Shown here: piece by piece, positions 1 to 64,000 of the stretch
Layout of the letters: each line of letters opens with the position of its first letter
How positions within the stretch are numbered: position 1 is the first letter of the stretch
Origin: Candidatus Thiothrix sulfatifontis
GTDB lineage: Bacteria; Pseudomonadota; Gammaproteobacteria; Thiotrichales; Thiotrichaceae
Reading direction: 5' to 3'
Assembly: GCA_022828425.1 (NCBI GenBank)
Contig: CP094685.1
Span: 186,001 to 250,000, forward strand
Length of the DNA: 64,000 nucleotides
Translations under genes and position numbers: made by a program
Notes under the pieces: model-generated
What the model was told of the DNA's origin: nothing
Database searches by the model: none
The model's input: the letters and a program-made list of their open reading frames with translations, nothing else

Positions 1-397
1 ATGATAGAGTTTCAGGCAATTCGTCAAGCATTGGCGACAACCCAACACACGCCATACCAATCATAACAACACGCGACTGACCCTATGCTGGTTTCGGCGC
101 AGTAGGGCGGTAGCGTGTCAGCGATTCCCCGTATGGCATCGGTGTATGTACGGCGGGCGTGAACCAGAAGGCAGCAATGACAATCCCAGACTAGGCGAAC
201 CATATAGGCAGTCTCTGCTTATTGGTTGAGCGGAGGCTGTATATTCTGATATTCCTGAACACCGAATAGCAAACTGTTGGCAAGATACAGGGCTTCGCGC
301 ATGGACGTCCGCAAAAAATATAGATTCACAAATCAATAGGTTATATAAATGATTGTAGGATTTTTTTAACTATTTATTATTTTTGGAGGTTTCCGTC
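1..397. other. Left-edge region without a convincing gene
   Basis: No recognisable intact gene is visible. On the minus strand an open stretch begins with ATG at 64-62 (MIGMACVGLSPMLDELPETL) and runs off the left edge, so the first 64 bases could be the 5' end of a gene outside the window. It has no clear ribosome-binding site and no recognisable domain. From about 100 to 330 the minus strand is open in short pieces broken by stops, which could be decayed coding DNA, but no family was recognised. From about 335 onward the base composition becomes strongly AT-rich. Confidence 0.3.
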
Positions 398-460
398 ATG
401 GAGTCGTTAATTGCTTTATTTATTCTCGCTCTTTTGTATTCCGCATGTATTAGTAAGTAA
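398..460 (+). CDS. Possible 20-residue hydrophobic peptide
   Basis: A very short reading frame, MESLIALFILALLYSACISK, starts at an ATG placed 8 bases after a perfect GGAGG (385-389), the best Shine-Dalgarno in this AT-rich stretch, and ends at TAA 458-460. Residues 4-18 form one hydrophobic segment, enough for a single membrane helix. There is no positively charged N-terminus and the YSAC sequence is not a proper lipobox. It could be a small membrane protein, a toxin-like peptide or a leader peptide; it could also be chance. Translation is suggested only by the ribosome-binding site. An inverted repeat lies 86 bases downstream. Confidence 0.3.
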   Translation: MESLIALFILALLYSACISK

Positions 461-545
461 TAACTTATTAAATAAAATAGATATAGGAAAAGTTGCAAAG
501 AACTGAGGGACTTAATGTATTCCCCGTGTCGAAAGTTGTTTAAAC

Positions 546-573
546 AAAGGCATTACAAGTTTGCAATGCCTTT
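546..573 (+). repeat. Perfect 9-bp inverted repeat, hairpin-forming
   Basis: AAAGGCATT (546-554) and AATGCCTTT (565-573) are perfectly complementary around a 10-base loop. The right arm ends in only three T, so this is at best a weak terminator for the small reading frame at 398-460. A structured leader for the downstream DUF2085-like gene is the alternative. Confidence 0.4.
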
Positions 574-631
574 GAAAAAATCTCAAATGAAGTTGGTGAT
601 TCTACTTTTACAGTAAAGATACTGGTGTGTA

Positions 632-967
632 GTGATTAAAAAATTTTTAAGCATTATAGGAAAACGACCATTATGTAAAAACTGCAACAACTGTGCACCA
701 AAAATCAATGGTTGGGTTTTTATTTTGTGCTGGAGATGCAGTGGCATTTCCTTTGGGTTTTTATTTTATTTAATAAGCAAAGATTATATTAAAATAAACA
801 TTACCACATCCTGTGTGATAATAATTATTACACATATAGAATATATGAATCAGAAACTATTTAGCTATAGAACTCCTGGATTAATTAGATTTCTATCTGG
901 TTCTTTTCTTATTTTTTGTTTAGTGTCAACTGTAAGAGAATTATTATTCATTTTTAATTTACAATAG
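632..967 (+). CDS. DUF2085-like small membrane protein
   Basis: This 111-residue protein has a cysteine-rich N-terminus (PLCKNCNNCAP, then LCWRCSGISFGF), followed by hydrophobic segments at roughly 43-50, 60-67 and 88-108 and by RTPGLIRFLSGSFL. The pattern of spaced cysteines, then RC-x-GI-x-x-G, then a polar segment and RF-x-x-G matches the DUF2085 family of predicted inner-membrane proteins, whose function is unknown. GTG at 632 is the only sensible start and its ribosome-binding site is poor. Base composition is far more AT-rich than in the housekeeping genes to the right, which suggests horizontal acquisition. The domain call rests on motif memory only. Confidence 0.55.
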   Translation: MIKKFLSIIGKRPLCKNCNNCAPKINGWVFILCWRCSGISFGFLFYLISKDYIKINITTSCVIIIITHIEYMNQKLFSYRTPGLIRFLSGSFLIFCLVSTVRELLFIFNLQ

Positions 968-1216
968 GCATAGGGAGTCTCTATAATCCCGTGGATAACC
1001 ATGTTAACTTATTGATTACTATATGCTAAATTTGATAATAACGTGGATTTTTAGAGGTTCTCTATATATTGTGAAGCTTGGTACTCATCTTGCGCTGATG
1101 ACTTATACAATGTGTCAGCTCAAATGAACGACCATCATGTAACTTAAACTTCATTAGACATATTAATACTCGCATGATTAAATGAATACTTATTTAACAG
1201 AAAGTGAGTTTAATTT

Positions 1217-1561
1217 ATGAAATCCAAACTATTAATTATTTTATTATTTATTTTTCCTTTATCGGCATATGCGGGTTCAACGGTAAAGCTTACGATAACA
1301 CAAACTAAAGCAAATGGTGCTGCTTGGGATGCCTTCTCAGGAAAACCTGATCCCTACATAAAGATTGATGGTACAAGCTACCGTGGAAGTAAATGCCAAG
1401 ATGCATTTACTTGTAAGTTTTCAATTGATGAAACAATTCTAGAACCAATTACAGTTGAGGTTTGGGATGCAGATGTTTCTGAAGATGATTCTGCTGGATC
1501 AACTTTCTGTGTGCCACAACAGGCGTGTTCAACTGGTCTCGCAGATATTATTATTTATTAA
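1217..1561 (+). CDS. Secreted C2-domain-like protein
   Basis: A 114-residue protein with a clear Sec signal peptide: MKSK, a hydrophobic core, and a likely cut after SAYA at residue 19. The mature part reads VKLTITQTKANGAAWDAF, then GKPDPYIKIDG, CQDAFTCKF, ITVEVWDADVSEDD. An initial beta strand, a DPY-x-x-I segment and a VEVWDAD-x-x-x-DD calcium-ligand-like loop are typical of C2-type beta sandwiches. The four cysteines (two pairs, around residues 59/65 and 97/103) could form disulfides, fitting a periplasmic or secreted location. The C-terminus is short for a full C2 fold. The gene is AT-rich and isolated between non-coding stretches. Function and partner are unknown. Confidence 0.55.
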   Translation: MKSKLLIILLFIFPLSAYAGSTVKLTITQTKANGAAWDAFSGKPDPYIKIDGTSYRGSKCQDAFTCKFSIDETILEPITVEVWDADVSEDDSAGSTFCVPQQACSTGLADIIIY

Positions 1562-1763
1562 AAACCGCAGATTCGCACTGACTTGTAATTTTTAAAAGAA
1601 AATTTATGAATTACAGATGCCTATTAATAAGAAAACGAAATTATTTTTAGCCAACAAGATTCTCGACGACGGACGCGGTGACAGCTCTGCGATTTTATCC
1701 AATCATTTTCGTCGCCGCGCCCGTCAGATTTCACGTTGCCCCACCAAGCCTTGGCACTGCACC

Positions 1764-2105
1764 TTAACCCACCATATCCCCGCCCCCCGCCATCATCCCC
1801 AACGGCACTGCCCACAACTTCACCCCGTCACTTTCCCCAAACGGCAACACCCGTTCCCCGCCATACAACACCATTCCCTGTACCACCCGCCCCGGATTCT
1901 GCCCAATAAAGTAGCTGATATGCCGGAAATCCGCCGGGGTCACGCTATGCGCCGCCTTCACCTCCAGCAACACCAGCCCTTTGCCGTTATCCAGCACGAA
2001 GTCGATTTCCTTGCCATAACTGGTGCGGTAAAAGCTCAAATCCACTGGCTGCGCCGCGTAAGTAAATGTTGCGCAATCACTAACAGGGTAATACGCTAAA
2101 TACCC
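1764..2105 (-). pseudogene. C-terminal remnant of an AAA ATPase / DUF4143 protein
   Basis: The minus strand encodes about 113 residues ending at a stop at 1764. They include LSFYRTSYGKEIDFVLDNGK, VLLEVKAAHSV, then VVQGMVLYGGERVLPFG and the closing VKLWAVPLG. This is the end of DUF4143, the restriction-endonuclease-like C-terminal domain of a common prokaryotic AAA ATPase family (usually about 380-430 residues): Y-x-R-T-x-x-G-x-E-I-D-F, then L-x-E-V-K-A. The AAA domain and most of DUF4143 are missing; the frame continues into the antisense of ttcA but no longer resembles the family. A deletion or rearrangement has therefore joined this stump directly to the start of ttcA. Confidence 0.65.
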
Positions 2106-2130
2106 TTTATTGCTGGATGTTGCCGCGCCA

Positions 2131-2892
2131 ATGGATAATGTCGCCCTTAACCGACCGGAATTCGTCAAACCACCCAAATCCCTGCTGAGCAAAGTCGGCA
2201 AAGCCATCGGCGAATACCAGCTTATCCGTGAAGGCGACCGCATCTTGCTGGGGTTATCTGGCGGTAAGGATTCACTGGCATTGCTGCACTTGCTCAACCA
2301 TTTTCAGCGACACGCGCCGATCAAATTTGAATTTGCAGCCGTCACCATCGACCCGCAAGCCGACACGTTCGACCCGTCACCGCTGATTCCGTACATGGAG
2401 AGTTTGGGCATTCCCTACCACTACGTGCGCGAACCGATTGTGAAGTTGGCGGAAACGCACATGGACAACGATTCCTACTGTGCCTTCTGCTCGCGCATGA
2501 AGCGCGGTTTGATGTACCGCACCGCCCGCGAACACGGTTACAACGTGCTGGCACTGGCGCAACATTTGGATGATTTGGCAGAAAGTTTTCTCATGTCAGC
2601 CTTTCACGGTGGCAAACTCAAAACCATGAAAGCGCATTACCGCATTGATGCGGGAGATTTGCGCGTCATCCGTCCGCTAGTGATGGTGCGCGAACGCCAA
2701 ACCGCTGATTTCGCCAAAGCTGCCGCATTGCCGGTGATCGTCGAAAACTGCCCCATGTGTTTCGACATGCCCACCCAACGCCAGCACATGAAAGAATTAC
2801 TCGCAGGCGAAGAACAACAAAATACCAACCTGTTCAAGAGCTTGTTGACCGCTATGCAACCGCTATTGCGCGATGGTTTGGAAAACACTTGA
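2131..2892 (+). CDS. ttcA: tRNA 2-thiocytidine biosynthesis protein TtcA
   Basis: TtcA is an ATP-dependent, 4Fe-4S-containing enzyme that thiolates cytidine 32 of certain tRNAs. The 253-residue protein shows the PP-loop ATP-binding motif LGLSGGKDSLALLHLL near residues 40-55, the CxxC pair CAFCSRMKRG that binds the cluster, the family segment LAQHLDDLAESFLM, and a third cysteine region ENCPMCFDMP. It is shorter than the E. coli enzyme (about 311 residues). ATG at 2131 was chosen over an in-frame TTG at 2110; neither has a good ribosome-binding site, probably because the upstream DNA was rearranged next to the DUF4143 stump. It stands alone, 150 bases ahead of acs. Confidence 0.85.
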   Translation: MDNVALNRPEFVKPPKSLLSKVGKAIGEYQLIREGDRILLGLSGGKDSLALLHLLNHFQRHAPIKFEFAAVTIDPQADTFDPSPLIPYMESLGIPYHYVREPIVKLAETHMDNDSYCAFCSRMKRGLMYRTAREHGYNVLALAQHLDDLAESFLMSAFHGGKLKTMKAHYRIDAGDLRVIRPLVMVRERQTADFAKAAALPVIVENCPMCFDMPTQRQHMKELLAGEEQQNTNLFKSLLTAMQPLLRDGLENT

Positions 2893-3042
2893 ATTGTTGA
2901 CAATTCCCGTCTTTTTCCACCATTCGTCTGGACACTTGGCAGGGATTGTATAAAGATAGCCATTAACAATAATCAGGCGTGAGCCACAAGCAGCACCCGA
3001 CGTTAGAAGCTTTACCCGACTAGAGATGAGGAGTCTTCCAGA

Positions 3043-4989
3043 ATGACAGATATGAAAATCTTCCCAGTACCTGCCGAATTTGCTGCCCAAGCAAACATCA
3101 ATGCCGAACAATACGCCACGATGTACCAGCAATCGGTTGACGATCCGACCACTTTCTGGGGCGAACAAGCCGAAAAATACCTAAGCTGGTCAAAGAAGTG
3201 GGACACGGTTCTCGACTGGAGCTTTGGTGCAGATGACCTGCACATCAACTGGTTCAAGGGCGGTCAACTAAACGTTTCCTACAACTGCCTAGACCGTCAC
3301 CTCGACACCCGTGGCGACCAAGTAGCGATCATTTGGGAAGGCGACAGCCCGAACGAAGACCGCAAAATCACTTACCGCGAACTGCATACCGAAGTGTCTA
3401 AATTTGCGAACGTGCTGAAAGGCCGTGGCGTGAAAAAAGGCGACCGCGTGTCCATTTACCTGCCGATGATTCCTGAAGCAGCCGTAGCAATGCTGGCGTG
3501 TGCGCGTATCGGCGCAATGCACTCCATCGTATTCGGCGGTTTCTCACCGGATGCACTGCGTGACCGGATTCAGGATGCGGAATGCGGCGTGGTCATTACT
3601 TCTGACCAATCCATGCGCGGCGGCAAGAAAGTGCCGTTGAAAGGCAACGCTGACAAAGCGATGGATCAATGCCCAACCGTTCACACCTGCATCGTGGTAC
3701 AGCGCGGCGGCGATCCAATCAAATGGAACGACACTCGTGACGTTTGGTATCACGAAGCGGTGGCGGCGGCTGATGCTAACTGCCCACCGGAAGAGATGGA
3801 AGCGGATGATCCACTCTTCATCCTTTACACGTCTGGTTCTACCGGCAAGCCTAAAGGCGCGTTGCACACCACGGGCGGCTATTTGCTACAAGCGGCCATG
3901 ACGCACAAAACCGTGTTCGACTACAAAGACGGCGAAATTTACTGGTGTACGGCTGACGTAGGCTGGGTAACAGGTCACTCTTACATTGTGTACGGCCCGC
4001 TGACCAATGGCGCGACCACGCTGATGTTTGAAGGCATCCCCACTTACCCGGATGCAGGGCGTTTCTGGGATGTGTGCGACAAGCACGACGTTTCCATTTT
4101 CTACACCGCGCCAACCGCTATCCGTATGCTGATGGGTCAAGGCGAAGAGCTGGTTAACCGCGCCAAACTCGACAAACTACGCCTGCTGGGTACGGTCGGT
4201 GAGCCGATCAACCCCGAAGCATGGCATTGGTATCACCGTGTTGTCGGTCGTGGTCGTTGCCCGATCGTGGATACCTGGTGGCAGACTGAAACCGGCGCAC
4301 ACATGCTGACCCCATTACCGGGCGCAACCGCATTGAAACCGGGTTCGGCGACTACCCCGTTCTTTGGTGTGCAGCCTTGCCTGTTGGATGACAAAGGCGT
4401 GGAAATCGAAGGCAATGGCGTGGAAGGTTTGCTGTGTATCAAAGCCCCGTGGCCTTCCATGATGCGCACCATTTACGGCGATCATAAACGTTTTTATGAA
4501 ACCTATTTCGCGATGTATCCGGGTTACTATTTCACCGGCGACGGCGCACGTCGTGACGAAGACGGTTACTATTGGATCACCGGGCGCGTGGATGACGTAT
4601 TGAACGTTTCCGGGCATCGTCTGGGCACGGCGGAAATCGAATCCGCGTTGGTACTGCACCCGAAAGTCGCCGAAGCAGCGGTTGTTGGCTACCCGCACGA
4701 GTTGACGGGGCAAGGCATCTACGCTTACGTCACGTTGATGGCAGGCGAAGAAGGCACGGATGAGCTGAAAGTCGAGCTGAACAATCTGGTGCGTAAGGAA
4801 ATCGGCCCGATTGCCAAGGTTAATATCATTCAGTGGGCACCGGGCTTACCGAAGACCCGTTCCGGTAAAATCATGCGGCGGATTCTGCGCAAGATTGCTG
4901 CGAATGAAATCGACGGTCTGGGCGATACTTCCACACTGGCTGACCCAAGCGTGGTCGATAACCTGATCGACTGCCGCGAAAACAAGTAA
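3043..4989 (+). CDS. acs: Acetyl-CoA synthetase
   Basis: Acs converts acetate, ATP and CoA to acetyl-CoA through acetyl-AMP. The 648-residue length is the usual one. Visible motifs are the nucleotide loop [19 protein letters not shown] (about 264-282), the W-W-Q-T-E-T-G motif (about 412-418), [20 protein letters not shown], and the C-terminal [11 protein letters not shown], whose lysine is the catalytic residue and the usual acetylation control site. The start has a strong GAGGAG about 10 bases upstream. The gene stops 2 bases short of the convergent gene on the other strand. It would let the cell use acetate as a carbon source, common in mixotrophic sulfur filaments. Confidence 0.97.
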
Positions 4990-4991
4990 GG

Positions 4992-5432
4992 CTAGTTTTC
5001 TAGGGCTGGGGGAGCGTCTGTCTTCCCCAGCATCTCTCCCAATGCCAGCCGCGACGTGGCTGCCACCAATGCACGGCTTAATTTTCGCGGCGCAAACAAT
5101 ACGTTTTCCACAAACTCTTGATTGCTAAACACAATGTCATCCGCTGCTGGCGCGTAAGCGCTCCCACGACTAATACGCGCCACCCGCCCCAAATTCACCC
5201 CACGCCCATCATCCAAAATCAACAGATGCGGACAAAGCTGCCGATACGGGTCAGGGCGGGGGAAATCCACAATCGCCAGCAACACCAAAGGCTTACCCGG
5301 AAAATGCACGCCCGCGTTGATTTCGGTCGAATGGATTTCCACCACATAGAGCGGTTGCCCAATCAAACCCCGCAATTGTTCCACTTGTTGGTGATAGGCC
5401 GTTGAAGGCCATAACGCTTCATCATCACGCAT
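4992..5432 (-). CDS. Conserved hypothetical protein
   Basis: A 146-residue soluble protein with no signal peptide or membrane segment. Features seen are QPLYVVEIHSTEINAG, a hydrophobic strand PLVLLAIVDFPRPDPYRQ, HLLILDDGRGVNLGRVARIS and a C-terminal half rich in alanine and leucine. I do not recognise the family. The alternation of beta strands with charged loops and the normal codon use support a real gene. It is convergent with acs (2-base gap) and divergent from amgK, sharing the 93-base spacer with it. No function is proposed. Confidence 0.6.
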   Translation of the reverse strand: MRDDEALWPSTAYHQQVEQLRGLIGQPLYVVEIHSTEINAGVHFPGKPLVLLAIVDFPRPDPYRQLCPHLLILDDGRGVNLGRVARISRGSAYAPAADDIVFSNQEFVENVLFAPRKLSRALVAATSRLALGEMLGKTDAPPALEN

Positions 5433-5525
5433 ATTTTGCCGATTTAATGTTCAATTTACAGAAAGCCTAGCATGTTAGGATACACTATTTATAACCTATC
5501 AATACGCTAGGAAACGCCGAGATTT

Positions 5526-6533
5526 ATGACACAGGATACACGTCTTGAGCAATTAACTCAGTGGGTCAACAGCCTGCCTAACTGGGAGCACGCTATCTTA
5601 GAACCTGCTTCGGCAGATGCCAGCTTTCGGCGTTATTTTCGCGCCCGTGGCACCGACAACACTGCCATTTGCATGGATGCGCCACCCGATAAAGAAGACA
5701 TCCGCCCGTTTGTAGAAGTGACGCATTTGCTGAGTGCGACCGGCGTCCATGTCCCACAATTGTTGGCGCAAAATTTGCTGGATGGCTTTCTGCTGCTGGA
5801 AGATTTAGGCAATACCAGCTACTTGAGCCTGCTTACCCCCGCGACCGTTAAAGACTTGTATGCCGATGCCCTGCACGCGCTGTTGCAACTTCAGCAAGCC
5901 GATTGTGACCACTTGCCGGTTTACAACGAACGCATCTTGCGCCGTGAAATGGAATTAATGCCGGAATGGTTTCTAAAAACCCACTTAGGCTTCAGCGATG
6001 AACAAATACCGCACGAACTGATTCAACAAACCTTTGAAGACCTGATCGAATCGGCTATCGGGCAACCCGTCGCGTTTGTCCACCGCGATTACCACAGCCG
6101 CAATCTGATGGTCACAACCGCCAATAACCCCGGCATTATTGACTATCAGGACGCGGTGTTAGGGCCTGCAACCTACGATCTGGTGTCCTTGCTGCGTGAC
6201 TGCTACATCGTTTGGCCACAATCGCAGGTCGAATGGTGGGTCGATTGTTACCGCAAAGAGGCGATTGCGCTGGGCGTTTTACCCCCAGTAGACCAGCAAA
6301 CTTATCAGCAATGGTTCGACCTCATGGGGCTGCAACGCCACCTCAAAGTGCTGGGGATTTTTGCCCGCCTGCATCACCGTGACGGCAAACCGGGCTATCT
6401 CGATGACCTGCCACGGGTACTGAGTTACGTGCTCGAAATCGGCTCACGTTATTCTGAGACCAGCGAATTGATCGAATGGATGCGGCGGGCAGGCATTCCC
6501 GAACGCATCGGCACTGTTCACATTCCCGACTAA
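5526..6533 (+). CDS. amgK: N-acetylmuramate/N-acetylglucosamine kinase AmgK
   Basis: A 335-residue aminoglycoside-phosphotransferase-fold kinase that phosphorylates the anomeric carbon of MurNAc and GlcNAc recovered from the wall. The catalytic loop VHRDYHSRNLMV and metal-binding IIDYQDAVLGPATYDLVSL are intact, and the N-terminus has the small beta hairpin ASADASFRRYFR that replaces a typical glycine loop. The gene is followed after 16 bases by murU, the partner enzyme. Together they form the route to UDP-MurNAc that bypasses fosfomycin-sensitive de novo synthesis, known from Pseudomonas and absent from E. coli. The pairing is what distinguishes it from other APH-family kinases. Confidence 0.9.
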   Translation: MTQDTRLEQLTQWVNSLPNWEHAILEPASADASFRRYFRARGTDNTAICMDAPPDKEDIRPFVEVTHLLSATGVHVPQLLAQNLLDGFLLLEDLGNTSYLSLLTPATVKDLYADALHALLQLQQADCDHLPVYNERILRREMELMPEWFLKTHLGFSDEQIPHELIQQTFEDLIESAIGQPVAFVHRDYHSRNLMVTTANNPGIIDYQDAVLGPATYDLVSLLRDCYIVWPQSQVEWWVDCYRKEAIALGVLPPVDQQTYQQWFDLMGLQRHLKVLGIFARLHHRDGKPGYLDDLPRVLSYVLEIGSRYSETSELIEWMRRAGIPERIGTVHIPD

Positions 6534-6549
6534 TGATAGCCATACCAGC

Positions 6550-7245
6550 ATGAAAGCCATGATTCTCGCCGCCGGGCACGGCACACGGATGCGCCCATTA
6601 ACCGACCACACCCCCAAACCCTTGCTACCCGCTGGTGGCAAACCGTTAATCGTGTGGCACATCGAAAAACTCGCTAATGCGGGATTTCGCGACATTGTGA
6701 TCAATCTAGCGTGGTTAGGCTGGAAAATCCCCGAAGCCCTCGGCGATGGTTCGCGCTGGAACGTCAACTTGCACTATTCCGACGAGCAGCAGGAAGGCGC
6801 ACTGGAAACGGCGGGTGGCATTAGAAAAGCTCTACATTTACTAGGCAACGAACCGTTCTTGGTGGTGAATGGCGATGTGTGGTGCGATTACCCGTGCCTG
6901 CCTTCCCACCTAGCGGAACACGATCTGGCGCATTTGGTGCTGGTTGCCAACCCGTCACACCACCCACAAGGCGATTTCGGCTTGAATCAAGGACGTGTTA
7001 GCAGCAGTGGCGAACCGCGTTATACCTTCAGCGGCATTGGCTATTATCGCCCCGAACTGTTCGCCGAATTACCACACGGCAAACACCCACTCGCGCCGTT
7101 ACTGCGCCAAGCGATGCAGTCACATCAAGTCAGCGGGGAATATTTTGCGGGCGACTGGCGTGATATTGGGACACCCGAACGGTTAGCAGAATTAGACCAA
7201 GATTTATCCAGCAACGTGGTTTCTAATTTGCACCAAGGCGAATAA
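6550..7245 (+). CDS. murU: N-acetylmuramate alpha-1-phosphate uridylyltransferase MurU
   Basis: A 231-residue nucleotidyltransferase that makes UDP-MurNAc from MurNAc-1-phosphate and UTP, the second step after AmgK. The N-terminal signature MKAMILAAGHGTRMRPLTDH followed by TPKPLLPAGGKPL is the sugar-nucleotidyltransferase loop; ETAGGIRKAL, VVNGDVWCDYP and YFAGDWRDIGTPERL are the other family blocks. The length is normal for MurU and shorter than glucose-1-phosphate thymidylyltransferases. The last 121 bases are overlapped on the other strand by the tail of idi, an unusually long convergent overlap. It is expected to be co-transcribed with amgK. Confidence 0.9.
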   Translation: MKAMILAAGHGTRMRPLTDHTPKPLLPAGGKPLIVWHIEKLANAGFRDIVINLAWLGWKIPEALGDGSRWNVNLHYSDEQQEGALETAGGIRKALHLLGNEPFLVVNGDVWCDYPCLPSHLAEHDLAHLVLVANPSHHPQGDFGLNQGRVSSSGEPRYTFSGIGYYRPELFAELPHGKHPLAPLLRQAMQSHQVSGEYFAGDWRDIGTPERLAELDQDLSSNVVSNLHQGE

Positions 7246-7709
7246 TGCCCCGCCACATCCGCCGCCAATACCTGTTTGAAATCTTCCCACGCAATCCAGC
7301 GCGTAGCGGCGACTTCGAGCGGATTGGGTATCGGCTCATCCGCAGTACGCGCTAACCACACCGGGCAGATTTCGTTTTCGACCACACCGCCGTATTCACA
7401 ACGGTACTGGAAATTGGGTAAGGCTTCGCACAAATCATGCACCTGCATCCCCAACTCCAGCACCACCCGCCGCTGAATCGCCTCTGCGACCGATTCGCCC
7501 AATGCCGGATGCCCACAGCACGAATTCGACCAGAAACCGGGCCATGTCAGTTTGCTAAAACTGCGCTGTTGCAGCAGCAGCTCCCCAACCTGATTAAAGA
7601 TAAACACCGAAAATCCCCGGTGTAATGGGGTTTCCAGCGTATGCACTTGGCTTTTCGGCAGAGTACCCAGAACGTTATTATGCTGATCGACCAACACAAC
7701 GTGTTCCAT
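7125..7709 (-). CDS. idi: Isopentenyl-diphosphate delta-isomerase, type 1
   Basis: This Nudix-fold enzyme interconverts isopentenyl and dimethylallyl diphosphate for isoprenoid synthesis. The catalytic cysteine lies in SNSCCGHPALGES, the catalytic glutamate in VENEICPVW, and LQQRSFSKLTWPGFW is a typical type 1 block. ATG at 7709 gives the family N-terminus MEHVVLVDQHNNVLG and sits 7 bases after the folE2 stop; the frame is open further upstream but that part is folE2 coding DNA. The usual C-terminus ends near SPWCKLETTLLDKSW; here about 25 extra residues follow, encoded antisense to the end of murU. The extension is probably the result of losing an earlier stop. Confidence 0.9.
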   Translation of the reverse strand: MEHVVLVDQHNNVLGTLPKSQVHTLETPLHRGFSVFIFNQVGELLLQQRSFSKLTWPGFWSNSCCGHPALGESVAEAIQRRVVLELGMQVHDLCEALPNFQYRCEYGGVVENEICPVWLARTADEPIPNPLEVAATRWIAWEDFKQVLAADVAGHYSPWCKLETTLLDKSWSNSANRSGVPISRQSPAKYSPLT

Positions 7710-7716
7710 CAAGCTA

Positions 7717-8706
7717 TCAGTTCGGGTGAACGTATTCACGCGGATCGTCACGGTAGCCCCCTTCCACGCCTTTGACGACAACCGCTACGGCATCATGCGC
7801 GTGCAAGCTTTCCATGTGATTGACACGCAACCAGAAATCGCGCACCGAAATATCGTCGTTCAAGGCATTTTTCAAGCGCCGCGCCGCGTCTTCGCAGAAC
7901 ATCAGATTCGCCGCATTCAAACGCGCAAATTCTTGCTCATCTTCGCGTTTCACCGTGGCTTGTACCGGGGTTTTCAGCGCCGCTTCCACCCGGTCGATCA
8001 GGCTGGTAATGGGCAGTGTGCGTACTTTTTCTGCCAATTTTACCCGCACTTGCGCAATGCTACGCTGGCTGTGCGGCGTCGCGCTAATGCCTTTCGCCGT
8101 TCCCAACCATTCGTAAACGCTATTCGCATCCACCACTGCGGCATCCTGCCCAAACGTTTCGCGGAAACCTTCTTGAATCAATTGCCGCGCTAACGCCGCC
8201 GAACACGGACAAGTGGAAGAATAAGGCACTTCCACACTGACTTCGGTATCAAGCTGCCCATTACGCAAGGTAGCAGCGACTTTCACGGGGTAGTTTTTCC
8301 AACCGCTGTTAGCACTCAGCAAAGAATTGCGGCGCTCGAAATAGTCAAAACGGCATTCCAAATAAGCGGCATCGCTCAAGCCCCCGTGGGTATCGACGAA
8401 TTGGGCAATGGTGGCACGCAAAACTTCGGGGGTCAGATCATTCATACCGAGGAGAGTATCGAGCGCCACGTACAAGCGCGACATGTGAATGCCCTTGCTG
8501 TTGGGGTCAATCAAATTAACGTAAGCCTGAACCCGTGCCAGCGTTTGCACCCGCTCACCGTTGGGGCTGCGTAAAAAGACCGGCAACTCAATCTGGCTCA
8601 TTCCTACCCAATTGAGCGTTCCTTTAGCACCTGCGAGGGGTTGCTTGGCAACATCCGGCATAACGGCAACCGCACAGGGCAATTCCTGGCAGGCATTTGT
8701 AGACAT
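7717..8706 (-). CDS. folE2: GTP cyclohydrolase FolE2 (type IB)
   Basis: FolE2 makes 7,8-dihydroneopterin triphosphate, the first intermediate of folate and queuosine synthesis, and in this type the metal need not be zinc. The 329-residue protein has the active-site cysteine in STCPCSAALARQLI, with ECRFDYFERRNSL and DFWLRVNHMESLHAHDA as other conserved blocks. ATG at 8706 is preceded by AGAGGAA. A short inverted repeat CTGTG-N5-CACAG lies at 8738-8752 upstream and could be an operator; in many bacteria folE2 is controlled by the zinc repressor Zur, but this repeat does not clearly match a Zur box. The gene sits in front of idi. Confidence 0.93.
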   Translation of the reverse strand: MSTNACQELPCAVAVMPDVAKQPLAGAKGTLNWVGMSQIELPVFLRSPNGERVQTLARVQAYVNLIDPNSKGIHMSRLYVALDTLLGMNDLTPEVLRATIAQFVDTHGGLSDAAYLECRFDYFERRNSLLSANSGWKNYPVKVAATLRNGQLDTEVSVEVPYSSTCPCSAALARQLIQEGFRETFGQDAAVVDANSVYEWLGTAKGISATPHSQRSIAQVRVKLAEKVRTLPITSLIDRVEAALKTPVQATVKREDEQEFARLNAANLMFCEDAARRLKNALNDDISVRDFWLRVNHMESLHAHDAVAVVVKGVEGGYRDDPREYVHPN

Positions 8707-8799
8707 GATCTGAATTCCTCTTGGTCGAGACTTGGCTCTGTGGTTATCACAGTAGCAAAATGACCCGCGCAATGATAATTTACCTAAAGCAGGCGTTGA

Positions 8800-9291
8800 T
8801 TAAAGGGTTTTGCGTTGCACATGAAAATACCCCAGCAGCGAATGGTAGACCGGCCAGATCACAATACTGCTCAACAAAGACGCCCAATACAGCCAACCGA
8901 TAGCACCGCTACCGCCCGTCACTTGCAGCATCCACAAATTCGCCAACATATAAACACCGAGAATCGCGAACAACAGCGCCAATTGCTGCATAAAAGCTTC
9001 GGGCGTCATGCGCAAACTTAAACGCACCGCCAAATACGTTACCAACACATAACCCAATGCGTGTTGCCCCAACAGCGAACCGTACAAAGCATCGACGATC
9101 AAGCCAATCGCAAACACCATCATCAAGCTAATGCGATCCCGAATAATCAGTGCCCAATGCACTAACGTCAACGCCACCCATTCAGGCCGCCAAGCAGACA
9201 ACGCATCACCCAGCGGAATCACCAGCAACACCATGGCTAAAATCAACGTGAGTAACACCGCACCGGGAAAACGGGGATCTTTAACGGGCAT
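8800..9291 (-). CDS. mreD: Rod shape-determining protein MreD
   Basis: A 163-residue inner-membrane protein of the elongasome with four to five hydrophobic segments and very few charged residues between them, the usual MreD size and profile (MPVKDPRFPGAVLLTLILAM at the start, ALIIRDRISLMMVFAIGLIV in the middle). Sequence conservation in MreD is low, so position decides: its start overlaps the end of mreC by 11 bases and it closes the mreBCD operon. It is followed by a 93-base spacer and folE2 on the same strand. Confidence 0.92.
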   Translation of the reverse strand: MPVKDPRFPGAVLLTLILAMVLLVIPLGDALSAWRPEWVALTLVHWALIIRDRISLMMVFAIGLIVDALYGSLLGQHALGYVLVTYLAVRLSLRMTPEAFMQQLALLFAILGVYMLANLWMLQVTGGSGAIGWLYWASLLSSIVIWPVYHSLLGYFHVQRKTL

Positions 9292-10174
9292 CTAACTCCC
9301 CTTTTACTGGCGATGGCACGGCAGCATCAACAACGTCATCTGTCGGCTTTCCCCACACTAACAGCACCTCGCGCACGGCCTCGTAATCGATCAAGGGCAT
9401 CGCCCACACGGTTGCAAACAGATCACCTTGCTTGAATTCCACGCCTTTGGGCAACACCTTGGCAATTTCATACCCGGCGGGGAATAATCCGCCCAAGCCG
9501 GACGACACAAACACATCGCCTTCTTTAACGGTGCTGCTGGCGGGCAAATTTTTGATTTCCAGCGGCATACCGCGTCCGTGACCGTTTGCCAAGCCGCGCT
9601 CGCCAGTGCGTTGATTTTGCACAGGAATGGAATGCTCGCGATCGATCAATTGCATCACGCTGGCATCAAATGGCGTTGCGCTCACCACCTGCCCGTAAAT
9701 CTTATTGCCGTACAACACCACTTGGCTTTCTTTCACACCATCGCGGCTGCCCTTGTTGAGCGTCACTAACCCACGTACCGGGTCTTGCGCAACCCTAAAA
9801 ATTTCAGCCATTAGAAAAGTGTAAGTTTCGCGCGGCGCGGCATTCAACATGGCGCGTAAACGCTGATTTTCAGCCTGTACTGTGTTCAAATCTTGCTGTT
9901 GAGCCGAAAAAACTTGTACCTGCTGCTTTAAAGTCAGGTTTTCATCCGCTAACTGACGTTGCGCTGAGAAAAACCCACTGGAGCGCTGATAAGCCCGTTG
10001 CGGGAAATCAACGCTGTACAGCAGCGGGTAGACCATCATGGTCGCTAAAATACGCACAGATGACAATGACGCTGGATTGCGGTTATCCACCGCCATCAGC
10101 ACCAATGCCACAAGGATTAATACCATGAACCGAAACGAAAATCCCGGCGTGGCATGATAATTGGTATCGTTAAT
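9281..10174 (-). CDS. mreC: Rod shape-determining protein MreC, probable ATT start
   Basis: MreC is a bitopic periplasmic scaffold linking MreB to the wall-synthesis enzymes. The protein has an N-terminal helix (FRFMVLILVALVLMAVDNR), a coiled coil rich in Q and L, and the beta-rich C-terminal domain with LNKGSRDGVKESQVVLYGNK and VFVSSGLGGLFPAGYEIAKV. The first ATG in frame (10126-10124) lies inside the membrane helix and would remove the positive GFSFRF stretch that family members carry. Upstream to the in-frame stop there is no ATG, GTG, TTG or CTG, but an ATT at 10174 follows a perfect GGAGG (10184-10180) by 5 bases. That gives 297 residues, the normal length. ATT as start is rare and inferred here. 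Confidence 0.9.
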   Translation of the reverse strand: MNDTNYHATPGFSFRFMVLILVALVLMAVDNRNPASLSSVRILATMMVYPLLYSVDFPQRAYQRSSGFFSAQRQLADENLTLKQQVQVFSAQQQDLNTVQAENQRLRAMLNAAPRETYTFLMAEIFRVAQDPVRGLVTLNKGSRDGVKESQVVLYGNKIYGQVVSATPFDASVMQLIDREHSIPVQNQRTGERGLANGHGRGMPLEIKNLPASSTVKEGDVFVSSGLGGLFPAGYEIAKVLPKGVEFKQGDLFATVWAMPLIDYEAVREVLLVWGKPTDDVVDAAVPSPVKGELDAR

Positions 10175-10211
10175 GGTCGCCTCCGCTGCTGCTGGTGATT
10201 CCGGGGACTAA

Positions 10212-11261
<1,050 letters not shown>

Positions 11262-11506
11262 CTAATCAATCCGGCTTAAAACTAATAAAGGGAGGACTTG
11301 AACACGTCCTGTGTTGTCTGTCGTTATTCAGCGAACAGGCCAAACTCTGGGCAACACCCAAAAATAATTCGCTAAATGTAACAACCACTGCCACTTTGGG
11401 CAAGCCGACTTGTGTGATAAGTTCACCATCCGGCTAAAATGGGTGCTTTGTAGCAGATTAAGCCGCATTTAGAAAGCAATTCTCACCCGTGAGGTCAATA
11501 GAAAAT

Positions 11507-12370
11507 ATGTCAGCCGATACATTACGACGTTTTATGTTAGAACAAGCGCATGTGCGCGGTGAATGGTTACACCTAGACCAAACTTGGCAAGAAATTTTAG
11601 CACGTGCCGATTACCCCGCCTTTGTGAAAACCATCCTAGGCGAAGCCGTCACCGCCGCCGTGTTATTAGCCGCCACCATCAAGCACGATGGCGCCCTCAC
11701 CTTGCAAATTCGCGGTGATGGCCCGATTCATTTGCTGGTGATTCAAGCCACGGCAGAGGGTACCGTGCGTGGGTTAGCGCAATGGAGCCGCGAAGCCACC
11801 GGCACACGTTTGCCCGACCTGTTTGGCGACGCACAACTGGCGATCACCTTAGAATCGCACCAGAGCAATGAGCGTTACCAAAGCTTGATTCCGGTGGAAG
11901 GTGATTCCCTCGGCGTCGCACTGGAGGCGTATTTTGAACGTTCCGAACAATTGCCGACACGCCTGTGGCTAATGTCGGATGATAGCGCTGCCGCCGGTAT
12001 TTTATTGCAGCGCTTGCCGCAAACCGAACCCGATGCGGATGATTGGCAACGCGCTTCGGCCTTGCTGGACACGCTCACCCGTGATGAACTGGCACAACTT
12101 GCCCCGGAAACCCTGCTCTACCGCTTATTCCACGAAGAAGATGTGCGTTTGTTTGACCCCAAACCGATTCGGTTTCACTGCACCTGTAGCCGGGAGCGGG
12201 TCGAAACCCTGTTGCGTTCGCTCGGTCAAACCGAAGCCGAGGCCATTATCGAAGAGCAAGGAAAAATTGAGATCATTTGCGAATTTTGCAACGCCAACTA
12301 TACACTTGACGCCATTGATACCGGGTTATTGTTTACCGCAGCCATGCCTACCAATGATACCCTACACTGA
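11507..12370 (+). CDS. hslO: Redox-regulated chaperone Hsp33
   Basis: Hsp33 is activated by oxidation plus heat and holds unfolding proteins. The 287-residue product has the chaperone domain (LRIxG-type block LTLQIRGDGPIHLLVI) and the C-terminal redox switch: C-T-C in FHCTCSRERV and C-E-F-C in IICEFCNANY, the CxC-CxxC zinc site. ATG at 11507 was preferred to the in-frame GTG at 11489 because GAGGT at 11491-11495 is correctly placed before it and the product then begins like the family (MSADTLRRFML). It is divergent from mreB. The oxidative-stress role fits a cell handling reduced sulfur and oxygen. Confidence 0.95.
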   Translation: MSADTLRRFMLEQAHVRGEWLHLDQTWQEILARADYPAFVKTILGEAVTAAVLLAATIKHDGALTLQIRGDGPIHLLVIQATAEGTVRGLAQWSREATGTRLPDLFGDAQLAITLESHQSNERYQSLIPVEGDSLGVALEAYFERSEQLPTRLWLMSDDSAAAGILLQRLPQTEPDADDWQRASALLDTLTRDELAQLAPETLLYRLFHEEDVRLFDPKPIRFHCTCSRERVETLLRSLGQTEAEAIIEEQGKIEIICEFCNANYTLDAIDTGLLFTAAMPTNDTLH

Positions 12371-12400
12371 TCGAATTCTAACTCTAAGCAAGGAACACTC

Positions 12401-12985
12401 ATGCGCGTTCTGATCGTTTACGCACATCCCAACCCTAGCAGCTTCAACCACGCCATGCTGGAACATTGTCAAGCAGGTTTGTTGGAAGGGGGACACGAAG
12501 TACGGGTCAAAGACCTGTACGCGGAAGATTTCGACCCGGTATTACGCGCCACCGACTTGGCAGTCCTGCAAACCGGCGTGATTCCCGACAAAATCAGCCG
12601 CGAGCAACAAGACCTGTTGTGGGCAGACGGCTTGGTTTTTATTTACCCGCTGTGGTGGTTTGACCGGCCTGCTATTCTCAAAGGCTGGTTTGATCACGTA
12701 TTAACCAATGGCACCGCGTTTGAATATTCACAAGCAGGCGTGAAAGGCTTGTTGCAACACCAGCGGGCGTTGGTATTAATCACCGCAGGCGGCACCGAAG
12801 ACTTTTTCCGCCAAACGGATGCTGAACACTTGATCTACCGCCCGGTCACGGATGGCACCTTGGCTTTCTGCGGCATTAAAGATGTGCGCCACCGCATTTA
12901 CTACCATGTGCCCGGACTCAGTGCAGCAGCGCGTGCCGAGATTTTGGACGGGATTACTGCCATGGGGCGTGAATTCGCGTGCTGA
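12401..12985 (+). CDS. NAD(P)H dehydrogenase (quinone), flavodoxin-like fold
   Basis: A 194-residue member of the NQO1/MdaB/KefF flavoprotein family, two-electron quinone reductases that bind FAD or FMN. Evidence is the N-terminal MRVLIVYAHPNPSSFNHAML (phosphate loop of the flavin), DLLWADGLVFIYPLWWFDRP with the PLWWF flavin-contacting motif, KGWFDHVLTNGTAF and LVLITAGGTEDFF. The C-terminus overlaps the next gene by 7 bases, so translation of the two is probably coupled. It begins 30 bases after hslO and may share its transcript, which would group it with oxidative defence. Substrate not determinable from sequence; a KefF-type regulatory role is unlikely because no potassium efflux gene is near. 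Confidence 0.85.
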   Translation: MRVLIVYAHPNPSSFNHAMLEHCQAGLLEGGHEVRVKDLYAEDFDPVLRATDLAVLQTGVIPDKISREQQDLLWADGLVFIYPLWWFDRPAILKGWFDHVLTNGTAFEYSQAGVKGLLQHQRALVLITAGGTEDFFRQTDAEHLIYRPVTDGTLAFCGIKDVRHRIYYHVPGLSAAARAEILDGITAMGREFAC

Positions 12986-13746
12986 ATTACCGCTTGTTTG
13001 GCGAAGCAGGCAGCAGCCCGCCGCTGGTGGTGCTGCACGGCTTGTTAGGATCGCTGGAAAATTGGCAAACGTTTGCACGCGGGCAGGCAGCAAAACGCGC
13101 CGTGTTAGCGCTGGATTTACGCAATCACGGCGACTCACCCCACGTGCCTGGCATGTCCTACCAGCAAATGAGTACCGATGTCCTGGAAGTGTTAGATGCG
13201 TTAGCCATGCCACCCTGCGATTTGATGGGGCATTCGATGGGCGGCAAGGTTGCCATGACGCTGGCGCTACAACACCCCGAACGGGTACGGCGCTTGCTGG
13301 TGGTTGATATTGCGCCCAAAACCTACCCGCCGCGCCACCAAGCGTTGCTACAAGCAATGTCAAACTTGCCACTCACCACGCTCACCAGCCGCAAACAAGC
13401 CGATGAATGGTTAAGCAGTACCGTCAATCACCCCTTGGAGCGCGGTTTCTTGCTGAAAAACTTGGGGCGGCATCCCGACGGCACCTTTTTCTGGCAGTGT
13501 AATTTGCCGGAAATTGCCAAACAGTATTTGAAAATATCGGGCTTTCCAGCATCGGAAAGCGCCTTTAACCAGCCGACGCTGTTTGTGCGCGGCGGGCAAT
13601 CCGATTACATCCAAGACGTGGATATTGACGGCATTCGCCAAGCCTTTCCGCAGGCGGTATTAACCACACTTGATGCGGCGGGGCATTTACCGCACGTGCA
13701 AACCCCTGCTGAATTCAGCGCTGCCGTGAATGCGTTTCTGGACTAA
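12979..13746 (+). CDS. Alpha/beta-hydrolase, YbfF-type esterase
   Basis: A 255-residue alpha/beta-hydrolase. The oxyanion strand is VLHGLLGSLENWQTFA, the nucleophile serine lies in LMGHSMGGKVAMTLAL (G-H-S-M-G), the acid is probably in LFVRGGQSDYI, and the histidine in LDAAGHLPHVQTPAEF. The pattern DLRNHGDSPH followed by M-S-Y-x-x-M is typical of the YbfF acyl-esterase group, which hydrolyses short-chain esters and possibly acyl-CoA. It overlaps the quinone reductase upstream by 7 bases and the convergent lipoprotein gene by 4. It carries no signal peptide and is cytoplasmic. The physiological substrate is unknown. Confidence 0.85.
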   Translation: MLNYRLFGEAGSSPPLVVLHGLLGSLENWQTFARGQAAKRAVLALDLRNHGDSPHVPGMSYQQMSTDVLEVLDALAMPPCDLMGHSMGGKVAMTLALQHPERVRRLLVVDIAPKTYPPRHQALLQAMSNLPLTTLTSRKQADEWLSSTVNHPLERGFLLKNLGRHPDGTFFWQCNLPEIAKQYLKISGFPASESAFNQPTLFVRGGQSDYIQDVDIDGIRQAFPQAVLTTLDAAGHLPHVQTPAEFSAAVNAFLD

Positions 13747-14666
13747 GCCAACAAACGGCGGTACGTATTCACCCGGCTAGACCAGCCAGCCAACCAACGC
13801 CGCTCGTTATTCGCAGGCGGCGAATTGCGTACCCGGCGCTCCAAGACGCGCATCGCAGCATCGGCAAATTCGTGCAAAGCTTGCTCACCAGGACGTGCCG
13901 GACGCATTTCTTCCAACACTTGTAACAAGCCCCAATTTTGACCGTTGTAACCACCGCTGCGGCTCAAACCTTCGCCCTTGAAATTGGTGTAGTCGATCAG
14001 TGCATACCAGCCACCCGGCGTATTTGCCACCGCATTCAAGTTGCTCACCACGTGCGGGCGCAGTTGATTGGGCGTATTTGTCACCAGCTTGGGCATGGCA
14101 CGGCGGGTGCGATCCACAATGAATTGCACTTGCAATAAACGGGTTTGGTATAAGAAATTTTGCAGCTCTTGCACTTGCGGCGTTTGCTTGGCTTGCATCA
14201 ACTCGGCTTTGCTGCCCCACGGTGCGCCTTCGCGCGGCAACCATGCAGGCACTTGCACCCCGCGTGCTTGCATGTAACTCAGCAATTCTGGAAAGGTACT
14301 GCCGAAACGTGCCTGACGACCCGCCGGATACCAAGTGAAATGACCAATGCCCATTGAGGCAAAATTTTCGCCCTCATTCCAATGCACCAAATTGCTGACA
14401 TTGCCACCGCCTTCATTTTTGAAAATCTGATCGCCGATGACTTGCAATTCTACCGGGGATAATTCCGGCATCCCATTCCTTGCCACTGGCGCTTGGCGTG
14501 AAATATTTTGCGATGAATAGTGTGAAGCACTTTGAGCAGCAGGATTATTCATTGTAGGCGGCATCACACCAGCATCAGCGCTGCGCACGGCTTGAGAACT
14601 AGGGCTACAGGCAGCCAAGCCCGCACTGGCAATCGCAGCCAAGACCATAACGGCTTTTGCTTTCAT
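13743..14666 (-). CDS. Putative lipoprotein, lysozyme-like, copy 1 of a tandem pair
   Basis: The 307-residue product has a lipoprotein signal (lipobox LAAC near residue 20) and a Ser/Gln/Asn-rich linker to about residue 75. The remaining domain shares long stretches with the product of 14761-15744: IFKNEGGG, VHWNEGENFASMGIGHFTWY, TRRAMPKLV, ANTPGGWYALIDYTNFKGEG, NGQNWGLLQVLEEM and VLERRVRNSPPANNE. The conserved NEGG glutamate near a W/G/H-rich core suggests a lysozyme-like, wall-acting enzyme, but I do not recognise a named family and the activity is a guess. ATG 14666 follows GAGGGA; an in-frame TTG precedes it. Convergent with the esterase gene by 4 bases. Confidence 0.7.
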   Translation of the reverse strand: MKAKAVMVLAAIASAGLAACSPSSQAVRSADAGVMPPTMNNPAAQSASHYSSQNISRQAPVARNGMPELSPVELQVIGDQIFKNEGGGNVSNLVHWNEGENFASMGIGHFTWYPAGRQARFGSTFPELLSYMQARGVQVPAWLPREGAPWGSKAELMQAKQTPQVQELQNFLYQTRLLQVQFIVDRTRRAMPKLVTNTPNQLRPHVVSNLNAVANTPGGWYALIDYTNFKGEGLSRSGGYNGQNWGLLQVLEEMRPARPGEQALHEFADAAMRVLERRVRNSPPANNERRWLAGWSSRVNTYRRLLA

Positions 14667-14760
14667 CAATCAATCCCTCTTATTTTTATGTATTTTGGTG
14701 GGACTATAATGCAAATTCGCTCGCTGCGTTGTATTACCCGACGAGCGCTACTGTGCGTAT

Positions 14761-15744
14761 TTAAACGTTAGAATAACGGTAGGTATTGATGCGTTTTGAC
14801 CAACCTGCTAACCAACGGGTTTCATTGCGGGCGGGTGGTGAATTGCGTACTCGCCGCTCTAAAACACGGGTGGCGGCATCCGCAAACAAATGCAGTGATT
14901 GTTGCCCCGGCTGACTCGGTTGCATGTCTTCCAGCACCTGCAATAAGCCCCAGTTCTGACCGTTATAACCGCCGGAGGTATTCAAACCTTCGCCTTTAAA
15001 GTTGACGTAATCCACCAACACATACCAACCGCCGGGAGTATTCGCAATCGCATTCAGATTTTGTGCCACGCGGCTGCGTGAATGCGCGGGGGCAGCATTC
15101 ACCAATTTCGGCATCGCACGCCGCGCGCGCTCGACGATGTACGCGGCTTGTAATAAACGGGTTTGGTACAACAAATCTTGCAACTCACGGACTTGCCCGG
15201 TGTGTTTGGCCCGCATTAACTCCGCCTTCGTCCGCCAAGGCGCACCTTGGTAACGCGCTTGCTGCACCCATACCGGCAATTGCACGCCGTTGGATTGCAA
15301 ATGCCCCAATAAATCCGGGAAGGTATTGCCGAAACGTGCCGCCCGCCCAGCCGGGTACCAAGTGAAATGCCCCAAGCCCATGGACGCAAAATTTTCGCCA
15401 TCGTTCCAATGCACTAACTTGTCAGGGTCACTACCGCTTTCATTTTTGAAGATGTGATCGGCAATGAGCAACAATTCTTGGGTGGATAAGGCGGGCATCC
15501 CCGATACCCCAGTACCAACGGCGGGTCGATAAGCTTGGCCTTGTATCGCCACTTGTCTGCCGCCACTTGATGGATGCTGGGCTTGTTTAGTCGCTGTTTT
15601 ATTTTTGGTAACGGTCGGTTTATTGTAACCAAACAGTAAATCATCGCTGTCATCGTCTTTGGCGGTATGAATGGTTTGGCTGCATCCTGACGTGCCGAGT
15701 GCCACTGCCAGTGCGAAAAGTGTTCCCCACGCTCGAATGCGCAT
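14761..15744 (-). CDS. Putative lipoprotein, lysozyme-like, copy 2 of a tandem pair
   Basis: A 327-residue paralogue of the neighbouring 13743-14666 product, located 94 bases upstream of it on the same strand. The lipobox is TSGC near residue 21. A disordered linker (to about 90) is rich in T, K and Q. The conserved domain includes IFKNESGSDPDKLVHWNDGE, SMGLGHFTWYPAGRAARFGN, RARRAMPKLVNAAPAHSR, NTPGGWYVLVDYVNFKGEGL and NWGLLQVLEDMQPSQPG. The pair arose by tandem duplication and has since diverged in the linker much more than in the domain, which suggests both copies are under selection. Location: periplasm-facing membrane leaflet. Function unassigned. Confidence 0.7.
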   Translation of the reverse strand: MRIRAWGTLFALAVALGTSGCSQTIHTAKDDDSDDLLFGYNKPTVTKNKTATKQAQHPSSGGRQVAIQGQAYRPAVGTGVSGMPALSTQELLLIADHIFKNESGSDPDKLVHWNDGENFASMGLGHFTWYPAGRAARFGNTFPDLLGHLQSNGVQLPVWVQQARYQGAPWRTKAELMRAKHTGQVRELQDLLYQTRLLQAAYIVERARRAMPKLVNAAPAHSRSRVAQNLNAIANTPGGWYVLVDYVNFKGEGLNTSGGYNGQNWGLLQVLEDMQPSQPGQQSLHLFADAATRVLERRVRNSPPARNETRWLAGWSKRINTYRYSNV

Positions 15745-15853
15745 GTTCTAAGCCCCTCGTGTAAACAGCATCTTCATTTGAATAATTAACGCTATTAATA
15801 GACCAGAACAACTTTACCCATCCTTAATAAAATTAATTGATTCACGAAAGAAC

Positions 15854-15881
15854 AAAAAACCCGCTAAACGCGGGTTTTTTT
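15854..15881 (-). terminator. Rho-independent terminator of the gatABC operon
   Basis: ACCCGC (15859-15864) and GCGGGT (15870-15875) form a GC stem with a 5-base loop; it is flanked by six A on the left and seven T on the right. The minus-strand reading therefore also ends in a U run, making the element bidirectional. It lies 30 bases past the end of the last gene of the gatA-gatB-gatC-membrane protein unit, so its main use is on the minus strand. Confidence 0.9.
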
Positions 15882-15910
15882 ATCACAATAAGCACACTAA
15901 CCTAGCGTAA

Positions 15911-16762
15911 TTACGTCAGGAAAATCTGCCGGTAAGACACATAAATACTCATGAACCACCAAGGAATCACGACCAATAGCCACATTGCCCCAAGCACAAT
16001 CAGTGGCAAAGGAATCACGACCAATAGCCCTAACATCAAGGGAATTGCCCCAAGCACAATCAGTAGCATCAGCACCAATGCATACACAATCAAGGCTAAC
16101 GGGTTACGTAAGCAACCTTTAAAGCTCAACACAAACGCCTGTAGTACCGGCACATCATTCAGAACCACTAACGGTGCGGTGAACCACGATAGCATCATCA
16201 CCAGTAAGTATAAAATCACCACCAAGGCAATCTGTTCTGGCGCTATCCCACTGAGTATTTCCGTCGGCAAGACCGTGCCATTCGCAAGGCCATCCATATC
16301 AATGCCGATCACCGCCTTCACTAGGTATTCAACCAACTGAGAAAGCCCGAAACTCACCACACCCAAGAGAGCCAATGGCTTCAGGCTAGGCCCAAAACCT
16401 GCAAACAAATGCTCAATTTGCAAGGATTGCCCGTCAGCCACTGCTCGCGCACCGATCAGAATACCACCCGTTAATACGGTTGAAATAACCGAAGCAACCA
16501 TCAAAACTAACAGATAACCACTCCATAACAGGGTTTGTGAAATAGCAAATCCTAAAACCACTTGCAACGCGAATAACAACACCGTGATGAGTATCCACAT
16601 CCCCAAGTTACTTTTGACCATACGCCAGCTTGCTGACCAAAACGCAATACCTGCACTTAGCGGCAAAGAGCGCGGCTCAGGCAATAGTACTAACTGACTA
16701 ACCGGCTCAGGAGAGAGCCTTAAATCCGCCTTAGGTGGCTCATAAGGGTTGTAATCGCTCAT
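15911..16762 (-). CDS. BPSS1780-family membrane protein
   Basis: A 283-residue integral membrane protein: a short soluble N-terminus with [12 protein letters not shown], then about six hydrophobic segments, two of which are close together near the C-terminus ([20 protein letters not shown] and [10 protein letters not shown] region). The N-terminal NPY-x-PP motif and the pattern of segments match the BPSS1780 family of uncharacterised proteobacterial membrane proteins. Its ATG overlaps the gatC stop (ATGA), so it is the fourth gene of the gat operon. I know of no functional tie between this family and tRNA amidation; the association may be only transcriptional. Confidence 0.75.
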
Positions 16763-17046
16763 TCGATAACCTTTGGTACCAGATACAAGCCGTCTTCGAC
16801 TTCCGGCGCAATCGCCTGATACTTTTCCCGATGATCGGTTTCCGTCACCACGTCATCACGCAAACGTTGCATCATCTCCAGCGGATGCGCCATCGGCTCA
16901 ACACCCGTGGTATCCACCGCACTCAACTGATCCACCAAACTCAGGATGTTGGACAAGTTTTGCGTGTACGCCTCCAACCGATCATCCGGCACTGCCAGAC
17001 GCGCCAAACGCGCTACTTTTTTCACTTCAGCTTCACTAATTGCCAT
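16759..17046 (-). CDS. gatC: Aspartyl/glutamyl-tRNA amidotransferase subunit C
   Basis: The 95-residue small subunit of GatCAB wraps around the A/B interface and stabilises the complex. The sequence [20 protein letters not shown], then [20 protein letters not shown] and [20 protein letters not shown] shows the standard family pattern, with the usual short C-terminal [11 protein letters not shown] 17046 lies 2 bases after the gatB stop, and the stop codon overlaps the ATG of the following membrane-protein gene. Placing gatC after gatB, and not first, is one of the common gat operon orders. Confidence 0.95.
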
Positions 17047-17048
17047 GC

Positions 17049-18479
17049 TCAGCCCTCCAGCTTCTGCTTCAGAATATCGTTCAAGGTATTCGGGTTCGCT
17101 TTGCCTTTGGAAGCACGCATCGCTTGCCCCACAAAGAAGCCGAACAGTTTATCCTTACCGCTGCGGTATTCCGCCACCTGCCCCGGATTATTCGCAATGA
17201 TCTCATCAATCACCGCTTCAATCGCGCTGGTATCGGTAATCTGCTTCAAGCCTTTCTTGTCGATGATCGCATCGGCTGAACCTTCGCCGTTCCACATGGC
17301 TGCAAATACATCGCGGGCAATCTTGTTGGAAACGGTATTGTCCTGAATGCGCTTGAGCAATTCGATCAACGCCGCACTGCTCACTGGAACAGCCGCAATC
17401 TCCATCTCGTTGTCTGCCAAGGTTTTGCTGACCTCGCCATTCACCCAGTTCGCCGCAAGTTTCGCATCACCGCAACCTTGCGCGACTGCCTCGAAATAAT
17501 CCGCCACTTCACGGCTAAGCGTCAGCAAGCTGGCATCGTAGTCAGTCAACGCGTATTCCGCCATGAACCGCTGTTTCTTGGCATCCGGCAATTCCGGCAG
17601 CGTGGCGCGTACCGCTTCAATATCCGCAGGCGTGATTTCCACGGGCAGCAAATCGGGGTCAGGGAAGTAACGGTAGTCGTTAGCGTCTTCCTTGCTGCGC
17701 ATCGAACGGGTTTCGTCCTTGTCCGGGTCGTACAAGCGCGTTTCCTGCACCACCTTGCCGCCGGATTCGATAATGTCGATCTGACGTTCTACTTCGTGGT
17801 TAATGGCGCGTTCGATGAACTTAAACGAGTTCAAGTTCTTGATTTCGGCACGTGTACCAAATTCTGCACCGGGGCGACGCACCGACACGTTGGCATCGCA
17901 ACGGAACGAGCCTTCTTGCATATTGCCATCGCCTACACCGAGGTAACGTACCAGTGCGTGCAGCTTTTTCATGTAAGCCACGGCTTCTTTGGCGTTGCGC
18001 ATATCCGGCTCGGAAACGATTTCCAGCAACGGCGTACCGGCACGGTTCAAGTCGATCCCGGTTTGCCCTTGGAAATCTTCGTGCAGCGATTTGCCCGCAT
18101 CTTCTTCCAGATGGGCGCGGGTAATGCCAATCCGCTTGGTGTCGCCGTTTTCCAGTTGGATGTCCATGTGACCTAAGCCAACGATGGGCAGCTCATACTG
18201 GCTAATCTGATAACCTTTGGGCGAGTCAGGGTAGAAGTAGTTTTTACGCGCAAAAATCGAACGCGGTGCAATCTCGGCATCAATCGCCAAGCCTAAGCGG
18301 ATCGCCAATTCCACCGCTTTTTTGTTGAGGACGGGCAAAACACCCGGCATCCCCAAATCGACCAGATTGGCTTGCGTATTCGGCTCTGCGCCGTATGCGG
18401 TCGATGAACCCGAAAATATCTTTGAATGGGTGGCAAGCTGGGCGTGAATTTCCAGACCAATAACGGTTTCCCAAGTCAT
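17049..18479 (-). CDS. gatB: Aspartyl/glutamyl-tRNA amidotransferase subunit B
   Basis: GatB is the tRNA-binding kinase subunit that phosphorylates misacylated Glu-tRNA-Gln or Asp-tRNA-Asn. The 476-residue protein starts [20 protein letters not shown], with [53 protein letters not shown] and [10 protein letters not shown] as signature blocks, then the YqeY-like tail domain ([20 protein letters not shown]). ATG 18479 is preceded by AAGGAGG, which overlaps the gatA stop. Presence of GatCAB implies that glutamine and/or asparagine charging uses the indirect pathway here. Confidence 0.98.
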
Positions 18480-18489
18480 GCGAGCCTCC

Positions 18490-19968
18490 TTACGCGAACT
18501 GGGCTGGCACTTGGGTGTGCCAGTCCGTCCATTGTTGGTACTGATGCGCAATGTTCAACATCCGCGCTTCCTCGAAATAATTGCCGACCAATTGCATCCC
18601 AACCGGCAAACCGTCTGCCGCAAAGCCGATGGGGAAAGTCATCCCCGGCAACCCTGCCAAACTGACCGGAATGGTGTACAAATCTTCGAGGTACATCGCA
18701 ATCGGGTCATCTTTTTTCGCACCGATACCGAAGGCGGTGGTCGGGCAAGACGGCCCCATGATCACATCCACATCCTTGAATGCAGCTTCAAAATCCTGTT
18801 TGATCAGCCGACGAACCTGCTGCGCTTTCAGATAATAGGCATCATAATACCCTGCGGAAAGTGCGTAAGTGCCGATCATAATGCGGCGTTTGACCTCATC
18901 GCCGAAGCCTTCCCAGCGGCTGCGCTCATACAAATCCATCAAATCTTTCGGATTGTCACAACGGTGTCCGAAACGTACCCCATCAAAACGCGACAGGTTG
19001 GAAGAACATTCAGCAGGTGCAACCACGTAATACACGGGTACGGCAAGGTGGCTGTTTGGTAAGGTTACTTCCTTGATAATCGCGCCCTTGGCTTGGAACT
19101 GCTTGATCGCACGGTCAATGACTGCTCCGACCTGCGCATCCAGCCCTTCCGCGAAAAACTCTTTCGGCAAACCAATCCGCAAGCCTTCCAACGAACCATT
19201 GAGATTGGCAGTGTAATCCGGCACCGGCAAATCGACGCTGGTGGAATCGCGGCTATCCAAGCCCGCAATAATATTCAGCGTAATCGCGCAATCTTCCGCC
19301 GATGGTGCCATCGGGCCGCACTGATCAAGGCTAGACGCAAACGCAATCATGCCGTAGCGCGAAATACGCCCGTAGGTCGGTTTGATCCCAGTGATATTGC
19401 AGAATGAAGCGGGCTGGCGAATCGAACCACCCGTATCCGTCCCCAACGTCATCGGAGCCAGCCGTGCCGCAATCGTTGCCGCACCGCCGCCCGAACTACC
19501 GCCCGGTACTTTGGTGGTATCCCAAGGATTACGCACATTCCCAAACGCCGAGGTTTCGTTGGAAGACCCCATCGCGAACTCATCCATATTGTTCTTGCCG
19601 AGCAAGACCCCGCCTGCCGCTTTGAGCTTTGCCGCGACGTGCGCGTCATACGGTGAGATGAAATTTGACAGCATATTAGAAGCGCACGTAGTCCGCACGC
19701 CTTCCGAACAGAACAAATCTTTGAGGGAATACGGCACACCCGCCATTGCACCCGTGAGTTCGCCCTTGCGGATGCGGTTGTCGATGGCCACGGCTTGCGC
19801 TTGAGCAGACTCGCGGGTGACAGTAATGTAGGCATTTAATTCAGGGTTGAAGCGTTCAATGCGGTCAAGATACGCATCGGTCGCTTCCATGACAGAAAAT
19901 TTGCCCGTATGCACCCCGTCGTGAATGCCCTTCAAGGACAGGGTATGGATGGAATCAGCCTGCGACAT
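18490..19968 (-). CDS. gatA: Aspartyl/glutamyl-tRNA amidotransferase subunit A
   Basis: GatA is the amidase subunit releasing ammonia from glutamine. The 492-residue product has the Ser-cisSer-Lys triad: lysine in [16 protein letters not shown], cis-serine and nucleophile serine in [20 protein letters not shown] and [18 protein letters not shown]. The C-terminal half has the amidase-signature continuation [16 protein letters not shown]. It is the first gene of the four-gene unit; the 123 bases upstream contain a GC-rich repeat and a hairpin and offer no obvious promoter, so part of the transcription could come from the large gene upstream on the same strand. Confidence 0.98.
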
Positions 19969-19991
19969 GGTTTCTCCGTTTATGCCTTATT

Positions 19992-20029
19992 CCCCTCGCC
20001 CCTTGAGGGAGAGGGGCAGGGGTGAGGGG
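19992..20029. repeat. GC-rich imperfect inverted repeat (CCCTCACCCC-type element)
   Basis: The stretch reads CCCCTCGCCCCT, eight bases, then AGGGGC-AGGGGT-GAGGGG: the two arms are complementary apart from a 6-base insertion in the right arm. Elements of this composition are dispersed between genes in many gamma- and betaproteobacterial genomes. No second copy was seen in this window. It stands between gatA and the large secreted protein gene. Confidence 0.5.
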
Positions 20030-20037
20030 TAATCTAT

Positions 20038-20065
20038 AAGCGGCTTACTATAGTGTAAGCCGCTT
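20038..20065 (-). terminator. Perfect 11-bp hairpin after the large secreted protein gene
   Basis: AAGCGGCTTAC (20038-20048) and GTAAGCCGCTT (20055-20065) pair perfectly over a 6-base loop, 27 bases beyond the stop of the 1217-residue protein gene. There is no U run on either strand, so it is a processing or stability hairpin or a non-canonical terminator. Confidence 0.5.
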
Positions 20066-20091
20066 GCCGCTGGCAACCTGCGCAACAACAG

Positions 20092-23000
20092 TTAGAGCGG
20101 TGCATCCCCGCGAATAATATAATTGCCGCTAAAGCTGGCATTACCGGGATGCATCAAAATATTGCCCAACATCAAATTGATGTCATTATTCGGGCCGGTA
20201 TAAAGTGTAGTGCCATCCAGATTGAAATCGGTGGAATAATAACCCGGCAATCGAAACGCCGCATTCACATTAGTGTTTTCCGGCGCGACCAAAACGGCTC
20301 CCAATAACACACTGTTATCGCTACCCGGCCCACTCGCGATAATCGTATTGCTATTATTGGCATCTCCCGCCCACATCAATGCAACGCCCGAACTTTCCAA
20401 ACGTGCCCCAACACTGTCATACACTTTGGTAGTAAGTGCCGTAAAATCTACCGCCGCCGGTATCCCACGGCTAACACTGACAGGCTCTTTGGTCATTACC
20501 GCCAAATGATTACGGTGACGTATGGCGATGTAATACAGGCCGTCGTCTGCATTGGTAATTGGCAACACTTTGGAGCCAGTGGCGGCATCCACAATATCGC
20601 CATCACGTTGCAGCAAGCCCGCCGCTACCGCTACCCGCTTACCAGGGTCGAAGACATTGCGCAATTCCACCAATACCCAATCCACCGGCGCATCGCCTCC
20701 CGTTGCCGCTAACACCGCCGCCGATGCGGTTTCCGTTCCCTTGTAATCGAAAGGTGACACCATATCGGAAGAGGTTGCATAACCGAATGCTGTCTTCAAC
20801 TCCCCATAAGGTTGTAAGTGCGGCATTAACCCCAAACGGTGCAAATCCCCGCGCATCATTTTATCAGTGGATTTGTAAGCCCCTTGCAACCACGCCCGCA
20901 GACTCACATTGACGAAAGGTACATCATCAATATTGGTCACTTTGGCGGTTATGCTTTGCGTCGCACTCAAACCACCTGCATCTGTCGCACTGACCACTAC
21001 CGCATACGTATTGTTTTTGTCTGCATCCTTGGGAAGTTCATAATCGGGGGTCGCAATAAATTCCAGTAGTCCAGTCGCCGCATTAATTTTGAATAACGCC
21101 GCATCCGCACCGCCACTAATGCTATACGTCAAGGCTTCGCCATTGGGGTCGTTTGCTGTCGCCACCATGACCAAGGTTTTATTTTCCTCGACGTCTAAGC
21201 AGACACTGGCTGCCCCTGCATGACTGGTCATCACCGGCGGCAAATTTTCCAAAACATCCGTCACCACTAAATTAAGGGTTTGTGTCACCTGCTGTGTGCC
21301 ATCACTGGCGGTCACTGTGACCACGTAGATATTATCTTTATTGCTATCTTGCGGTTTCTCATAATCGGGCGCTACCGCAAAACTGAGCGTGCCGCCACTG
21401 CTGATCTGGAATAACGCCGCATCCGCGCCACCGCTAATGCTGTAGGTAATCGCATCATCGTCTGCATCGGTAGCCGTCACAATCGTTGCTATCTTTTGAT
21501 TTTCTTCCACACTCAAGGTAGCGCTCACGCCACCACCATCACTAATAATTTTGGGTGCAGCGTTTTCCACGCTATCCGTTACGGTGACGAATAACAATTG
21601 TGTGGTTTCAAACACGCCATCCGTCGCAATCACCGTTAAAATATAGATATTATCCTGATTGGCATCTTTAGGCGTTTCATAATCCGGCGCTTTGATGAAG
21701 GCTAATTTGCCGCTATTGGTATTAATTTGAAACAGCCCGTCATCCGCGCCCGTCGATAAACGGTAGGTAACGGTGTCACCATCGGCATCCGTGGCGGTCA
21801 CAGTCGTCACCGCTTGCTGATTTTCAGGCACGCTGATGTTCGCAGTGGCTTTGCCACCGTTGCTGGTAATGAGCGGCGGTTTGCCTTCTTGCACATTGAG
21901 GATTTGCACGCGGATAGTTTGTGTGTCGCTTAACACGCTGTCACTACCCCTGACCTCCACTTCATAAGTGTTGTCACGGTTGGCATCTTGCGGCTTTTCG
22001 TAATCCGGGGCGCTGATAAAACTTAACCTGCCGGTACTGGCGGTAATTTTAAATAAGTTGGCATCCACGCCACCAACGATATCAAAGGTTACATAATCGC
22101 CATCAGGGTCAGTTGCGGTGACTTTAGTTACCGCTGTTACATTTTCATCCAAGCTAAGCGTCGCGCTGGTACCGCCGCCATTGCTGGTAATGTGTGGCGC
22201 AGCATTTTCACCCGCATCCAGCACTTGCACCGTTAATGCTTGGGTATCGGTTAAACTGCCATCACTCGCCGTCACTACCGCTTCGTACTTGTTGTTTTTA
22301 TCCGCATCAATGGGGTATTCATAATCGGGCGGCGTGATAAAAGACAGCGCCCCCGTCGTCGGATTTAGCGCAAAGCGGGCGGCATCCGCACCACTCATGC
22401 TATAGCTGATGGAACTGCCTTCTGAGTCGGTGGCTTTCACCGTAGTGACGACTGTTTGCCCCTCGGAAACAGACAGGGCGGCACTTGCACCCCCGCCATT
22501 ACTGCTGATGACAGGCGGCTGATTCGCAGGCTTATCCACCGGATACAAAGTGACATCAGCGGTGTCATCTTCACTCGGTCGACTGGCGCGGTTAAAAGGC
22601 GTCGAATCGGGATCTTCATTGAACGCAAAGGTAATTTCCCCGTCAACGCGATAACTGCTCGCCGTCCCCACCCGGGCACGAATTTTCAAGGTTTTAGAAC
22701 CGTTCGCCGGAACCGCATCCGCGTCCCATACGCCGCTGCCAGCATTGTAACGCCCGCCCGAATCATCGCTGACCCACGTCAACCCAACCGGCCATTCCAA
22801 ACCCACCTGCACCAAATTCGTCGCCGTTGCCGTGGCATTTTTCAGGGTATAACTCAGTTCTATTTCGCTGTTCCACGCCGGATTCGCGGTATTCACCGCC
22901 GCCTGCAAAGACAAATCCACGGGTGTGGATTGGGTGCTCGTTAGCCACTTAAAAAATGCCCCAGAGTCATACGCCGGGTCGCCCGCATCCGCCAACGCCA

Positions 23001-23745
23001 GTTTAACACGGTAAGCTTGCCCCGGCGTCAGACCGCCTAATGACGCGGTAAGGGGACGCGTGTAACCGTCCAATTGCGTTGAGGGGCTGCCGCCGCCATT
23101 GCCGTTATCCACAAAGTAAGCGACATTGTTCAAATTGCAAGCCGCGCCATCCGCACTCGCACCGGGCGCACCGGCATTAACGTTATTCACCGCGATGGCA
23201 TCGCCAGTATCTGGCAAAAAGGCGGCATTCTGTGTTCCCGATAAGCCAGGGCCGGAAACAAACAAACCGAAGGCATCGTTGAAACTGCTGCACACGTATT
23301 CAGGATACTCGTCCGAACCAAACGCAAACACGAAGTTAAGCCGATCGCCCAGCGGGGTGATGTCAAATTCAATAATCGCGGGGTCGTATTTGGCCTTAGC
23401 GCTGATTTTGCCAAGATCGGGGTCAAGGTACTGCACTTTAGTGTTGTGCGAGTAAGCTGCACCGTTGTTTGGGGCTTGAATACTAGCGAGATTCCCCGTA
23501 TTCAAAAACACACCACTTTTCACCCCCCAAACGTCGCCGCCGTTGCTGAAAACGCCGTACTGTTGGGCGACACCGCGTGCAATCGAAAGGTTAGTGACGG
23601 ATAAGCCGGGTCCATCCAGAAAACTGGTGATGTCAGCGGTACTGGCGTTAGCGTTGTAGGTGGGTGCGGCGTGCACCAATGTGCCATAGGCAAGCATTAA
23701 CGCAATACCCAATGACGTGAGTCGATTGTGTCTCATAGTGTTCAT
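20092..23745 (-). CDS. Secreted choice-of-anchor L / cadherin-repeat protein
   Basis: A 1217-residue exported protein. Order seen: signal peptide (cut near HAAP, about residue 27); a choice-of-anchor L domain to about 270 (FVFAFGSDEYPEYVCSSFND, then GGLTPGQAYRVKLALADAGD); a DUF11-like beta domain (about 275-400); five cadherin-like repeats of about 100 residues, each with PP/AP-x-I-x-S-x-GG, a -TATD- strand, DYE-P-x-D-x-NNxY and a final -VTVTASDG- strand (about 408-930); and a C-terminal beta region to 1217 with GDANNSNTI and ending NYIIRGDAPL. The repeats carry the D-x-D and D-x-N-x-D type residues used to bind calcium. Likely a surface adhesin or matrix protein. The start could also be the ATG three codons later. 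Confidence 0.85.
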   Translation of the reverse strand: MNTMRHNRLTSLGIALMLAYGTLVHAAPTYNANASTADITSFLDGPGLSVTNLSIARGVAQQYGVFSNGGDVWGVKSGVFLNTGNLASIQAPNNGAAYSHNTKVQYLDPDLGKISAKAKYDPAIIEFDITPLGDRLNFVFAFGSDEYPEYVCSSFNDAFGLFVSGPGLSGTQNAAFLPDTGDAIAVNNVNAGAPGASADGAACNLNNVAYFVDNGNGGGSPSTQLDGYTRPLTASLGGLTPGQAYRVKLALADAGDPAYDSGAFFKWLTSTQSTPVDLSLQAAVNTANPAWNSEIELSYTLKNATATATNLVQVGLEWPVGLTWVSDDSGGRYNAGSGVWDADAVPANGSKTLKIRARVGTASSYRVDGEITFAFNEDPDSTPFNRASRPSEDDTADVTLYPVDKPANQPPVISSNGGGASAALSVSEGQTVVTTVKATDSEGSSISYSMSGADAARFALNPTTGALSFITPPDYEYPIDADKNNKYEAVVTASDGSLTDTQALTVQVLDAGENAAPHITSNGGGTSATLSLDENVTAVTKVTATDPDGDYVTFDIVGGVDANLFKITASTGRLSFISAPDYEKPQDANRDNTYEVEVRGSDSVLSDTQTIRVQILNVQEGKPPLITSNGGKATANISVPENQQAVTTVTATDADGDTVTYRLSTGADDGLFQINTNSGKLAFIKAPDYETPKDANQDNIYILTVIATDGVFETTQLLFVTVTDSVENAAPKIISDGGGVSATLSVEENQKIATIVTATDADDDAITYSISGGADAALFQISSGGTLSFAVAPDYEKPQDSNKDNIYVVTVTASDGTQQVTQTLNLVVTDVLENLPPVMTSHAGAASVCLDVEENKTLVMVATANDPNGEALTYSISGGADAALFKINAATGLLEFIATPDYELPKDADKNNTYAVVVSATDAGGLSATQSITAKVTNIDDVPFVNVSLRAWLQGAYKSTDKMMRGDLHRLGLMPHLQPYGELKTAFGYATSSDMVSPFDYKGTETASAAVLAATGGDAPVDWVLVELRNVFDPGKRVAVAAGLLQRDGDIVDAATGSKVLPITNADDGLYYIAIRHRNHLAVMTKEPVSVSRGIPAAVDFTALTTKVYDSVGARLESSGVALMWAGDANNSNTIIASGPGSDNSVLLGAVLVAPENTNVNAAFRLPGYYSTDFNLDGTTLYTGPNNDINLMLGNILMHPGNASFSGNYIIRGDAPL

Positions 23746-23955
23746 AGCCCCAGCGCTCTTGTCTTTATTGTTGGTTAAGCTTGTTATTTTGATACGTAGC
23801 TTACAAATTCAATCATAGCCAATAAACAAAACCAATTCTATAAGTTTCTCCACTTATCCGATTGTACCGTTCACGCCTTCACGCCCCCCACTACTAGCCT
23901 CATAATGCCAGTTACTCCACAAACCCATAATGACAATAAAACCAAGGGTGTTTAC

Positions 23956-25089
23956 ATGATTTCATGTCGTCTAGCGACTACCATTCTCGTGGGCGTGCTC
24001 ACCAGTGCGGCTATACCAACTCACGCCAACCCGCCCATTTGGGAGTCGTGGTCACAGCCCCCACCCCCACGCGGTGAGTTTGCACCCAGTCGTGCAGGCA
24101 TTTGGCAACCACGGCTGCAACTGGCGACCTATTCCCAGCCAAGTGCTGCAATTAGCCCGGTTGAAGCGGGATTACGCGACCTCGCCCGCTCACTCGAAGG
24201 CAAAGGCCTGTGGGAACGTCAAGCCCCTTTAGGCAGCAATATCGCCACTAAAACCTTGCTGGAAACCATCCAGCAATTGCTTTATTGGCGCGGTGATTTG
24301 TTTCCGGCGACACTCCGGCAGCAATTTGAGCTGATCCCGCTCACGGCTCAGCAAACACAAGCCGGGCAATTCACGGGTTACTACACCCCCATTTTAACCG
24401 GAAGCCGCACGCGTACCGCGCAATTCAGAGTGCCGGTATTCGGCATACCCAACGGCAAGCTCAGCCGCTTAAGTCATGCCGAAATTGCAGGCGGCGCTTT
24501 AGCCAACCAAGGCTTAGAAGTGGCTTGGGTAGCCGACCCTTACCTGCTTTATATGGCGCAGGTACAAGGTTCTGCGGAAATTCACTTCACGGATGGCAGT
24601 ACCAGCACTTTGGATTATGCCGGTGACAATGGCAAAGACTTCCGCCCCGTCTCCACGTATCTGCAAGCCAAAGGCTACAATATTGGCAAGCTGACCCACG
24701 AAAATATCGGGCGTTGGTTACGTGAGCACCCACAGATTATGCGTGAAGCCCTGTTAAACAATCCGCGTTATATCTTTTTCCATGAGACCCAAGGCTTGCC
24801 AAAAACCGCCTCAGGAATGCCCGTGATCCCCGGTCATACTGTCGCGGTGGATAGCCGCTACATCCCGCACGGTTCCGTATTACTCGCCGAATTACCGCGC
24901 GTGAACAGTCAGGGGCAAAAGGTAAACGGCACGGAATGGCGGCTTCTGTTTGCGCAAGATCATGGCCGCGCGATTCAAGGCAAAGGGCGTTTTGACCTCT
25001 ACACCGGCGTTGGGCATACCGCAGAATCTGCCGCGTATGCCTTATCGGGAATGCACCGCGCCTTTTTGGTCGTGCGCAAATCCGGCTGA
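23956..25089 (+). CDS. mltA: Membrane-bound lytic murein transglycosylase A
   Basis: MltA cleaves peptidoglycan glycan strands with formation of 1,6-anhydro ends. Visible blocks are AGQFTGYYTPILTGSRTRTA and NQGLEVAWVADPYLLYMAQV of the MltA domain, and the C-terminal 3D domain with RYIPHGSVLLAEL, FAQDHGRAIQGKGRFDLYTG (catalytic aspartate region) and GHTAESAAYALSG. The N-terminus after ATG 23956 is a plain Sec signal (ILVGVLTSAAIPTHA) without a lipobox cysteine, so this copy is probably periplasmic and not anchored by lipid as in E. coli. An in-frame upstream start at 23905 lacks signal character. The gene is divergent from the cadherin protein gene. Its products feed AmgK-MurU recycling. Confidence 0.9.
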   Translation: MISCRLATTILVGVLTSAAIPTHANPPIWESWSQPPPPRGEFAPSRAGIWQPRLQLATYSQPSAAISPVEAGLRDLARSLEGKGLWERQAPLGSNIATKTLLETIQQLLYWRGDLFPATLRQQFELIPLTAQQTQAGQFTGYYTPILTGSRTRTAQFRVPVFGIPNGKLSRLSHAEIAGGALANQGLEVAWVADPYLLYMAQVQGSAEIHFTDGSTSTLDYAGDNGKDFRPVSTYLQAKGYNIGKLTHENIGRWLREHPQIMREALLNNPRYIFFHETQGLPKTASGMPVIPGHTVAVDSRYIPHGSVLLAELPRVNSQGQKVNGTEWRLLFAQDHGRAIQGKGRFDLYTGVGHTAESAAYALSGMHRAFLVVRKSG

Positions 25090-25246
25090 GCACCGCTAAA
25101 ATGCTGTGGCATTCTGTACTTTTGGCTAATTTAGCTTTGCGTGACAATAACCGAAAAATCGTGCACCATGAGTAATCTTTATTGCGCGGTTGAATGAACT
25201 GAATCGGCAATTTTGACATCCAAGGCTATACTAAGCAGAATAAATT

Positions 25247-26536
25247 ATGGATTTAGACACAGGGTTTTCATTTATGTTGGGTTATATTGACTGGATTATT
25301 ATTCTGGTTGCGCTACTCGCCGCTATCGGGGCTGTATTGTTGCTACTGCCGCAAACAAACAGCAAAGAAACCCAAGAGCTGCGGGTTATCCGCCTGCAAG
25401 CCGAAGCTGACCGCAAAAAAGTCGCCGATGTGCTCGACGTGACCCAAAATGGCGTACAAGATGCCGAGCAGCTACTGAGCAAACTCAAATCGCAAGTCGA
25501 ACAAACCACGCGCACCTACGAAGCCAGCCAAGCCCGTGCTGAACAAGCCGAACGCATTATTGAACGTGTCACCACGGCTGAACAAGAAATTCGCGACATT
25601 TCCAGTCAGCTCGGCGACCGTTTGCAACACCTGCAAAGTTACTGGGACGAACAACTGGGCGATTCGGTGGAAAGCGTCAAACGCATTCGCAGCAAATTGC
25701 ACGAAGGTCTCACCCAGGTCGATGACAGCTTGGTGCGGTTGCGCGAACAAGAAAAAATGGCGCAAGGCTTTACCCGCCGTTTGATCGAACATCACCACGA
25801 ACAGGCCAATAACCAGCAAGAAAATGCACGGCTTTCCGCTGAAGTTCACAACCGTTTGGAAACCATGCTCAAAGAATCCAGCCACTTACTCGAACAAATG
25901 CAACGCTACCAACACGATGCTGACAATGTATTCCTGAAATTCAATACCGAAATGGAAGGGCTGGAAACCCAAGCCAGCGAACGTTTCAGCACCCTGTTCC
26001 AAACCACCGATTTAGCACGCCACGAACTCAGCTCTGGTCTGGAAGAAAGCCGCAAACACGTCGAAACCATGCGCCGCCGCGAAGAACAAAGCAACGACCT
26101 CAGCCGCCGCATTCACCAACAATTCGAGCAAATCGACCACATCCGCGTCGAGCGCATCGCCAAAACCTTGGACTTGACCGAACAAATGTCCACCGATTTG
26201 CACAAAGGCATGGAAAATGCCCGCGACCTGCTGTTCTCACTCGAAGTAGCCGTGCAACACGTCACTGCCAGTTTAGACAGCAAACCGTCCAGCCCCCGTG
26301 TTGCACCCGCCCCTGCACCAGAACACAGCGACGAACCCACCCCGCTCAAATTGGTCACAACACCCTCAGACGCCTCAAATACCGATGACATGAACATTGA
26401 TGTGACGGATGAAGCAACCTCGCTTGACGATAACGAAGTCAGCAACCTCGCAGAAATCGGCAATCTGAAACCCATTAAAATCGTAGAAGACGAGCCAACG
26501 CCACACAATTTACTGGCGCTGCGGGCGTACCGCTAA
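25247..26536 (+). CDS. Membrane-anchored coiled-coil protein of unknown function
   Basis: A 429-residue protein with one N-terminal membrane helix (about 14-35: WIIILVALLAAIGAVLLLL), then about 290 residues of nearly continuous coiled coil rich in E, Q, R and L with regular heptads (for instance AEQAERIIERVTTAEQEIRD), and an acidic, proline-rich C-terminal tail (about 335-429). It resembles the architecture of RmuC or methyl-accepting proteins but lacks the RmuC nuclease domain and a chemotaxis hairpin tip. ATG 25247 and ATG 25274 are both possible starts; neither has a strong ribosome-binding site. TTGACA at 25213-25218 may be a -35 box. It ends 7 bases before the convergent ABC exporter gene. 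Function unknown. Confidence 0.75.
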   Translation: MDLDTGFSFMLGYIDWIIILVALLAAIGAVLLLLPQTNSKETQELRVIRLQAEADRKKVADVLDVTQNGVQDAEQLLSKLKSQVEQTTRTYEASQARAEQAERIIERVTTAEQEIRDISSQLGDRLQHLQSYWDEQLGDSVESVKRIRSKLHEGLTQVDDSLVRLREQEKMAQGFTRRLIEHHHEQANNQQENARLSAEVHNRLETMLKESSHLLEQMQRYQHDADNVFLKFNTEMEGLETQASERFSTLFQTTDLARHELSSGLEESRKHVETMRRREEQSNDLSRRIHQQFEQIDHIRVERIAKTLDLTEQMSTDLHKGMENARDLLFSLEVAVQHVTASLDSKPSSPRVAPAPAPEHSDEPTPLKLVTTPSDASNTDDMNIDVTDEATSLDDNEVSNLAEIGNLKPIKIVEDEPTPHNLLALRAYR

Positions 26537-26543
26537 AGCCGCT

Positions 26544-28325
26544 TCACTCTTTTTCATGCAATTGTAATTCCCACATCCGCTGGTACTGCCCGTGCAGTGC
26601 CAGCAACTCCGCATGAGTCCCCTGCTCCACCACCTGCCCTTTATCCAGCACCAAAATCCGATCCGCATCCACGATCGTCGATAAACGGTGCGCAATCATC
26701 AACGTGGTATGCCGCCCCGCCACTTCATGCAAAGTTTGCTGAATCGCCTGCTCCGTCGCACTGTCCAGCGAAGACGTTGCTTCATCGAAAATCAAAATCG
26801 GGGGTTGTTTCAGAATCGCCCGCGCAATCGCCACGCGCTGCTTTTCACCGCCGGATAATTTCAAACCACGTTCACCGACCACGGTTTCCCAGCCATCCGG
26901 CAAACTCTCGATGAACGTGCGGATTTGCGCCATGTCAGCGGCGCGTTCAATCTCCGCTTGGGTCGCTTGCGCATTGCCGTATTGCAGGTTGTAACGAATC
27001 GTATCGTTAAACAGCACGGTATCTTGCGGCACAATCCCAATCGCTTTGCGCAAACTGGCTTGCGACACGTGCGCAATATCCTGCCCGTCAATCAGCACGC
27101 GCCCGCCCGTCACGTCGTAAAAACGGTAAATCAAACGCGATAACGTCGACTTCCCCGCGCCGCTGTGCCCCACTACCGCGAGTTTTGTTCCGGCAGGCAC
27201 GCTAAAACTCACCCCGCGCAAGATTTGGCGTTCCGCCTGATAACCGAAATCAACGTGCTCAAAACGGATTTCACCCTGCGTTACCTGCAATTCGGGCGCG
27301 TTTGGTGCATCGCGGACTTCCTGCGGGGTTTCCAGCAAGCGAAATACCATATCCATATCCGCCAGCGTGTATTTCACTTGCCGATACACAATCCCCAAAG
27401 CCCCCAATGGCAAAAACAATTGCAGCATAAACGCATTCACCATCACCAAATCGCCAATGCTCATGGTGCCGTTGACCACGCTATTCGCCGCCAAAAACAT
27501 AATAATGGTAACGCCAATCGCAATAATCGACGACTGCCCGAAATTCAGCAATGACATCGAGGTTTGGCTTTTTACCGCCACGTCCTCCCACTGCGCAAGC
27601 GTGTGGTCGTAGCGGCTCAGCTCCAATTTTTCATTATTAAAATATTTAACGGTCTCGTAATTGATCAAACTGTCTATCGCTTGATTGCTGGATTGCGAAT
27701 CCAAACGGTTCATTTCATGGCGATGATCCATGCGCCACTCGGTGATTTTGACCGTAAAAATCACGTACACTGCCACCGTCGCAAACGTCACCAACGCAAA
27801 TACCGGCGCATAATTCCCCAATAAAATAAATGCCACCAAGGTAAATTCCACCGCAATCGGAATAATGCTGAACACCATGAAATTCATCAGCGTGCTTACC
27901 GATGACGTGCCACGTTCCAAATCGCGGCTGATTGCGCCGGTTTTGCGTTCGAGGTGAAACCGCAACGACAAATTATGCAAATGTTCCAACACCCGCCCCG
28001 ACATTTTGCGCATCGCGTGGTAACGCACTCGCGCAAACACCGTATCGCGCAATTCATTGAACAGCGCACTCGCCAGCCGCAACGCCCCATACCCCAGCAG
28101 CAATATCACCGGCAATACCAACACCTGTTCCGGCTTGCCCTGTAAGGCATCCACAATATCCTTGAGAAACAGCGGCACCCCCACATTTGCCACTTTCGAG
28201 GCAATCAGGCACGCCAACGCAAACAAGGCTCGCCCCCGGTATTCCCACAAAAACGGCAACACGGACTTGAGATTGTGCCAATCACGGCGATTATTATCAG
28301 GGCGTTCGGTACGGCTAGGCATCAT
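26544..28325 (-). CDS. Atm1/HMT1-type ABC exporter (permease-ATPase fusion)
   Basis: A 593-residue half-transporter: six membrane helices (about 25-310) followed by the ATPase domain. Seen are the Walker A GHSGAGKSTLSRLIYRF, the Q loop GIVPQDTVLFNDTIRYNL, the signature LSGGEKQRVAIARAIL, Walker B PPILIFDEATSSLDSATEQ and the switch histidine in MIAHRLSTI. The membrane part has LRFHLERKTGAISRDLERGT and the NYETVKYFNNEKLE segment characteristic of the Atm1/ABCB7 group, which exports glutathione-linked sulfur or metal conjugates. In a sulfur-oxidising host this is a plausible link to persulfide or heavy-metal handling, but the substrate is inferred from the family only. Confidence 0.9.
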   Translation of the reverse strand: MMPSRTERPDNNRRDWHNLKSVLPFLWEYRGRALFALACLIASKVANVGVPLFLKDIVDALQGKPEQVLVLPVILLLGYGALRLASALFNELRDTVFARVRYHAMRKMSGRVLEHLHNLSLRFHLERKTGAISRDLERGTSSVSTLMNFMVFSIIPIAVEFTLVAFILLGNYAPVFALVTFATVAVYVIFTVKITEWRMDHRHEMNRLDSQSSNQAIDSLINYETVKYFNNEKLELSRYDHTLAQWEDVAVKSQTSMSLLNFGQSSIIAIGVTIIMFLAANSVVNGTMSIGDLVMVNAFMLQLFLPLGALGIVYRQVKYTLADMDMVFRLLETPQEVRDAPNAPELQVTQGEIRFEHVDFGYQAERQILRGVSFSVPAGTKLAVVGHSGAGKSTLSRLIYRFYDVTGGRVLIDGQDIAHVSQASLRKAIGIVPQDTVLFNDTIRYNLQYGNAQATQAEIERAADMAQIRTFIESLPDGWETVVGERGLKLSGGEKQRVAIARAILKQPPILIFDEATSSLDSATEQAIQQTLHEVAGRHTTLMIAHRLSTIVDADRILVLDKGQVVEQGTHAELLALHGQYQRMWELQLHEKE

Positions 28326-28529
28326 AAAATCATCGGTTAGGTAGTAAAAGTGCAGCCGACATGATACTCCACCCTTGCCAACCTGTACTGTGTGAAATCA
28401 CGCGATCCATGCGCCATTTCACGCAAATCGACTGGCGCATCAAGGATAATTAATTTGAAAATCAAACGGTTAATGATTGGCACGGTGATTGCTCTGTGAC
28501 TTCCAACAAAAATTTCAGAAGGTTTCCCT

Positions 28530-30566
28530 ATGCAACACGCCCTCACCCGTTTGACCTTGCTCAGTTCCATGCTAATTTTTAGCGCTGCGGTATGTGCCGA
28601 AGACACTTTAGTTATCGACATTAAAGCCACCAAAAAAGTGGCGTCACCCAACGAAGCCAAGCCCCTAAGCGCCGAACGCAGTGCCGTGTTGCCCGCTGAT
28701 GGTGGCGATTTCCTCAAGCAATTGAATGGCGTATCCGGCAGTCGCTTTGGCGGGCGCGGTATCGAACCGATCATTCGCGGGCAATCGCAAACCCAGCTCA
28801 ATGTGTTGCTGGACGGCGCTTACGTGCATGGCGGTTGCCCCAATCGCATGGATCCGCCCGCGAGTTGGGCAGCCCTAGAAACCTATGAAAGCGTCAAAGT
28901 GGAAAAAGGCGTGCAAACCCTGCAACACGGCTCCGGCGGCAGCGGCGGCACGGTGCTATTCGAGCGCGATACCCGCAGCATTCTCGACCCCGAAGACGGC
29001 TGGAGTGGCAAAGCCTCCGCCACCACCATGAGCAATGGCGTGAAACACGACGTTTCCGCCGATGTCACCAAAGCCTTCCAACAAGGCTATGCGCGTGTTT
29101 TCACACAGGACAGAGAAGCCGACAATTACGAAGACGGCGATGGCAAGGAAGTACGCGCCTCATATAAACACAAACAAGCCGGTGTCGTGCTGGGTCTTAC
29201 CCCAACCGCAGACCGTTTGCTTGAATACAGTTACGAAAACAACGATTTTTCTGATGCACTTTACCCCGGTGCGAGCATGGACAGCCCCGAAGAATCCGGC
29301 TCGATCCAACGCCTCAAATACCAAGACAAGCTGGACGGCAAAATCAATACCATTGAAGCCGACGTTTATAGCAGCAATATTGACCATTTGATGGACAACT
29401 ACAGCCTGCGCCCCCAGACCGGCACGAAAATGGCAGTTCCTACCACCTCGGATACCGTGGGCGGCAAACTGGCACTCACCTCCAGCATTGGCGATACCGA
29501 CGTCACTTACGGGCTGAACGTGCAAAACCGTGAACGCAATGCTGAAAATAAAAACATCAGCGCCGGTGGCACCGTCACGGGTTTAATGTGGCCAGCAGCC
29601 AGCACCGACCAAACCGGCATTTTCGCCGAAGCCACCCGCAAATTCGCTACCGGCGATAAATTGAAGTACGGGGTGCGCGTTGACCAAGTGGACGCTGCCG
29701 CCGCCAAAGCAGGCGTAGTCGCAGGCGGGCGCACCGCCAACCAAAACTACACCGCCGTTTATGGCTACGGTGCAACCGACAAAACAGAAACCAATGTCAG
29801 CGGCTTGCTGCGCTACGACAAAGCCCTCAATGACACCACCACCGCGTTTGCGGGCGTCAGCCGCACGGTGCGTACCGCCGACGAAACCGAACGTTACATC
29901 AGCAAATGGGGCATGACCGCACCGGATCGTTGGGTCGGCAACCCCAACATTAACCCCGAAAAACACAACCAACTCGACCTCGGCATCAGCCAGCAACGCG
30001 GCAAAGTACGTTGGACAGGCACAGTATTTGCCGACCAAGTAGACGATTACATTCTGCGCGACAAAGTAACCACGGGTGCACAAACCGGCGCACAAATCTA
30101 CCGCAATGTCGATGCTGAAATCCTAGGTGCAGAACTCGGCGCAGAAACCAAATTAACCGACAAACTCCGCCTTGCCGCTGATGTGGCCTATGTCAAACGC
30201 ACCGACACCACCGATGACCGCCCGATTGCGCAAACCCCGCCCGTCAACGGTAAAGTGCAATTGGACTACAATGCAGGCAAATGGAGCGGTGGCACACGGG
30301 TACGCTTTGCCGCCGGGCAAGATCGCATCGACACCGCCATGATCGGCGCTACCGAAGTCGGGGAAAGCGCAGGCTATACCACCCTCGACACTTACGGGCG
30401 TTACAACCTCAATAAATCGACGAAAGTACGCTTTGGGGTAGATAATGTCCTCGATAAAACTTATGCCGAACACGTTAGCCGCCGCAATTTAGACCTAGGT
30501 AGCACGCTTGAACGGGTAAATGAAGCCGGGCGCAGCGCATGGCTGAAACTCGAAACTGAATTTTGA
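28530..30566 (+). CDS. oprC: TonB-dependent copper receptor (OprC type)
   Basis: A 678-residue outer-membrane receptor: signal peptide to about residue 24 (AVCAED), a TonB-box-like DTLVIDI, plug domain with GGDFLKQLNGVSGSRFGGRG and LNVLLDGAYVHGGCPNRMDP, and a beta barrel ending in the aromatic residue F. The GGCPNRMDPPASW loop is the characteristic plug motif of the OprC copper receptors. The gene is followed after 20 bases by a PCu(A)C-type copper chaperone, which supports copper as the ligand. The receptor is expected to be induced under copper limitation, but no operator was recognised upstream. Confidence 0.88.
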   Translation: MQHALTRLTLLSSMLIFSAAVCAEDTLVIDIKATKKVASPNEAKPLSAERSAVLPADGGDFLKQLNGVSGSRFGGRGIEPIIRGQSQTQLNVLLDGAYVHGGCPNRMDPPASWAALETYESVKVEKGVQTLQHGSGGSGGTVLFERDTRSILDPEDGWSGKASATTMSNGVKHDVSADVTKAFQQGYARVFTQDREADNYEDGDGKEVRASYKHKQAGVVLGLTPTADRLLEYSYENNDFSDALYPGASMDSPEESGSIQRLKYQDKLDGKINTIEADVYSSNIDHLMDNYSLRPQTGTKMAVPTTSDTVGGKLALTSSIGDTDVTYGLNVQNRERNAENKNISAGGTVTGLMWPAASTDQTGIFAEATRKFATGDKLKYGVRVDQVDAAAAKAGVVAGGRTANQNYTAVYGYGATDKTETNVSGLLRYDKALNDTTTAFAGVSRTVRTADETERYISKWGMTAPDRWVGNPNINPEKHNQLDLGISQQRGKVRWTGTVFADQVDDYILRDKVTTGAQTGAQIYRNVDAEILGAELGAETKLTDKLRLAADVAYVKRTDTTDDRPIAQTPPVNGKVQLDYNAGKWSGGTRVRFAAGQDRIDTAMIGATEVGESAGYTTLDTYGRYNLNKSTKVRFGVDNVLDKTYAEHVSRRNLDLGSTLERVNEAGRSAWLKLETEF

Positions 30567-30586
30567 TCTTGTACAGGAAACACACG

Positions 30587-31093
30587 ATGAAACGTTTATT
30601 ACACACCACCATCCTTGGCCTACTGGTCGCAATGACCGTCGCTTGCCAAGCGGATGCGGATAAAACAGCCGCCCCCGCCACTGGTAAAGCAGCCGATAGC
30701 GTAACCGTGGAAAACCCGTTTGTGCGGGCGATTCCGCCGGGTCAGCCAAATAGCGCGTCCTTCATGACCTTGGTGAACACGTCCGACAGCGACCACAGCA
30801 TTAAATCAGCCGCCAGCCCGGTTGCCGCCACCGTAGAATTGCATACCCACACCAACAACAACGGTGTGATGGAAATGCGTCAAGTCCCACAAATTGATGT
30901 TCCCGCCAAAGGCCGTACCGAATTAAAGCCGGGTGGCTTGCATGTCATGCTGATTGGTTTACAGCAAGAGCTGAAAGTAGGCGAAACCGCTGCGATTACC
31001 CTGACGTTTGAAGACGGTAGCACCACCACGGTCAATGCACCGATTCAGGAAGTTATGCCTGCGGCGGGTGCCGGTCATATGCAAGGCATGTAA
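30587..31093 (+). CDS. PCu(A)C-family periplasmic copper chaperone
   Basis: A 168-residue exported protein with a lipoprotein-type signal (lipobox TVAC near residue 20). The PCu(A)C domain includes VENPFVRAIPPGQPNSASFM and the copper-binding residues in VELHTHTNNNGVMEMRQV and LKPGGLHVMLIGL, i.e. the H(M)x10Mx21HxM arrangement of the family, with an extra H-M-Q-G-M at the C-terminus that may bind copper too. These proteins carry Cu(I) to the CuA and CuB sites of cytochrome oxidase. Co-transcription with the OprC receptor makes a copper uptake and delivery unit. ATG 30587 follows AGGAAA. Confidence 0.9.
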   Translation: MKRLLHTTILGLLVAMTVACQADADKTAAPATGKAADSVTVENPFVRAIPPGQPNSASFMTLVNTSDSDHSIKSAASPVAATVELHTHTNNNGVMEMRQVPQIDVPAKGRTELKPGGLHVMLIGLQQELKVGETAAITLTFEDGSTTTVNAPIQEVMPAAGAGHMQGM

Positions 31094-31111
31094 TACGGCA
31101 ATTGCGCGAAA

Positions 31112-31735
31112 TTACACCACACTTTTCGGGAGTAGCGGCTGCGCTGCTCCCGGAATCCGCCCAAACCCAACCAGCTTGCGTTTCCAATAACCTTCTAGCT
31201 TAGTTAAGGTAATTGGCTTCCCCGTGCGCGGCGCGTGTACGAATTTATTGCTCCCCAGATAAATTCCTACATGGCTGACGTTATGACCGCGTGTTCTGAA
31301 AAATACCAAATCGCCGCGCTCGGCTTTCTCATGCGGAATTTTCAGCGCCACTTTATACTGTGCAGCAGCGGTGCGTGGAATTTTGACACTGGCACCTTGC
31401 CCAAAAGAATATTGGGTTAAGCCACTGCAATCGAAACCTTTCAACGGGCTATTGCCACCCCAGCAATAACCTTTGCCGCACTGCTTGAGCGCACACAAAG
31501 CCACTTTATCCAGTGGCGTAACTGCTTTTACAGCAGCACGCGGTTGCGGCGCAAGCGGTGTTGTGTGTGCAGTCGGAGCCACTTGATTCACAATGGGTTT
31601 AGGGGATTTGTCAGGCTGAATGCTTTGCAACGGAGTAAGATCAGCCACGCGCGGATTCGCGCTACACCCCACCATTGTCAACATGGCGGAACCCAGCACC
31701 GAATACTTCAATGCCAATACTTGATGATTCAACAT
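31112..31735 (-). CDS. NlpC/P60 (C40) cell-wall peptidase lipoprotein
   Basis: A 207-residue endopeptidase of the Spr/MepS type that cuts peptide crosslinks in peptidoglycan. The signal ends at lipobox MVGC (about residue 24), followed by a proline-rich linker. The catalytic domain shows the cysteine in KGFDCSGLTQYSFGQ, the first histidine in HNVSHVGIYLG and a second in KFVHAPRTGKPI. ATG 31735 begins MLNHQVLALKYS and gives a normal signal peptide. With MltA, the tandem lipoproteins and DUF1287 it adds to the many envelope-acting proteins in this window. Convergent with the copper chaperone (18-base gap). Confidence 0.9.
   Translation of the reverse strand: MLNHQVLALKYSVLGSAMLTMVGCSANPRVADLTPLQSIQPDKSPKPIVNQVAPTAHTTPLAPQPRAAVKAVTPLDKVALCALKQCGKGYCWGGNSPLKGFDCSGLTQYSFGQGASVKIPRTAAAQYKVALKIPHEKAERGDLVFFRTRGHNVSHVGIYLGSNKFVHAPRTGKPITLTKLEGYWKRKLVGFGRIPGAAQPLLPKSVV
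31127..31152. repeat. Strong hairpin between convergent genes
   Basis: CGGGAGTAGCG (31127-31137) and CGCTGCTCCCG (31142-31152) pair over 11 positions with one G-T wobble around a 4-base loop. It lies in the last codons of the NlpC/P60 gene, just downstream of the copper chaperone stop. Neither side carries a T run after the stem in the direction of transcription, so it may act as a 3' stability element for both messages. Confidence 0.5.
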
Positions 31736-31854
31736 ACCCAACCTCGTCGCCACTAACACTTACCATAAGTTTTGGCAGAGACGGGGCGATTGTGCCGGGC
31801 TGAAGGGATGAAAGGCTGCAAATAAGCGCCAGCCTGCCAGCAATCACACCATTA

Positions 31855-32802
31855 TCAAGCAAGCATTTGTTTTTTCAGGCGATAGTTGAGTGCATCACGG
31901 CTAATTCCCAGCAAGCGGGCGGCATGGGTCTTATTGTTTTGCGTGCGCTCCAAGGCTTGATGCAGCAAATCGCGCTCTAACGTTTCCAGATTAATGCCGG
32001 TTTCGGGCAGGCTGAAAGGCTGCTGGCTGACAACCAGGGCGGGTGCACGAATTTCCGACGGCAAATTACTCAACGCAATCTCACGCCCTGCCAGCAAAAT
32101 ACTCAAACGCTCACACAGATTGCGCAATTCACGCACATTGCCCTGCCATGCGTGACGCTGCAATTGCGCCCGCGCTTCTTTGCTGAAGCTGGCGACGGGC
32201 AAATTGTGTTGCGCCGCAAATTGTTGCAGGAAATGCTGGCTGAGCAGCGCAATGTCTTCCTTGCGCTCCCGCAACGCAGGCAATTCCACCGGCACAATAT
32301 TGAGGCGGTAAAACAAATCGTGACGGAAAGCCCCGGTTTGCGCCATCGCATACAAATCGCGGTGCGTGGCGGCTAATACCCGCACATTCACCCGCTTGGC
32401 GTGCGCTTCGCCCAAGGGTTGGATTTCGCCGGATTCGAGGAAACGCAGCAGTTTAGCTTGCAGATTCAAGGGCAATTCACCAATTTCATCCAAAAACAGC
32501 GTGCCACCGTCAGCCGCACTGATTAAACCGACGTGGTGGTGATCTGCCCCGGTGAATGCGCCTTTGCGGTGCCCAAATAATAGCGATTCTGCCAAAGTTT
32601 CCGGCAATGCAGCACAATTAACCGTGATAAATGCTTGTTGGCGACGCGGGCTCATGGCGTGCATCGCGTGTGCAACCCGTTCTTTGCCCGTGCCGGATTC
32701 GCCGGTAATCAACACGCTTGCATCGGTTTGCGCGATCAAATGCGCGGAACGCAATACGGCTTCCATCACGGGGGAACGGGTGAGAATGTCATCAAACTGC
32801 AT
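31855..32802 (-). CDS. Sigma-54 enhancer-binding protein, PspF-like
   Basis: A 315-residue AAA+ activator without an N-terminal receiver or GAF domain, the PspF layout. It has LITGESGTGKERVAHAMHAM (Walker A), the GAFTGAD loop that contacts sigma-54, GGTLFLDEIGELPLNLQAKL (Walker B), the arginine-finger region FRHDLFYRLNIVPVELPALR and a Fis-type helix-turn-helix at the C-terminus (HAARLLGISRDALNYRLKKQ). ATG 32802 gives MQFDDILTRSPVM; the frame is open a few codons further. It is divergent from the ROK kinase gene with 111 bases between. No phage-shock gene lies next to it, so its target is unknown, and a partner may act by protein-protein control. Confidence 0.88.
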   Translation of the reverse strand: MQFDDILTRSPVMEAVLRSAHLIAQTDASVLITGESGTGKERVAHAMHAMSPRRQQAFITVNCAALPETLAESLLFGHRKGAFTGADHHHVGLISAADGGTLFLDEIGELPLNLQAKLLRFLESGEIQPLGEAHAKRVNVRVLAATHRDLYAMAQTGAFRHDLFYRLNIVPVELPALRERKEDIALLSQHFLQQFAAQHNLPVASFSKEARAQLQRHAWQGNVRELRNLCERLSILLAGREIALSNLPSEIRAPALVVSQQPFSLPETGINLETLERDLLHQALERTQNNKTHAARLLGISRDALNYRLKKQMLA

Positions 32803-32913
32803 GGTAACGCCTGCCATTTTGGTCTATGTTCAACACGATCGGCGTAATTTAGCATTGTTTTACCCGTGTTTGTCATGACTTAGCGCAGCTTTATGGGATA
32901 AACGGAGGAATGT

Positions 32914-33837
32914 GTGCACATTGGCATTGATTTAGGCGGCACCAAAACCGAAGTGCTGCTCTTGGATACGCAAGGGCATGAAACCTTTCGCAAACGCCTG
33001 CCAACCCCGCAAGGTCAATACGCGGCGATTTTGCAGACCATCAAACAACTGGTGGATGACGCGGAACAACGCGCGGGGCAAACGTGCAGCGTCGGCATTG
33101 GCACACCCGGTGCAATGTCCCCCGCCACCGGCTTGATGAAAAATTCCAATTCGGTGGTTTTGAATGGCAAACCGCTGCACAGCGCACTGGAAAGCCTGTT
33201 GCAACGCCAGGTGCGGCTGGAAAATGACGCCAATTGCTTGGCACTGTCTGAAGCAACCGACGGTGCTGCGGCGGGCGCAGCCGTGGTGTTCGCGGTGATC
33301 GTGGGCACGGGAACAGGTGCGGGCATTGCGGTGCACGGCAAGGTGTTAACCGGCGCAAATGCGATTGCAGGCGAATGGGGGCATAACCCGCTGCCTTGGC
33401 CTGAAGCCGCAGAATTGCCGGGCAAAGCCTGTTATTGCGGCAAACACGGCTGTATCGAAACTTGGCTTTCCGGCACCGGGTTTCAGACCGAATACCAATT
33501 AACCACGGGCAAGGCACTCGCCGCCGCCGAAATTGTGCGGTTAGCAACAACGGGCGATAGGTTTGCAGAACAATGTCTGCAAGCTTACGAAGAGCGCATG
33601 GCGAAAAGCTTGGCACACGTCATCAATATCCTCGACCCCGATGTGATTGTGTTGGGCGGGGGGATGTCGAATATCCAACGGCTTTACACCAACGTGCCGC
33701 AACGCTGGGGCAATTATGTGTTTTCTGATCACGTGAGCACCCGGCTGGTTGCGCCTCATTTTGGGGATTCGAGTGGCGTTCGTGGTGCAGCTTGGCTAGG
33801 CGCTAACCACCACCGCCTCGGTAGAAACGGTTATTGA
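32914..33837 (+). CDS. mak: ROK-family fructokinase / manno(fructo)kinase
   Basis: A 307-residue sugar kinase. The N-terminal phosphate loop is HIGIDLGGTKTEVLLLD, the substrate/catalytic region LENDANCLALSEATDGAA, the second ATP loop VIVGTGTGAGIAVHGKVLTG, and the ROK zinc motif ACYCGKHGCIETWLSG. The closest pattern is the E. coli Mak protein, which phosphorylates fructose and mannose. The start is GTG at 32914 with GGAGGA just upstream; a competing ATG two bases away is out of frame. The last 35 bases are overlapped on the other strand by the end of the small gene at 33803-34252. Sugar specificity is inferred. Confidence 0.87.
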   Translation: MHIGIDLGGTKTEVLLLDTQGHETFRKRLPTPQGQYAAILQTIKQLVDDAEQRAGQTCSVGIGTPGAMSPATGLMKNSNSVVLNGKPLHSALESLLQRQVRLENDANCLALSEATDGAAAGAAVVFAVIVGTGTGAGIAVHGKVLTGANAIAGEWGHNPLPWPEAAELPGKACYCGKHGCIETWLSGTGFQTEYQLTTGKALAAAEIVRLATTGDRFAEQCLQAYEERMAKSLAHVINILDPDVIVLGGGMSNIQRLYTNVPQRWGNYVFSDHVSTRLVAPHFGDSSGVRGAAWLGANHHRLGRNGY

Positions 33838-34252
33838 CAGCGGGTTTGGGTGGCGGCGGCTCTTTCGCTACCCGTTGTTCCAGAGATGCACTCACTTGGG
33901 GCATTGCCTCTTGCCGGGGCGGGCAAATGGGCTGAATGCCAAGCAAGGTTAAGCTGGCTTGATGATCAAGTGCGGCGCTGTCGCGGAACGGAAGTGACTG
34001 ATTTTCTGAAAAAGAGCAGGAGCCGCCGGTAGTTTCCAGCAAACTCATTAGCGCCGTCGGCCCCTGATCACGGCGGTGCGTGCAATGGGTCAGTTTGCCC
34101 GCATTGATCGCAAAACGGCAGGAAGTATTATTATCGGTGGCAATGTAAAAGGTGCCGGTCTGCTTACAGCCAAGCACACTGGCCAGTTGGCTCAAAATCT
34201 GCGCCAAGGTGAGAGGAGAATGCTTTTCCATAGAAGCCTCTGGGGTAGTCAT
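33803..34252 (-). CDS. DUF4388-like small protein, overlapping truC
   Basis: A 149-residue protein, MTTPEASMEKHSPLTLAQIL at the start, with LTLAQILSQLASVLGCKQTG and FRFAINAGKL-type strands, then GPTALMSLLETTGGSCSFSE. Short beta strands around an N-terminal helix, with the phrase 'x-F-x-x-G-x-L-x-H-C' and 'A-L-x-x-L-L', resemble the DUF4388 PATAN domain seen in gliding and signalling proteins. The C-terminus is proline-rich and ends RFYRGGGG. ATG 34252 overlaps the truC stop (ATGA) and is the natural start; ATG 34231 is an alternative. It would be co-translated with truC. The end of the gene is antisense to the ROK kinase gene. Confidence 0.6.
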   Translation of the reverse strand: MTTPEASMEKHSPLTLAQILSQLASVLGCKQTGTFYIATDNNTSCRFAINAGKLTHCTHRRDQGPTALMSLLETTGGSCSFSENQSLPFRDSAALDHQASLTLLGIQPICPPRQEAMPQVSASLEQRVAKEPPPPKPAVNNRFYRGGGG

Positions 34253-34986
34253 ACACTGGTTATTGGTGGTTCTTGGAAAGGTAGCAATAAGCGTACCACC
34301 TGACTGAAATCTTCCGGTGGCGACGCCGCTAATTTCAGGGCTGCATGAGAATGGGGGTGTACACATTCTAAGCTTGCCGCGTGTAACAGGAGACGCTGGC
34401 AGGCAAATTGTTCGCGAAAAAAACGGTTATGTTTGCCGTTTCCGTGTGTAGTGTCACCGATCAGGTGATGGGAAATGTGTTTCAAGTGACGGCGCAATTG
34501 GTGTTTTCGCCCTGTTTTGGGGCATAGCGCTACCAAGGAATAGCGGCTGGTGGGGTAACGATCCACCGCATACGGCACTTCAAAACTCATTAAACGCCGG
34601 TAATGGCTGACGGCTGGCTGCGCTGGCTTATTTTGATCGGCTTGTGCATCCGCCAGCTTGTCGAGTTCTTCGGTGAGCGGGTGATCAATCACGCCTTGTT
34701 CGGGGGTACGCCCGCGCACCACTGCAAGGTAAGTTTTTTGCACCTGACCGGCGGTGAATTGCGCATTCAGGCATCGCGCCGTGTCGCTGTCGAGGGCAAA
34801 CAGCAAGACGCCTGAGGTTGGTTTATCGAGTCGATGCACGGGATAAACTTTCTGCCCAATTTGGTCGCGGGTAAGCTGAATCGCAAAACGGGTTTCGTGG
34901 CGGTCGATCAGGCTGCGGTGTACCAACAAGCCGGAGGGTTTGTTGATTGCCACCAAATATTCATCGCTGTAGAGGATTTCTAGCAT
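34249..34986 (-). CDS. truC: tRNA pseudouridine(65) synthase TruC
   Basis: A 245-residue RluA-family pseudouridine synthase that modifies position 65 of certain tRNAs. Seen are the catalytic aspartate block YPVHRLDKPTSGVLLFALDS, the N-terminal INKPSGLLVHRSLIDRHET, and SLVALCPKTGRKHQLRRHLK. There is no S4 domain, as usual for TruC. The extension after the catalytic domain matches the family (HHLIGDTTHGNGKHNRFFRE). It heads a two-gene unit with the DUF4388-like gene; 93 bases separate it from the divergent CBS-domain gene. Confidence 0.92.
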   Translation of the reverse strand: MLEILYSDEYLVAINKPSGLLVHRSLIDRHETRFAIQLTRDQIGQKVYPVHRLDKPTSGVLLFALDSDTARCLNAQFTAGQVQKTYLAVVRGRTPEQGVIDHPLTEELDKLADAQADQNKPAQPAVSHYRRLMSFEVPYAVDRYPTSRYSLVALCPKTGRKHQLRRHLKHISHHLIGDTTHGNGKHNRFFREQFACQRLLLHAASLECVHPHSHAALKLAASPPEDFSQVVRLLLPFQEPPITSV

Positions 34987-35079
34987 ACTAATCGTGCCTT
35001 CTTTACTGTTCTATCAAAAGGTTGCAGAGTAATGGGCAAATACTAACAACGATAAGCAACCCAACCGAGGAGGAGAACG

Positions 35080-35508
35080 ATGAAAACCGTCAGCGATATT
35101 CTCGCCAAAAAAGGCACTGAAATACTCAGTATCAGCCCAGCCGTCACCGTGATTGATGCCGTGAAAGCGATGGCACATCAAAAAGTCGGCGCATTGCTGG
35201 TATTGGAAGCAGGCAAACTCAGAGGCATTGTGTCAGAGCAGGATTACACCCGCAAAGTGATCCTGACCTGCATCAATGCCGAACAACTGCTGGTGCAAGA
35301 CATTATGACCCGGCAAGTCGTGGTCACGCGACCCGACCAGCCGATTCAGGAAGTGATGGCAATCATGACCGAGCGCCGCATTCGCCATTTGCCGATGATG
35401 CACCATGGCGAATTGGTCGGGCTGGTTTCCATTGGCGATTTGGTCAAGGAAATCATCTCGGAACAACAGTTCATTATTGCGCAATTAGAGCACTACATTC
35501 AGGGGTAA
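35080..35508 (+). CDS. CBS-domain pair protein
   Basis: A 142-residue stand-alone protein of two CBS motifs (about 10-65 and 78-135), the adenosine-ligand sensing module of many regulators. Key segments are VIDAVKAMAHQKVGALLVLE, GIVSEQDYTRKVIL, then IMTERRIRHLPMMHHGELVG and GLVSIGDLVKEIISEQ. The 5' side has GGAGGAGAACG just before ATG 35080, a strong site. No catalytic domain is attached, so it may bind AMP/ATP and act on a partner, as do other small CBS proteins. It ends 20 bases before the convergent ycaO gene. The partner is unknown. Confidence 0.88.
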   Translation: MKTVSDILAKKGTEILSISPAVTVIDAVKAMAHQKVGALLVLEAGKLRGIVSEQDYTRKVILTCINAEQLLVQDIMTRQVVVTRPDQPIQEVMAIMTERRIRHLPMMHHGELVGLVSIGDLVKEIISEQQFIIAQLEHYIQG

Positions 35509-35526
35509 AACCCAGCACTCTGCTGG
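35507..35526 (-). terminator. Short terminator-like hairpin after ycaO
   Basis: CCAGCA (35512-35517) and TGCTGG (35521-35526) pair over a CTC loop. On the minus strand the stem is followed by a run of four T, so it can serve as a weak intrinsic terminator for ycaO and, in the other direction, sits right at the end of the CBS gene. Confidence 0.5.
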
Positions 35527-35528
35527 TC

Positions 35529-37280
35529 TTACAGCGCTGCCAATGTTGGATAAACCTTGCGGTATGCCGTCAGTAAACGCTGGTGCGTGTCACAACCGTG
35601 CAATTCCAGCGTGGGAGCGGTAATGCCCCAGAAGCGTACACTGCCATCCAGCAAGGCTTGCGCCTGTTGCAGCGCGGTTTCACCGTACAATAAACCCACA
35701 TTCGGCATATAACCTGCCACATCATCCATATCCAACAAGGATTCGATGCAACGGTACACGCGGCGACGCTCGTCATTGATTTGCTCGAAATGGCGAATCC
35801 ACTGGCAACCTTCCCGAATCGCGTCTTCGTCATCCATCGCCAATGCCAGCAAGGTTTTCAACTCGCCGACCCGTAAATCCGCCCACAGCGAACCCGCATC
35901 CGGCGCTAACCCAATCAAGGCAGCCACCGGCTGGTGATCATCCAAACCCAATTCTTCGATGGTATCGAATAGCTCGGTGCATTCCTCATCTTCCAAATCC
36001 GGTAAATGCAGAATCGCCTCGCGCACCGCATTGCCGGTGCTGTTATTGTCCCACTCCAGATCTTCGACCTGATAAATTTCCGACATTTCCGGCACAATGA
36101 TGCGGCAGGCATACACGCCCAAATGCTCAAAATCCATGATGTAAACATCATAATCATCCGCGTGGATGCGCTCCATCAAATGCTGGCACTCTTCCTCGGT
36201 CGTGCCACTGAAATTCCAATCGACGAACTCGTAATCGGGTTCATTCCACAAAAAATCCCAATGCAGCGGGCCGCTGGAATCAATGAAATGCGTTTCCAGA
36301 TTTTGCGGGGAAGCCACATCGTCCAGCTCAAAACTCGGCTCAGAAAAACCCGCCAAGCGATCCAACGCCCTGCCCTGCAAGAGTTCAGTGAGAGAGCGTT
36401 CCAACGCCACTTCAAAACGCGGATGCGCCCCAAAACTGGCATACACGCCCTGATCGTCCGGGTTCAGCAAGGTCACGCACATCACCGGGTATTGCCCGCC
36501 TAATGATGCATCTTTCACCAAAATCCCAAAACCGGCGGCACGTAATTCCGCAATACCGGCCTGAATATGCGGATAACGCGCAATAACCGCCTCCGGTACA
36601 TCCGGCAGACAGATTCCTTCCGCAATAATGCGGAACTTGATGTGGCGCTCGAAAATTTCTGATAAGGCTTGAGTACGCGCTTCCGTGGCGGTATTGCCTG
36701 CCGACATGCCATTGCTGACGTACAAATTACCGATGACATTGACCGGAAACCATACCGTTTCCCCGTCACGCTGGCGCACGTAGGGCAAGGCACAAACGCC
36801 ACGCTCTTCGTTGCCGGAATTAATATCGACTAATTTGATCGCATCCAAACTGGTTTCGGGGTCGTAAAAACTCAAGGTATCTTCATCCAACAAACCGGCG
36901 GGTAAATTGCCGGAATCGTCCAAGGCGAACCATTTTTCCGCAGGGTGATGCACAAAATTGCTGTCGGCAATGGTCTTGCCCAGATAGAAATCCGCCCAGA
37001 AATAATTGGTGCTAAGGCGCTCGAAATATTCGCCCAAAGCACTGGCCAGCGCCGCTTTCTCCGATGCGCCTTTGCCATTGGTGAACAGCAGCGGGCAATC
37101 ACGATCGCGGATGTGAACCGACCACACATTGGCAATCGGGTTCAGCCAAGAGGCTTCCTCGATGTGGAAACCAAGGCGCTGTAGCTTGTCCTGCATCACG
37201 GCAATAGAAGCTTCCAGTGCGGCATCTTTGCCCGGAATAAAGGTTTGTGCTGGCATGAGGGGAACTCGGTTGGTGGTCAT
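35529..37280 (-). CDS. ycaO: YcaO, ribosomal protein S12 methylthiolation accessory factor
   Basis: A 583-residue protein close to E. coli YcaO (586 residues), the ATP-using accessory factor needed for full RimO-dependent beta-methylthiolation of S12 Asp88. The YcaO-fold part includes the ATP-binding glutamates in KAALASALGEYFERLSTNYF and NTATEARTQALSEIFERHIK, and VALERSLTELLQGRALDRL, followed by a C-terminal TPR-like helical region (about 430-583) typical of this group. No azole-precursor or dehydrogenase gene is near, so a thiazole-type peptide cluster is unlikely; rimO itself is not in the window. ATG 37280 is the start. Confidence 0.93.
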   Translation of the reverse strand: MTTNRVPLMPAQTFIPGKDAALEASIAVMQDKLQRLGFHIEEASWLNPIANVWSVHIRDRDCPLLFTNGKGASEKAALASALGEYFERLSTNYFWADFYLGKTIADSNFVHHPAEKWFALDDSGNLPAGLLDEDTLSFYDPETSLDAIKLVDINSGNEERGVCALPYVRQRDGETVWFPVNVIGNLYVSNGMSAGNTATEARTQALSEIFERHIKFRIIAEGICLPDVPEAVIARYPHIQAGIAELRAAGFGILVKDASLGGQYPVMCVTLLNPDDQGVYASFGAHPRFEVALERSLTELLQGRALDRLAGFSEPSFELDDVASPQNLETHFIDSSGPLHWDFLWNEPDYEFVDWNFSGTTEEECQHLMERIHADDYDVYIMDFEHLGVYACRIIVPEMSEIYQVEDLEWDNNSTGNAVREAILHLPDLEDEECTELFDTIEELGLDDHQPVAALIGLAPDAGSLWADLRVGELKTLLALAMDDEDAIREGCQWIRHFEQINDERRRVYRCIESLLDMDDVAGYMPNVGLLYGETALQQAQALLDGSVRFWGITAPTLELHGCDTHQRLLTAYRKVYPTLAAL

Positions 37281-37410
37281 TGTCGAACATTGGGTGAACC
37301 ATTTTAGCGCACTGCACCAACAGGTGTCGTGTTATTCGTTATAATCGAAGGGTATTGTTATGGCAACGTGTTGTAGTCCCGGTATAAAAATAGGCGTAAA
37401 GGAAGTGGAT

Positions 37411-37914
37411 ATGTCACGGAGTGGCACTTCTCGTAAAAACTGGCTCATTATTTCCCTGTTATTGCTCGGATTATTCGCAGGGATAGTTTTGGCGTTGCCG
37501 CACTTTCGCGATGTGCACGCCAATACTTCTGCTGATGGCATGGCGGAATTGCGTGAACAATTGTTAGCAGATCCCACCAGCATTAGCGGTAATTGGCTGC
37601 GCACGCTGAACCCTATTGTGAAAGACGTGCAAGGGGATTTAGTCTGGAATAGCGCACAACAGCAAGGGGTATTACGCATCCGTGATTTGCCCAAACCCAA
37701 AGCGGGGCATTTTTACCAACTGTGGTTATACGATGCGTTGGGCAATGCGCGGCAAGGGGTATCTGGGGGAATATTGACCCAAGGCGTTGGGCGTGAAGAA
37801 TTGTTCACCCGAATAGTAACAGACGTGCCTGTTCAGGAACCGTATAAATTCGAGTTTAAGTTACACAACAATCAAACTGACAATGGGCAAATATTGTTAA
37901 TGGTTCAGCCCTGA
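37411..37914 (+). CDS. Orphan anti-sigma-K-like (RskA C-terminal domain) membrane protein
   Basis: A 167-residue protein with one helix near the N-terminus (about 11-30, WLIISLLLLGLFAGIVLALP) and a periplasmic beta-rich domain containing GVLRIRDLPKPKAGHFYQLW and LYDALGNARQGVSGGI, the Y-Q-L-W signature of the RskA domain. It lacks the N-terminal cytoplasmic zinc-binding anti-sigma domain (the part before the helix is only about 10 residues), and no ECF sigma gene is next to it, so it cannot hold a sigma factor in the usual way. ATG 37411 was chosen; the frame also opens at 37360. Divergent from ycaO. Confidence 0.75.
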   Translation: MSRSGTSRKNWLIISLLLLGLFAGIVLALPHFRDVHANTSADGMAELREQLLADPTSISGNWLRTLNPIVKDVQGDLVWNSAQQQGVLRIRDLPKPKAGHFYQLWLYDALGNARQGVSGGILTQGVGREELFTRIVTDVPVQEPYKFEFKLHNNQTDNGQILLMVQP

Positions 37915-37927
37915 GAATCTAAATTAA

Positions 37928-38137
37928 TCAATGCGTCAACAGGGCGCACTTATTAGAAGACAAGATGGTATTAATGCCAAAAGCAAATACCACTAATACA
38001 CCGAGCATACTAGCCACTTCTGGTACCGGCAACTGCAAGACGCTTAACGCATAAAACAAAATCAACAACATAACGGCTGATGCATTAATTATATTAGTGA
38101 CGACTGCGTGTACTATTTTATTAAATTCATAAATCAT
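37928..38137 (-). CDS. Small two-helix membrane protein
   Basis: A 69-residue protein with two strongly hydrophobic stretches (INASAVMLLILFYALSVLQ at about 17-35 and VASMLGVLVVFAFGINTIL at about 41-59) and a cysteine near the end. It looks like a genuine membrane peptide of unknown function. An AAGG lies 10 bases ahead of ATG 38137. It starts 170 bases from the divergent gene at 38307 and ends 13 bases from the end of the RskA-domain gene. No family recognised. Confidence 0.5.
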   Translation of the reverse strand: MIYEFNKIVHAVVTNIINASAVMLLILFYALSVLQLPVPEVASMLGVLVVFAFGINTILSSNKCALLTH

Positions 38138-38306
38138 TGTATTAATACCTTTAGCTAATCCCTGCCAAGTAAATGCTTAACAATTATTGGATAAATACTA
38201 GCCTAACCAAGTGTCGTTTAACCTTACCTTAATGTTTCAATGAATTATTGTATGACTGCCATTAGGCTATTATGCTTACACCATTTTTAATAAATAGGCA
38301 TTACCC

Positions 38307-39011
38307 ATGAGCGATAGTACCCCGGTTGACCCAGTTGAATTCACCGCCAGCGATGATTCCCGCCAATTGCTGAAACAAGAACTCGCGCAACGTCAGGCGC
38401 ACTTGATGCAACTGACCCCCGCCAATGACCCGCTGGAACGCGCCAATGTGCAATACGAAATCGCGGAAATCATGCTGGAACTGGAAGAACCGGGAATGCG
38501 CGAAGCCGCATGGGGCATGACCCGCGAGTCCTTCGAGATTTACCGTGACCGCGAATACTGGGAAGATGCGGTGCGGTGTTGCGATGTGTTATTCCGCTGT
38601 GATTTACCCGCGTCCGTCCCTGCGTTGGGTAACGGTTTGTGGCTGGCGGTCACTTACCCGATCAGCCCGGAAGTCACGATTATTATGCTCAATCACCTGA
38701 TTGATGCCACCCCACCCAAAGCGGATGGCGCAGCCGTCGCCGCGACCGTGGCGCACTACATTGCCGATTTACGCCTAGAAGGTGAAAAACGCGACAGCAT
38801 GATGTTCCTAACCAGCGCCATGCTCGGCAAAGTTGCTGAACGCCACAGCAACGTCAATTCACAAGAGGCCATGAATCTGTGGCTTAACCGCTTGGATTTG
38901 CTCGACCCCAAAGTGTTCCTGCCACGTTTGGGGCAAGTCGTTGATGCGATTGTGGAAGGCCAATGGTGGTATGACCGTGACGAATTGCGGGCACGCTTGC
39001 CGGTGCATTAA
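38307..39011 (+). CDS. Conserved hypothetical helical protein
   Basis: A 234-residue soluble, acidic, mostly helical protein: LLKQELAQRQAHLMQLTPAN, ANVQYEIAEIMLELEEPGMR, ESFEIYRDREYWEDAVRCCD and later NSQEAMNLWLNRLDLLDP. The first half has the repeated A-x-x-x-Y-E-x-x and length pattern of TPR-like helix pairs, and W-x-D-A-V-x-C-C-D may be a further helix, so a scaffold or protein-binding role is possible. I recognise no specific family. Its 3' end overlaps the convergent DUF1287 gene by 4 bases. Confidence 0.65.
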   Translation: MSDSTPVDPVEFTASDDSRQLLKQELAQRQAHLMQLTPANDPLERANVQYEIAEIMLELEEPGMREAAWGMTRESFEIYRDREYWEDAVRCCDVLFRCDLPASVPALGNGLWLAVTYPISPEVTIIMLNHLIDATPPKADGAAVAATVAHYIADLRLEGEKRDSMMFLTSAMLGKVAERHSNVNSQEAMNLWLNRLDLLDPKVFLPRLGQVVDAIVEGQWWYDRDELRARLPVH

Positions 39012-39700
39012 GGCTTGGATTGGTTGAAATAGCGGTAATGCCCGATGATCGGCCAAAAAAACAGGGCATCTTCGATATTCGTGCCATACGCAACGTTATG
39101 CCCAACCAGTGGGCGACCATCCAGTGTTTTGAAATGCGTGACGATACCGATATGTGCCTGCCCCTTACCCAAATTCCACGCCACCACATCACCAGGCTGG
39201 TAATCGGCTGAATTTTGGGTAATCGGCAAAGATGCGCCCTTGCGCTCAAAAAAACGCATCAGGTTGTAAACGCGACGATGATCGATATTAGTGTCGGGGC
39301 GCTTCAGCCCCCACTTACGCGGGTATTCGTAGAAGGCTTTGCGCATATCCTCGTGTAATTCACGTTGCAAATCAACGCCTTGAGCACGAAACGCCCGCAC
39401 CACCACATCCGCACACACACCTGTCGTTTCGACAACATCACCGCCGGGATAGCGGATATTCACATACGCAGGATTGTAAGACCGGGTGACCTCTACCTGT
39501 TTTAATACTGAATTCAGCAAATTCTCTACATGCGCTGGTGGTGTCGGTTTGAACAAAGGTGGTTGTACGGGGGGGACGGGAATAATGCTTACCGGTGGTG
39601 CAAGCGGAACAATAAAACGCCAATAAACCCAAGAACCAACCAAATACACGATCAGCAAGATGAAAAATAGCCACACTAGACGGCGCATTAGCTTACGCAT
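39008..39700 (-). CDS. DUF1287 periplasmic protein
   Basis: A 230-residue membrane-anchored protein: one helix (about 8-30), a proline-rich linker (PVSIIPVPPVQPPLFKPTPP), and a DUF1287 domain, with VVETTGVCADVVVRAFRAQG, NIDHRRVYNLMRFFERKG, PGDVVAWNLGKGQAHIGIVT and VGHNVAYGTNIEDALF. The C-A-D pattern with a later H-I-G-I and H-N is the C39/NlpC-like papain arrangement assumed for DUF1287, so it may be a cysteine peptidase or amidase for the envelope. Function not established for the family as far as I know. It lies 5 bases downstream of the Rieske gene on the same strand. Confidence 0.8.
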   Translation of the reverse strand: MRKLMRRLVWLFFILLIVYLVGSWVYWRFIVPLAPPVSIIPVPPVQPPLFKPTPPAHVENLLNSVLKQVEVTRSYNPAYVNIRYPGGDVVETTGVCADVVVRAFRAQGVDLQRELHEDMRKAFYEYPRKWGLKRPDTNIDHRRVYNLMRFFERKGASLPITQNSADYQPGDVVAWNLGKGQAHIGIVTHFKTLDGRPLVGHNVAYGTNIEDALFFWPIIGHYRYFNQSKP

Positions 39701-39705
39701 AACGG

Positions 39706-40020
39706 TTATACCTTGACGAAAATGCGCCCATTTTCAATAGTGACGGGGTAAATTGTCAACGGAATCTCAGCGGGTTCTGCCATCGGCGCACCCGTTTTAA
39801 CGCTGAATTCCGCGCCATGCAAGGAACATTGCACCCGATCCCCATGCAAACAACCGAGGTACAATGACGCATCTTCGTGGGTACACATATCATCTACCGC
39901 GTAAAATTCGCCGTCGACGTGACACACGAGAATGCGTTTGCCATTGCCTGCATCGACACGTTTCATCTTTCCGGGCTTGATTTCGTTTATACTGCCAGCA
40001 TCGAGTCGGGAATTATTCAT
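39706..40020 (-). CDS. Rieske [2Fe-2S] ferredoxin-like protein
   Basis: A 104-residue soluble Rieske protein of the NirD/biphenyl-dioxygenase ferredoxin type. The cluster ligands are C46 and H48 (MCTHEDASL) and C65 and H68 (VQCSLHGAEF), the CxH-x16-CxxH pattern. It has no signal or membrane segment, so it is cytoplasmic and an electron carrier for an unidentified partner; no dioxygenase or nitrite reductase is adjacent. ATG 40020-40018 overlaps the ATG of the divergent SDR gene by two bases, so the promoters of both genes must lie inside each other's coding sequence. The frame continues upstream without resemblance to a Rieske protein. Confidence 0.9.
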   Translation of the reverse strand: MNNSRLDAGSINEIKPGKMKRVDAGNGKRILVCHVDGEFYAVDDMCTHEDASLYLGCLHGDRVQCSLHGAEFSVKTGAPMAEPAEIPLTIYPVTIENGRIFVKV

Positions 40021-40894
40021 GAGTGTAGTTAACCAAAAAGTGTGGATTATGGGCTGTGGCGACATTGGTCGCCGCGTCGCACGGTTATACCAAAATGAGG
40101 GTACGAAGGCTATAGGCTGGGTACGCAGCGAGGAATCCTTGCACAAAGGTTTAGAACAAGGCATTGCCATGCGCAAGGGCGATGTGGATCGCGGCAGCTT
40201 TTTCTCGATATTCGCGCTGGATGAAGCACTGGTGTATTGGTTTATGCCGCCGCAACCGACAGGCGACACCGATGACCGGATACGCCGTTTCCTCAAGGGA
40301 GTCGATGCTGCACCGCAACGAGTGGTGTTAATCAGCACCACGGGGGTGTACGGCGATTGCGGCGGGCGTTGGATTGACGAATCCGAACCGCTCAAACCCA
40401 TTGCCGCCCGTGCCAAACGCCGCGCCGATGCCGAAAATACCGTGCAAGAATGGGCAGCGCGTTTCGGCGGCGACATCGTGATTTTGCGCGTCCCCGGCAT
40501 TTACGCCCCCGACCGCTTGCCGTTGGAACGCCTGAAACGCGGCGAACCCGTGTTGCATGAAGCTGAAGCGCCCTGGACAAATCGCATTCACGCCGACGAT
40601 TTAGCAATGGTCTGCAAACGCGCGATGGAAGCCGCCCCCGCTGGCGCGATTTACAACGCCACCGACGGACACCCTTCCACCATGACCGATTATTTCAATC
40701 AAGTCGCGGATTACGCCGGATTGCCGCGCCCGCCGCAAATCAGCATGAGCGCAGCCCAAGCCGCGATGAGCGCGGGCATGTTGTCGTATTTGCAAGAATC
40801 GCGGCGGATTCGTAACGATAAACTATTGACTGAATTAAACATCCGGTTACAGTACCCGTCCCTGAGCGCTGGTCTCGGCATGTTGAAAGGATGA
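40019..40894 (+). CDS. NAD-dependent epimerase/dehydratase-like SDR protein (YeeZ-like)
   Basis: A 291-residue extended short-chain dehydrogenase. The nucleotide-binding motif is WIMGCGDIGRRVARLYQNEG (G-x-G-x-x-G), with a strand and loop FMPPQPTGDTDDRIRRFL, VVLISTTGVYGDCGG (YGD in place of the SDR Y-x-x-x-K region) and RIHADDLAMVCKRAMEAAPA. The layout resembles the uncharacterised E. coli YeeZ protein. The first start with resemblance to the family is ATG 40019, which overlaps the Rieske start. The gene ends 4 bases before darP and is probably co-transcribed with it. Substrate unknown. Confidence 0.8.
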   Translation: MSVVNQKVWIMGCGDIGRRVARLYQNEGTKAIGWVRSEESLHKGLEQGIAMRKGDVDRGSFFSIFALDEALVYWFMPPQPTGDTDDRIRRFLKGVDAAPQRVVLISTTGVYGDCGGRWIDESEPLKPIAARAKRRADAENTVQEWAARFGGDIVILRVPGIYAPDRLPLERLKRGEPVLHEAEAPWTNRIHADDLAMVCKRAMEAAPAGAIYNATDGHPSTMTDYFNQVADYAGLPRPPQISMSAAQAAMSAGMLSYLQESRRIRNDKLLTELNIRLQYPSLSAGLGMLKG

Positions 40895-40898
40895 ACCC

Positions 40899-41417
40899 AT
40901 GATTGATTACGCCAATGACGACGAAGAAGACGATTACATCAGCCGCAGCCACTTCAAGCGCGAAGCCGAAGCGATGCAAGCCTTGGGCGAACGCCTGATT
41001 ACCCTGCGCAAAGAGCAGCTCGACCAGTTGGATTTATCCGAAAAGCTCTACGACTCGATTTTGCTGGCGCAACGCTTGACCGCGAACGGCGCAATTCGCC
41101 GTCAACGCCAATTCATCGGCAAGCTGATGCGCACCGAAATCCTCGAACCGATTGAAGCGAAACTCGCGGAATGGGATCGCGGTGGCAAAGCCGAAACCGC
41201 ACGTTTACACCGTTTGGAACGCTGGCGTGACCGCCTGATTAACGATGAAAACATGCTGAGCGAATGGTTGAAGGAATACCCCGAAACTGACACGCAACGA
41301 ATGCGCGGCCTGATCCGCAATGCGCACAAGGAAAAAGAAATCAACGCGCCACCGAAAAGCAGCCGTGAATTGTTCAAGCTACTGCGGGAAATTACCGCAC
41401 ACGAATCGTTGCGCTAA
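40899..41417 (+). CDS. darP: Ribosome biogenesis factor DarP (YjgA)
   Basis: A 172-residue basic, highly helical protein of the DarP/YjgA family, which assists late assembly of the 50S subunit. Signature segments are DDYISRSHFKREAEAMQALG, QLDLSEKLYDSILLAQRLTA, GAIRRQRQFIGKLMRTE and a C-terminal KSSRELFKLLRE. Length and the acidic N-terminus agree with the family. It sits between the SDR gene (4-base gap) and the convergent gloB gene (6-base gap). Confidence 0.93.
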   Translation: MIDYANDDEEDDYISRSHFKREAEAMQALGERLITLRKEQLDQLDLSEKLYDSILLAQRLTANGAIRRQRQFIGKLMRTEILEPIEAKLAEWDRGGKAETARLHRLERWRDRLINDENMLSEWLKEYPETDTQRMRGLIRNAHKEKEINAPPKSSRELFKLLREITAHESLR

Positions 41418-41423
41418 GACACG

Positions 41424-42203
41424 CTAATCGTATTCGGTGTCTTTCCAGATGCGCAGCACCGCGAATACGTCGGCAGGGGTGTGGGTTTCGCGCCCGGCGA
41501 TTTCTTCGGCTTTGGCAATCACTTCGGGGATGTGGGTGCGTAAAAACGGGTTGGTGTCAAACTCGCGCCCCAATTCAAACGGCACGGTGGGATGTCCTGC
41601 ATCCAGCAGCGCCCAGGATTCTTCCAAACGCGCATCCAGCGCGGGATTGTCCGGCTCGACCCATTTGGCAAAACCGATGTTATCCACGGTGTATTCGTGG
41701 GTGCAATACACTTGGGTATCAGCGGGTAATTGCGCAATGCGTTGCAGTGAAGCGTACAAGTCATGCAAAGTGCCATCGAATACCCGCCCGCAACCGTTGG
41801 CGAATAAGGTATCCCCACAGAACAAGCTGCCTTCACCGTAATACACAATATGCCCAGCCGTATGCCCCGGCAATTCCATGACGTGAAAATTCAAGCCGAG
41901 AGCTTCCAAATGAACGTCTGCGCCTTCCGTCAATGGCTGATTGAGGTGCGGAATCTTTTCATTGGCAGGCCCGTACACCAGCAAACCGGGATAGGCTTGC
42001 AATAACTGAGCAATGCCCCCCACGTGGTCACGGTGGTGGTGCGTAATCAAAATAGCCACCGGCTGCTTCACCAGCCGCGTTAATGCAGCCAACACCGGCG
42101 TGGCATCACCGGGGTCAACAATCGCGACACACGGATTGTCTGTATTACCGATCAACCAGATATAATTGTCAGTAAAAGCGGGTACTGCGGTTACTTGGAT
42201 CAT
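41424..42203 (-). CDS. gloB: Hydroxyacylglutathione hydrolase (glyoxalase II)
   Basis: GloB hydrolyses S-lactoylglutathione in methylglyoxal detoxification. The 259-residue protein has the metallo-beta-lactamase-fold metal motif ILITHHHRDHVGG (H-x-H-x-D-H), further ligands in LPGHTAGHIVYYG, FCGDTLFANGCGR and YCTHEYTVDN, and the C-terminal glutathione-binding helices (PFLRTHIPEVIAKAEEIAG). Presence of the enzyme implies a glutathione-based thiol system. The gene is divergent from gmk with a 93-base spacer. Confidence 0.95.
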   Translation of the reverse strand: MIQVTAVPAFTDNYIWLIGNTDNPCVAIVDPGDATPVLAALTRLVKQPVAILITHHHRDHVGGIAQLLQAYPGLLVYGPANEKIPHLNQPLTEGADVHLEALGLNFHVMELPGHTAGHIVYYGEGSLFCGDTLFANGCGRVFDGTLHDLYASLQRIAQLPADTQVYCTHEYTVDNIGFAKWVEPDNPALDARLEESWALLDAGHPTVPFELGREFDTNPFLRTHIPEVIAKAEEIAGRETHTPADVFAVLRIWKDTEYD

Positions 42204-42296
42204 GATGCGACACCTTACTCGTGATTCCTGCTATTCGACTATAGTGCATACTGCTTATAATCGCATTTTTATCCGCACAGTGGGGCGAATTTTCAG

Positions 42297-42914
42297 ATGA
42301 ATACACGCACAGGTCAGCTTTATATCGTGTCAGCCCCGTCTGGTGCCGGTAAATCGAGTTTATTGAATGCCTTACGCGAGCGCGTGAACAATGTGGTCGT
42401 TTCGGTTTCACACACCACGCGCCAACCCCGCCCCGGCGAACAGGATGGCGTGCATTACCACTTCACCCCCGTTGAGGTGTTTCGCCAGCAAGTGGCAGAC
42501 GGTAACTTTCTGGAATACGCGCAAGTCTTCGACAATTACTACGGCACGTCACGCTTATCGGTGGACGCCTTGCGCGAAACTGGCAAAGACGTGATTCTCG
42601 AAATTGATTGGCAAGGCGCACGGCAAGTCCGTGAACACGCCGATGTCACCAGCATTTTCATTCTGCCGCCGACCGTCGCCGCACTGAAAGAACGCTTGCA
42701 GGGACGGGGGCAAGACAGCGCAGCAACCATCCAACGCCGGATGCGCGATGCCCAAGCGGAAATATCACACTACCGCGAATACGATTACCTGATTATCAAC
42801 GACGATTTCGCCACGGCACTGGATGATTTAGCCTGCATTTTCCGCAGCGAACGGTTGAAATTAGCCGCGCAAATGCAACAACATCAGGCGTTATTCAATG
42901 CTTTGGTCGGCTGA
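42297..42914 (+). CDS. gmk: Guanylate kinase
   Basis: Gmk phosphorylates GMP to GDP. The 205-residue product has the P-loop YIVSAPSGAGKSSLLNALRE, the GMP-binding SHTTRQPRPGEQDGVHYHF, FLEYAQVFDNYYGTS and VILEIDWQGARQVR (Walker B), with the lid IQRRMRDAQAEISHY. In many gammaproteobacteria rpoZ and spoT follow gmk; here the next reading frame is a short zinc-ribbon gene on the other strand, so that arrangement has been lost or is elsewhere. Confidence 0.97.
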   Translation: MNTRTGQLYIVSAPSGAGKSSLLNALRERVNNVVVSVSHTTRQPRPGEQDGVHYHFTPVEVFRQQVADGNFLEYAQVFDNYYGTSRLSVDALRETGKDVILEIDWQGARQVREHADVTSIFILPPTVAALKERLQGRGQDSAATIQRRMRDAQAEISHYREYDYLIINDDFATALDDLACIFRSERLKLAAQMQQHQALFNALVG

Positions 42915-42939
42915 TGACACTTGGAAGGCGGAAGCGCCA

Positions 42940-43086
42940 CTAACCCCTTGTCCAGAAGCGATTTTCACAATTATAGCAGCGATAATACGTTTTGCCGCCA
43001 GAGAACAAGCGCCGCCACCAGCCGATACGGACACGCCGTGCTGCCGACAAACAGTTCGAACACGTACAAACATTTGTGATTGCCAT
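42940..43086 (-). CDS. 48-residue zinc-ribbon protein
   Basis: A short gene (48 residues). Translation gives MAITNVCTCSNCLSAARRVR then IGWWRRLFSGGKTYYRCYNC and ENRFWTRG. Two Cys pairs, CSNC and CYNC, flank a basic, W-rich segment; this CxxC...RR-x-x-R-x-x-WWxRL...YRCxxCxxRF layout is that of small zinc-ribbon proteins of bacterial genomes. The start is ATG at 43086-43084 with an AAGGAA about 10 bases upstream; the stop is TAG at 42942-42940. The reading frame is intact and the zinc ligands fit, so I regard it as real. Function unknown. Confidence 0.65.
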   Translation of the reverse strand: MAITNVCTCSNCLSAARRVRIGWWRRLFSGGKTYYRCYNCENRFWTRG

Positions 43087-43296
43087 TGATAAACGATTTC
43101 CTTAGCCCATTAGCCCACGTTTGAAAAGATAAATTCAGAAACGGATAGTAACGGAAATCGCGGCCACTGCGGAAGAATTTGTCAATTTTTGTAACAAATT
43201 TTACTGGCAGACTGCATGTTAATTGTTCAAAAGTTAATCATGGCAATCAATAGGCATGGTCTCAATGGGAGTGCAAGCAATGGACGGGGATTCACA
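43087..43296. promoter_or_regulatory. Intergenic region between response regulator and zinc ribbon
   Basis: 210 bases with no gene, separating two minus-strand genes. It contains an AT-rich inverted repeat, AATTTGT and ACAAATT around an 11-base spacer at about 43172-43197, upstream of the zinc-ribbon gene. On the minus strand a TTGACA occurs in the same stretch, a possible -35, but no good -10 was seen at the right distance. No terminator for the response-regulator gene was recognised. Confidence 0.3.
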
Positions 43297-43983
43297 CTAA
43301 AGTTCGAGTTTGTAACCCACGCCATAGATGGATTTGATGAGCTCTCGTTCCGGCATCACGTTCTGAAGCTTACGCCGCAAGTTCTTTATGTGGCTATCCA
43401 CGGCGCGATCTGTCACCGCGCGGCGATCGTCGTACAAGCGATCCAGCAATTGCGCCCGTGAATAGACTCTAGCAGGGTTGGCAAGCAGATATTCCAATAG
43501 ACGGAATTCCACTGGAGTCAACTCCAGTTTATGCCCACTGAGGCTGGCTTCCATGCGTTCGCTGTTGATTTCAATGCCGCATCTGGCTGCTGGTTCCGCT
43601 AAAGGGCGAGCCATGCGTCGCAGCAGATTTTTTACCCGTACTACCAATTCACGGGGGCTATAGGGTTTGCAGACATAATCATCGGCCCCCAATTCCAAGC
43701 CCAACAAGCGTTGAATTTCATCCACTCGCGCGGTTGCCATGATTACCGGCGTATCGGCAAACGTGCGTAGTTCGCGGAAAATGTCGATGCCATCGCGCTC
43801 CGGCAGCATGAGATCCAGAATAATTAAATCAGGGGAATGTTCACGCACCCACGGGATAACAGCCAAACCGCGCTCTAAGCAGTGTGAACGTAACCCCATC
43901 TGCGCTAGGTATTCGCTCACTACTTGTGCCAGCTTGGGCTCGTCTTCGACAATCAAAATGCATTTGGCTTCAGAATCGGTCAT
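43297..43983 (-). CDS. OmpR-family response regulator (BaeR-like)
   Basis: A 228-residue two-component regulator. The receiver domain carries the acidic pair in ILIVEDEPKLAQVVSEYL, the phosphate-accepting aspartate in LIILDLMLPERDGIDIF, and the lysine in VCKPYSPRELVVRVKNLL. The winged-helix output domain contains LELTPVEFRLLEYLLANPAR, DRAVDSHIKNLRRKLQ and SIYGVGYKLEL. Sequence flavour is that of BaeR. ATG 43983 was chosen (MTDSEAKCILIVEDE); the open frame upstream is unlike any receiver. Its likely kinase, the product of 47161-48600, is on the same strand but separated by four genes on the opposite strand. Confidence 0.93.
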   Translation of the reverse strand: MTDSEAKCILIVEDEPKLAQVVSEYLAQMGLRSHCLERGLAVIPWVREHSPDLIILDLMLPERDGIDIFRELRTFADTPVIMATARVDEIQRLLGLELGADDYVCKPYSPRELVVRVKNLLRRMARPLAEPAARCGIEINSERMEASLSGHKLELTPVEFRLLEYLLANPARVYSRAQLLDRLYDDRRAVTDRAVDSHIKNLRRKLQNVMPERELIKSIYGVGYKLEL

Positions 43984-44122
43984 GACTAATTTCCGGGTTA
44001 TCTTGAGCAAAGAGTAGCGGAAATCCCAACCGAAGCAAAAAACTTTCATTTCTCCATTGTTCCTCCACAAAGTGATTTTAAATTAGCCACTCATGTGTTT
44101 TATTGATTTGCGAGGAACTTCT

Positions 44123-45433
44123 ATGAATGCGTTAAAAAGTCCAATCACGGTGCTGCTACTAGGGTGCGCATTAACGGCTTGTGGCGGTAGCTCTTCTACT
44201 ACGACCACAACCACGACGGATACCGCGACAGCAACAGATACCACCACAAGCACTGGCACTACCACTACGACGGGTTCATCAGCCCTAAAAGTCACCGCCA
44301 ACTACGACCAAGTGGTTTCAGAAGGCACCAACGTCACGCTCATTGCCACGGCTTCTGATAGCAGCGCCACTTATGCTTGGACACAAACAGCAGGTTCTGC
44401 CGTAACCTTGGGCAATACCAACACCTCAACCCTCAGTTTTGCAGCACCCAGCGTGACTGCCACCACGACACTGCGCTTCAAAGTTACCGCCAGTACTGCG
44501 AGTGCCAACAGTTCAACCGAGGTAAGCGTGGAAGTCTGGAAACCCATCAGTACCGCTGACGCGACGGCACTGGGTGATTTCTCCAATAAATCCGGTTGGT
44601 CATGCACCGAAGACCTGCGTAATACCGGCTATACCTCGACTGTTACCACCAGCACCTCAACCGATAAAATCACTTACAGCATTAATGCGATCCCTGCCCT
44701 TGCGGTTGGGACGTTCCCCAATGCAGGCAACCCTAACAGCATTACTCCACAAACACTGTCAGCGTCGATACCGCGTTCCCCGCAAAAACAGAGTACCCGG
44801 ACTAATGTGAAAAATTTTGGTTTCACCTTGGATGGCGTCACATTCGATCGTAATACTGCCGAATGTTACAACAACGAAACCGCGTGTAATTGGCGTTATG
44901 AGGCCGTCACCCCCGGCCTTGCCAGCGGCAAATTTGAGTGGAGTTGGCTGGGGACAGACTGCAATAACGGTCACGTACAGCCTACCGGCAACTACCATTA
45001 CCACGGTCTGCCGGAAGGCTTGATCAACAAACTGGGCGATACCGGCAAGAAAATGACGATGGTGGGTTATGCTGCCGATGGTTTCCCCATTTATGCCCGC
45101 TGGGGTTACAGCAATCCCATGGATACCAGCAGTGCCATCAGAAAAATCACCGGCAGTTACGAACTCAAATCCGGCACACGCCCCAGCGGACCCGGTGGTG
45201 CTTACGACGGCACGTTTATTCAAGACTGGCAATACGTAGCAGCCTCCGGCGATTTGGATGAGTGTAATGGACGCTTTGGCATTACCCCCGAATACCCAGC
45301 AGGTACTTACCATTATTATGTGACCGACGATTACCCTTACGTTGCGGACTGTGTGTATGGCACGCCAGATAGCAGCTTTACGGGCGGCGGCGCAGGTGGC
45401 CCCGGTGGTGCAGGCGGCCCACCACCCATCTAA
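44123..45433 (+). CDS. YHYH-domain lipoprotein
   Basis: A 436-residue lipoprotein: lipobox LTAC near residue 18, then an extreme Thr/Ser stretch (about 20-51) acting as a linker, an Ig-like beta domain (about 55-142: VTANYDQVVSEGTNVTLIAT), and a YHYH domain (about 190-420) with FGFTLDGVTFDRNTAECYNN, PTGNYHYHGLPEGLIN, VGYAADGFPIYARWGY, and GTYHYYVTDDYPYVADCV. The C-terminus is glycine-rich (GGGAGGPGGAGGPPPI). The YHYH family is widespread but unassigned; the conserved histidines suggest metal binding. ATG 44123 was preferred to the in-frame start at 44093 since it gives the lipoprotein signal. Confidence 0.88.
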   Translation: MNALKSPITVLLLGCALTACGGSSSTTTTTTTDTATATDTTTSTGTTTTTGSSALKVTANYDQVVSEGTNVTLIATASDSSATYAWTQTAGSAVTLGNTNTSTLSFAAPSVTATTTLRFKVTASTASANSSTEVSVEVWKPISTADATALGDFSNKSGWSCTEDLRNTGYTSTVTTSTSTDKITYSINAIPALAVGTFPNAGNPNSITPQTLSASIPRSPQKQSTRTNVKNFGFTLDGVTFDRNTAECYNNETACNWRYEAVTPGLASGKFEWSWLGTDCNNGHVQPTGNYHYHGLPEGLINKLGDTGKKMTMVGYAADGFPIYARWGYSNPMDTSSAIRKITGSYELKSGTRPSGPGGAYDGTFIQDWQYVAASGDLDECNGRFGITPEYPAGTYHYYVTDDYPYVADCVYGTPDSSFTGGGAGGPGGAGGPPPI

Positions 45434-45459
45434 TTGCCCATACCTTCAGGACACAACCC

Positions 45460-45981
45460 ATGAAAAATTTGTACAAGGTGGCGGCGACAGCCGTCGCCGG
45501 TTTATTGATGCTATCGGCAATGCCGCTGCTGGCGCACGGCGGTCATAACAACCTGATCCAGTTACGCGCTGAACCCGGTCATTTGTATCTGGAAACGCAT
45601 CTCAATGCCTCAACGTTGACAAGCTTCGATACCAATCAGGATGGAAAACTTACCCAGACCGAATTTGACCAGCAATTGCCAGCCATCAAACAGTGGTTGC
45701 AAGCGTATTTTAGTGTCAGTAACGCGGCAGGCGAACGGCTAACGCCCAACCTGTTTGATTTGCCGATTTCCGAAAGCGAGACCGGCAAGCAAGGCGAAAT
45801 TCGTATCAGTCATATACACTTGATACAACAATACGCGTGGGCTACTGCCCCTCTGTTGAAAGTAACGCTCAAGCCCTTGGAGTCAGGCAAGCAGTTGCTC
45901 CTGTTCAAGGAAGACGGTTTTTTTATGAAACCGCTGGGTGATACTCCGCTGGAACTGACGGTTAATGCTCCAGCGCAGTAA
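45460..45981 (+). CDS. Secreted EF-hand-like protein
   Basis: A 173-residue periplasmic protein: Sec signal peptide to about residue 25 (LSAMPLLAHGG, first residues of the mature part histidine-rich), then a beta-rich region. The sequence FDTNQDGKLTQTEFDQQLPA is a canonical EF-hand calcium loop (D-x-N-x-D-G-x-L-x-x-x-E). No catalytic signature recognised. It is 26 bases after the YHYH gene and 37 bases before hupE, so the four genes 44123-47155 look like one operon. A calcium- or metal-binding role is inferred from the EF-hand. Confidence 0.75.
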   Translation: MKNLYKVAATAVAGLLMLSAMPLLAHGGHNNLIQLRAEPGHLYLETHLNASTLTSFDTNQDGKLTQTEFDQQLPAIKQWLQAYFSVSNAAGERLTPNLFDLPISESETGKQGEIRISHIHLIQQYAWATAPLLKVTLKPLESGKQLLLFKEDGFFMKPLGDTPLELTVNAPAQ

Positions 45982-46018
45982 GGTATAATCCTGTCATTAG
46001 CACACCGAGGAACCATCC

Positions 46019-46612
46019 ATGAGTTTAGTCAAACAACGTTTTAGCCTTGCCTTATTGCTCTTGGTGATAACCGGCAACGCATGGGCTCATGCTGACGCAA
46101 TGGGCATGAGTGGTGGTTTTTTTAGTGGCTTTACCCATCCTCTTTTCGGTTGGGATCACGTCGCTGCTATGGTAGCCGTTGGCTTATGGGGTGCATTTCT
46201 AGGCAGACCCGCGCTTTGGATACTGCCGGTGGTATTCCCCGTCGTCATGGCGGGCGGCGGCGTCTTGGGTATTATCGGCATTCCCATTCCTGGGGTTGAA
46301 ATCGGCATTGCCCTGTCAGCATTGGTGCTAGGGTTGATGGTGCTGTTCGCGGTGCGCCCGCCATTACTGGTAACGGCGGTTTTGGTGGGTACCTTTGCCA
46401 TTTTTCACGGTCATGCACACGGCACTGAATTACCGGATGCCGCGAATCCTCTGGCGTACAGCCTTGGATTTGTTATCGCCACCGGACTGTTACACCTCTC
46501 AGGGATTGCACTGGGTGAACTGACCCGCTGGTCGTGGGGAGGTAACGCAGTGCGTGCGGGTGGCGCAGTCATCAGTTTGGCTGGCGTGGGTTTTTTGACT
46601 GGACTGCTGTAG
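46019..46612 (+). CDS. hupE: HupE/UreJ-family metal transporter
   Basis: A 197-residue membrane protein with a signal peptide-like first helix (NAWAHADAM, mature N-terminus with histidines), followed by six hydrophobic segments. The HupE/UreJ signature H-P-x-x-G-x-D-H is seen in FTHPLFGWDHVAAMVAVG, and FAIFHGHAHGTELPDAANPL is the second conserved block. These proteins take up nickel or cobalt for hydrogenases and ureases, but similar genes occur beside copper and other metal genes. A perfect TATAAT lies at 45984-45989, ahead of ATG 46019, though with only a weak -35, and the ribosome-binding site is CGAGGA. Confidence 0.88.
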   Translation: MSLVKQRFSLALLLLVITGNAWAHADAMGMSGGFFSGFTHPLFGWDHVAAMVAVGLWGAFLGRPALWILPVVFPVVMAGGGVLGIIGIPIPGVEIGIALSALVLGLMVLFAVRPPLLVTAVLVGTFAIFHGHAHGTELPDAANPLAYSLGFVIATGLLHLSGIALGELTRWSWGGNAVRAGGAVISLAGVGFLTGLL

Positions 46613-46621
46613 ATCAACCTG

Positions 46622-47155
46622 ATGCATATTTCTTTTTTCTGGTATGGATTCATTCAACCTTGGCAAGCACCAACGCAAGCCCTCGCTTTCATCGGCTTGG
46701 GCTTGTTGTTAGGGCAACAAGGCAAACAAGCGTTACGCTTCGGGATCGGCGCATTTTTTCTGAGCATCAGCTTGGGGCTGTTACTGACCCGCTGGGTAAT
46801 ACTGGCTGGGGAATGGGAAATACCGTTGCTTGCCGTGGCGGGTTTGATGGGGGTTTTACTGGCATTGCGCCTCGCTGTTCCGCTATGCATCGTCACTTTT
46901 TGCGCCGGTACGCTGGGGCTGTTGGCTAGTGCAGCGTTAGCACCCAATCTGATGTTAGGGTCGCAAGCGTTTATCATCAAGAATGCTACATTCGGGGTTA
47001 TCGTCAGTGCCACGCTCACTGTATTGCTGAGTGCGGCGGTGGCGAGCTATTTGCGCATTCGCTGGGAAGGTTTGGTGTTGCGCGTACTCGGCTCTTGGTT
47101 AGTAGCCAGTACCTTAATGGTGTTAGCCATGTTGTTGTTTGCGCATCACCACTAA
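46622..47155 (+). CDS. HupE-associated membrane protein
   Basis: A 177-residue membrane protein with about five hydrophobic segments (starting HISFFWYGFIQPWQAPTQAL, then GIGAFFLSISLGLLL, LAVAGLMGVLLALRLAVPLC and SATLTVLLSAAVASYL) and a terminal HHH. It begins 9 bases after hupE. HupE-like proteins are sometimes encoded in two consecutive genes; this product has no HPxxGxDH motif and so is not itself a HupE but likely works with it. Family not recognised. The gene stops 5 bases before the end of the convergent histidine kinase gene. Confidence 0.75.
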   Translation: MHISFFWYGFIQPWQAPTQALAFIGLGLLLGQQGKQALRFGIGAFFLSISLGLLLTRWVILAGEWEIPLLAVAGLMGVLLALRLAVPLCIVTFCAGTLGLLASAALAPNLMLGSQAFIIKNATFGVIVSATLTVLLSAAVASYLRIRWEGLVLRVLGSWLVASTLMVLAMLLFAHHH

Positions 47156-47160
47156 GCTCA

Positions 47161-48600
47161 TTAGACCTGCTTTAGTATTGGAAACGTCACTTCAATCAGC
47201 AACCCGCCCAACGGCGAATGCGCTGCCCGAATTGTACCGCCGAGCGCTTCTACGTAATTTTTACAGATCGACAAACCCAAGCCAGAACCCCCCAAAGCCC
47301 GGCTGCGTGATTTATCCACCCGAAACAGGCGTTCAAACAAGTGGGGTAACGCCGCATCCGGCACCCCCGGCGCACTGTCCTGAATACTCACGACAACCCT
47401 GTCGTCTTGCCGCTTTGCCAGTATTTCCACCTGCCCGCTCGCATGGGTATAACGGTAACTGTTGCTCAATAGGTTGGCGAACAGTTGGTACAGACGCTCC
47501 ATATCGGCACGTATCCACAGGGGTTGCTTCCGCTCGAAACGGGTCGTCAAACGAATATGCTTTTCCTGCAAACGCGCTTCCGCACCCAAGGCGACCTCCG
47601 TGAGGACAGCAGTCAAATTCACGGGTTCACTACTCAGGGTCATTTCGGCACTGTCGGACAAAGCCAGTTGGTGCAAATCTTCCACCAGTTTTCCCATCGC
47701 CAATGTATCAACCAGCAGCGACTGGAGGCGTGCCGAAGTCGGTTCGCGAATGCCGTCTAGCAGCGCTTCGATTTCGCTACGCAAAATAGCCAGTGGGGTA
47801 CGCAACTCGTGAGAAATATCGGCAACCCACTGCTGGCGCAAGATGGCATTGCGTTGCAAGGCTTCTGCCAACGTATTGAAAGCTTGTGCCAGACGCCCTA
47901 ATTCATCCTGCGCACTAACCACAATACGAGTATCGAACTTGCCGGTGGTCAACGCTTGCGCCCCTTGAGTCAGGGAATGCACAGGGCGTAGCAGATGCCT
48001 AACCAACACCAGTGCCAGCAAAAACGATAATCCAGCCGCAAACAGGGCGATTAGGTAGAGGTTGCGCAATTGCTGACTTAGAAAGGTGCCAGCCAAATCG
48101 TTGGGAATCCTACCGCCTTGGCGCACACTTAGCCAACCCACAACCTTACCGGAAGCATGGATGGCGATTGTTGTCAGGATACCTTTATCACCAGGGTGCG
48201 ATGCTACATGACTTGGATTGCCGATGATCAGTTGTTGATCGGCATCCAGCAAGTTCAGGCGCACACTCAAGGGGCGTGGTGGTGGTTTTCCACGCTCCGG
48301 TGGCTTCATGCGGGTGAATTCGGAGCTAGGTGGTGGCGGGGGTGGAAATTCGCCAATACTTGCCAGTAATTGACCCCATTGCTGAGGCGTATCACGGATG
48401 AAATCCCAATTGCGATGGGCTGCGAATTCTTGACTCAACTTACCCGCCAATTCCTGCACCTTATTCAATTCTTCAGCATTATGGTAGTTTGCAAAACCGT
48501 TACGGAAACTCCAGTTCATGAAAACCACCATCACCAACACGACCACAATGGTCGCGAGTAACATCGCTAAAAATAGTTTAGAGAAAATATTCAGCCGCAT
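47161..48600 (-). CDS. Sensor histidine kinase (BaeS-like)
   Basis: A 479-residue two-component kinase: N-terminal helix (about 7-30), a periplasmic sensor domain (about 30-170) rich in proline around EFPPPPPPSSEF, a second helix (about 175-200), HAMP linker, the H-box VADISHELRTPLAILRSEIE, the N-box LLSNSYRYTHAS and G-boxes DSAPGVPDAALPHLFERLFR and SGLGLSICKNYVEALGG. ATG 48600 gives MRLNIFSKLFLAMLL with a GGAGG about 10 bases upstream. The nearest orphan regulator is the OmpR-type gene at 43297-43983 on the same strand. Signal unknown. Confidence 0.93.
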   Translation of the reverse strand: MRLNIFSKLFLAMLLATIVVVLVMVVFMNWSFRNGFANYHNAEELNKVQELAGKLSQEFAAHRNWDFIRDTPQQWGQLLASIGEFPPPPPPSSEFTRMKPPERGKPPPRPLSVRLNLLDADQQLIIGNPSHVASHPGDKGILTTIAIHASGKVVGWLSVRQGGRIPNDLAGTFLSQQLRNLYLIALFAAGLSFLLALVLVRHLLRPVHSLTQGAQALTTGKFDTRIVVSAQDELGRLAQAFNTLAEALQRNAILRQQWVADISHELRTPLAILRSEIEALLDGIREPTSARLQSLLVDTLAMGKLVEDLHQLALSDSAEMTLSSEPVNLTAVLTEVALGAEARLQEKHIRLTTRFERKQPLWIRADMERLYQLFANLLSNSYRYTHASGQVEILAKRQDDRVVVSIQDSAPGVPDAALPHLFERLFRVDKSRSRALGGSGLGLSICKNYVEALGGTIRAAHSPLGGLLIEVTFPILKQV

Positions 48601-48691
48601 CGTATCAGTACCTCCAACCTGTAAAATACCGGCAGAATGGGTAACAAGTATGGAGAAAGGCAGCGTTTTTAAAATTTTAACGGATAGCCAC

Positions 48692-49804
48692 TCAATCCTT
48701 AATCCATTTATCCTGCAAGTCCTTATGAAGGCTGGCTTTGCCATCTTGGGATTCGCGCAACTGCAATAACGCACGGTTCACTTGCTCACGTAGCGGGCTA
48801 CCATCCGCAAACGCAATGCCATAGTTTTGCGGGTTAAATAACGCGGGAACCACCGCCAACACCTTCCGACCTTCCGCTTGATTCAGTTGATTGGCAAGGT
48901 ACGTTAAACGCGGCCCGTCGTGTACCAACGCATCTGCCTCGCCCTTGCGTACCCGCTCAATGCCTGCCTCAATACTGTCCACGGGTGTAACGGTGATGCC
49001 ATTTTGCTCCAACCAAGTGCGTGGCGCATCCGTTGCCACCGCCACTACCCGTTTGCCGGGTAAATCTTTCTCGGAACCGATGGCTCCACTGACGGCTTGC
49101 GCCGTCAATGCACTGGTCACAACAGCCGTGAGAATGCTCAACAAAATCAAACCCATCAAGTGCCACGTCAAATCAATGACCCGCGCTAAACCACGGCTAT
49201 GCGGTGTTTCCCAGGTCAACAACATGGTTATCCCCCACCACAGTGCTTCACGAATACCGGGAACATAACCACGCGGAAAAGCAGGCTCAGCCGTTTGATA
49301 ACGATCCGCCCACAAGCGCAAGTTTGCCGTGATAAACAGGATCAACAAGAAAAACAACGCCGCTTGCCAAGAAAACAAGCGCCCCAATTCACGCAACATA
49401 ATGCCAAACGGGTTCGATTGCTGAAATTCGGGAGCAACCATGATTTGCAGCCCCAACTCATACATGGAGTTGGAAAAATCCACCGAGGCTTCGCGCTGTG
49501 CTGTCACCGTAATGGCAGAAATCGCCGCATCCACCTTGCTATCAGCCGCCGCCGTGACCAAATCTTTGGTCGTATCAAAGTAAACCCACTCGGTTTGCAC
49601 ACCGAGTTTATCGGCTAACGCCTTCCACAAATCAATGCTAAATCCGGTCGGCTGGCGCTGCTCCTCCGCCACATTGGGGTCATACATAACCCACGGTTCA
49701 GACAATTTAACGCCGATCTTTAGCGTGTCATCCGCACTGGCAGACGGTAGCCAGCAAAGGAGCGCAAACAGCAATAAGTAAACGTAGTGTAATCGTTGTT
49801 GCAT
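48692..49804 (-). CDS. Glutamate-receptor-like ligand-gated channel (GluR0-type) protein
   Basis: A 370-residue protein with a Sec signal (cut near SASAD, about 24), a periplasmic substrate-binding lobe (about 25-125: LKIGVKLSEPWVMYD, SVDFSNSMYELGLQIMV), a membrane section of a helix at 143-162, a re-entrant pore-helix-like segment at 183-198 and a helix at 207-232, and the second lobe (about 245-370, with ALVHDGPRLTYLANQLNQ). This is the architecture of prokaryotic ionotropic glutamate receptors. The selectivity-filter place reads LTWETPHSRG and not the potassium-type TVGYG, so ion selectivity is open. Alternatively an orphan solute-binding protein with a membrane anchor. No transporter subunits are near. 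Confidence 0.8.
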   Translation of the reverse strand: MQQRLHYVYLLLFALLCWLPSASADDTLKIGVKLSEPWVMYDPNVAEEQRQPTGFSIDLWKALADKLGVQTEWVYFDTTKDLVTAAADSKVDAAISAITVTAQREASVDFSNSMYELGLQIMVAPEFQQSNPFGIMLRELGRLFSWQAALFFLLILFITANLRLWADRYQTAEPAFPRGYVPGIREALWWGITMLLTWETPHSRGLARVIDLTWHLMGLILLSILTAVVTSALTAQAVSGAIGSEKDLPGKRVVAVATDAPRTWLEQNGITVTPVDSIEAGIERVRKGEADALVHDGPRLTYLANQLNQAEGRKVLAVVPALFNPQNYGIAFADGSPLREQVNRALLQLRESQDGKASLHKDLQDKWIKD

Positions 49805-49879
49805 AAGAGTTTCGTCACCGGATGTTATTGCGGAATGCGATTATAAGCGATAAGCGCCCGCTAACGTACCGTCGTATTA

Positions 49880-50860
49880 TTAGCCACGCCCACGCGGTTG
49901 CGGGCGCTTGCCTGCACCGCTGCCACTACTAGGACGACGGCTAACAGTCGGACGCGCCGGACTGCTAGAACGCTCAGAACTGCCGGGTCGCGCCAAACTC
50001 GACCGACGTGCTGACGGATGACTGCCGCCAATCGCCGTGCGCCCACTGTCCACCGTTTTCATCCCCGGTCTTGCCCCAGAACGGCGTTCCGGGCGTTCAG
50101 CGGTAAAGTCCGAACCGTCTTCAAATGCCATGTTCACCAAGCCGTAGAGTTTGCGTAATTCGCGCACTTCCAGCTCTTTGTGATGCCCGCTGCGCAAATA
50201 ACGCGGCAGCATAATATTGCCGTAACGCACCCGAATCAAACGGCTGATTTTCACGCCTTGCGATTCCCACAAACGGCGCACTTCGCGATTGCGACCCTCG
50301 GCAAGCACGACGTGATACCAATGGTTGACCCCTTCGCCGCCTGCGTCTTTGATACGCATGAAGTTGGCTTTGCCATCTTCCAATTCCACGCCTTCCTGCA
50401 AACGGATCAGCATTTCATTGTTGACTTCGCCCAACACGCGGCAAGCGTATTCGCGCTCGATCTCAGACGACGGATGCATGAGCTTATTCGCCAATTCGCC
50501 ATCGGTGGTGAACAGCAATAAGCCATCGGTATTGATGTCGAGACGCCCGACCATAATCCAACGCCCCGCGCGGATTTTCGGCAAGCTGTCAAAAACCGTT
50601 GGGCGACCGTCCGGGTCACTCAAGGTACACACTTCACCCGCAGGCTTGTGGTACATCAGCACTTTGTGGGTGGCATTGACGCGGGAACTCAAGTGCAGGC
50701 GTTGCCCGCGCAAGCTCACTTGATCGTTTTCGTCGATGGCTTGACCGGATTCGGCGCGTTGACCGTTCACCAGAATTTCGCCAGCATTGACCATGCGCTC
50801 GATTTCACGACGTGAGCCGTAACCCGCGCGCGAGAGGATTTTTTGGATGCGTTCTTTCAT
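49880..50860 (-). CDS. rluB: 23S rRNA pseudouridine(2605) synthase RluB
   Basis: RluB converts U2605 of 23S rRNA to pseudouridine. The 326-residue protein has an S4 domain (about 1-60: MKERIQKILSRAGYGSRREI, VNGQRAESGQAIDENDQ), the catalytic aspartate block VGRLDINTDGLLLFTTDG, and the conserved LAEGRNREVRRLWESQGVKI and LIRVRYGNIMLP. Beyond about residue 245 the tail is rich in R, S, P and G and likely disordered, as common in RluB. Start ATG 50860. The msrB gene ends 10 bases upstream on the same strand, so the two may be co-transcribed. Confidence 0.95.
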   Translation of the reverse strand: MKERIQKILSRAGYGSRREIERMVNAGEILVNGQRAESGQAIDENDQVSLRGQRLHLSSRVNATHKVLMYHKPAGEVCTLSDPDGRPTVFDSLPKIRAGRWIMVGRLDINTDGLLLFTTDGELANKLMHPSSEIEREYACRVLGEVNNEMLIRLQEGVELEDGKANFMRIKDAGGEGVNHWYHVVLAEGRNREVRRLWESQGVKISRLIRVRYGNIMLPRYLRSGHHKELEVRELRKLYGLVNMAFEDGSDFTAERPERRSGARPGMKTVDSGRTAIGGSHPSARRSSLARPGSSERSSSPARPTVSRRPSSGSGAGKRPQPRGRG

Positions 50861-50870
50861 GACAGGGATA

Positions 50871-51317
50871 TTACGCTTTGACCTTCTTCAACGCCACCGC
50901 ATTCATGCAATAACGCAGGCCACTGGGCGCGGGGCCATCGGGGAACACATGCCCCAAATGTGCGCCGCACGTATTGCACGTGGTTTCCACCCGCGTCATG
51001 CCGCGCGAACGATCCGCATGGTAAGCAATCGCGTTTTCCTTAATGGGTTGCGTGAAAGACGGCCAGCCGGTACCTGAATCAAATTTTTCCGACGCATCAA
51101 ACAGCAACGTGTCGCAACACACGCAGCCGTACAGACCCGGCTCAAACAAACCGCACATGACCGAGCTAAACGGGCGTTCTGTTCCTTGGCGGCGGGTAAC
51201 GTAATATTGATCATCGCTCAGTTGCGCCTGCCATTCGGCAGCGGTTTTGGTCACGGTGCGCTCAGGCACTGGGTTGCCATGATCGGCAAACTGCAAAATC
51301 GTTTTCCAATCCAACAT
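50871..51317 (-). CDS. msrB: Peptide methionine-R-sulfoxide reductase MsrB
   Basis: MsrB reduces the R epimer of methionine sulfoxide in proteins. The 148-residue product has the zinc-binding cysteines in MCGLFEPGLYGCVCC and CNTCGAHLGHVFPDG, FDSGTGWPSFTQP, and the catalytic cysteine in GLRYCMNAVAL. ATG 51317 is preferred to the in-frame GTG at 51323 since AGGAG lies 7 bases before it. It is a cytoplasmic repair enzyme; with hslO it forms the oxidative-damage side of this region. Divergent from the molybdoenzyme gene by 121 bases. Confidence 0.95.
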   Translation of the reverse strand: MLDWKTILQFADHGNPVPERTVTKTAAEWQAQLSDDQYYVTRRQGTERPFSSVMCGLFEPGLYGCVCCDTLLFDASEKFDSGTGWPSFTQPIKENAIAYHADRSRGMTRVETTCNTCGAHLGHVFPDGPAPSGLRYCMNAVALKKVKA

Positions 51318-51438
51318 ACTCACTCTCCTCTTGAAACTGAAAGCATCATAGCAAATTCCCTAGCGCGTTAGGTGGTCATTCTAACCCGCTTGGCAATCTA
51401 CACTACACTAGCGCCATTCGATCACCACGAGACTAGCC

Positions 51439-53523
51439 ATGACTAACGTCGTCAAAAGCACCACCTGTTACGAATGCGATGCCAATTGCCTGTTCGATGT
51501 CACCATCGACCCCAGCGGCCGCGCCATTAAAGTGGAAGGCTTGCCCAACTGCCCCCGTGGACAATTGCAACTCGAACGCCAATACCACCCTGACCGTTTA
51601 CTTTACCCACTCAAACGTGTCGGCGCAAAAGGCTCCGGTGAATTTGAGCGTATCAGTTGGGAAGAAGCCCTCGACACCATTACCGCCGCTTTGCAGAAAG
51701 CCAAAGCGCAGCACGGCGCACCCGCCGTCGGGTTTTTCGCCGGATACACCAAAGAAGCCCGCCCGCAATTGCAACGCCTCGCGCACGCTTTCGGCAGCCC
51801 CAATTACCTCACCGAATCCGGCTGCTGCTTCTCGGCAACGATGGTCGCGGAAAAACTCACCTACGGTTACAAGCTCAAAACCACCTCCACCGTCGAATCG
51901 CCGAAAACCCAATGCGTGTTGGTGTGGTCAACCAACGCCTCCGGCTCGATTCCACCGTTTGAAAATCACCACCTTGCCAGCCGCAAAAAAGGGCGCAAAA
52001 TGATCGTGGTTGACCCGCGTCGCACCGAAACAGCGGAACTTGCCGACATTCACTTGCAAATCCGCCCCGGCACGGATGGCGCACTCGCTCTTGGTTTCCA
52101 CCACCTGATTTTCGCGAATGGCTGGCAAGATCAGGCGTTTCTGGATGAATGGGCGAATGGGCTGGACGCTTTCCGCGACTACATCAAGGAATTCCCACCG
52201 GAACGAGTCGCAGCGATTTGCGGCATTAACGAAGCCGACTTACGCACAGCGATAGAAATGTTTGCTACCACCAAGCCCGCGCAAATTGCGATGTCGCCCA
52301 CTTCCACCGTGCAACACAGCAACGGCTTCCAGAATCACCGCGCGATGATTTTGCTCTCTGCCGTCACCGGCAATATTGACCGCGAAGGTGGCAATCGTTT
52401 TTTCAACGACAAAGTATTGCCCAAGCCGATCGAGCTGTTCGACGTGTGCAAAAACGAATTGCCGCCGCGCATTGGCGATGAAGTCTTTCCGATTTGGACA
52501 AAATACTGGCCTGCCGCGCAAAGCATGTTGATGCCGGACTGCATCCTCGAAGGCAAGCCGCAACCGCTCAAAGCCTTGCTCGCAATGGGCATTAATACCG
52601 CGATGTGGGCAAATTCCAAACGCATGGAACGCGCCTTGGGCGAACTGGAATTTTTCGCCGTCTCCGATTTTTTCCACAACCCCGCCACCTTGCAAGCTGA
52701 CATCGTATTGCCAGCCGCGACCAGTTTGGAACGCACCGCACTGATCGCCTACCCCGGTTGCGCGTATCAGGGCGAAGTGAAATACCGCCACCAAGCCCTG
52801 CCCCCACGCGGCGAAGCCAAACCCGACGGGCAAATCTTCCTCGAACTCGGTGTAAAACTCGGCATGGCAGACCAATTCTGGCACGGCAACCTAGCGGCAT
52901 CGTGGGAAGAAATGGCGGAAGGTTTGCCGCCCGACATTCGTAAAGAAGCGTGGGAAAACCCGGCGGGCGTGACCGTTTACAGCCCCGTGATCGAAGAATT
53001 GGTGGAAATGGGCTTTTTGGATGCGGATCGGCAATGGCGCATTAATGGCTTCCGCACCGCCACCGGCAAAATCGAATTCGATTCGGTGGAACTGAAAGCG
53101 CACGGCTACGACGGCTTGCCGACTTACCGCGAACCGATGGAAAGCCCGCTGTCTACGCCGGAATTGCTGGCGGATTATCCGCTGGTATTAACGTCGGGCG
53201 GGCGGCAGAAGTTTTTCACGCATTCGCAGCAGCACAATATCGCCGGAATATTGGCGTATGACCCGTATCCACGGGTGCAAATTCACCCCGACGATGCGGC
53301 AGTGCGAGGGATTGTTGAGGGTGATGCGGTGGAAATCCGTTCACCACGCGGCGCGGTGACGTTTCGGGCGGCGGTGACGGATATTATGAAGCAAGGTGTG
53401 GTGCATTGTTTCCACGGGTGGAACGAGGCGAACATCAATGAGTTGACCGATGATACCCAGCTTGACCCGATCAGCGGGTTTCCGCCGTTTAAGTCGTTAT
53501 TGTGTGAAGTGTCACGCCTTTAA
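51439..53523 (+). CDS. Molybdopterin oxidoreductase, orphan catalytic subunit
   Basis: A 694-residue molybdenum (or tungsten) bis-MGD enzyme of the DMSO-reductase superfamily. The N-terminal 4Fe-4S site is CYECDANCLF with a fourth cysteine in NCPRGQ, the metal-ligand region contains TESGCCFSATMVAEK, with one of its cysteines the probable metal ligand, and the cofactor-binding segments WSTNASGSIPPFENHHLASR, MSPTSTVQHSNGFQNHRAMI and LVLTSGGRQKFFTHSQQHNI (molydop-binding) follow. There is no twin-arginine signal, so it is cytoplasmic. No iron-sulfur or membrane subunit is encoded next to it. Its substrate is open; the C-ligand type resembles formate dehydrogenase or thiosulfate/polysulfide-type enzymes. 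It leads the cluster that continues with the egt genes. Confidence 0.85.
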   Translation: MTNVVKSTTCYECDANCLFDVTIDPSGRAIKVEGLPNCPRGQLQLERQYHPDRLLYPLKRVGAKGSGEFERISWEEALDTITAALQKAKAQHGAPAVGFFAGYTKEARPQLQRLAHAFGSPNYLTESGCCFSATMVAEKLTYGYKLKTTSTVESPKTQCVLVWSTNASGSIPPFENHHLASRKKGRKMIVVDPRRTETAELADIHLQIRPGTDGALALGFHHLIFANGWQDQAFLDEWANGLDAFRDYIKEFPPERVAAICGINEADLRTAIEMFATTKPAQIAMSPTSTVQHSNGFQNHRAMILLSAVTGNIDREGGNRFFNDKVLPKPIELFDVCKNELPPRIGDEVFPIWTKYWPAAQSMLMPDCILEGKPQPLKALLAMGINTAMWANSKRMERALGELEFFAVSDFFHNPATLQADIVLPAATSLERTALIAYPGCAYQGEVKYRHQALPPRGEAKPDGQIFLELGVKLGMADQFWHGNLAASWEEMAEGLPPDIRKEAWENPAGVTVYSPVIEELVEMGFLDADRQWRINGFRTATGKIEFDSVELKAHGYDGLPTYREPMESPLSTPELLADYPLVLTSGGRQKFFTHSQQHNIAGILAYDPYPRVQIHPDDAAVRGIVEGDAVEIRSPRGAVTFRAAVTDIMKQGVVHCFHGWNEANINELTDDTQLDPISGFPPFKSLLCEVSRL

Positions 53524-53537
53524 TAGGAAAGTTGCCG

Positions 53538-54386
53538 ATGCCGTTTCACGGAGTTTTACCTCACCGCCAGCATTTGTTTCAACCAGAACCGCTGCACGAT
53601 ATTGGTGTCAACGATACCCATGCGTGGCGCTTAAACCCTGAGCATCGCCATGTGTATGACAAACTGCAATTGGCGCTGGCGCAGGATTTGCAAGCTGCAC
53701 CTTGTGAGACTGACCCGCTGAGTGTTGGTATTGACGCGGCAACCCCGCTATTTGTTAAGCCGATTACCAATTTGCTGGGCATGTCGTTGGATGCACAAGC
53801 CACCACCGCAGGTGATTTGGCGAGTGGGCATACGCAATGCGCCCCCGGCTGTTTTTGGAGTGAATACTTGGTCGGCGACCACACCAGCACCGACTGTTTG
53901 GTACTCGCGGGTAAAGTGCTGTGGTTTGCCCACACGCAAGGCGCAGCCACCAAAGACAAACAACGCCCGATTTACTGGCATATTGGGGTGCGTTTGCCCG
54001 CGTTAGAGCCGCTGCTTCGCGATTTGATCCAAGCCCAACTTCCCGGTTACACCGGACTGTGCAATGTAGAAATGATCGGTGGCAAAGTCATCGAAATGCA
54101 CTTGCGCGGCTCCAACGGCTTCTTCGATTTTTACGGCGCACATTTTGTCCCCGCTTGGGTGGAATTGGTGGATAAGCGCGTCTGGCATGGGCTGGAAGCG
54201 GTGCGCGAAGGTTATGTGTATTCGCTGTTTGGTGAGGGTGAATTGCCTGCTGATTATACCGAGATTGCGGCAGTGCATGGGGTGAAGGTTGTGCCGGATA
54301 CGGCGACGCCGGATCGGATTGCTGTTTTGTATGCTGGCACGCTCGATGCGGCAGAAAAGGTTGCTAGGTGTTTGCGTGGTATGTAA
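53538..54386 (+). CDS. Conserved hypothetical protein, possibly ATP-grasp-like
   Basis: A 282-residue protein without signal peptide or membrane helix. The C-terminal half contains GLCNVEMIGGKVIEMHLRGS followed by NGFFDFYGAHFVPAW: a strand, then a possible metal/nucleotide-contacting E-x-H-L-R-G-S-N-G loop that resembles the end of ATP-grasp ligases (N-V-E-x-I-x-G-K-x-x-E-I-x-x-R). The N-terminal ATP loop typical of ATP-grasp was not seen, so this may be a degenerate or only distantly related fold. ATG 53538 is favoured by AGGAAA 7 bases upstream; an in-frame TTG at 53532 is less likely. The gene follows the molybdoenzyme by 14 bases and precedes egtB by 94. Confidence 0.6.
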   Translation: MPFHGVLPHRQHLFQPEPLHDIGVNDTHAWRLNPEHRHVYDKLQLALAQDLQAAPCETDPLSVGIDAATPLFVKPITNLLGMSLDAQATTAGDLASGHTQCAPGCFWSEYLVGDHTSTDCLVLAGKVLWFAHTQGAATKDKQRPIYWHIGVRLPALEPLLRDLIQAQLPGYTGLCNVEMIGGKVIEMHLRGSNGFFDFYGAHFVPAWVELVDKRVWHGLEAVREGYVYSLFGEGELPADYTEIAAVHGVKVVPDTATPDRIAVLYAGTLDAAEKVARCLRGM

Positions 54387-54480
54387 TTTTACCGTCATAC
54401 AAATCCCCCACAATCATAGCGCACACCTGCCTTCGGCGCGAAAACGTATTACAAAGCATCAAACAATCAAGGAATGTCAG

Positions 54481-55707
54481 ATGACTGCTGCCCTAGCTTC
54501 GGAATACCAACGCATCCGCCACACCAGCGCGGCGATTTGCGCCCCGCTTGCCCGTGACGATTACCAACTGCAAAGCATTGTCGAAACCAGCCCTCCGAAA
54601 TGGCACTTGGGGCATGTGACGTGGTTTTTTGAAACCTTTTTGCTGCAAGCGTTTGTGAAAAATTACCAACCGTTTCGCGCTGAATACAACTACCTGTTCA
54701 ACTCGTATTACCAAACCGTTGGCTCGATGCAACCCCGCGCCGAACGCGGCTTAATGTCACGCCCGACGGTGGAAGAGGTTTACGCTTACCGTGCCGCGAT
54801 TGATGAGCGCATGGCGGATTTGCTGACGCACGCTGACCCCAGCCAAGCGCAAGCCATCGCCGCACGGGTGACGCTCGGCTTGCACCATGAACAGCAACAC
54901 CAAGAACTGCTGTACATGGACATTAAACACAACTTCTGGCGAAATCCGCTGCGCCCGATTTATTTGCCCAAAGCCTTGCCCGCGCAGAAAGCCGCCCCGC
55001 TCGAATGGGAAACCCGCGCAGGTGGTTTGATTGAAAGTGGCTTCGACGGTGACAGCTTCGCCTACGACAACGAACGCCCGCAACACAAAGTCTGGCTTGA
55101 ACCGCACCGCCTCGCGTCGCGCTTAAGCACCAATGCCGAATACCTCGCCTTCATCGAAGACGGCGGCTATCAACGCGCCGAACTGTGGCTGGCGGATGGC
55201 TGGTATTATCGCAAACAACACGGCTGGCAAGCGCCCTTGTATTGGGAACAGCGTGATGGGCAGTGGTACGAATTCACCCTGCACGGCTTCGAGCCGCTCA
55301 ACCTTGCCGCGCCCGTTGCCCACACCAGCTATTACGAAGCCGATGCCTTCGCCCGTTGGTCAAGCAAACGCTTGCCACTGGAAGCCGAACTCGAACACCA
55401 ATTGCGCGAATTGCCAATCACGGGGCATTTCACCGACAGCAAGACCTTCCACCCGCAAGCAGGCGTTGGGCAACACTACGGCTCGCTGTGGGAATGGACA
55501 GCCTCGCCCTACACCGCCTACCCGCGTTTCCAACCGCTGGAAGGCAGCATGGGCGAATATAACGGTAAATTCATGTGCAACCAGTGGGTATTGCGCGGCG
55601 GAGCGTGTATAACACCACCCGACCATATTCGCCCGACATACCGAAACTTTTTTTACCCCCACGACCGCTGGCAGTTCAGCGGTATCCGTCTCGCGGAGGA
55701 CGTATGA
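54481..55707 (+). CDS. egtB: Ergothioneine biosynthesis sulfoxide synthase EgtB
   Basis: EgtB is a non-heme iron enzyme joining hercynine with a cysteine-containing thiol in the presence of oxygen. The 408-residue protein has an N-terminal DinB-like domain with the first iron ligand region PPKWHLGHVTWFFETF and the H-x3-H-x-E motif at residues 136-142 (LHHEQQHQELL), then a formylglycine-enzyme-like domain (from about 175) with ERPQHKVWLEPHRLASR, GSLWEWTASPYTAYPRF and CNQWVLRGGACITPPDH. ATG 54481 has AAGGA upstream. Its stop overlaps the egtD ATG (ATGA). No egtA (gamma-glutamylcysteine ligase) is in the cluster, so the thiol donor may be cysteine or glutathione-derived. Confidence 0.92.
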   Translation: MTAALASEYQRIRHTSAAICAPLARDDYQLQSIVETSPPKWHLGHVTWFFETFLLQAFVKNYQPFRAEYNYLFNSYYQTVGSMQPRAERGLMSRPTVEEVYAYRAAIDERMADLLTHADPSQAQAIAARVTLGLHHEQQHQELLYMDIKHNFWRNPLRPIYLPKALPAQKAAPLEWETRAGGLIESGFDGDSFAYDNERPQHKVWLEPHRLASRLSTNAEYLAFIEDGGYQRAELWLADGWYYRKQHGWQAPLYWEQRDGQWYEFTLHGFEPLNLAAPVAHTSYYEADAFARWSSKRLPLEAELEHQLRELPITGHFTDSKTFHPQAGVGQHYGSLWEWTASPYTAYPRFQPLEGSMGEYNGKFMCNQWVLRGGACITPPDHIRPTYRNFFYPHDRWQFSGIRLAEDV

Positions 55708-56681
55708 ACGCTATTTGCCCCAAAGCCACCAAGGTCAGCTTCCACGATTACCAGCCGGAGTTGGACAATTTCCGGCAAACCGTGCTGAACGGGTTGGCAC
55801 ACGAACACAAACAGATTCCGCCGAAATTTTTCTACGATGAACGCGGTTCGCAGTTGTTTGAAGCGATTTTGGAACAGCCCGAATATTACGTGCCGCACGT
55901 CGAAAAGCAGCTTTACCGTGACTATGCGGCGGACATGGCAGCGTTAATCGGCAAGGATACGGTGCTGATCGAACCCGGTAGCGGCAGTTGTGAGAAGGTG
56001 CAATTGTTGCTGGATGCGTTGCGCCCGGCGGCGTATGTGCCGATGGATATTTCTGGCGATTTTCTGCGCCAATCGGCAGCAACCTTGGGGGCTGCGTTTC
56101 CGTGGTTGCACGTTCATGCGGCGTGTTTGGATTTCACCCGCGAATTGCATTTGCCGCAACATGTACCCGCTGGGCGGCGTGTGGTATTCATCCCCGGCTC
56201 TAGTTTGGGCAATTTCGATTTGCCGGAAGCGCAACATTTTCTGTTCAATATTGCGCAATTGGTCGGCAAAGGCGGCGGCGGCGGCTTGTTGATTGGGGTA
56301 GATCGTAAGAAAGATAAAGCGGTGCTGGAAACGGCGTATAACGATGCGGCAGGTGTGACGGCGGCGTTTAATCTGAATTTGTTGGTGCGCATTAATAACG
56401 AGTTGGAAGGTACGTTCGACCTCGACCAGTTTGCACATTATGCGTGCTACAACGAGGCGATGGGGCGGATTGAAATGCACCTCACTAGCCTGCAAGACCA
56501 AAGCGTGCAAGTGGCGGGTAAAACTTTCCGCTTTGCGCAAGGCGAACGCATTCACACCGAAAATTCTTACAAGTACCACCCTGAGGAATTCATCACGCTG
56601 GCAACGGCGGCGGGCTTCAAATGTGAGCAACATTGGACGGATGCTGCTAATCTCTTCGGCATCTATTACTGCACCGTGTGA
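55704..56681 (+). CDS. egtD: L-histidine N-alpha-methyltransferase EgtD
   Basis: EgtD trimethylates histidine to hercynine using three S-adenosylmethionine molecules. The 325-residue product has the SAM-binding motif VLIEPGSGSCEKVQLLLDAL, the family segments KFFYDERGSQLFEAILEQPE and YYVPHVEKQLYRDYAADM, VVFIPGSSLGNFDLPEAQHF and a C-terminal ENSYKYHPEEFITLATAAG. ATG 55704 overlaps the egtB stop by one ATGA, so translation is coupled. It ends 7 bases before the PLP-enzyme gene. Earlier in-frame starts lie in the egtB coding region and were rejected. Confidence 0.95.
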   Translation: MNAICPKATKVSFHDYQPELDNFRQTVLNGLAHEHKQIPPKFFYDERGSQLFEAILEQPEYYVPHVEKQLYRDYAADMAALIGKDTVLIEPGSGSCEKVQLLLDALRPAAYVPMDISGDFLRQSAATLGAAFPWLHVHAACLDFTRELHLPQHVPAGRRVVFIPGSSLGNFDLPEAQHFLFNIAQLVGKGGGGGLLIGVDRKKDKAVLETAYNDAAGVTAAFNLNLLVRINNELEGTFDLDQFAHYACYNEAMGRIEMHLTSLQDQSVQVAGKTFRFAQGERIHTENSYKYHPEEFITLATAAGFKCEQHWTDAANLFGIYYCTV

Positions 56682-56688
56682 GCCGATC

Positions 56689-57822
56689 ATGCCGACACCT
56701 GAAAGCCGCTTCCCTGCCCTGCAAAACTGTTTGTATTTGAATCACGCGGCGGTTGCCCCGTGGCCGCAAGTCACCGCCGATGCTGTGCAAGCGTTTGCCG
56801 CCGAAAATGCCCGCCAAGGCACGCTCAATTACCCGCACTGGCTGACGGTAGAACAAGCCTTGCGTGAACAAGCGCGTGCATTGCTGAATGCCCCCGCCGC
56901 AGGCGATATTGCGCTGGTAAAAAATACCTCGGAAGGTTTGTCGTTCGTTGCCTACGGGCTGGACTGGCACGCGGGCGACAATGTGGTAGGCATTCGTCAG
57001 GAATTCCCTTCCAACCGCTACGTGTGGCAATCATTGGCAAACCAAGGCGTGGAATTCCGCCAATTGGATTTGCGCGCACATCCCGCTGACCCCGAAACGG
57101 CATTGCTGGCATTGTGCGACGCACGTACCCGTTTAATTAGCATTAGCGCGGTGCAATACACCAACGGCTTGCGCATGGATTTGGCAAAGGTCGGGGCATT
57201 TTGCCGCGCCAAGGGCATTCTGTTTTGCGTGGATGCGATTCAACAAATCGGGGCAATCCCGTTTGATGTGCAGCAAGTGCAAGCCGATTTCGCGGTCGCC
57301 GATGGGCATAAGTGGATGTTAGGGCCTGAGGGCTTGGCGCTGTTTTACGTGCGCCGTGAAATACTGGAGCAACTGCGCCTAACCCAGTACGGCTGGCGCA
57401 TGGCGGAAGGGTTGACCGATTACAGCATGGAAGATTATCAACCGGCGCGGGATGCGCGGCGCTTTGAATGCGGCAGCCCGAATATGCTGGGGATTCATGC
57501 GCTGCACGCCAGCCTTGGGGTATTGCTGGAAATCGGCATGGATGCGGTGTGGGAACAGCTTAGTGCGCGGGTACAATATTTGCTGGATGGGCTGCAGGCG
57601 TTGCCAGATGTGGAAATACTCAGCGATACACGCATACAACGGCGTTCCGGCATGGTGACGTTCCGCTCACGCCGCGAGACCAACGAAGCACTGTTCAAGC
57701 GCTTGCAAACACAGGGGATTTTCTGTGCCACACGCGGCGGTGGCATTCGACTTTCGCCGCATTTCTACACACCGTTCGCGCAATTACAACAGGTGCTAGA
57801 CGTGCTTAAAACAAGCCATTGA
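56689..57822 (+). CDS. Class V PLP-dependent enzyme, likely EgtE C-S lyase
   Basis: A 377-residue type V aminotransferase-fold enzyme. The PLP lysine lies in VADGHKWMLGPEG, with the aspartate in CVDAIQQIGAIPFDV, and the phosphate-binding segment near FECGSPNMLGIHALH; N-terminal LYLNHAAVAPWPQVTADAVQ is typical of cysteine-desulfurase relatives. Given its place 7 bases after egtD, in the order egtB-egtD-PLP enzyme, it most likely does the EgtE step, splitting hercynylcysteine sulfoxide to ergothioneine. A cysteine-desulfurase role is the alternative, but no Fe-S genes are adjacent. The C-terminal 17 bases overlap the convergent asmA gene. Confidence 0.8.
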   Translation: MPTPESRFPALQNCLYLNHAAVAPWPQVTADAVQAFAAENARQGTLNYPHWLTVEQALREQARALLNAPAAGDIALVKNTSEGLSFVAYGLDWHAGDNVVGIRQEFPSNRYVWQSLANQGVEFRQLDLRAHPADPETALLALCDARTRLISISAVQYTNGLRMDLAKVGAFCRAKGILFCVDAIQQIGAIPFDVQQVQADFAVADGHKWMLGPEGLALFYVRREILEQLRLTQYGWRMAEGLTDYSMEDYQPARDARRFECGSPNMLGIHALHASLGVLLEIGMDAVWEQLSARVQYLLDGLQALPDVEILSDTRIQRRSGMVTFRSRRETNEALFKRLQTQGIFCATRGGGIRLSPHFYTPFAQLQQVLDVLKTSH

Positions 57823-59683
57823 GCTTCTTTTTCAGTTCATCTTTCAAGCGTTGTTCGAGTTTATCCACTTCACTTTGCACTTCTTCTTGGGCACGTTCTT
57901 TAAGCAACACATCCAGTTCCAATTCGTAACTGGGCTTATCCCATGCGCCATGAATGTGCAGGGGAGCAAAGACGCCATCTGCCTTGTCCGGTTTGGGCTT
58001 TTCGCTAATGCGCAGTTTGAAGTCGAGCGATTCGTTGACGGTATTCACATCGCCATTGCCTTTCACCTGAAAATGCGGTGCAAGCATCACGTTTTCATCG
58101 GTGTGGAACACACCTTGTTTGACTTGCCACTGCCCCTTTAATTGGGTGAAGGTGACTTCGGTTTCACCTACCGCATTGATACGTTCTTTTTCAAACAATT
58201 GAATCACTTCACGGGTTTTTTGCGCGAAATTGGCATCGCGAATCGTGCCTTCATTCAGGGTAAGGTCGATAGTGCCATTGAGATTTTGTTTGAAAGCTGG
58301 CGTATCCCCTACCACGGAATCCAGTTTTGCCGTCATGTCCAATGCTCCCGTGATCAAACGATCCTCAGTGAGCGCAAACAACAAGTCATCAGTACGCAAT
58401 TTTTTTACCGTGTGTTCGCTGCTCAATGCCACCGGGGTTTGCAAGGTATCAAGGTTAATCTCACCTTGATACGTGCCATTGAACAAGGTACCCGTGGGGG
58501 TAAGTTTGACTTGCCCGTTTTCAAATTGCACGCCGAGCGTTGCCTGCTGCAAAGTAAACGGGGGGTAACTGAGTTTTTCGGTCTTGAACTTGCCGTCAAT
58601 TTTTCGGCTATCTAATAACGGATCGCGCATTTGCAAACTGCCGGTCAATTGCTGGTCGGCGGCATTAATGTTGGTATTCGGCAAATCGAGCAAGCCTTTG
58701 CCGCTGTCCAGATTCAAGCTCAATGTGCCGCTGGATTGCTGCTGCAATTGCCCACCGGGAATCTCGGCGGATGTCACCGTCGCGTTGATGCTCAGGTCAT
58801 TCATTTCCAACTGCTCTTTAGCAAGGTTGACGTCCAGCTTGCTGCTCAGCGTCGCTTTGCCCAACCCCTCTAAAGTGACATCAGCCTGCAAGTCAGGAAT
58901 GCTGGCACGTTCTTTTTTCAAATTGCCTTGCAAATTGCCGCCAAGATTGGCATCTATCTGCCCGGCCTGTTTGACCTGTAAGCGCAGGTCAGCCAGCGAA
59001 AAGTCTTGTTGGTTTTCAGCCAATTGCGCGGTGGTAGCGAGGGTTAACTGCATCGTTACCGCCGGTTTGTCTTGGGTAAGCAGCGTATCAATGCGAATAT
59101 CGACGGGTTTACCGGGGTTAAACGTACCCGTTTTCAGATTGAGCGGGGCGAGAGTCAGGTTTTTGCCCTGCTGATCATCGCGCCAACGCAGTTGCGAATC
59201 CTCGACGCTCACGCCCGTAATGACCATGCCACCCAATAAGCGCGTCATGGCTTCGCCCGCGTTGGCATTAGCCTTAGTAGCATTTTCCGGCAATAAATCC
59301 TGCCAATTGGTTTTACCGTTTTTATTGCGGTGCAAATTCAGTTTCAAGCCGCGCAAATGCACTTCATTGATTTTGAGTTGCTGCTCCAGCAGGGGCAAAA
59401 ATTGCACGGTTACGCGCGCATTATCCGCTTCAGCAAACAGCTCATTGGCGAAACCTTTAGCATTGCCGAGTTTCACTTGCCCCAGTTGCAGGGCAATGTC
59501 GGGATAAAACGAGAGGTGAATGTCACCGTCAATATCGAGTTTACGCCCAGTCTGTTCCTTGACCAAAGACGCGAGTTCGGGTTTGTAACGGTTGGCATCA
59601 AATGTCAGCGCGAAAACAGCGATTGCCGCCACGATCAGCAGCAATAAGGCGAGTAGCCAGGCAAGTGGGCGCAATAGTGGCAT
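57806..59683 (-). CDS. AsmA-family protein
   Basis: A 625-residue protein with one N-terminal helix (about 4-27: LLRPLAWLLALLLLIVAAIA), then the AsmA domain NRYKPELASLVKEQTGRKLD and IDGDIHLSFYPDIALQLGQV, and a long beta-rich stretch that continues to a C-terminal coiled section (VQSEVDKLEQRLKDELKKKL). Such proteins are repeating beta-groove bridges thought to take part in lipid transport between inner and outer membrane. The C-terminal end overlaps the PLP-enzyme gene by 17 bases. ATG 59683 is the start; a 49-base gap separates it from the sulfur-globule-like gene upstream. Confidence 0.88.
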   Translation of the reverse strand: MPLLRPLAWLLALLLLIVAAIAVFALTFDANRYKPELASLVKEQTGRKLDIDGDIHLSFYPDIALQLGQVKLGNAKGFANELFAEADNARVTVQFLPLLEQQLKINEVHLRGLKLNLHRNKNGKTNWQDLLPENATKANANAGEAMTRLLGGMVITGVSVEDSQLRWRDDQQGKNLTLAPLNLKTGTFNPGKPVDIRIDTLLTQDKPAVTMQLTLATTAQLAENQQDFSLADLRLQVKQAGQIDANLGGNLQGNLKKERASIPDLQADVTLEGLGKATLSSKLDVNLAKEQLEMNDLSINATVTSAEIPGGQLQQQSSGTLSLNLDSGKGLLDLPNTNINAADQQLTGSLQMRDPLLDSRKIDGKFKTEKLSYPPFTLQQATLGVQFENGQVKLTPTGTLFNGTYQGEINLDTLQTPVALSSEHTVKKLRTDDLLFALTEDRLITGALDMTAKLDSVVGDTPAFKQNLNGTIDLTLNEGTIRDANFAQKTREVIQLFEKERINAVGETEVTFTQLKGQWQVKQGVFHTDENVMLAPHFQVKGNGDVNTVNESLDFKLRISEKPKPDKADGVFAPLHIHGAWDKPSYELELDVLLKERAQEEVQSEVDKLEQRLKDELKKKLNGLF

Positions 59684-59732
59684 GAGAGTAGTCCTTTTCT
59701 GTAGCCTTTATTATATTGCCCCTCACTATAGC

Positions 59733-60227
59733 CTATTGCGCGGGTGGCAGGTAGTAGCCTTGTGCTTGCGGATAATAGGTTTGTGGGTAATAGGCCGGGT
59801 ACGTTGGCGCATACATTTGCTGCGGGTAAGCTGTGTAATAGTTGTACGGATAGGCATACGGGTAGCTGTATGCGCCAGTATTGAGGCCATTGTAAGCCGA
59901 GCCATAAGCATTAGCATTCAACTGCCGATCTTGGTACTGCGCGACATCACCGCGACTTTCCGCACGGCTGTCAGCGTTGAAAATACTGTTCGCTTTAGCG
60001 CGGAAATTCAGGTCGAAATCCATATTAATGTCGGCTTCGCCACGCCCGCGTGATTGCCCATTGGCAGTGCCATTGCCCTGAGTTTGCCCGAAAGCGTTAG
60101 CTTGTTGCGCTTGTTCTTGGCGGTTATTACCGAAGAAATTGCCCATGTCGAAACCGTCGAAAAAATCAGCCGATGCGTTGCCAGCCAACAGGGTCAAGGC
60201 GGTGAAAATAATAATACGTGTGCTCAT
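59733..60227 (-). CDS. Putative sulfur-globule envelope protein
   Basis: A 164-residue exported protein: signal peptide (cut after NASA, about 17), then DFFDGFDMGNFFGNNRQEQA, a Q/N/G-rich segment, the block EADINMDFDLNFRAKANS, and a tail from about 117 with many Tyr, Pro and Ala repeats such as YSYPYAYPYNYYTAYPQQ. Sulfur-globule proteins of purple and filamentous sulfur bacteria share a short signal peptide, a D-F-x-M-N-F / N-M-x-M-N central motif and Gly/Tyr/Pro-rich tails. The match is by composition and the central motif only. A strong ribosome-binding site (AAGGAG) stands before ATG 60227 and a good promoter lies upstream, fitting an abundant structural protein. Confidence 0.65.
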   Translation of the reverse strand: MSTRIIIFTALTLLAGNASADFFDGFDMGNFFGNNRQEQAQQANAFGQTQGNGTANGQSRGRGEADINMDFDLNFRAKANSIFNADSRAESRGDVAQYQDRQLNANAYGSAYNGLNTGAYSYPYAYPYNYYTAYPQQMYAPTYPAYYPQTYYPQAQGYYLPPAQ

Positions 60228-60257
60228 GATGGTGTCTCCTTCTAGTGGTTTTACCAG

Positions 60258-60285
60258 TTTATACCCATTTATAAGCATTTGCTAA
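60258..60285 (-). promoter_or_regulatory. Probable sigma-70 promoter of the sulfur-globule-like gene
   Basis: On the minus strand, TTAGCA (60285-60280, -35) is followed after 16 bases by TATAAA (60263-60258, -10), placing a start site about 20 bases before the AAGGAG ribosome-binding site of the gene at 59733-60227. The match is 4 of 6 and 5 of 6 to consensus. Confidence 0.45.
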
Positions 60286-60409
60286 TACAACCACTTTTGA
60301 CTCACTCAAATGTATCCAAACGGATGATGCCGCCAGTAGCGGAATAGCGGTAAAGTTTAGGTGTGCTGGTTGAACCCCTCAACTGACTGCATTAACTGGC
60401 ACATTATTC

Positions 60410-60439
60410 ACCGGCTTTGACGTGTTGAAGCCGGTTTTT
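60410..60439 (+). terminator. Rho-independent terminator on the plus strand with no known gene
   Basis: CCGGCTT (60411-60417) and AAGCCGG (60428-60434), extended by an A-T pair, form a stem over a 10-base loop, followed by five T (60435-60439). The T run is on the plus strand, but both neighbouring genes are on the minus strand, so it does not end either of them. On the minus strand no U run follows the stem, so it is not an ordinary terminator for the kinase gene. Confidence 0.65.
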
Positions 60440-60451
60440 ATTCCTAACGCT

Positions 60452-62626
60452 TTAGACTTGCAGGGGAACAGCAATATGCACCGTGATTCTGGATTGGGGA
60501 GGATCACTGCCATAAAACCCCACTTCCCCGCCTAATGCCGCGACCCGATGCCGGATACCGTTTACTCCAGTCCCCGCTTGCCAACGCTCAGGCGGGGATA
60601 TTTTTCCGTCATTGGTAACGATCAGGTGCAATTTATTGTTGGATAAAGCAAAACCCACCTCCAACGTTTCTGGCTCGGCGTGCCGCAGCGCATTGCTGAC
60701 TGCTTCACGGAGTATCTGCGACACTTGCAGTATTCGGCGTGGGCATAATTGGCAAGCATCCAAGCGCTGATCCTGTCGCCAGCGTAACCTGACTGCGGCG
60801 GCTTCGGCTCGCCCGGCAATTTCTGCCCGCCAGTCCGCAATATTGTCCACCAGTTTGGTCGGGCTGGCTTGCTGCGATAACCGTACCGTTTCCCGTAACG
60901 TCATTAGTGCCTGCCGCACATCCTCACGGTGCGTTGCATCCGGTAGCTTATGGCTCAGGGTTAGCAGTTTTGCGCCAACACTGTCATGCAAGTCGTGCAT
61001 TATGCGCCGCCGCTCTTCCAGAATAGCCTGTTGGCGGGTTTCGCTGGCATTACTGGCCATCCGTGCCACCGTTAACAACGACTCGGTATGTTTGACATCG
61101 GTTTTGTTAAACAGCCGTGCTGCCCGTTGTTTGCCGGTCAAGCGCCACGCATGTTGATTGCCAAGGCTAGGCACATCAAGGTGCAAACCGTTGTCTGACA
61201 AGTGGGTAGTGGTCACTTGGGCAGACAATTTTTCGATATGCAACGGCAGGAAACGTTGCAGCAAGGATTCCTGCCAACATTGTTCAAAGGTTTCTTTGGA
61301 GAGCGCCTCCCCAAGATTGCTGCTTAACGCGGGCAGAAAATCACTGACATTCTGGCGCTCCATTGGAATAATTTTATCCAATAGCCATTGGCGCAACGGA
61401 AAATACAAGAAGCCCGCAATAATGACCGACATTGCCAGCACATAATCACCCCGCAGTTGCAGCAACGTCATTAACCCCACGTCAATACCCGCGACTAGCA
61501 AGCCCCCCACAATCCACAACATTGACTTTAGCCACCAGAATTCAATCGCAAACAGCCGATAGCGCAGAATCCCTACCCCAAGCCCTATCGCCATCAGGTT
61601 AAACAGCAATAGCGCCGAAATATTGCCAACAATCGGCGGCTTACCCAGCAGAATAGGGAAAACATGCAGGGCAATAATAATGGCATTGGGTAACATAAAC
61701 GCCGCCGCGAGAACATGCAGGCTCGCCCGTTTCACCGGCTGACAGCGTGTCTGGCGCAATTGCAGGGCAATAATGCCCAACACGATCACGTACAAAAAGG
61801 GGTATTGTATGTAAAAAATATGCCCCGGTGTTTCAATCCAACCGTAGTGATAATTAGCGGTGGAAAGTGCCGTAAACCCCATAACCAGCCAAAATAACCA
61901 CAACCCGCGCACCAACGGTCTGGGCAAATCACACAGAATGACCAGAATCAGGGTAGCGGCGAAGTTGATGCCTGTCGCTTGCAGCAGCAAATTCTGCCGC
62001 AATGCGCCGGGTTCCATATAAAATTCCGTGGCAATAACCCCAGCGCCGCTGACCGCAAAAACGTAGTACAGCAAGCTGTGCAGCAGTAAAAACAGGGATG
62101 CTTTTTGATAGGGGCGGTATGTCCAGACCAATGCGCCCACCAATGGCGAGATCATGTTTGCAAGCCCCAACAACCAAAACACAGCGGGGATAGCAGTAAC
62201 TGGGGTATGTGCGGCGGGTGTCAGCGCAACGGTCTTGCCCATCGTGGTCACAAAAGTTACTTGAGCATGTTGGGTGAAGGCTTGGTGCAAGGTTTGCTGT
62301 TGCTGATAAAACTCCGCCCGTTGTGCGAACGTCGCGGGGGAAAGTGGCGCATAACCGTTCAGCAATGGCTTGATCTGTAGCAGCTTCCCATCAACTTGCA
62401 GGCCAAGCAAAGTCTCACCGGCGGCGAGTTTTCCAGAGGCCGGGGAATTGGCACTGATGGATTTGATCAGCAGCGTATCCGCAGCCGTGGCAGTCACCCG
62501 AATACCCGTCCACTGTTGTTGGGTCAATAGGTAAGCAGAAATAATCTGGGTGACGGCAATGAATAGCAATATCGCCAGCAAAATATTGGCGGGAGCAATA
62601 ACGGGTTTGGGGAATGACCAGTTCAA
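60452..62626 (-). CDS. Membrane sensor histidine kinase, NarX/LiaS-type (HisKA_3)
   Basis: A 724-residue kinase. It has an N-terminal helix, an extracytoplasmic PDZ-like region (about 35-145, with SANSPASGKLAAGETLLGLQ), seven or eight membrane helices (about 150-430), a linker, and the HisKA_3 phosphohistidine region LEERRRIMHDLHDSVGAKLL with the ATPase part ILREAVSNALRHA and TGVNGIRHRVAALGG. The start is TTG at 62626, 7 bases after TAAGG and just past the regulator's stop; ATG at 62722 would overlap that gene by 86 bases. It is the partner of the LuxR-type regulator immediately upstream. A PDZ-like domain in a sensor suggests signal from envelope protein or sulfur chemistry, unproven. Confidence 0.88.
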   Translation of the reverse strand: MNWSFPKPVIAPANILLAILLFIAVTQIISAYLLTQQQWTGIRVTATAADTLLIKSISANSPASGKLAAGETLLGLQVDGKLLQIKPLLNGYAPLSPATFAQRAEFYQQQQTLHQAFTQHAQVTFVTTMGKTVALTPAAHTPVTAIPAVFWLLGLANMISPLVGALVWTYRPYQKASLFLLLHSLLYYVFAVSGAGVIATEFYMEPGALRQNLLLQATGINFAATLILVILCDLPRPLVRGLWLFWLVMGFTALSTANYHYGWIETPGHIFYIQYPFLYVIVLGIIALQLRQTRCQPVKRASLHVLAAAFMLPNAIIIALHVFPILLGKPPIVGNISALLLFNLMAIGLGVGILRYRLFAIEFWWLKSMLWIVGGLLVAGIDVGLMTLLQLRGDYVLAMSVIIAGFLYFPLRQWLLDKIIPMERQNVSDFLPALSSNLGEALSKETFEQCWQESLLQRFLPLHIEKLSAQVTTTHLSDNGLHLDVPSLGNQHAWRLTGKQRAARLFNKTDVKHTESLLTVARMASNASETRQQAILEERRRIMHDLHDSVGAKLLTLSHKLPDATHREDVRQALMTLRETVRLSQQASPTKLVDNIADWRAEIAGRAEAAAVRLRWRQDQRLDACQLCPRRILQVSQILREAVSNALRHAEPETLEVGFALSNNKLHLIVTNDGKISPPERWQAGTGVNGIRHRVAALGGEVGFYGSDPPQSRITVHIAVPLQV

Positions 62627-62636
62627 ATGGTCAACC

Positions 62637-63317
62637 TTAGAAATCCGTTCTGACCAGCCCCATGCGGCAAGCCTCCACTGCTGCCTCAGCACGGCTGGAT
62701 ATATTGAGCTTCTGGTACACATCCCGGATATACCGCGCTACGGTATTGGTAGAAAGCCCCAATAATTCCGCCACATCACCCCGGCTAAGCCCCTTGGCAA
62801 CTAATATCAACACTTCGCGTTCGCGGGGGCTTAGACTCGCTACTTCGCTGCGATTAACGCTCGAATGCTCGTTATCCGATGTGCCACGAACGTTCCCAGC
62901 GGACGAGAAATATTGCAATATCCGCCGCGATACACTCGGTGACAGCGGTGGATCACCACTGAGAATACCGCGTAATTTCTGAATAAACACCAACTCAGAC
63001 GAATCTTTCAGCAAGTAGCCATGCGCCCCAGCTTGCACGGCGTGGAGAATGTGTTCCTCATCATCAAAAATGGTAGTGATTACAATGTAAGCATTAGGGT
63101 AATCCTGACGCACACTCGCCACCAAGTCGATACCGCTACCGTCCGGCAGATTAATGTCCAGCAACGCCACGTTTACGCTGACTTTGCCTAACAGTTGCCG
63201 CGCTTGTTGGCAGGTAGTCGCCACATTGAGGTGCACCTCTCCGAAAGCTTGTTGCAGGACGACACTCAACCATTCAGCGGTTTCAGGGACATCTTCCACA
63301 ATGAGCACGTGTTGCAT
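62637..63317 (-). CDS. NarL/LuxR-family response regulator
   Basis: A 226-residue regulator: receiver domain with VLIVEDVPETAEWLSVVL, phospho-aspartate in VALLDINLPDGSGIDLVASV and AHGYLLKDSSELVFIQKL, then a linker and a LuxR helix-turn-helix (LSPREREVLILVAKGLSRGD, VAELLGLSTNTVARYIRDVY). The stop is at 62637, 10 bases before the kinase start, and the gene itself begins 30 bases after the stop of the CsgG-like gene, all on the minus strand, so the three form one transcription unit. Regulated targets are not visible; the CsgG-like gene itself is an obvious candidate. Confidence 0.93.
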   Translation of the reverse strand: MQHVLIVEDVPETAEWLSVVLQQAFGEVHLNVATTCQQARQLLGKVSVNVALLDINLPDGSGIDLVASVRQDYPNAYIVITTIFDDEEHILHAVQAGAHGYLLKDSSELVFIQKLRGILSGDPPLSPSVSRRILQYFSSAGNVRGTSDNEHSSVNRSEVASLSPREREVLILVAKGLSRGDVAELLGLSTNTVARYIRDVYQKLNISSRAEAAVEACRMGLVRTDF

Positions 63318-63347
63318 GGTGACTTCCTTTGCTATAAGCGCTCAAGA

Positions 63348-64000
63348 TTAAGGCTTGCTGGGCGTAATAATTCGTTTTACCCGTATAATTCCCTGCGGAT
63401 CAACAGTATCACCGACTTTGAGCGCGTGCATCACTGCCGGGGCTGTGGGTGCTATCGTATCCCGTTTGGGGGTCAGTTTGGGGAGTTTCATGTTAATCAC
63501 TTTAACAGGTTCTGTTTGTGGCTGGCTATTAGCACCTTTTGCGCCGCTTTGCCCGGTTGTACCCGCCGTGCCCGCCGCTGGTTCTTTGACCCCCAGACAA
63601 TTGCTGTAAGGCACGCCAACCAACTTGCCCACCAACTCCACTGCGGCAAGGTCAACCAGATTGCGTACTGCTTGGGCTTTGCCTTCGCTGGCGTTGAGGC
63701 TTAGGTCGAAATATACACCAAATTTATTAATGCTGGCATCCATATCCAGTGAATCACCACGCTGGAAAATCGCGACCGAATTGCTGGAGGTAATGCCGGG
63801 AATGACGCTCATGTCTGAAGCACGTAACACATTCAAATCCAAGGCAACCACGTTCAGTGAAGTACTGTGAGCTGCACCGCCACCGCCTTTTTTACGGTAA
63901 AACACCCCGGTACTGGCATCCCCGGTGGTAACACCTTTGTCAAACTGGGTAATTGAGCCTTGAATATCAAACGCAGGCATTTCTTTGTACGCATCCGAAA
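63348..64000 (-). CDS. CsgG/HfaB-family outer-membrane protein, 5' end beyond the window
   Basis: The C-terminal 217 residues of a CsgG-domain protein; the reading frame is still open at position 64000. Sequence seen: SDAYKEMPAFDIQGSITQFD, STSLNVVALDLNVLRASDMS, SNSVAIFQRGDSLDMDASIN, and LVDLAAVELVGKLVGVPYSN. This follows the CsgG/HfaB pattern (I-x-G-x-I-T-x-F-D, alternating beta strands for the secretion pore, a helix near the end with L-V-D-L-A-A-V-E). CsgG secretes curli; HfaB is needed for holdfast anchoring in Caulobacter. An extended C-terminal linker (about 130-210, rich in G, A, P) is unusual. It is followed by the NarL/NarX pair. Confidence 0.75.
   Translation of the reverse strand, partial: SDAYKEMPAFDIQGSITQFDKGVTTGDASTGVFYRKKGGGGAAHSTSLNVVALDLNVLRASDMSVIPGITSSNSVAIFQRGDSLDMDASINKFGVYFDLSLNASEGKAQAVRNLVDLAAVELVGKLVGVPYSNCLGVKEPAAGTAGTTGQSGAKGANSQPQTEPVKVINMKLPKLTPKRDTIAPTAPAVMHALKVGDTVDPQGIIRVKRIITPSKP

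Follow-up and report, generated by a model that had tools for sequence, protein, structure and literature searches.

Members of the YHYH family (PF14240) occur in many bacterial phyla and also in phages. Our literature search found no tested function for it. Anglerases are newly described metal-catching proteins, and HupE/UreJ proteins carry nickel or cobalt. In the anglerase Ang-1, a domain with a Cu/Ni mono-histidine brace is fused to HupE/UreJ-2 (PF13795), and copper is the metal that it binds most tightly (PMC12537917). The zinc proteins PA4063 and ZrgA are part of the zinc-acquisition systems of Pseudomonas and Vibrio (PMC8561739, PMC9820375). The sensor kinase BaeS of the Escherichia coli BaeSR two-component system is clustered by copper via periplasmic histidines (PMC4780735), and YHYH domains of jumbo phages are predicted to be Zn-dependent tail hydrolases (PMC7824862). 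Here we describe a Thiothrix locus that we compare with these systems.

A split two-component pair flanks a four-gene operon

We analyzed a stretch of 64,000 nucleotides (the window) from a Thiothrix whose nearest named relative is T. fructosivorans. All six genes of the locus were present in the order and on the strands first described: a BaeR-like regulator gene and a BaeS-like kinase gene, both on the minus strand, flank a four-gene operon on the plus strand (Table 1). Gene order, strands and HMM matches thus confirmed the split pair around a YHYH, EF-hand and HupE operon that an earlier note on this DNA had reported. The operon ends only 5 bp from the end of the convergent kinase gene. The regulator probably starts at 43983 (MTDSEAK...) and not at 44070, judging from sequence homology. 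A promoter and terminator consensus scan and an Rfam search gave nothing useful.

Table 1. Features of the locus, in window coordinates.
Feature	Position	Strand	Details
OmpR-family response regulator, BaeR-like	43297..43983	minus	PF00072 and PF00486; NCBIfam PRK10710 BaeR, 302 bits; start assigned by homology to T. fructosivorans
Regulator box TTCTCCATTGTTCCTCC (predicted)	44050..44066	plus	upstream of YHYH, inside block 44050-44089
-10 hexamer TAAATT	44079..44084	plus	27 bp after the CTCCAT start; same spacing in relatives' kinase, CotH and YHYH promoters
YHYH lipoprotein	44123..45433	plus	PF14240, 237 bits; lipobox, Thr-rich linker, PKD-like domain, YHYH domain 44762-45361
Secreted stand-alone anglerase-fold protein (fold from model)	45460..45981	plus	predicted signal peptide 45460-45534; His1 45535; EF loop 45628-45663
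HupE/UreJ permease	46019..46612	plus	PF04955, 186 bits; HPLFGWDH (HX5DH) and FHGHAHGTE motifs
Gene 4, diverged HupE_UreJ-like membrane protein	46622..47155	plus	14 bits; without HX5DH and FHGxxHGxE metal motifs
BaeS-like sensor histidine kinase	47161..48600	minus	HAMP/HisKA/HATPase; NCBIfam BaeS_SmeS, 399 bits
Regulator box TTCTCCATACTTGTTAC (predicted), kinase promoter	48641..48657	minus	-10 TATTTT at 48623-48628

The two-component pair resembles E. coli BaeSR but differs from it in several ways. The NCBIfam models closest to both proteins are those of BaeR and BaeS, but both proteins fall below the curated cut-offs (380 bits for BaeR and 500 for BaeS). In addition, the genes of the pair are split, and the adjacent target is unlike mdtABC and spy. 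In other species, orthologues of the kinase gene adjoin the regulator gene. The lack of co-occurrence that would have spoken against the earlier note's proposal was not seen: all four Thiothrix genomes that have YHYH also have an orthologous kinase. The same kinase and regulator are present without YHYH in two other genomes (G058 and G059). Within the set of YHYH loci, the association of two-component systems with loci that have an N-terminal His protein or HupE was not significant (p = 0.09).

The kinase and YHYH promoters share a predicted regulator box

The promoters of the kinase gene and the YHYH operon have a common architecture, CTCCAYnnTTnCYnC, a 27-bp spacing and TAnnnT, which is also common to both in T. 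fructosivorans. All 16 promoters inspected had the box and its 27-bp spacing to a TA hexamer (TAnnnT in 15). The arrangement was seen again in the kinase promoters of two genomes (G040 and G045) in which YHYH is unlinked and has the box as well. In T. fructosivorans (L032) the block at 44050-44089 is kept, with differences at 2 of 40 positions, and other intergenic parts have changed. The recognition-helix segment is near-identical among the regulators of genomes that carry the box.

We used a matrix built from the kinase promoters of other genomes and found that the box upstream of YHYH was the top site in the 64 kb; no other site in the 3.69-Mb genome matches the core pattern perfectly. Resemblance to the YHYH box had guided the initial choice of the kinase promoter sites. 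When 17-mers were sought in the kinase promoters without such guidance, the search settled on the -10 region and did not independently rediscover the box. The box has its core, TTTCTCCAT, in common with the published BaeR consensus, TTTTTCTCCATDATTGGC. With the plain E. coli consensus, the YHYH site ranked about 40th in the 64 kb, although this core is common to both. Two other box matches (G051, 1303298; G053, 2632945) were rejected because they fall within the coding sequence of a conserved gene and have no -10 hexamer; they serve as negative controls.

Because the promoter architecture is common to the kinase gene and YHYH, also where the two are unlinked, we conclude that the regulator probably controls the YHYH operon. 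This sequence evidence, a common box whose distance to the -10 hexamer is constant, supports the proposal that the flanking pair governs the operon inserted between its genes.

The EF-hand protein is modeled as a stand-alone anglerase

A sequence heuristic predicts that signal peptide cleavage (...PLLA/HGGH) leaves an N-terminal histidine. This His1 and D32 and E43 of the EF loop are invariant in 13 of 13 aligned proteins, and the 12-residue loop (DxNxDGKLTxxE) is canonical. Alone, the protein passed no Pfam cut-off (E = 0.005 to 0.04). Its family profile matched calcium sensors in the PDB (E = 6e-8), and PDB sequence searches with the protein alone or with Ang-type N-domains gave only chance or EF-hand matches.

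The AlphaFold2 model (pLDDT 88, pTM 0.80) is an Ig-like beta-sandwich with helices between strands 2 and 3. The best Foldseek match among 350,542 PDB chains was 9GCE (E = 4e-6), the copper anglerase Ang-1 (RbAng-1a), with a VIA Z of 9.5 over 138 residues. The anglerase match had been foreseen from the N-terminal histidine, ahead of the structure search. The next matches were PA4063 and ZrgA with Zn (VIA Z 8.1-9.6), which belong to zinc-acquisition systems and have about 8-20% identity to the EF-hand protein in structural alignments. Comparison of family profiles (A3/A4) with that of Ang-type HupE N-domains (A5) by hhalign, on small alignments, was not significant (probability <1%); the link to anglerases rests on the fold.

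The protein shares with Ang-1 a histidine that is N-terminal after the signal peptide and a beta-sandwich whose strands 2 and 3 are connected through helices. In contrast to the fused Ang-1 domain, it is encoded by a stand-alone gene next to a PF04955 HupE gene and behind a YHYH gene, and it has a canonical EF-hand loop. Based on the model, the EF-hand protein appears to be a stand-alone, EF-hand variant of the domain known fused to HupE/UreJ-2, and we predict that it binds metal.

The YHYH protein matches PF14240 well above the cut-off (25 bits) over a full-length domain with the YHYH motif (NYHYHG). It differs from the family in being a lipoprotein with a PKD-like domain, which matches 2yhg, and in carrying Leu193 at a near-invariant position, with histidine in 55 of the 57 aligned proteins. 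We noted the conservation of this position in the alignment; it is not among the curated features that define the family. The protein shows family-wide conservation, and three His and several Asp are invariant in the same alignment. The YHYH model had no Foldseek match below E = 2 and no VIA Z of at least 2, which does not show a new fold. The suggestion that both proteins are periplasmic metal binders therefore holds, at the level of a modeled fold, for the EF-hand protein; for YHYH, what was shown is its genomic association.

YHYH and the EF-hand protein are paired, and HupE is an occasional partner

Among 63 Thiotrichaceae genomes, the 11 with the EF-protein family all fall within the 13 with YHYH (p = 1e-10); in 10 of these 11 genomes the family's gene is the immediate neighbor of YHYH. 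Over 109 loci, secreted neighbors of YHYH started with histidine far more often than the background (16/55 versus 9/221; p = 4e-7). An N-His HupE_UreJ_2 gene is the direct neighbor of YHYH in Acidobacteriota (L048), in Abditibacteriota (L105), in one genus of the Gammaproteobacteria (L164, L166) and in a betaproteobacterium (L106). In the last of these the HLMxAQxGTLN domain is fused to HupE_UreJ_2, so that L106 has a fused relative. CotH and sulfatase genes are also among the neighbors of YHYH.

The window HupE is the genome's sole PF04955 match over cut-off and has the family's metal motifs. It differs from other nickel/cobalt permeases of this family in being partnered by a motif-less paralogue and an anglerase-fold protein, as modeled, and in not being beside hydrogenase genes. 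HupE presence does not track hydrogenase in Thiothrix (NiFe hydrogenase in 16/16 genomes). A homologue of gene 4 passes the HupE_UreJ cut-off at 28.7 bits; homologues occur in 44 of 63 genomes, and those inspected mostly adjoin HupE and DUF1007. Together, HupE and gene 4 make up a conserved pair of their own. The T. fructosivorans locus has the two-component pair and the YHYH and EF genes without HupE and gene 4, and gene 4 is missing from that genome altogether.

HupE belongs to the operon in the window, as first described, but the link is partial: this membership did not extend to T. fructosivorans, and HupE_UreJ_2 was not commoner in YHYH genomes (5/21) than in others (103/370). In T. fructosivorans, G040 and G045, YHYH and the EF protein are present but lack an adjacent HupE, so the core function cannot consist in passing metal to HupE.

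Discussion

With gene order, promoter sharing, fold and genomic pairing computed here, we favor, with a probability of roughly 0.6, a reading in which a BaeSR-like system, split by the operon that it regulates, switches on periplasmic capture of divalent metal. An envelope or metal signal would cause the kinase to activate the regulator, which would bind a tandem box immediately preceding the -10 hexamer at its own kinase gene and at the YHYH operon, presumably activating the operon and not repressing it. The YHYH lipoprotein, whose chemistry, if any, is presumptive, would then be placed on the envelope, and the N-terminal histidine of the soluble EF-hand anglerase-fold protein would capture a divalent transition metal (Ni, Cu or Zn class) in the periplasm. 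In this species, the metal may be handed to the HupE permease and its motif-less partner, both the hand-over and the direction of transport being presumptive. A broader version seems to us unlikely: that a new envelope metal-capture machine under BaeSR-like control has two obligate halves, YHYH lipoproteins and stand-alone EF-hand anglerases, and that in it EF-hand calcium gates capture or release of the transition metal and HupE-type permeases are an exchangeable import module.

The system might instead buffer metal stress, sensing excess Cu or Zn and inducing sequestration by YHYH and the N-His/EF protein, with HupE and its partner as recent passengers that entered the operon in this lineage. 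The lack of HupE and gene 4 in T. fructosivorans, their clustering with DUF1007 elsewhere, the YHYH-EF core pair alone in G040 and G045, the response of E. coli BaeS to copper and the tight binding of copper by Ang-1 all fit this view. However, the N-His HupE_UreJ_2 genes beside YHYH in several phyla point to uptake as a recurring partner function, and in a non-exhaustive look we recognized no Cu or Zn resistance gene beside the cassette. We rate a stress buffer as rather unlikely. It is quite improbable, in our view, that YHYH is a metal-dependent envelope hydrolase whose metal is delivered or protected by the EF/N-His protein, with the kinase sensing envelope stress and metal transport incidental. 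Such an enzyme would agree with the jumbo phage prediction, the invariant His and Asp residues and the CotH and sulfatase neighbors, but in the window protein Leu replaces the near-invariant His193, and the protein's model had no fold match to a known hydrolase (an absence of match that is not evidence of absence).

An operon that landed by chance between kinase and regulator genes, with no regulatory link, would fit the occurrence of the pair without YHYH in G058 and G059. We consider this extremely improbable, given the promoter architecture common to both, even where they are unlinked, and the retention of the box block in T. fructosivorans, where other intergenic parts changed.

Under the favored reading of regulated metal capture, the locus gives the YHYH family its first testable role, which would be periplasmic metal handling. 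YHYH thereby gains one partner whose fold is recognizable, a permease as another partner in several phyla, and a predicted regulator for which a DNA box is defined. If the modeled fold is correct, anglerases would no longer be limited to permease-fused domains but would include stand-alone proteins that bear an EF hand.

Probable control of the YHYH operon by the flanking kinase and regulator

The six-gene locus is real and informative, and it is very probably co-regulated. The genes lie where the earlier note had placed them, and Pfam and NCBIfam searches named a BaeR-like regulator, a YHYH protein (PF14240), a HupE_UreJ permease (PF04955), and a BaeS-like kinase, the regulator and kinase scoring below the curated NCBIfam cut-offs for BaeR and BaeS. 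Gene 4, the last of the operon, is a weak HupE_UreJ relative, and these searches assigned no family to the EF-hand protein. The host genome (3.69 Mb) is that of a Thiothrix, with T. fructosivorans as the closest named species. The operon and the kinase gene are convergent, with ends 5 bp apart, and no terminator-like stem was detected in the gap; antisense transcripts could therefore read through into the kinase gene. The protein encoded directly upstream of the kinase gene resembles a bacterial ionotropic glutamate receptor.

Features of the window and of the compared loci (Lnnn, loci of other organisms)
Feature	Location	Strand
Regulator	43297-43983	-
Box before YHYH gene	44050-44066	
YHYH gene	44123-45433	+
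Leu193 codon (CTT) in YHYH	44699-44701	+
EF-hand protein	45460-45981	+
HupE	46019-46612	+
Gene 4	46622-47155	+
Convergent gene ends	47155-47161	
Kinase	47161-48600	-
Box before kinase gene	48641-48657	
Solute-binding family 3 protein, interrupted by Lig_chan-type transmembrane segment	48692-49804	-
Regulator, kinase, N-His protein, PEBP-YHYH fusion (one strand; two families)	L043:4111-9155; L213:3210-8131	
BaeS-like kinase gene directly beside YHYH, Hyphomicrobiales MAG	L122:3230-7171	
BaeS-like kinase gene directly beside YHYH, Moraxellaceae MAG	L047:5204-8714	
CotH-kinase genes near YHYH or BaeSR-like pair, relatives	L260:11024-12616; L040:6333-7811; L034	
HupE / motif-less HupE paralogue / DUF1007-like triplet, Thiotrichaceae	L251-L257, L262, L263	

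The proposal that the kinase and regulator control the inserted operon is well supported by sequence comparisons. An intergenic block between the regulator and YHYH genes is common to the window and T. fructosivorans (2 of 40 positions differ). Its start, TTCTCCATnnTTCCTCC, is similar to the published BaeR consensus (PMC3799227) and recurs upstream of kinase genes, other YHYH genes, a CotH gene, and an Lcl_C-domain gene. With a matrix trained on three kinase promoters from other genomes, a partly circular test in that the training sites were first found by their likeness to the YHYH box, the best of ~128,000 window positions scored was the YHYH promoter and the next best the kinase promoter, and the YHYH upstream region was within the top two sites at 4 of 4 loci (0-2 of 4 with column-shuffled matrices).

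Two other results are less circular. A genome-wide pattern search of G040 and G045 (two genomes from outside the genus), run blind to kinase positions, found that the orthologous kinase genes, which lie far from YHYH, have perfect matches immediately upstream. Furthermore, TA was exactly 27 bp downstream of CTCCAT at 16 of 16 inspected sites (TAnnnT at 15), and the same spacing in the G040 and G045 kinase promoters gave TATGAT and TACTAT. Two box matches in coding regions, with GCAGCA at the hexamer position, were rejected. Based on these matches, the fixed spacing, and a recognition-helix segment that is nearly identical among the regulators of these genomes, we believe that the pair controls the YHYH operon. 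A site just upstream of the -10 in the regulator's own kinase promoter would suit an activator.

Of 16 Thiothrix genomes, 6 had an orthologous kinase (56-83% identity), and all four genomes that carry YHYH are among these 6. The kinase and regulator genes of G058 and G059 lie side by side on one strand, those of G052 and G053 diverge, and those of G040 and G045, in which YHYH-EF is elsewhere, are adjacent. Because the pair is adjacent outside the genus, the split appears to be derived, via insertion of the operon.

The EF-hand protein has a predicted anglerase fold

The anglerases (PMC12537917) are domains of the periplasm, fused to HupE/UreJ-2, that bind Cu and Ni; in their mature form they begin with a histidine. 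The predicted signal peptide of the EF-hand protein ends PLLA|HGGH, and we predicted a likeness to anglerases from this histidine ahead of the structure search. When an AlphaFold2 model (13-protein alignment; pLDDT 88, pTM 0.80) was searched against the PDB with Foldseek, the Cu-bound Ang-1 domain (9GCE) was the top match (E 4e-6; VIA Z 9.5), and the zinc proteins PA4063 and ZrgA came next. His1 and the EF-loop residues Asp32 and Glu43 are invariant in all 13 proteins, and the family profile matched EF-hand calcium sensors (E 6e-8). Profile comparison relates the two subgroups of the family, HGGHN... and HLMVAQHGTLN..., to each other (E 2.7e-6, probability 88%). Direct comparison of the family profile with Ang-type HupE N-domains was not significant, and the probable relation to anglerases therefore rests on fold, N-terminal histidine, and context. 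The fold supports the earlier suggestion that the EF-hand protein is a periplasmic metal binder.

In the YHYH protein, three histidines and several aspartates are invariant across the family alignment, which is consistent with the prediction of phage YHYH domains as Zn-hydrolases (PMC7824862); the YHYH model had no PDB match. The window protein has Leu193 at a position that is His in 55 of 57 aligned proteins, that of T. fructosivorans among them.

YHYH is associated with N-His proteins and, in part, with HupE-like permeases

YHYH occurs in 13 of 63 genomes of the order and the N-His/EF family (the EF-hand protein and its homologues) in 11, all among those 13 (hypergeometric p 1e-10). The two genes adjoin in 10 of the 11. 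In the exception, G029, an HLMVAQ-type gene stands alone, and a different N-His protein has a BaeSR-like pair and a PEBP-YHYH gene as neighbors (L043). The same four genes are in L213; this is a second arrangement in which YHYH is linked to a BaeSR-like pair. One of the CotH-kinase genes listed in the table has the same promoter box.

At 109 YHYH loci from many phyla, which are phylogenetically non-independent, and with our own heuristic signal-peptide rule, 16 of 55 secreted same-strand neighbors had an N-terminal histidine, compared to 9 of 221 genes at least three away (p 4e-7); HupE-like neighbors were 5 of 106 beside YHYH versus 1 of 742 (p 1.5e-4). YHYH and N-His HupE_UreJ_2 (PF13795) genes are immediate neighbors in several distinct lineages: Acidobacteriota (L048) and Abditibacteriota (L105), as well as a gammaproteobacterial genus (L164, L166) and a betaproteobacterium (L106), in which an HLMxAQxGTLN domain is fused to HupE_UreJ_2 (PF13795, 106 bits). 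In other groups (Verrucomicrobia, Planctomycetes), most YHYH genes had no such partner in the loci compared.

In Thiotrichaceae, HupE and gene 4 are conserved together as a pair with no YHYH nearby, and a DUF1007 protein usually comes next; some of the DUF1007-like proteins begin with His after the signal peptide. HupE has the motifs HX5DH and FHGHAHGTE, and gene 4 has neither. In the window the pair is placed after YHYH-EF. In T. fructosivorans the same kinase and regulator flank a version without it, and there is no gene-4 homologue anywhere in that genome. The link between HupE and YHYH is partial, and at the level of whole genomes YHYH and HupE_UreJ_2 were found together no more often than chance would predict (5/21 vs 103/370).

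In E. coli, copper makes BaeS cluster via periplasmic histidines (PMC4780735). We suggest that the kinase would sense an envelope or metal cue, and that the regulator would switch on YHYH and the anglerase-fold protein, together with HupE and gene 4 in the species of the window. His1 of the anglerase-fold protein would hold a transition metal, which may then be passed to HupE. Metal capture by anglerases and HupE is already known; YHYH is a new associated component.
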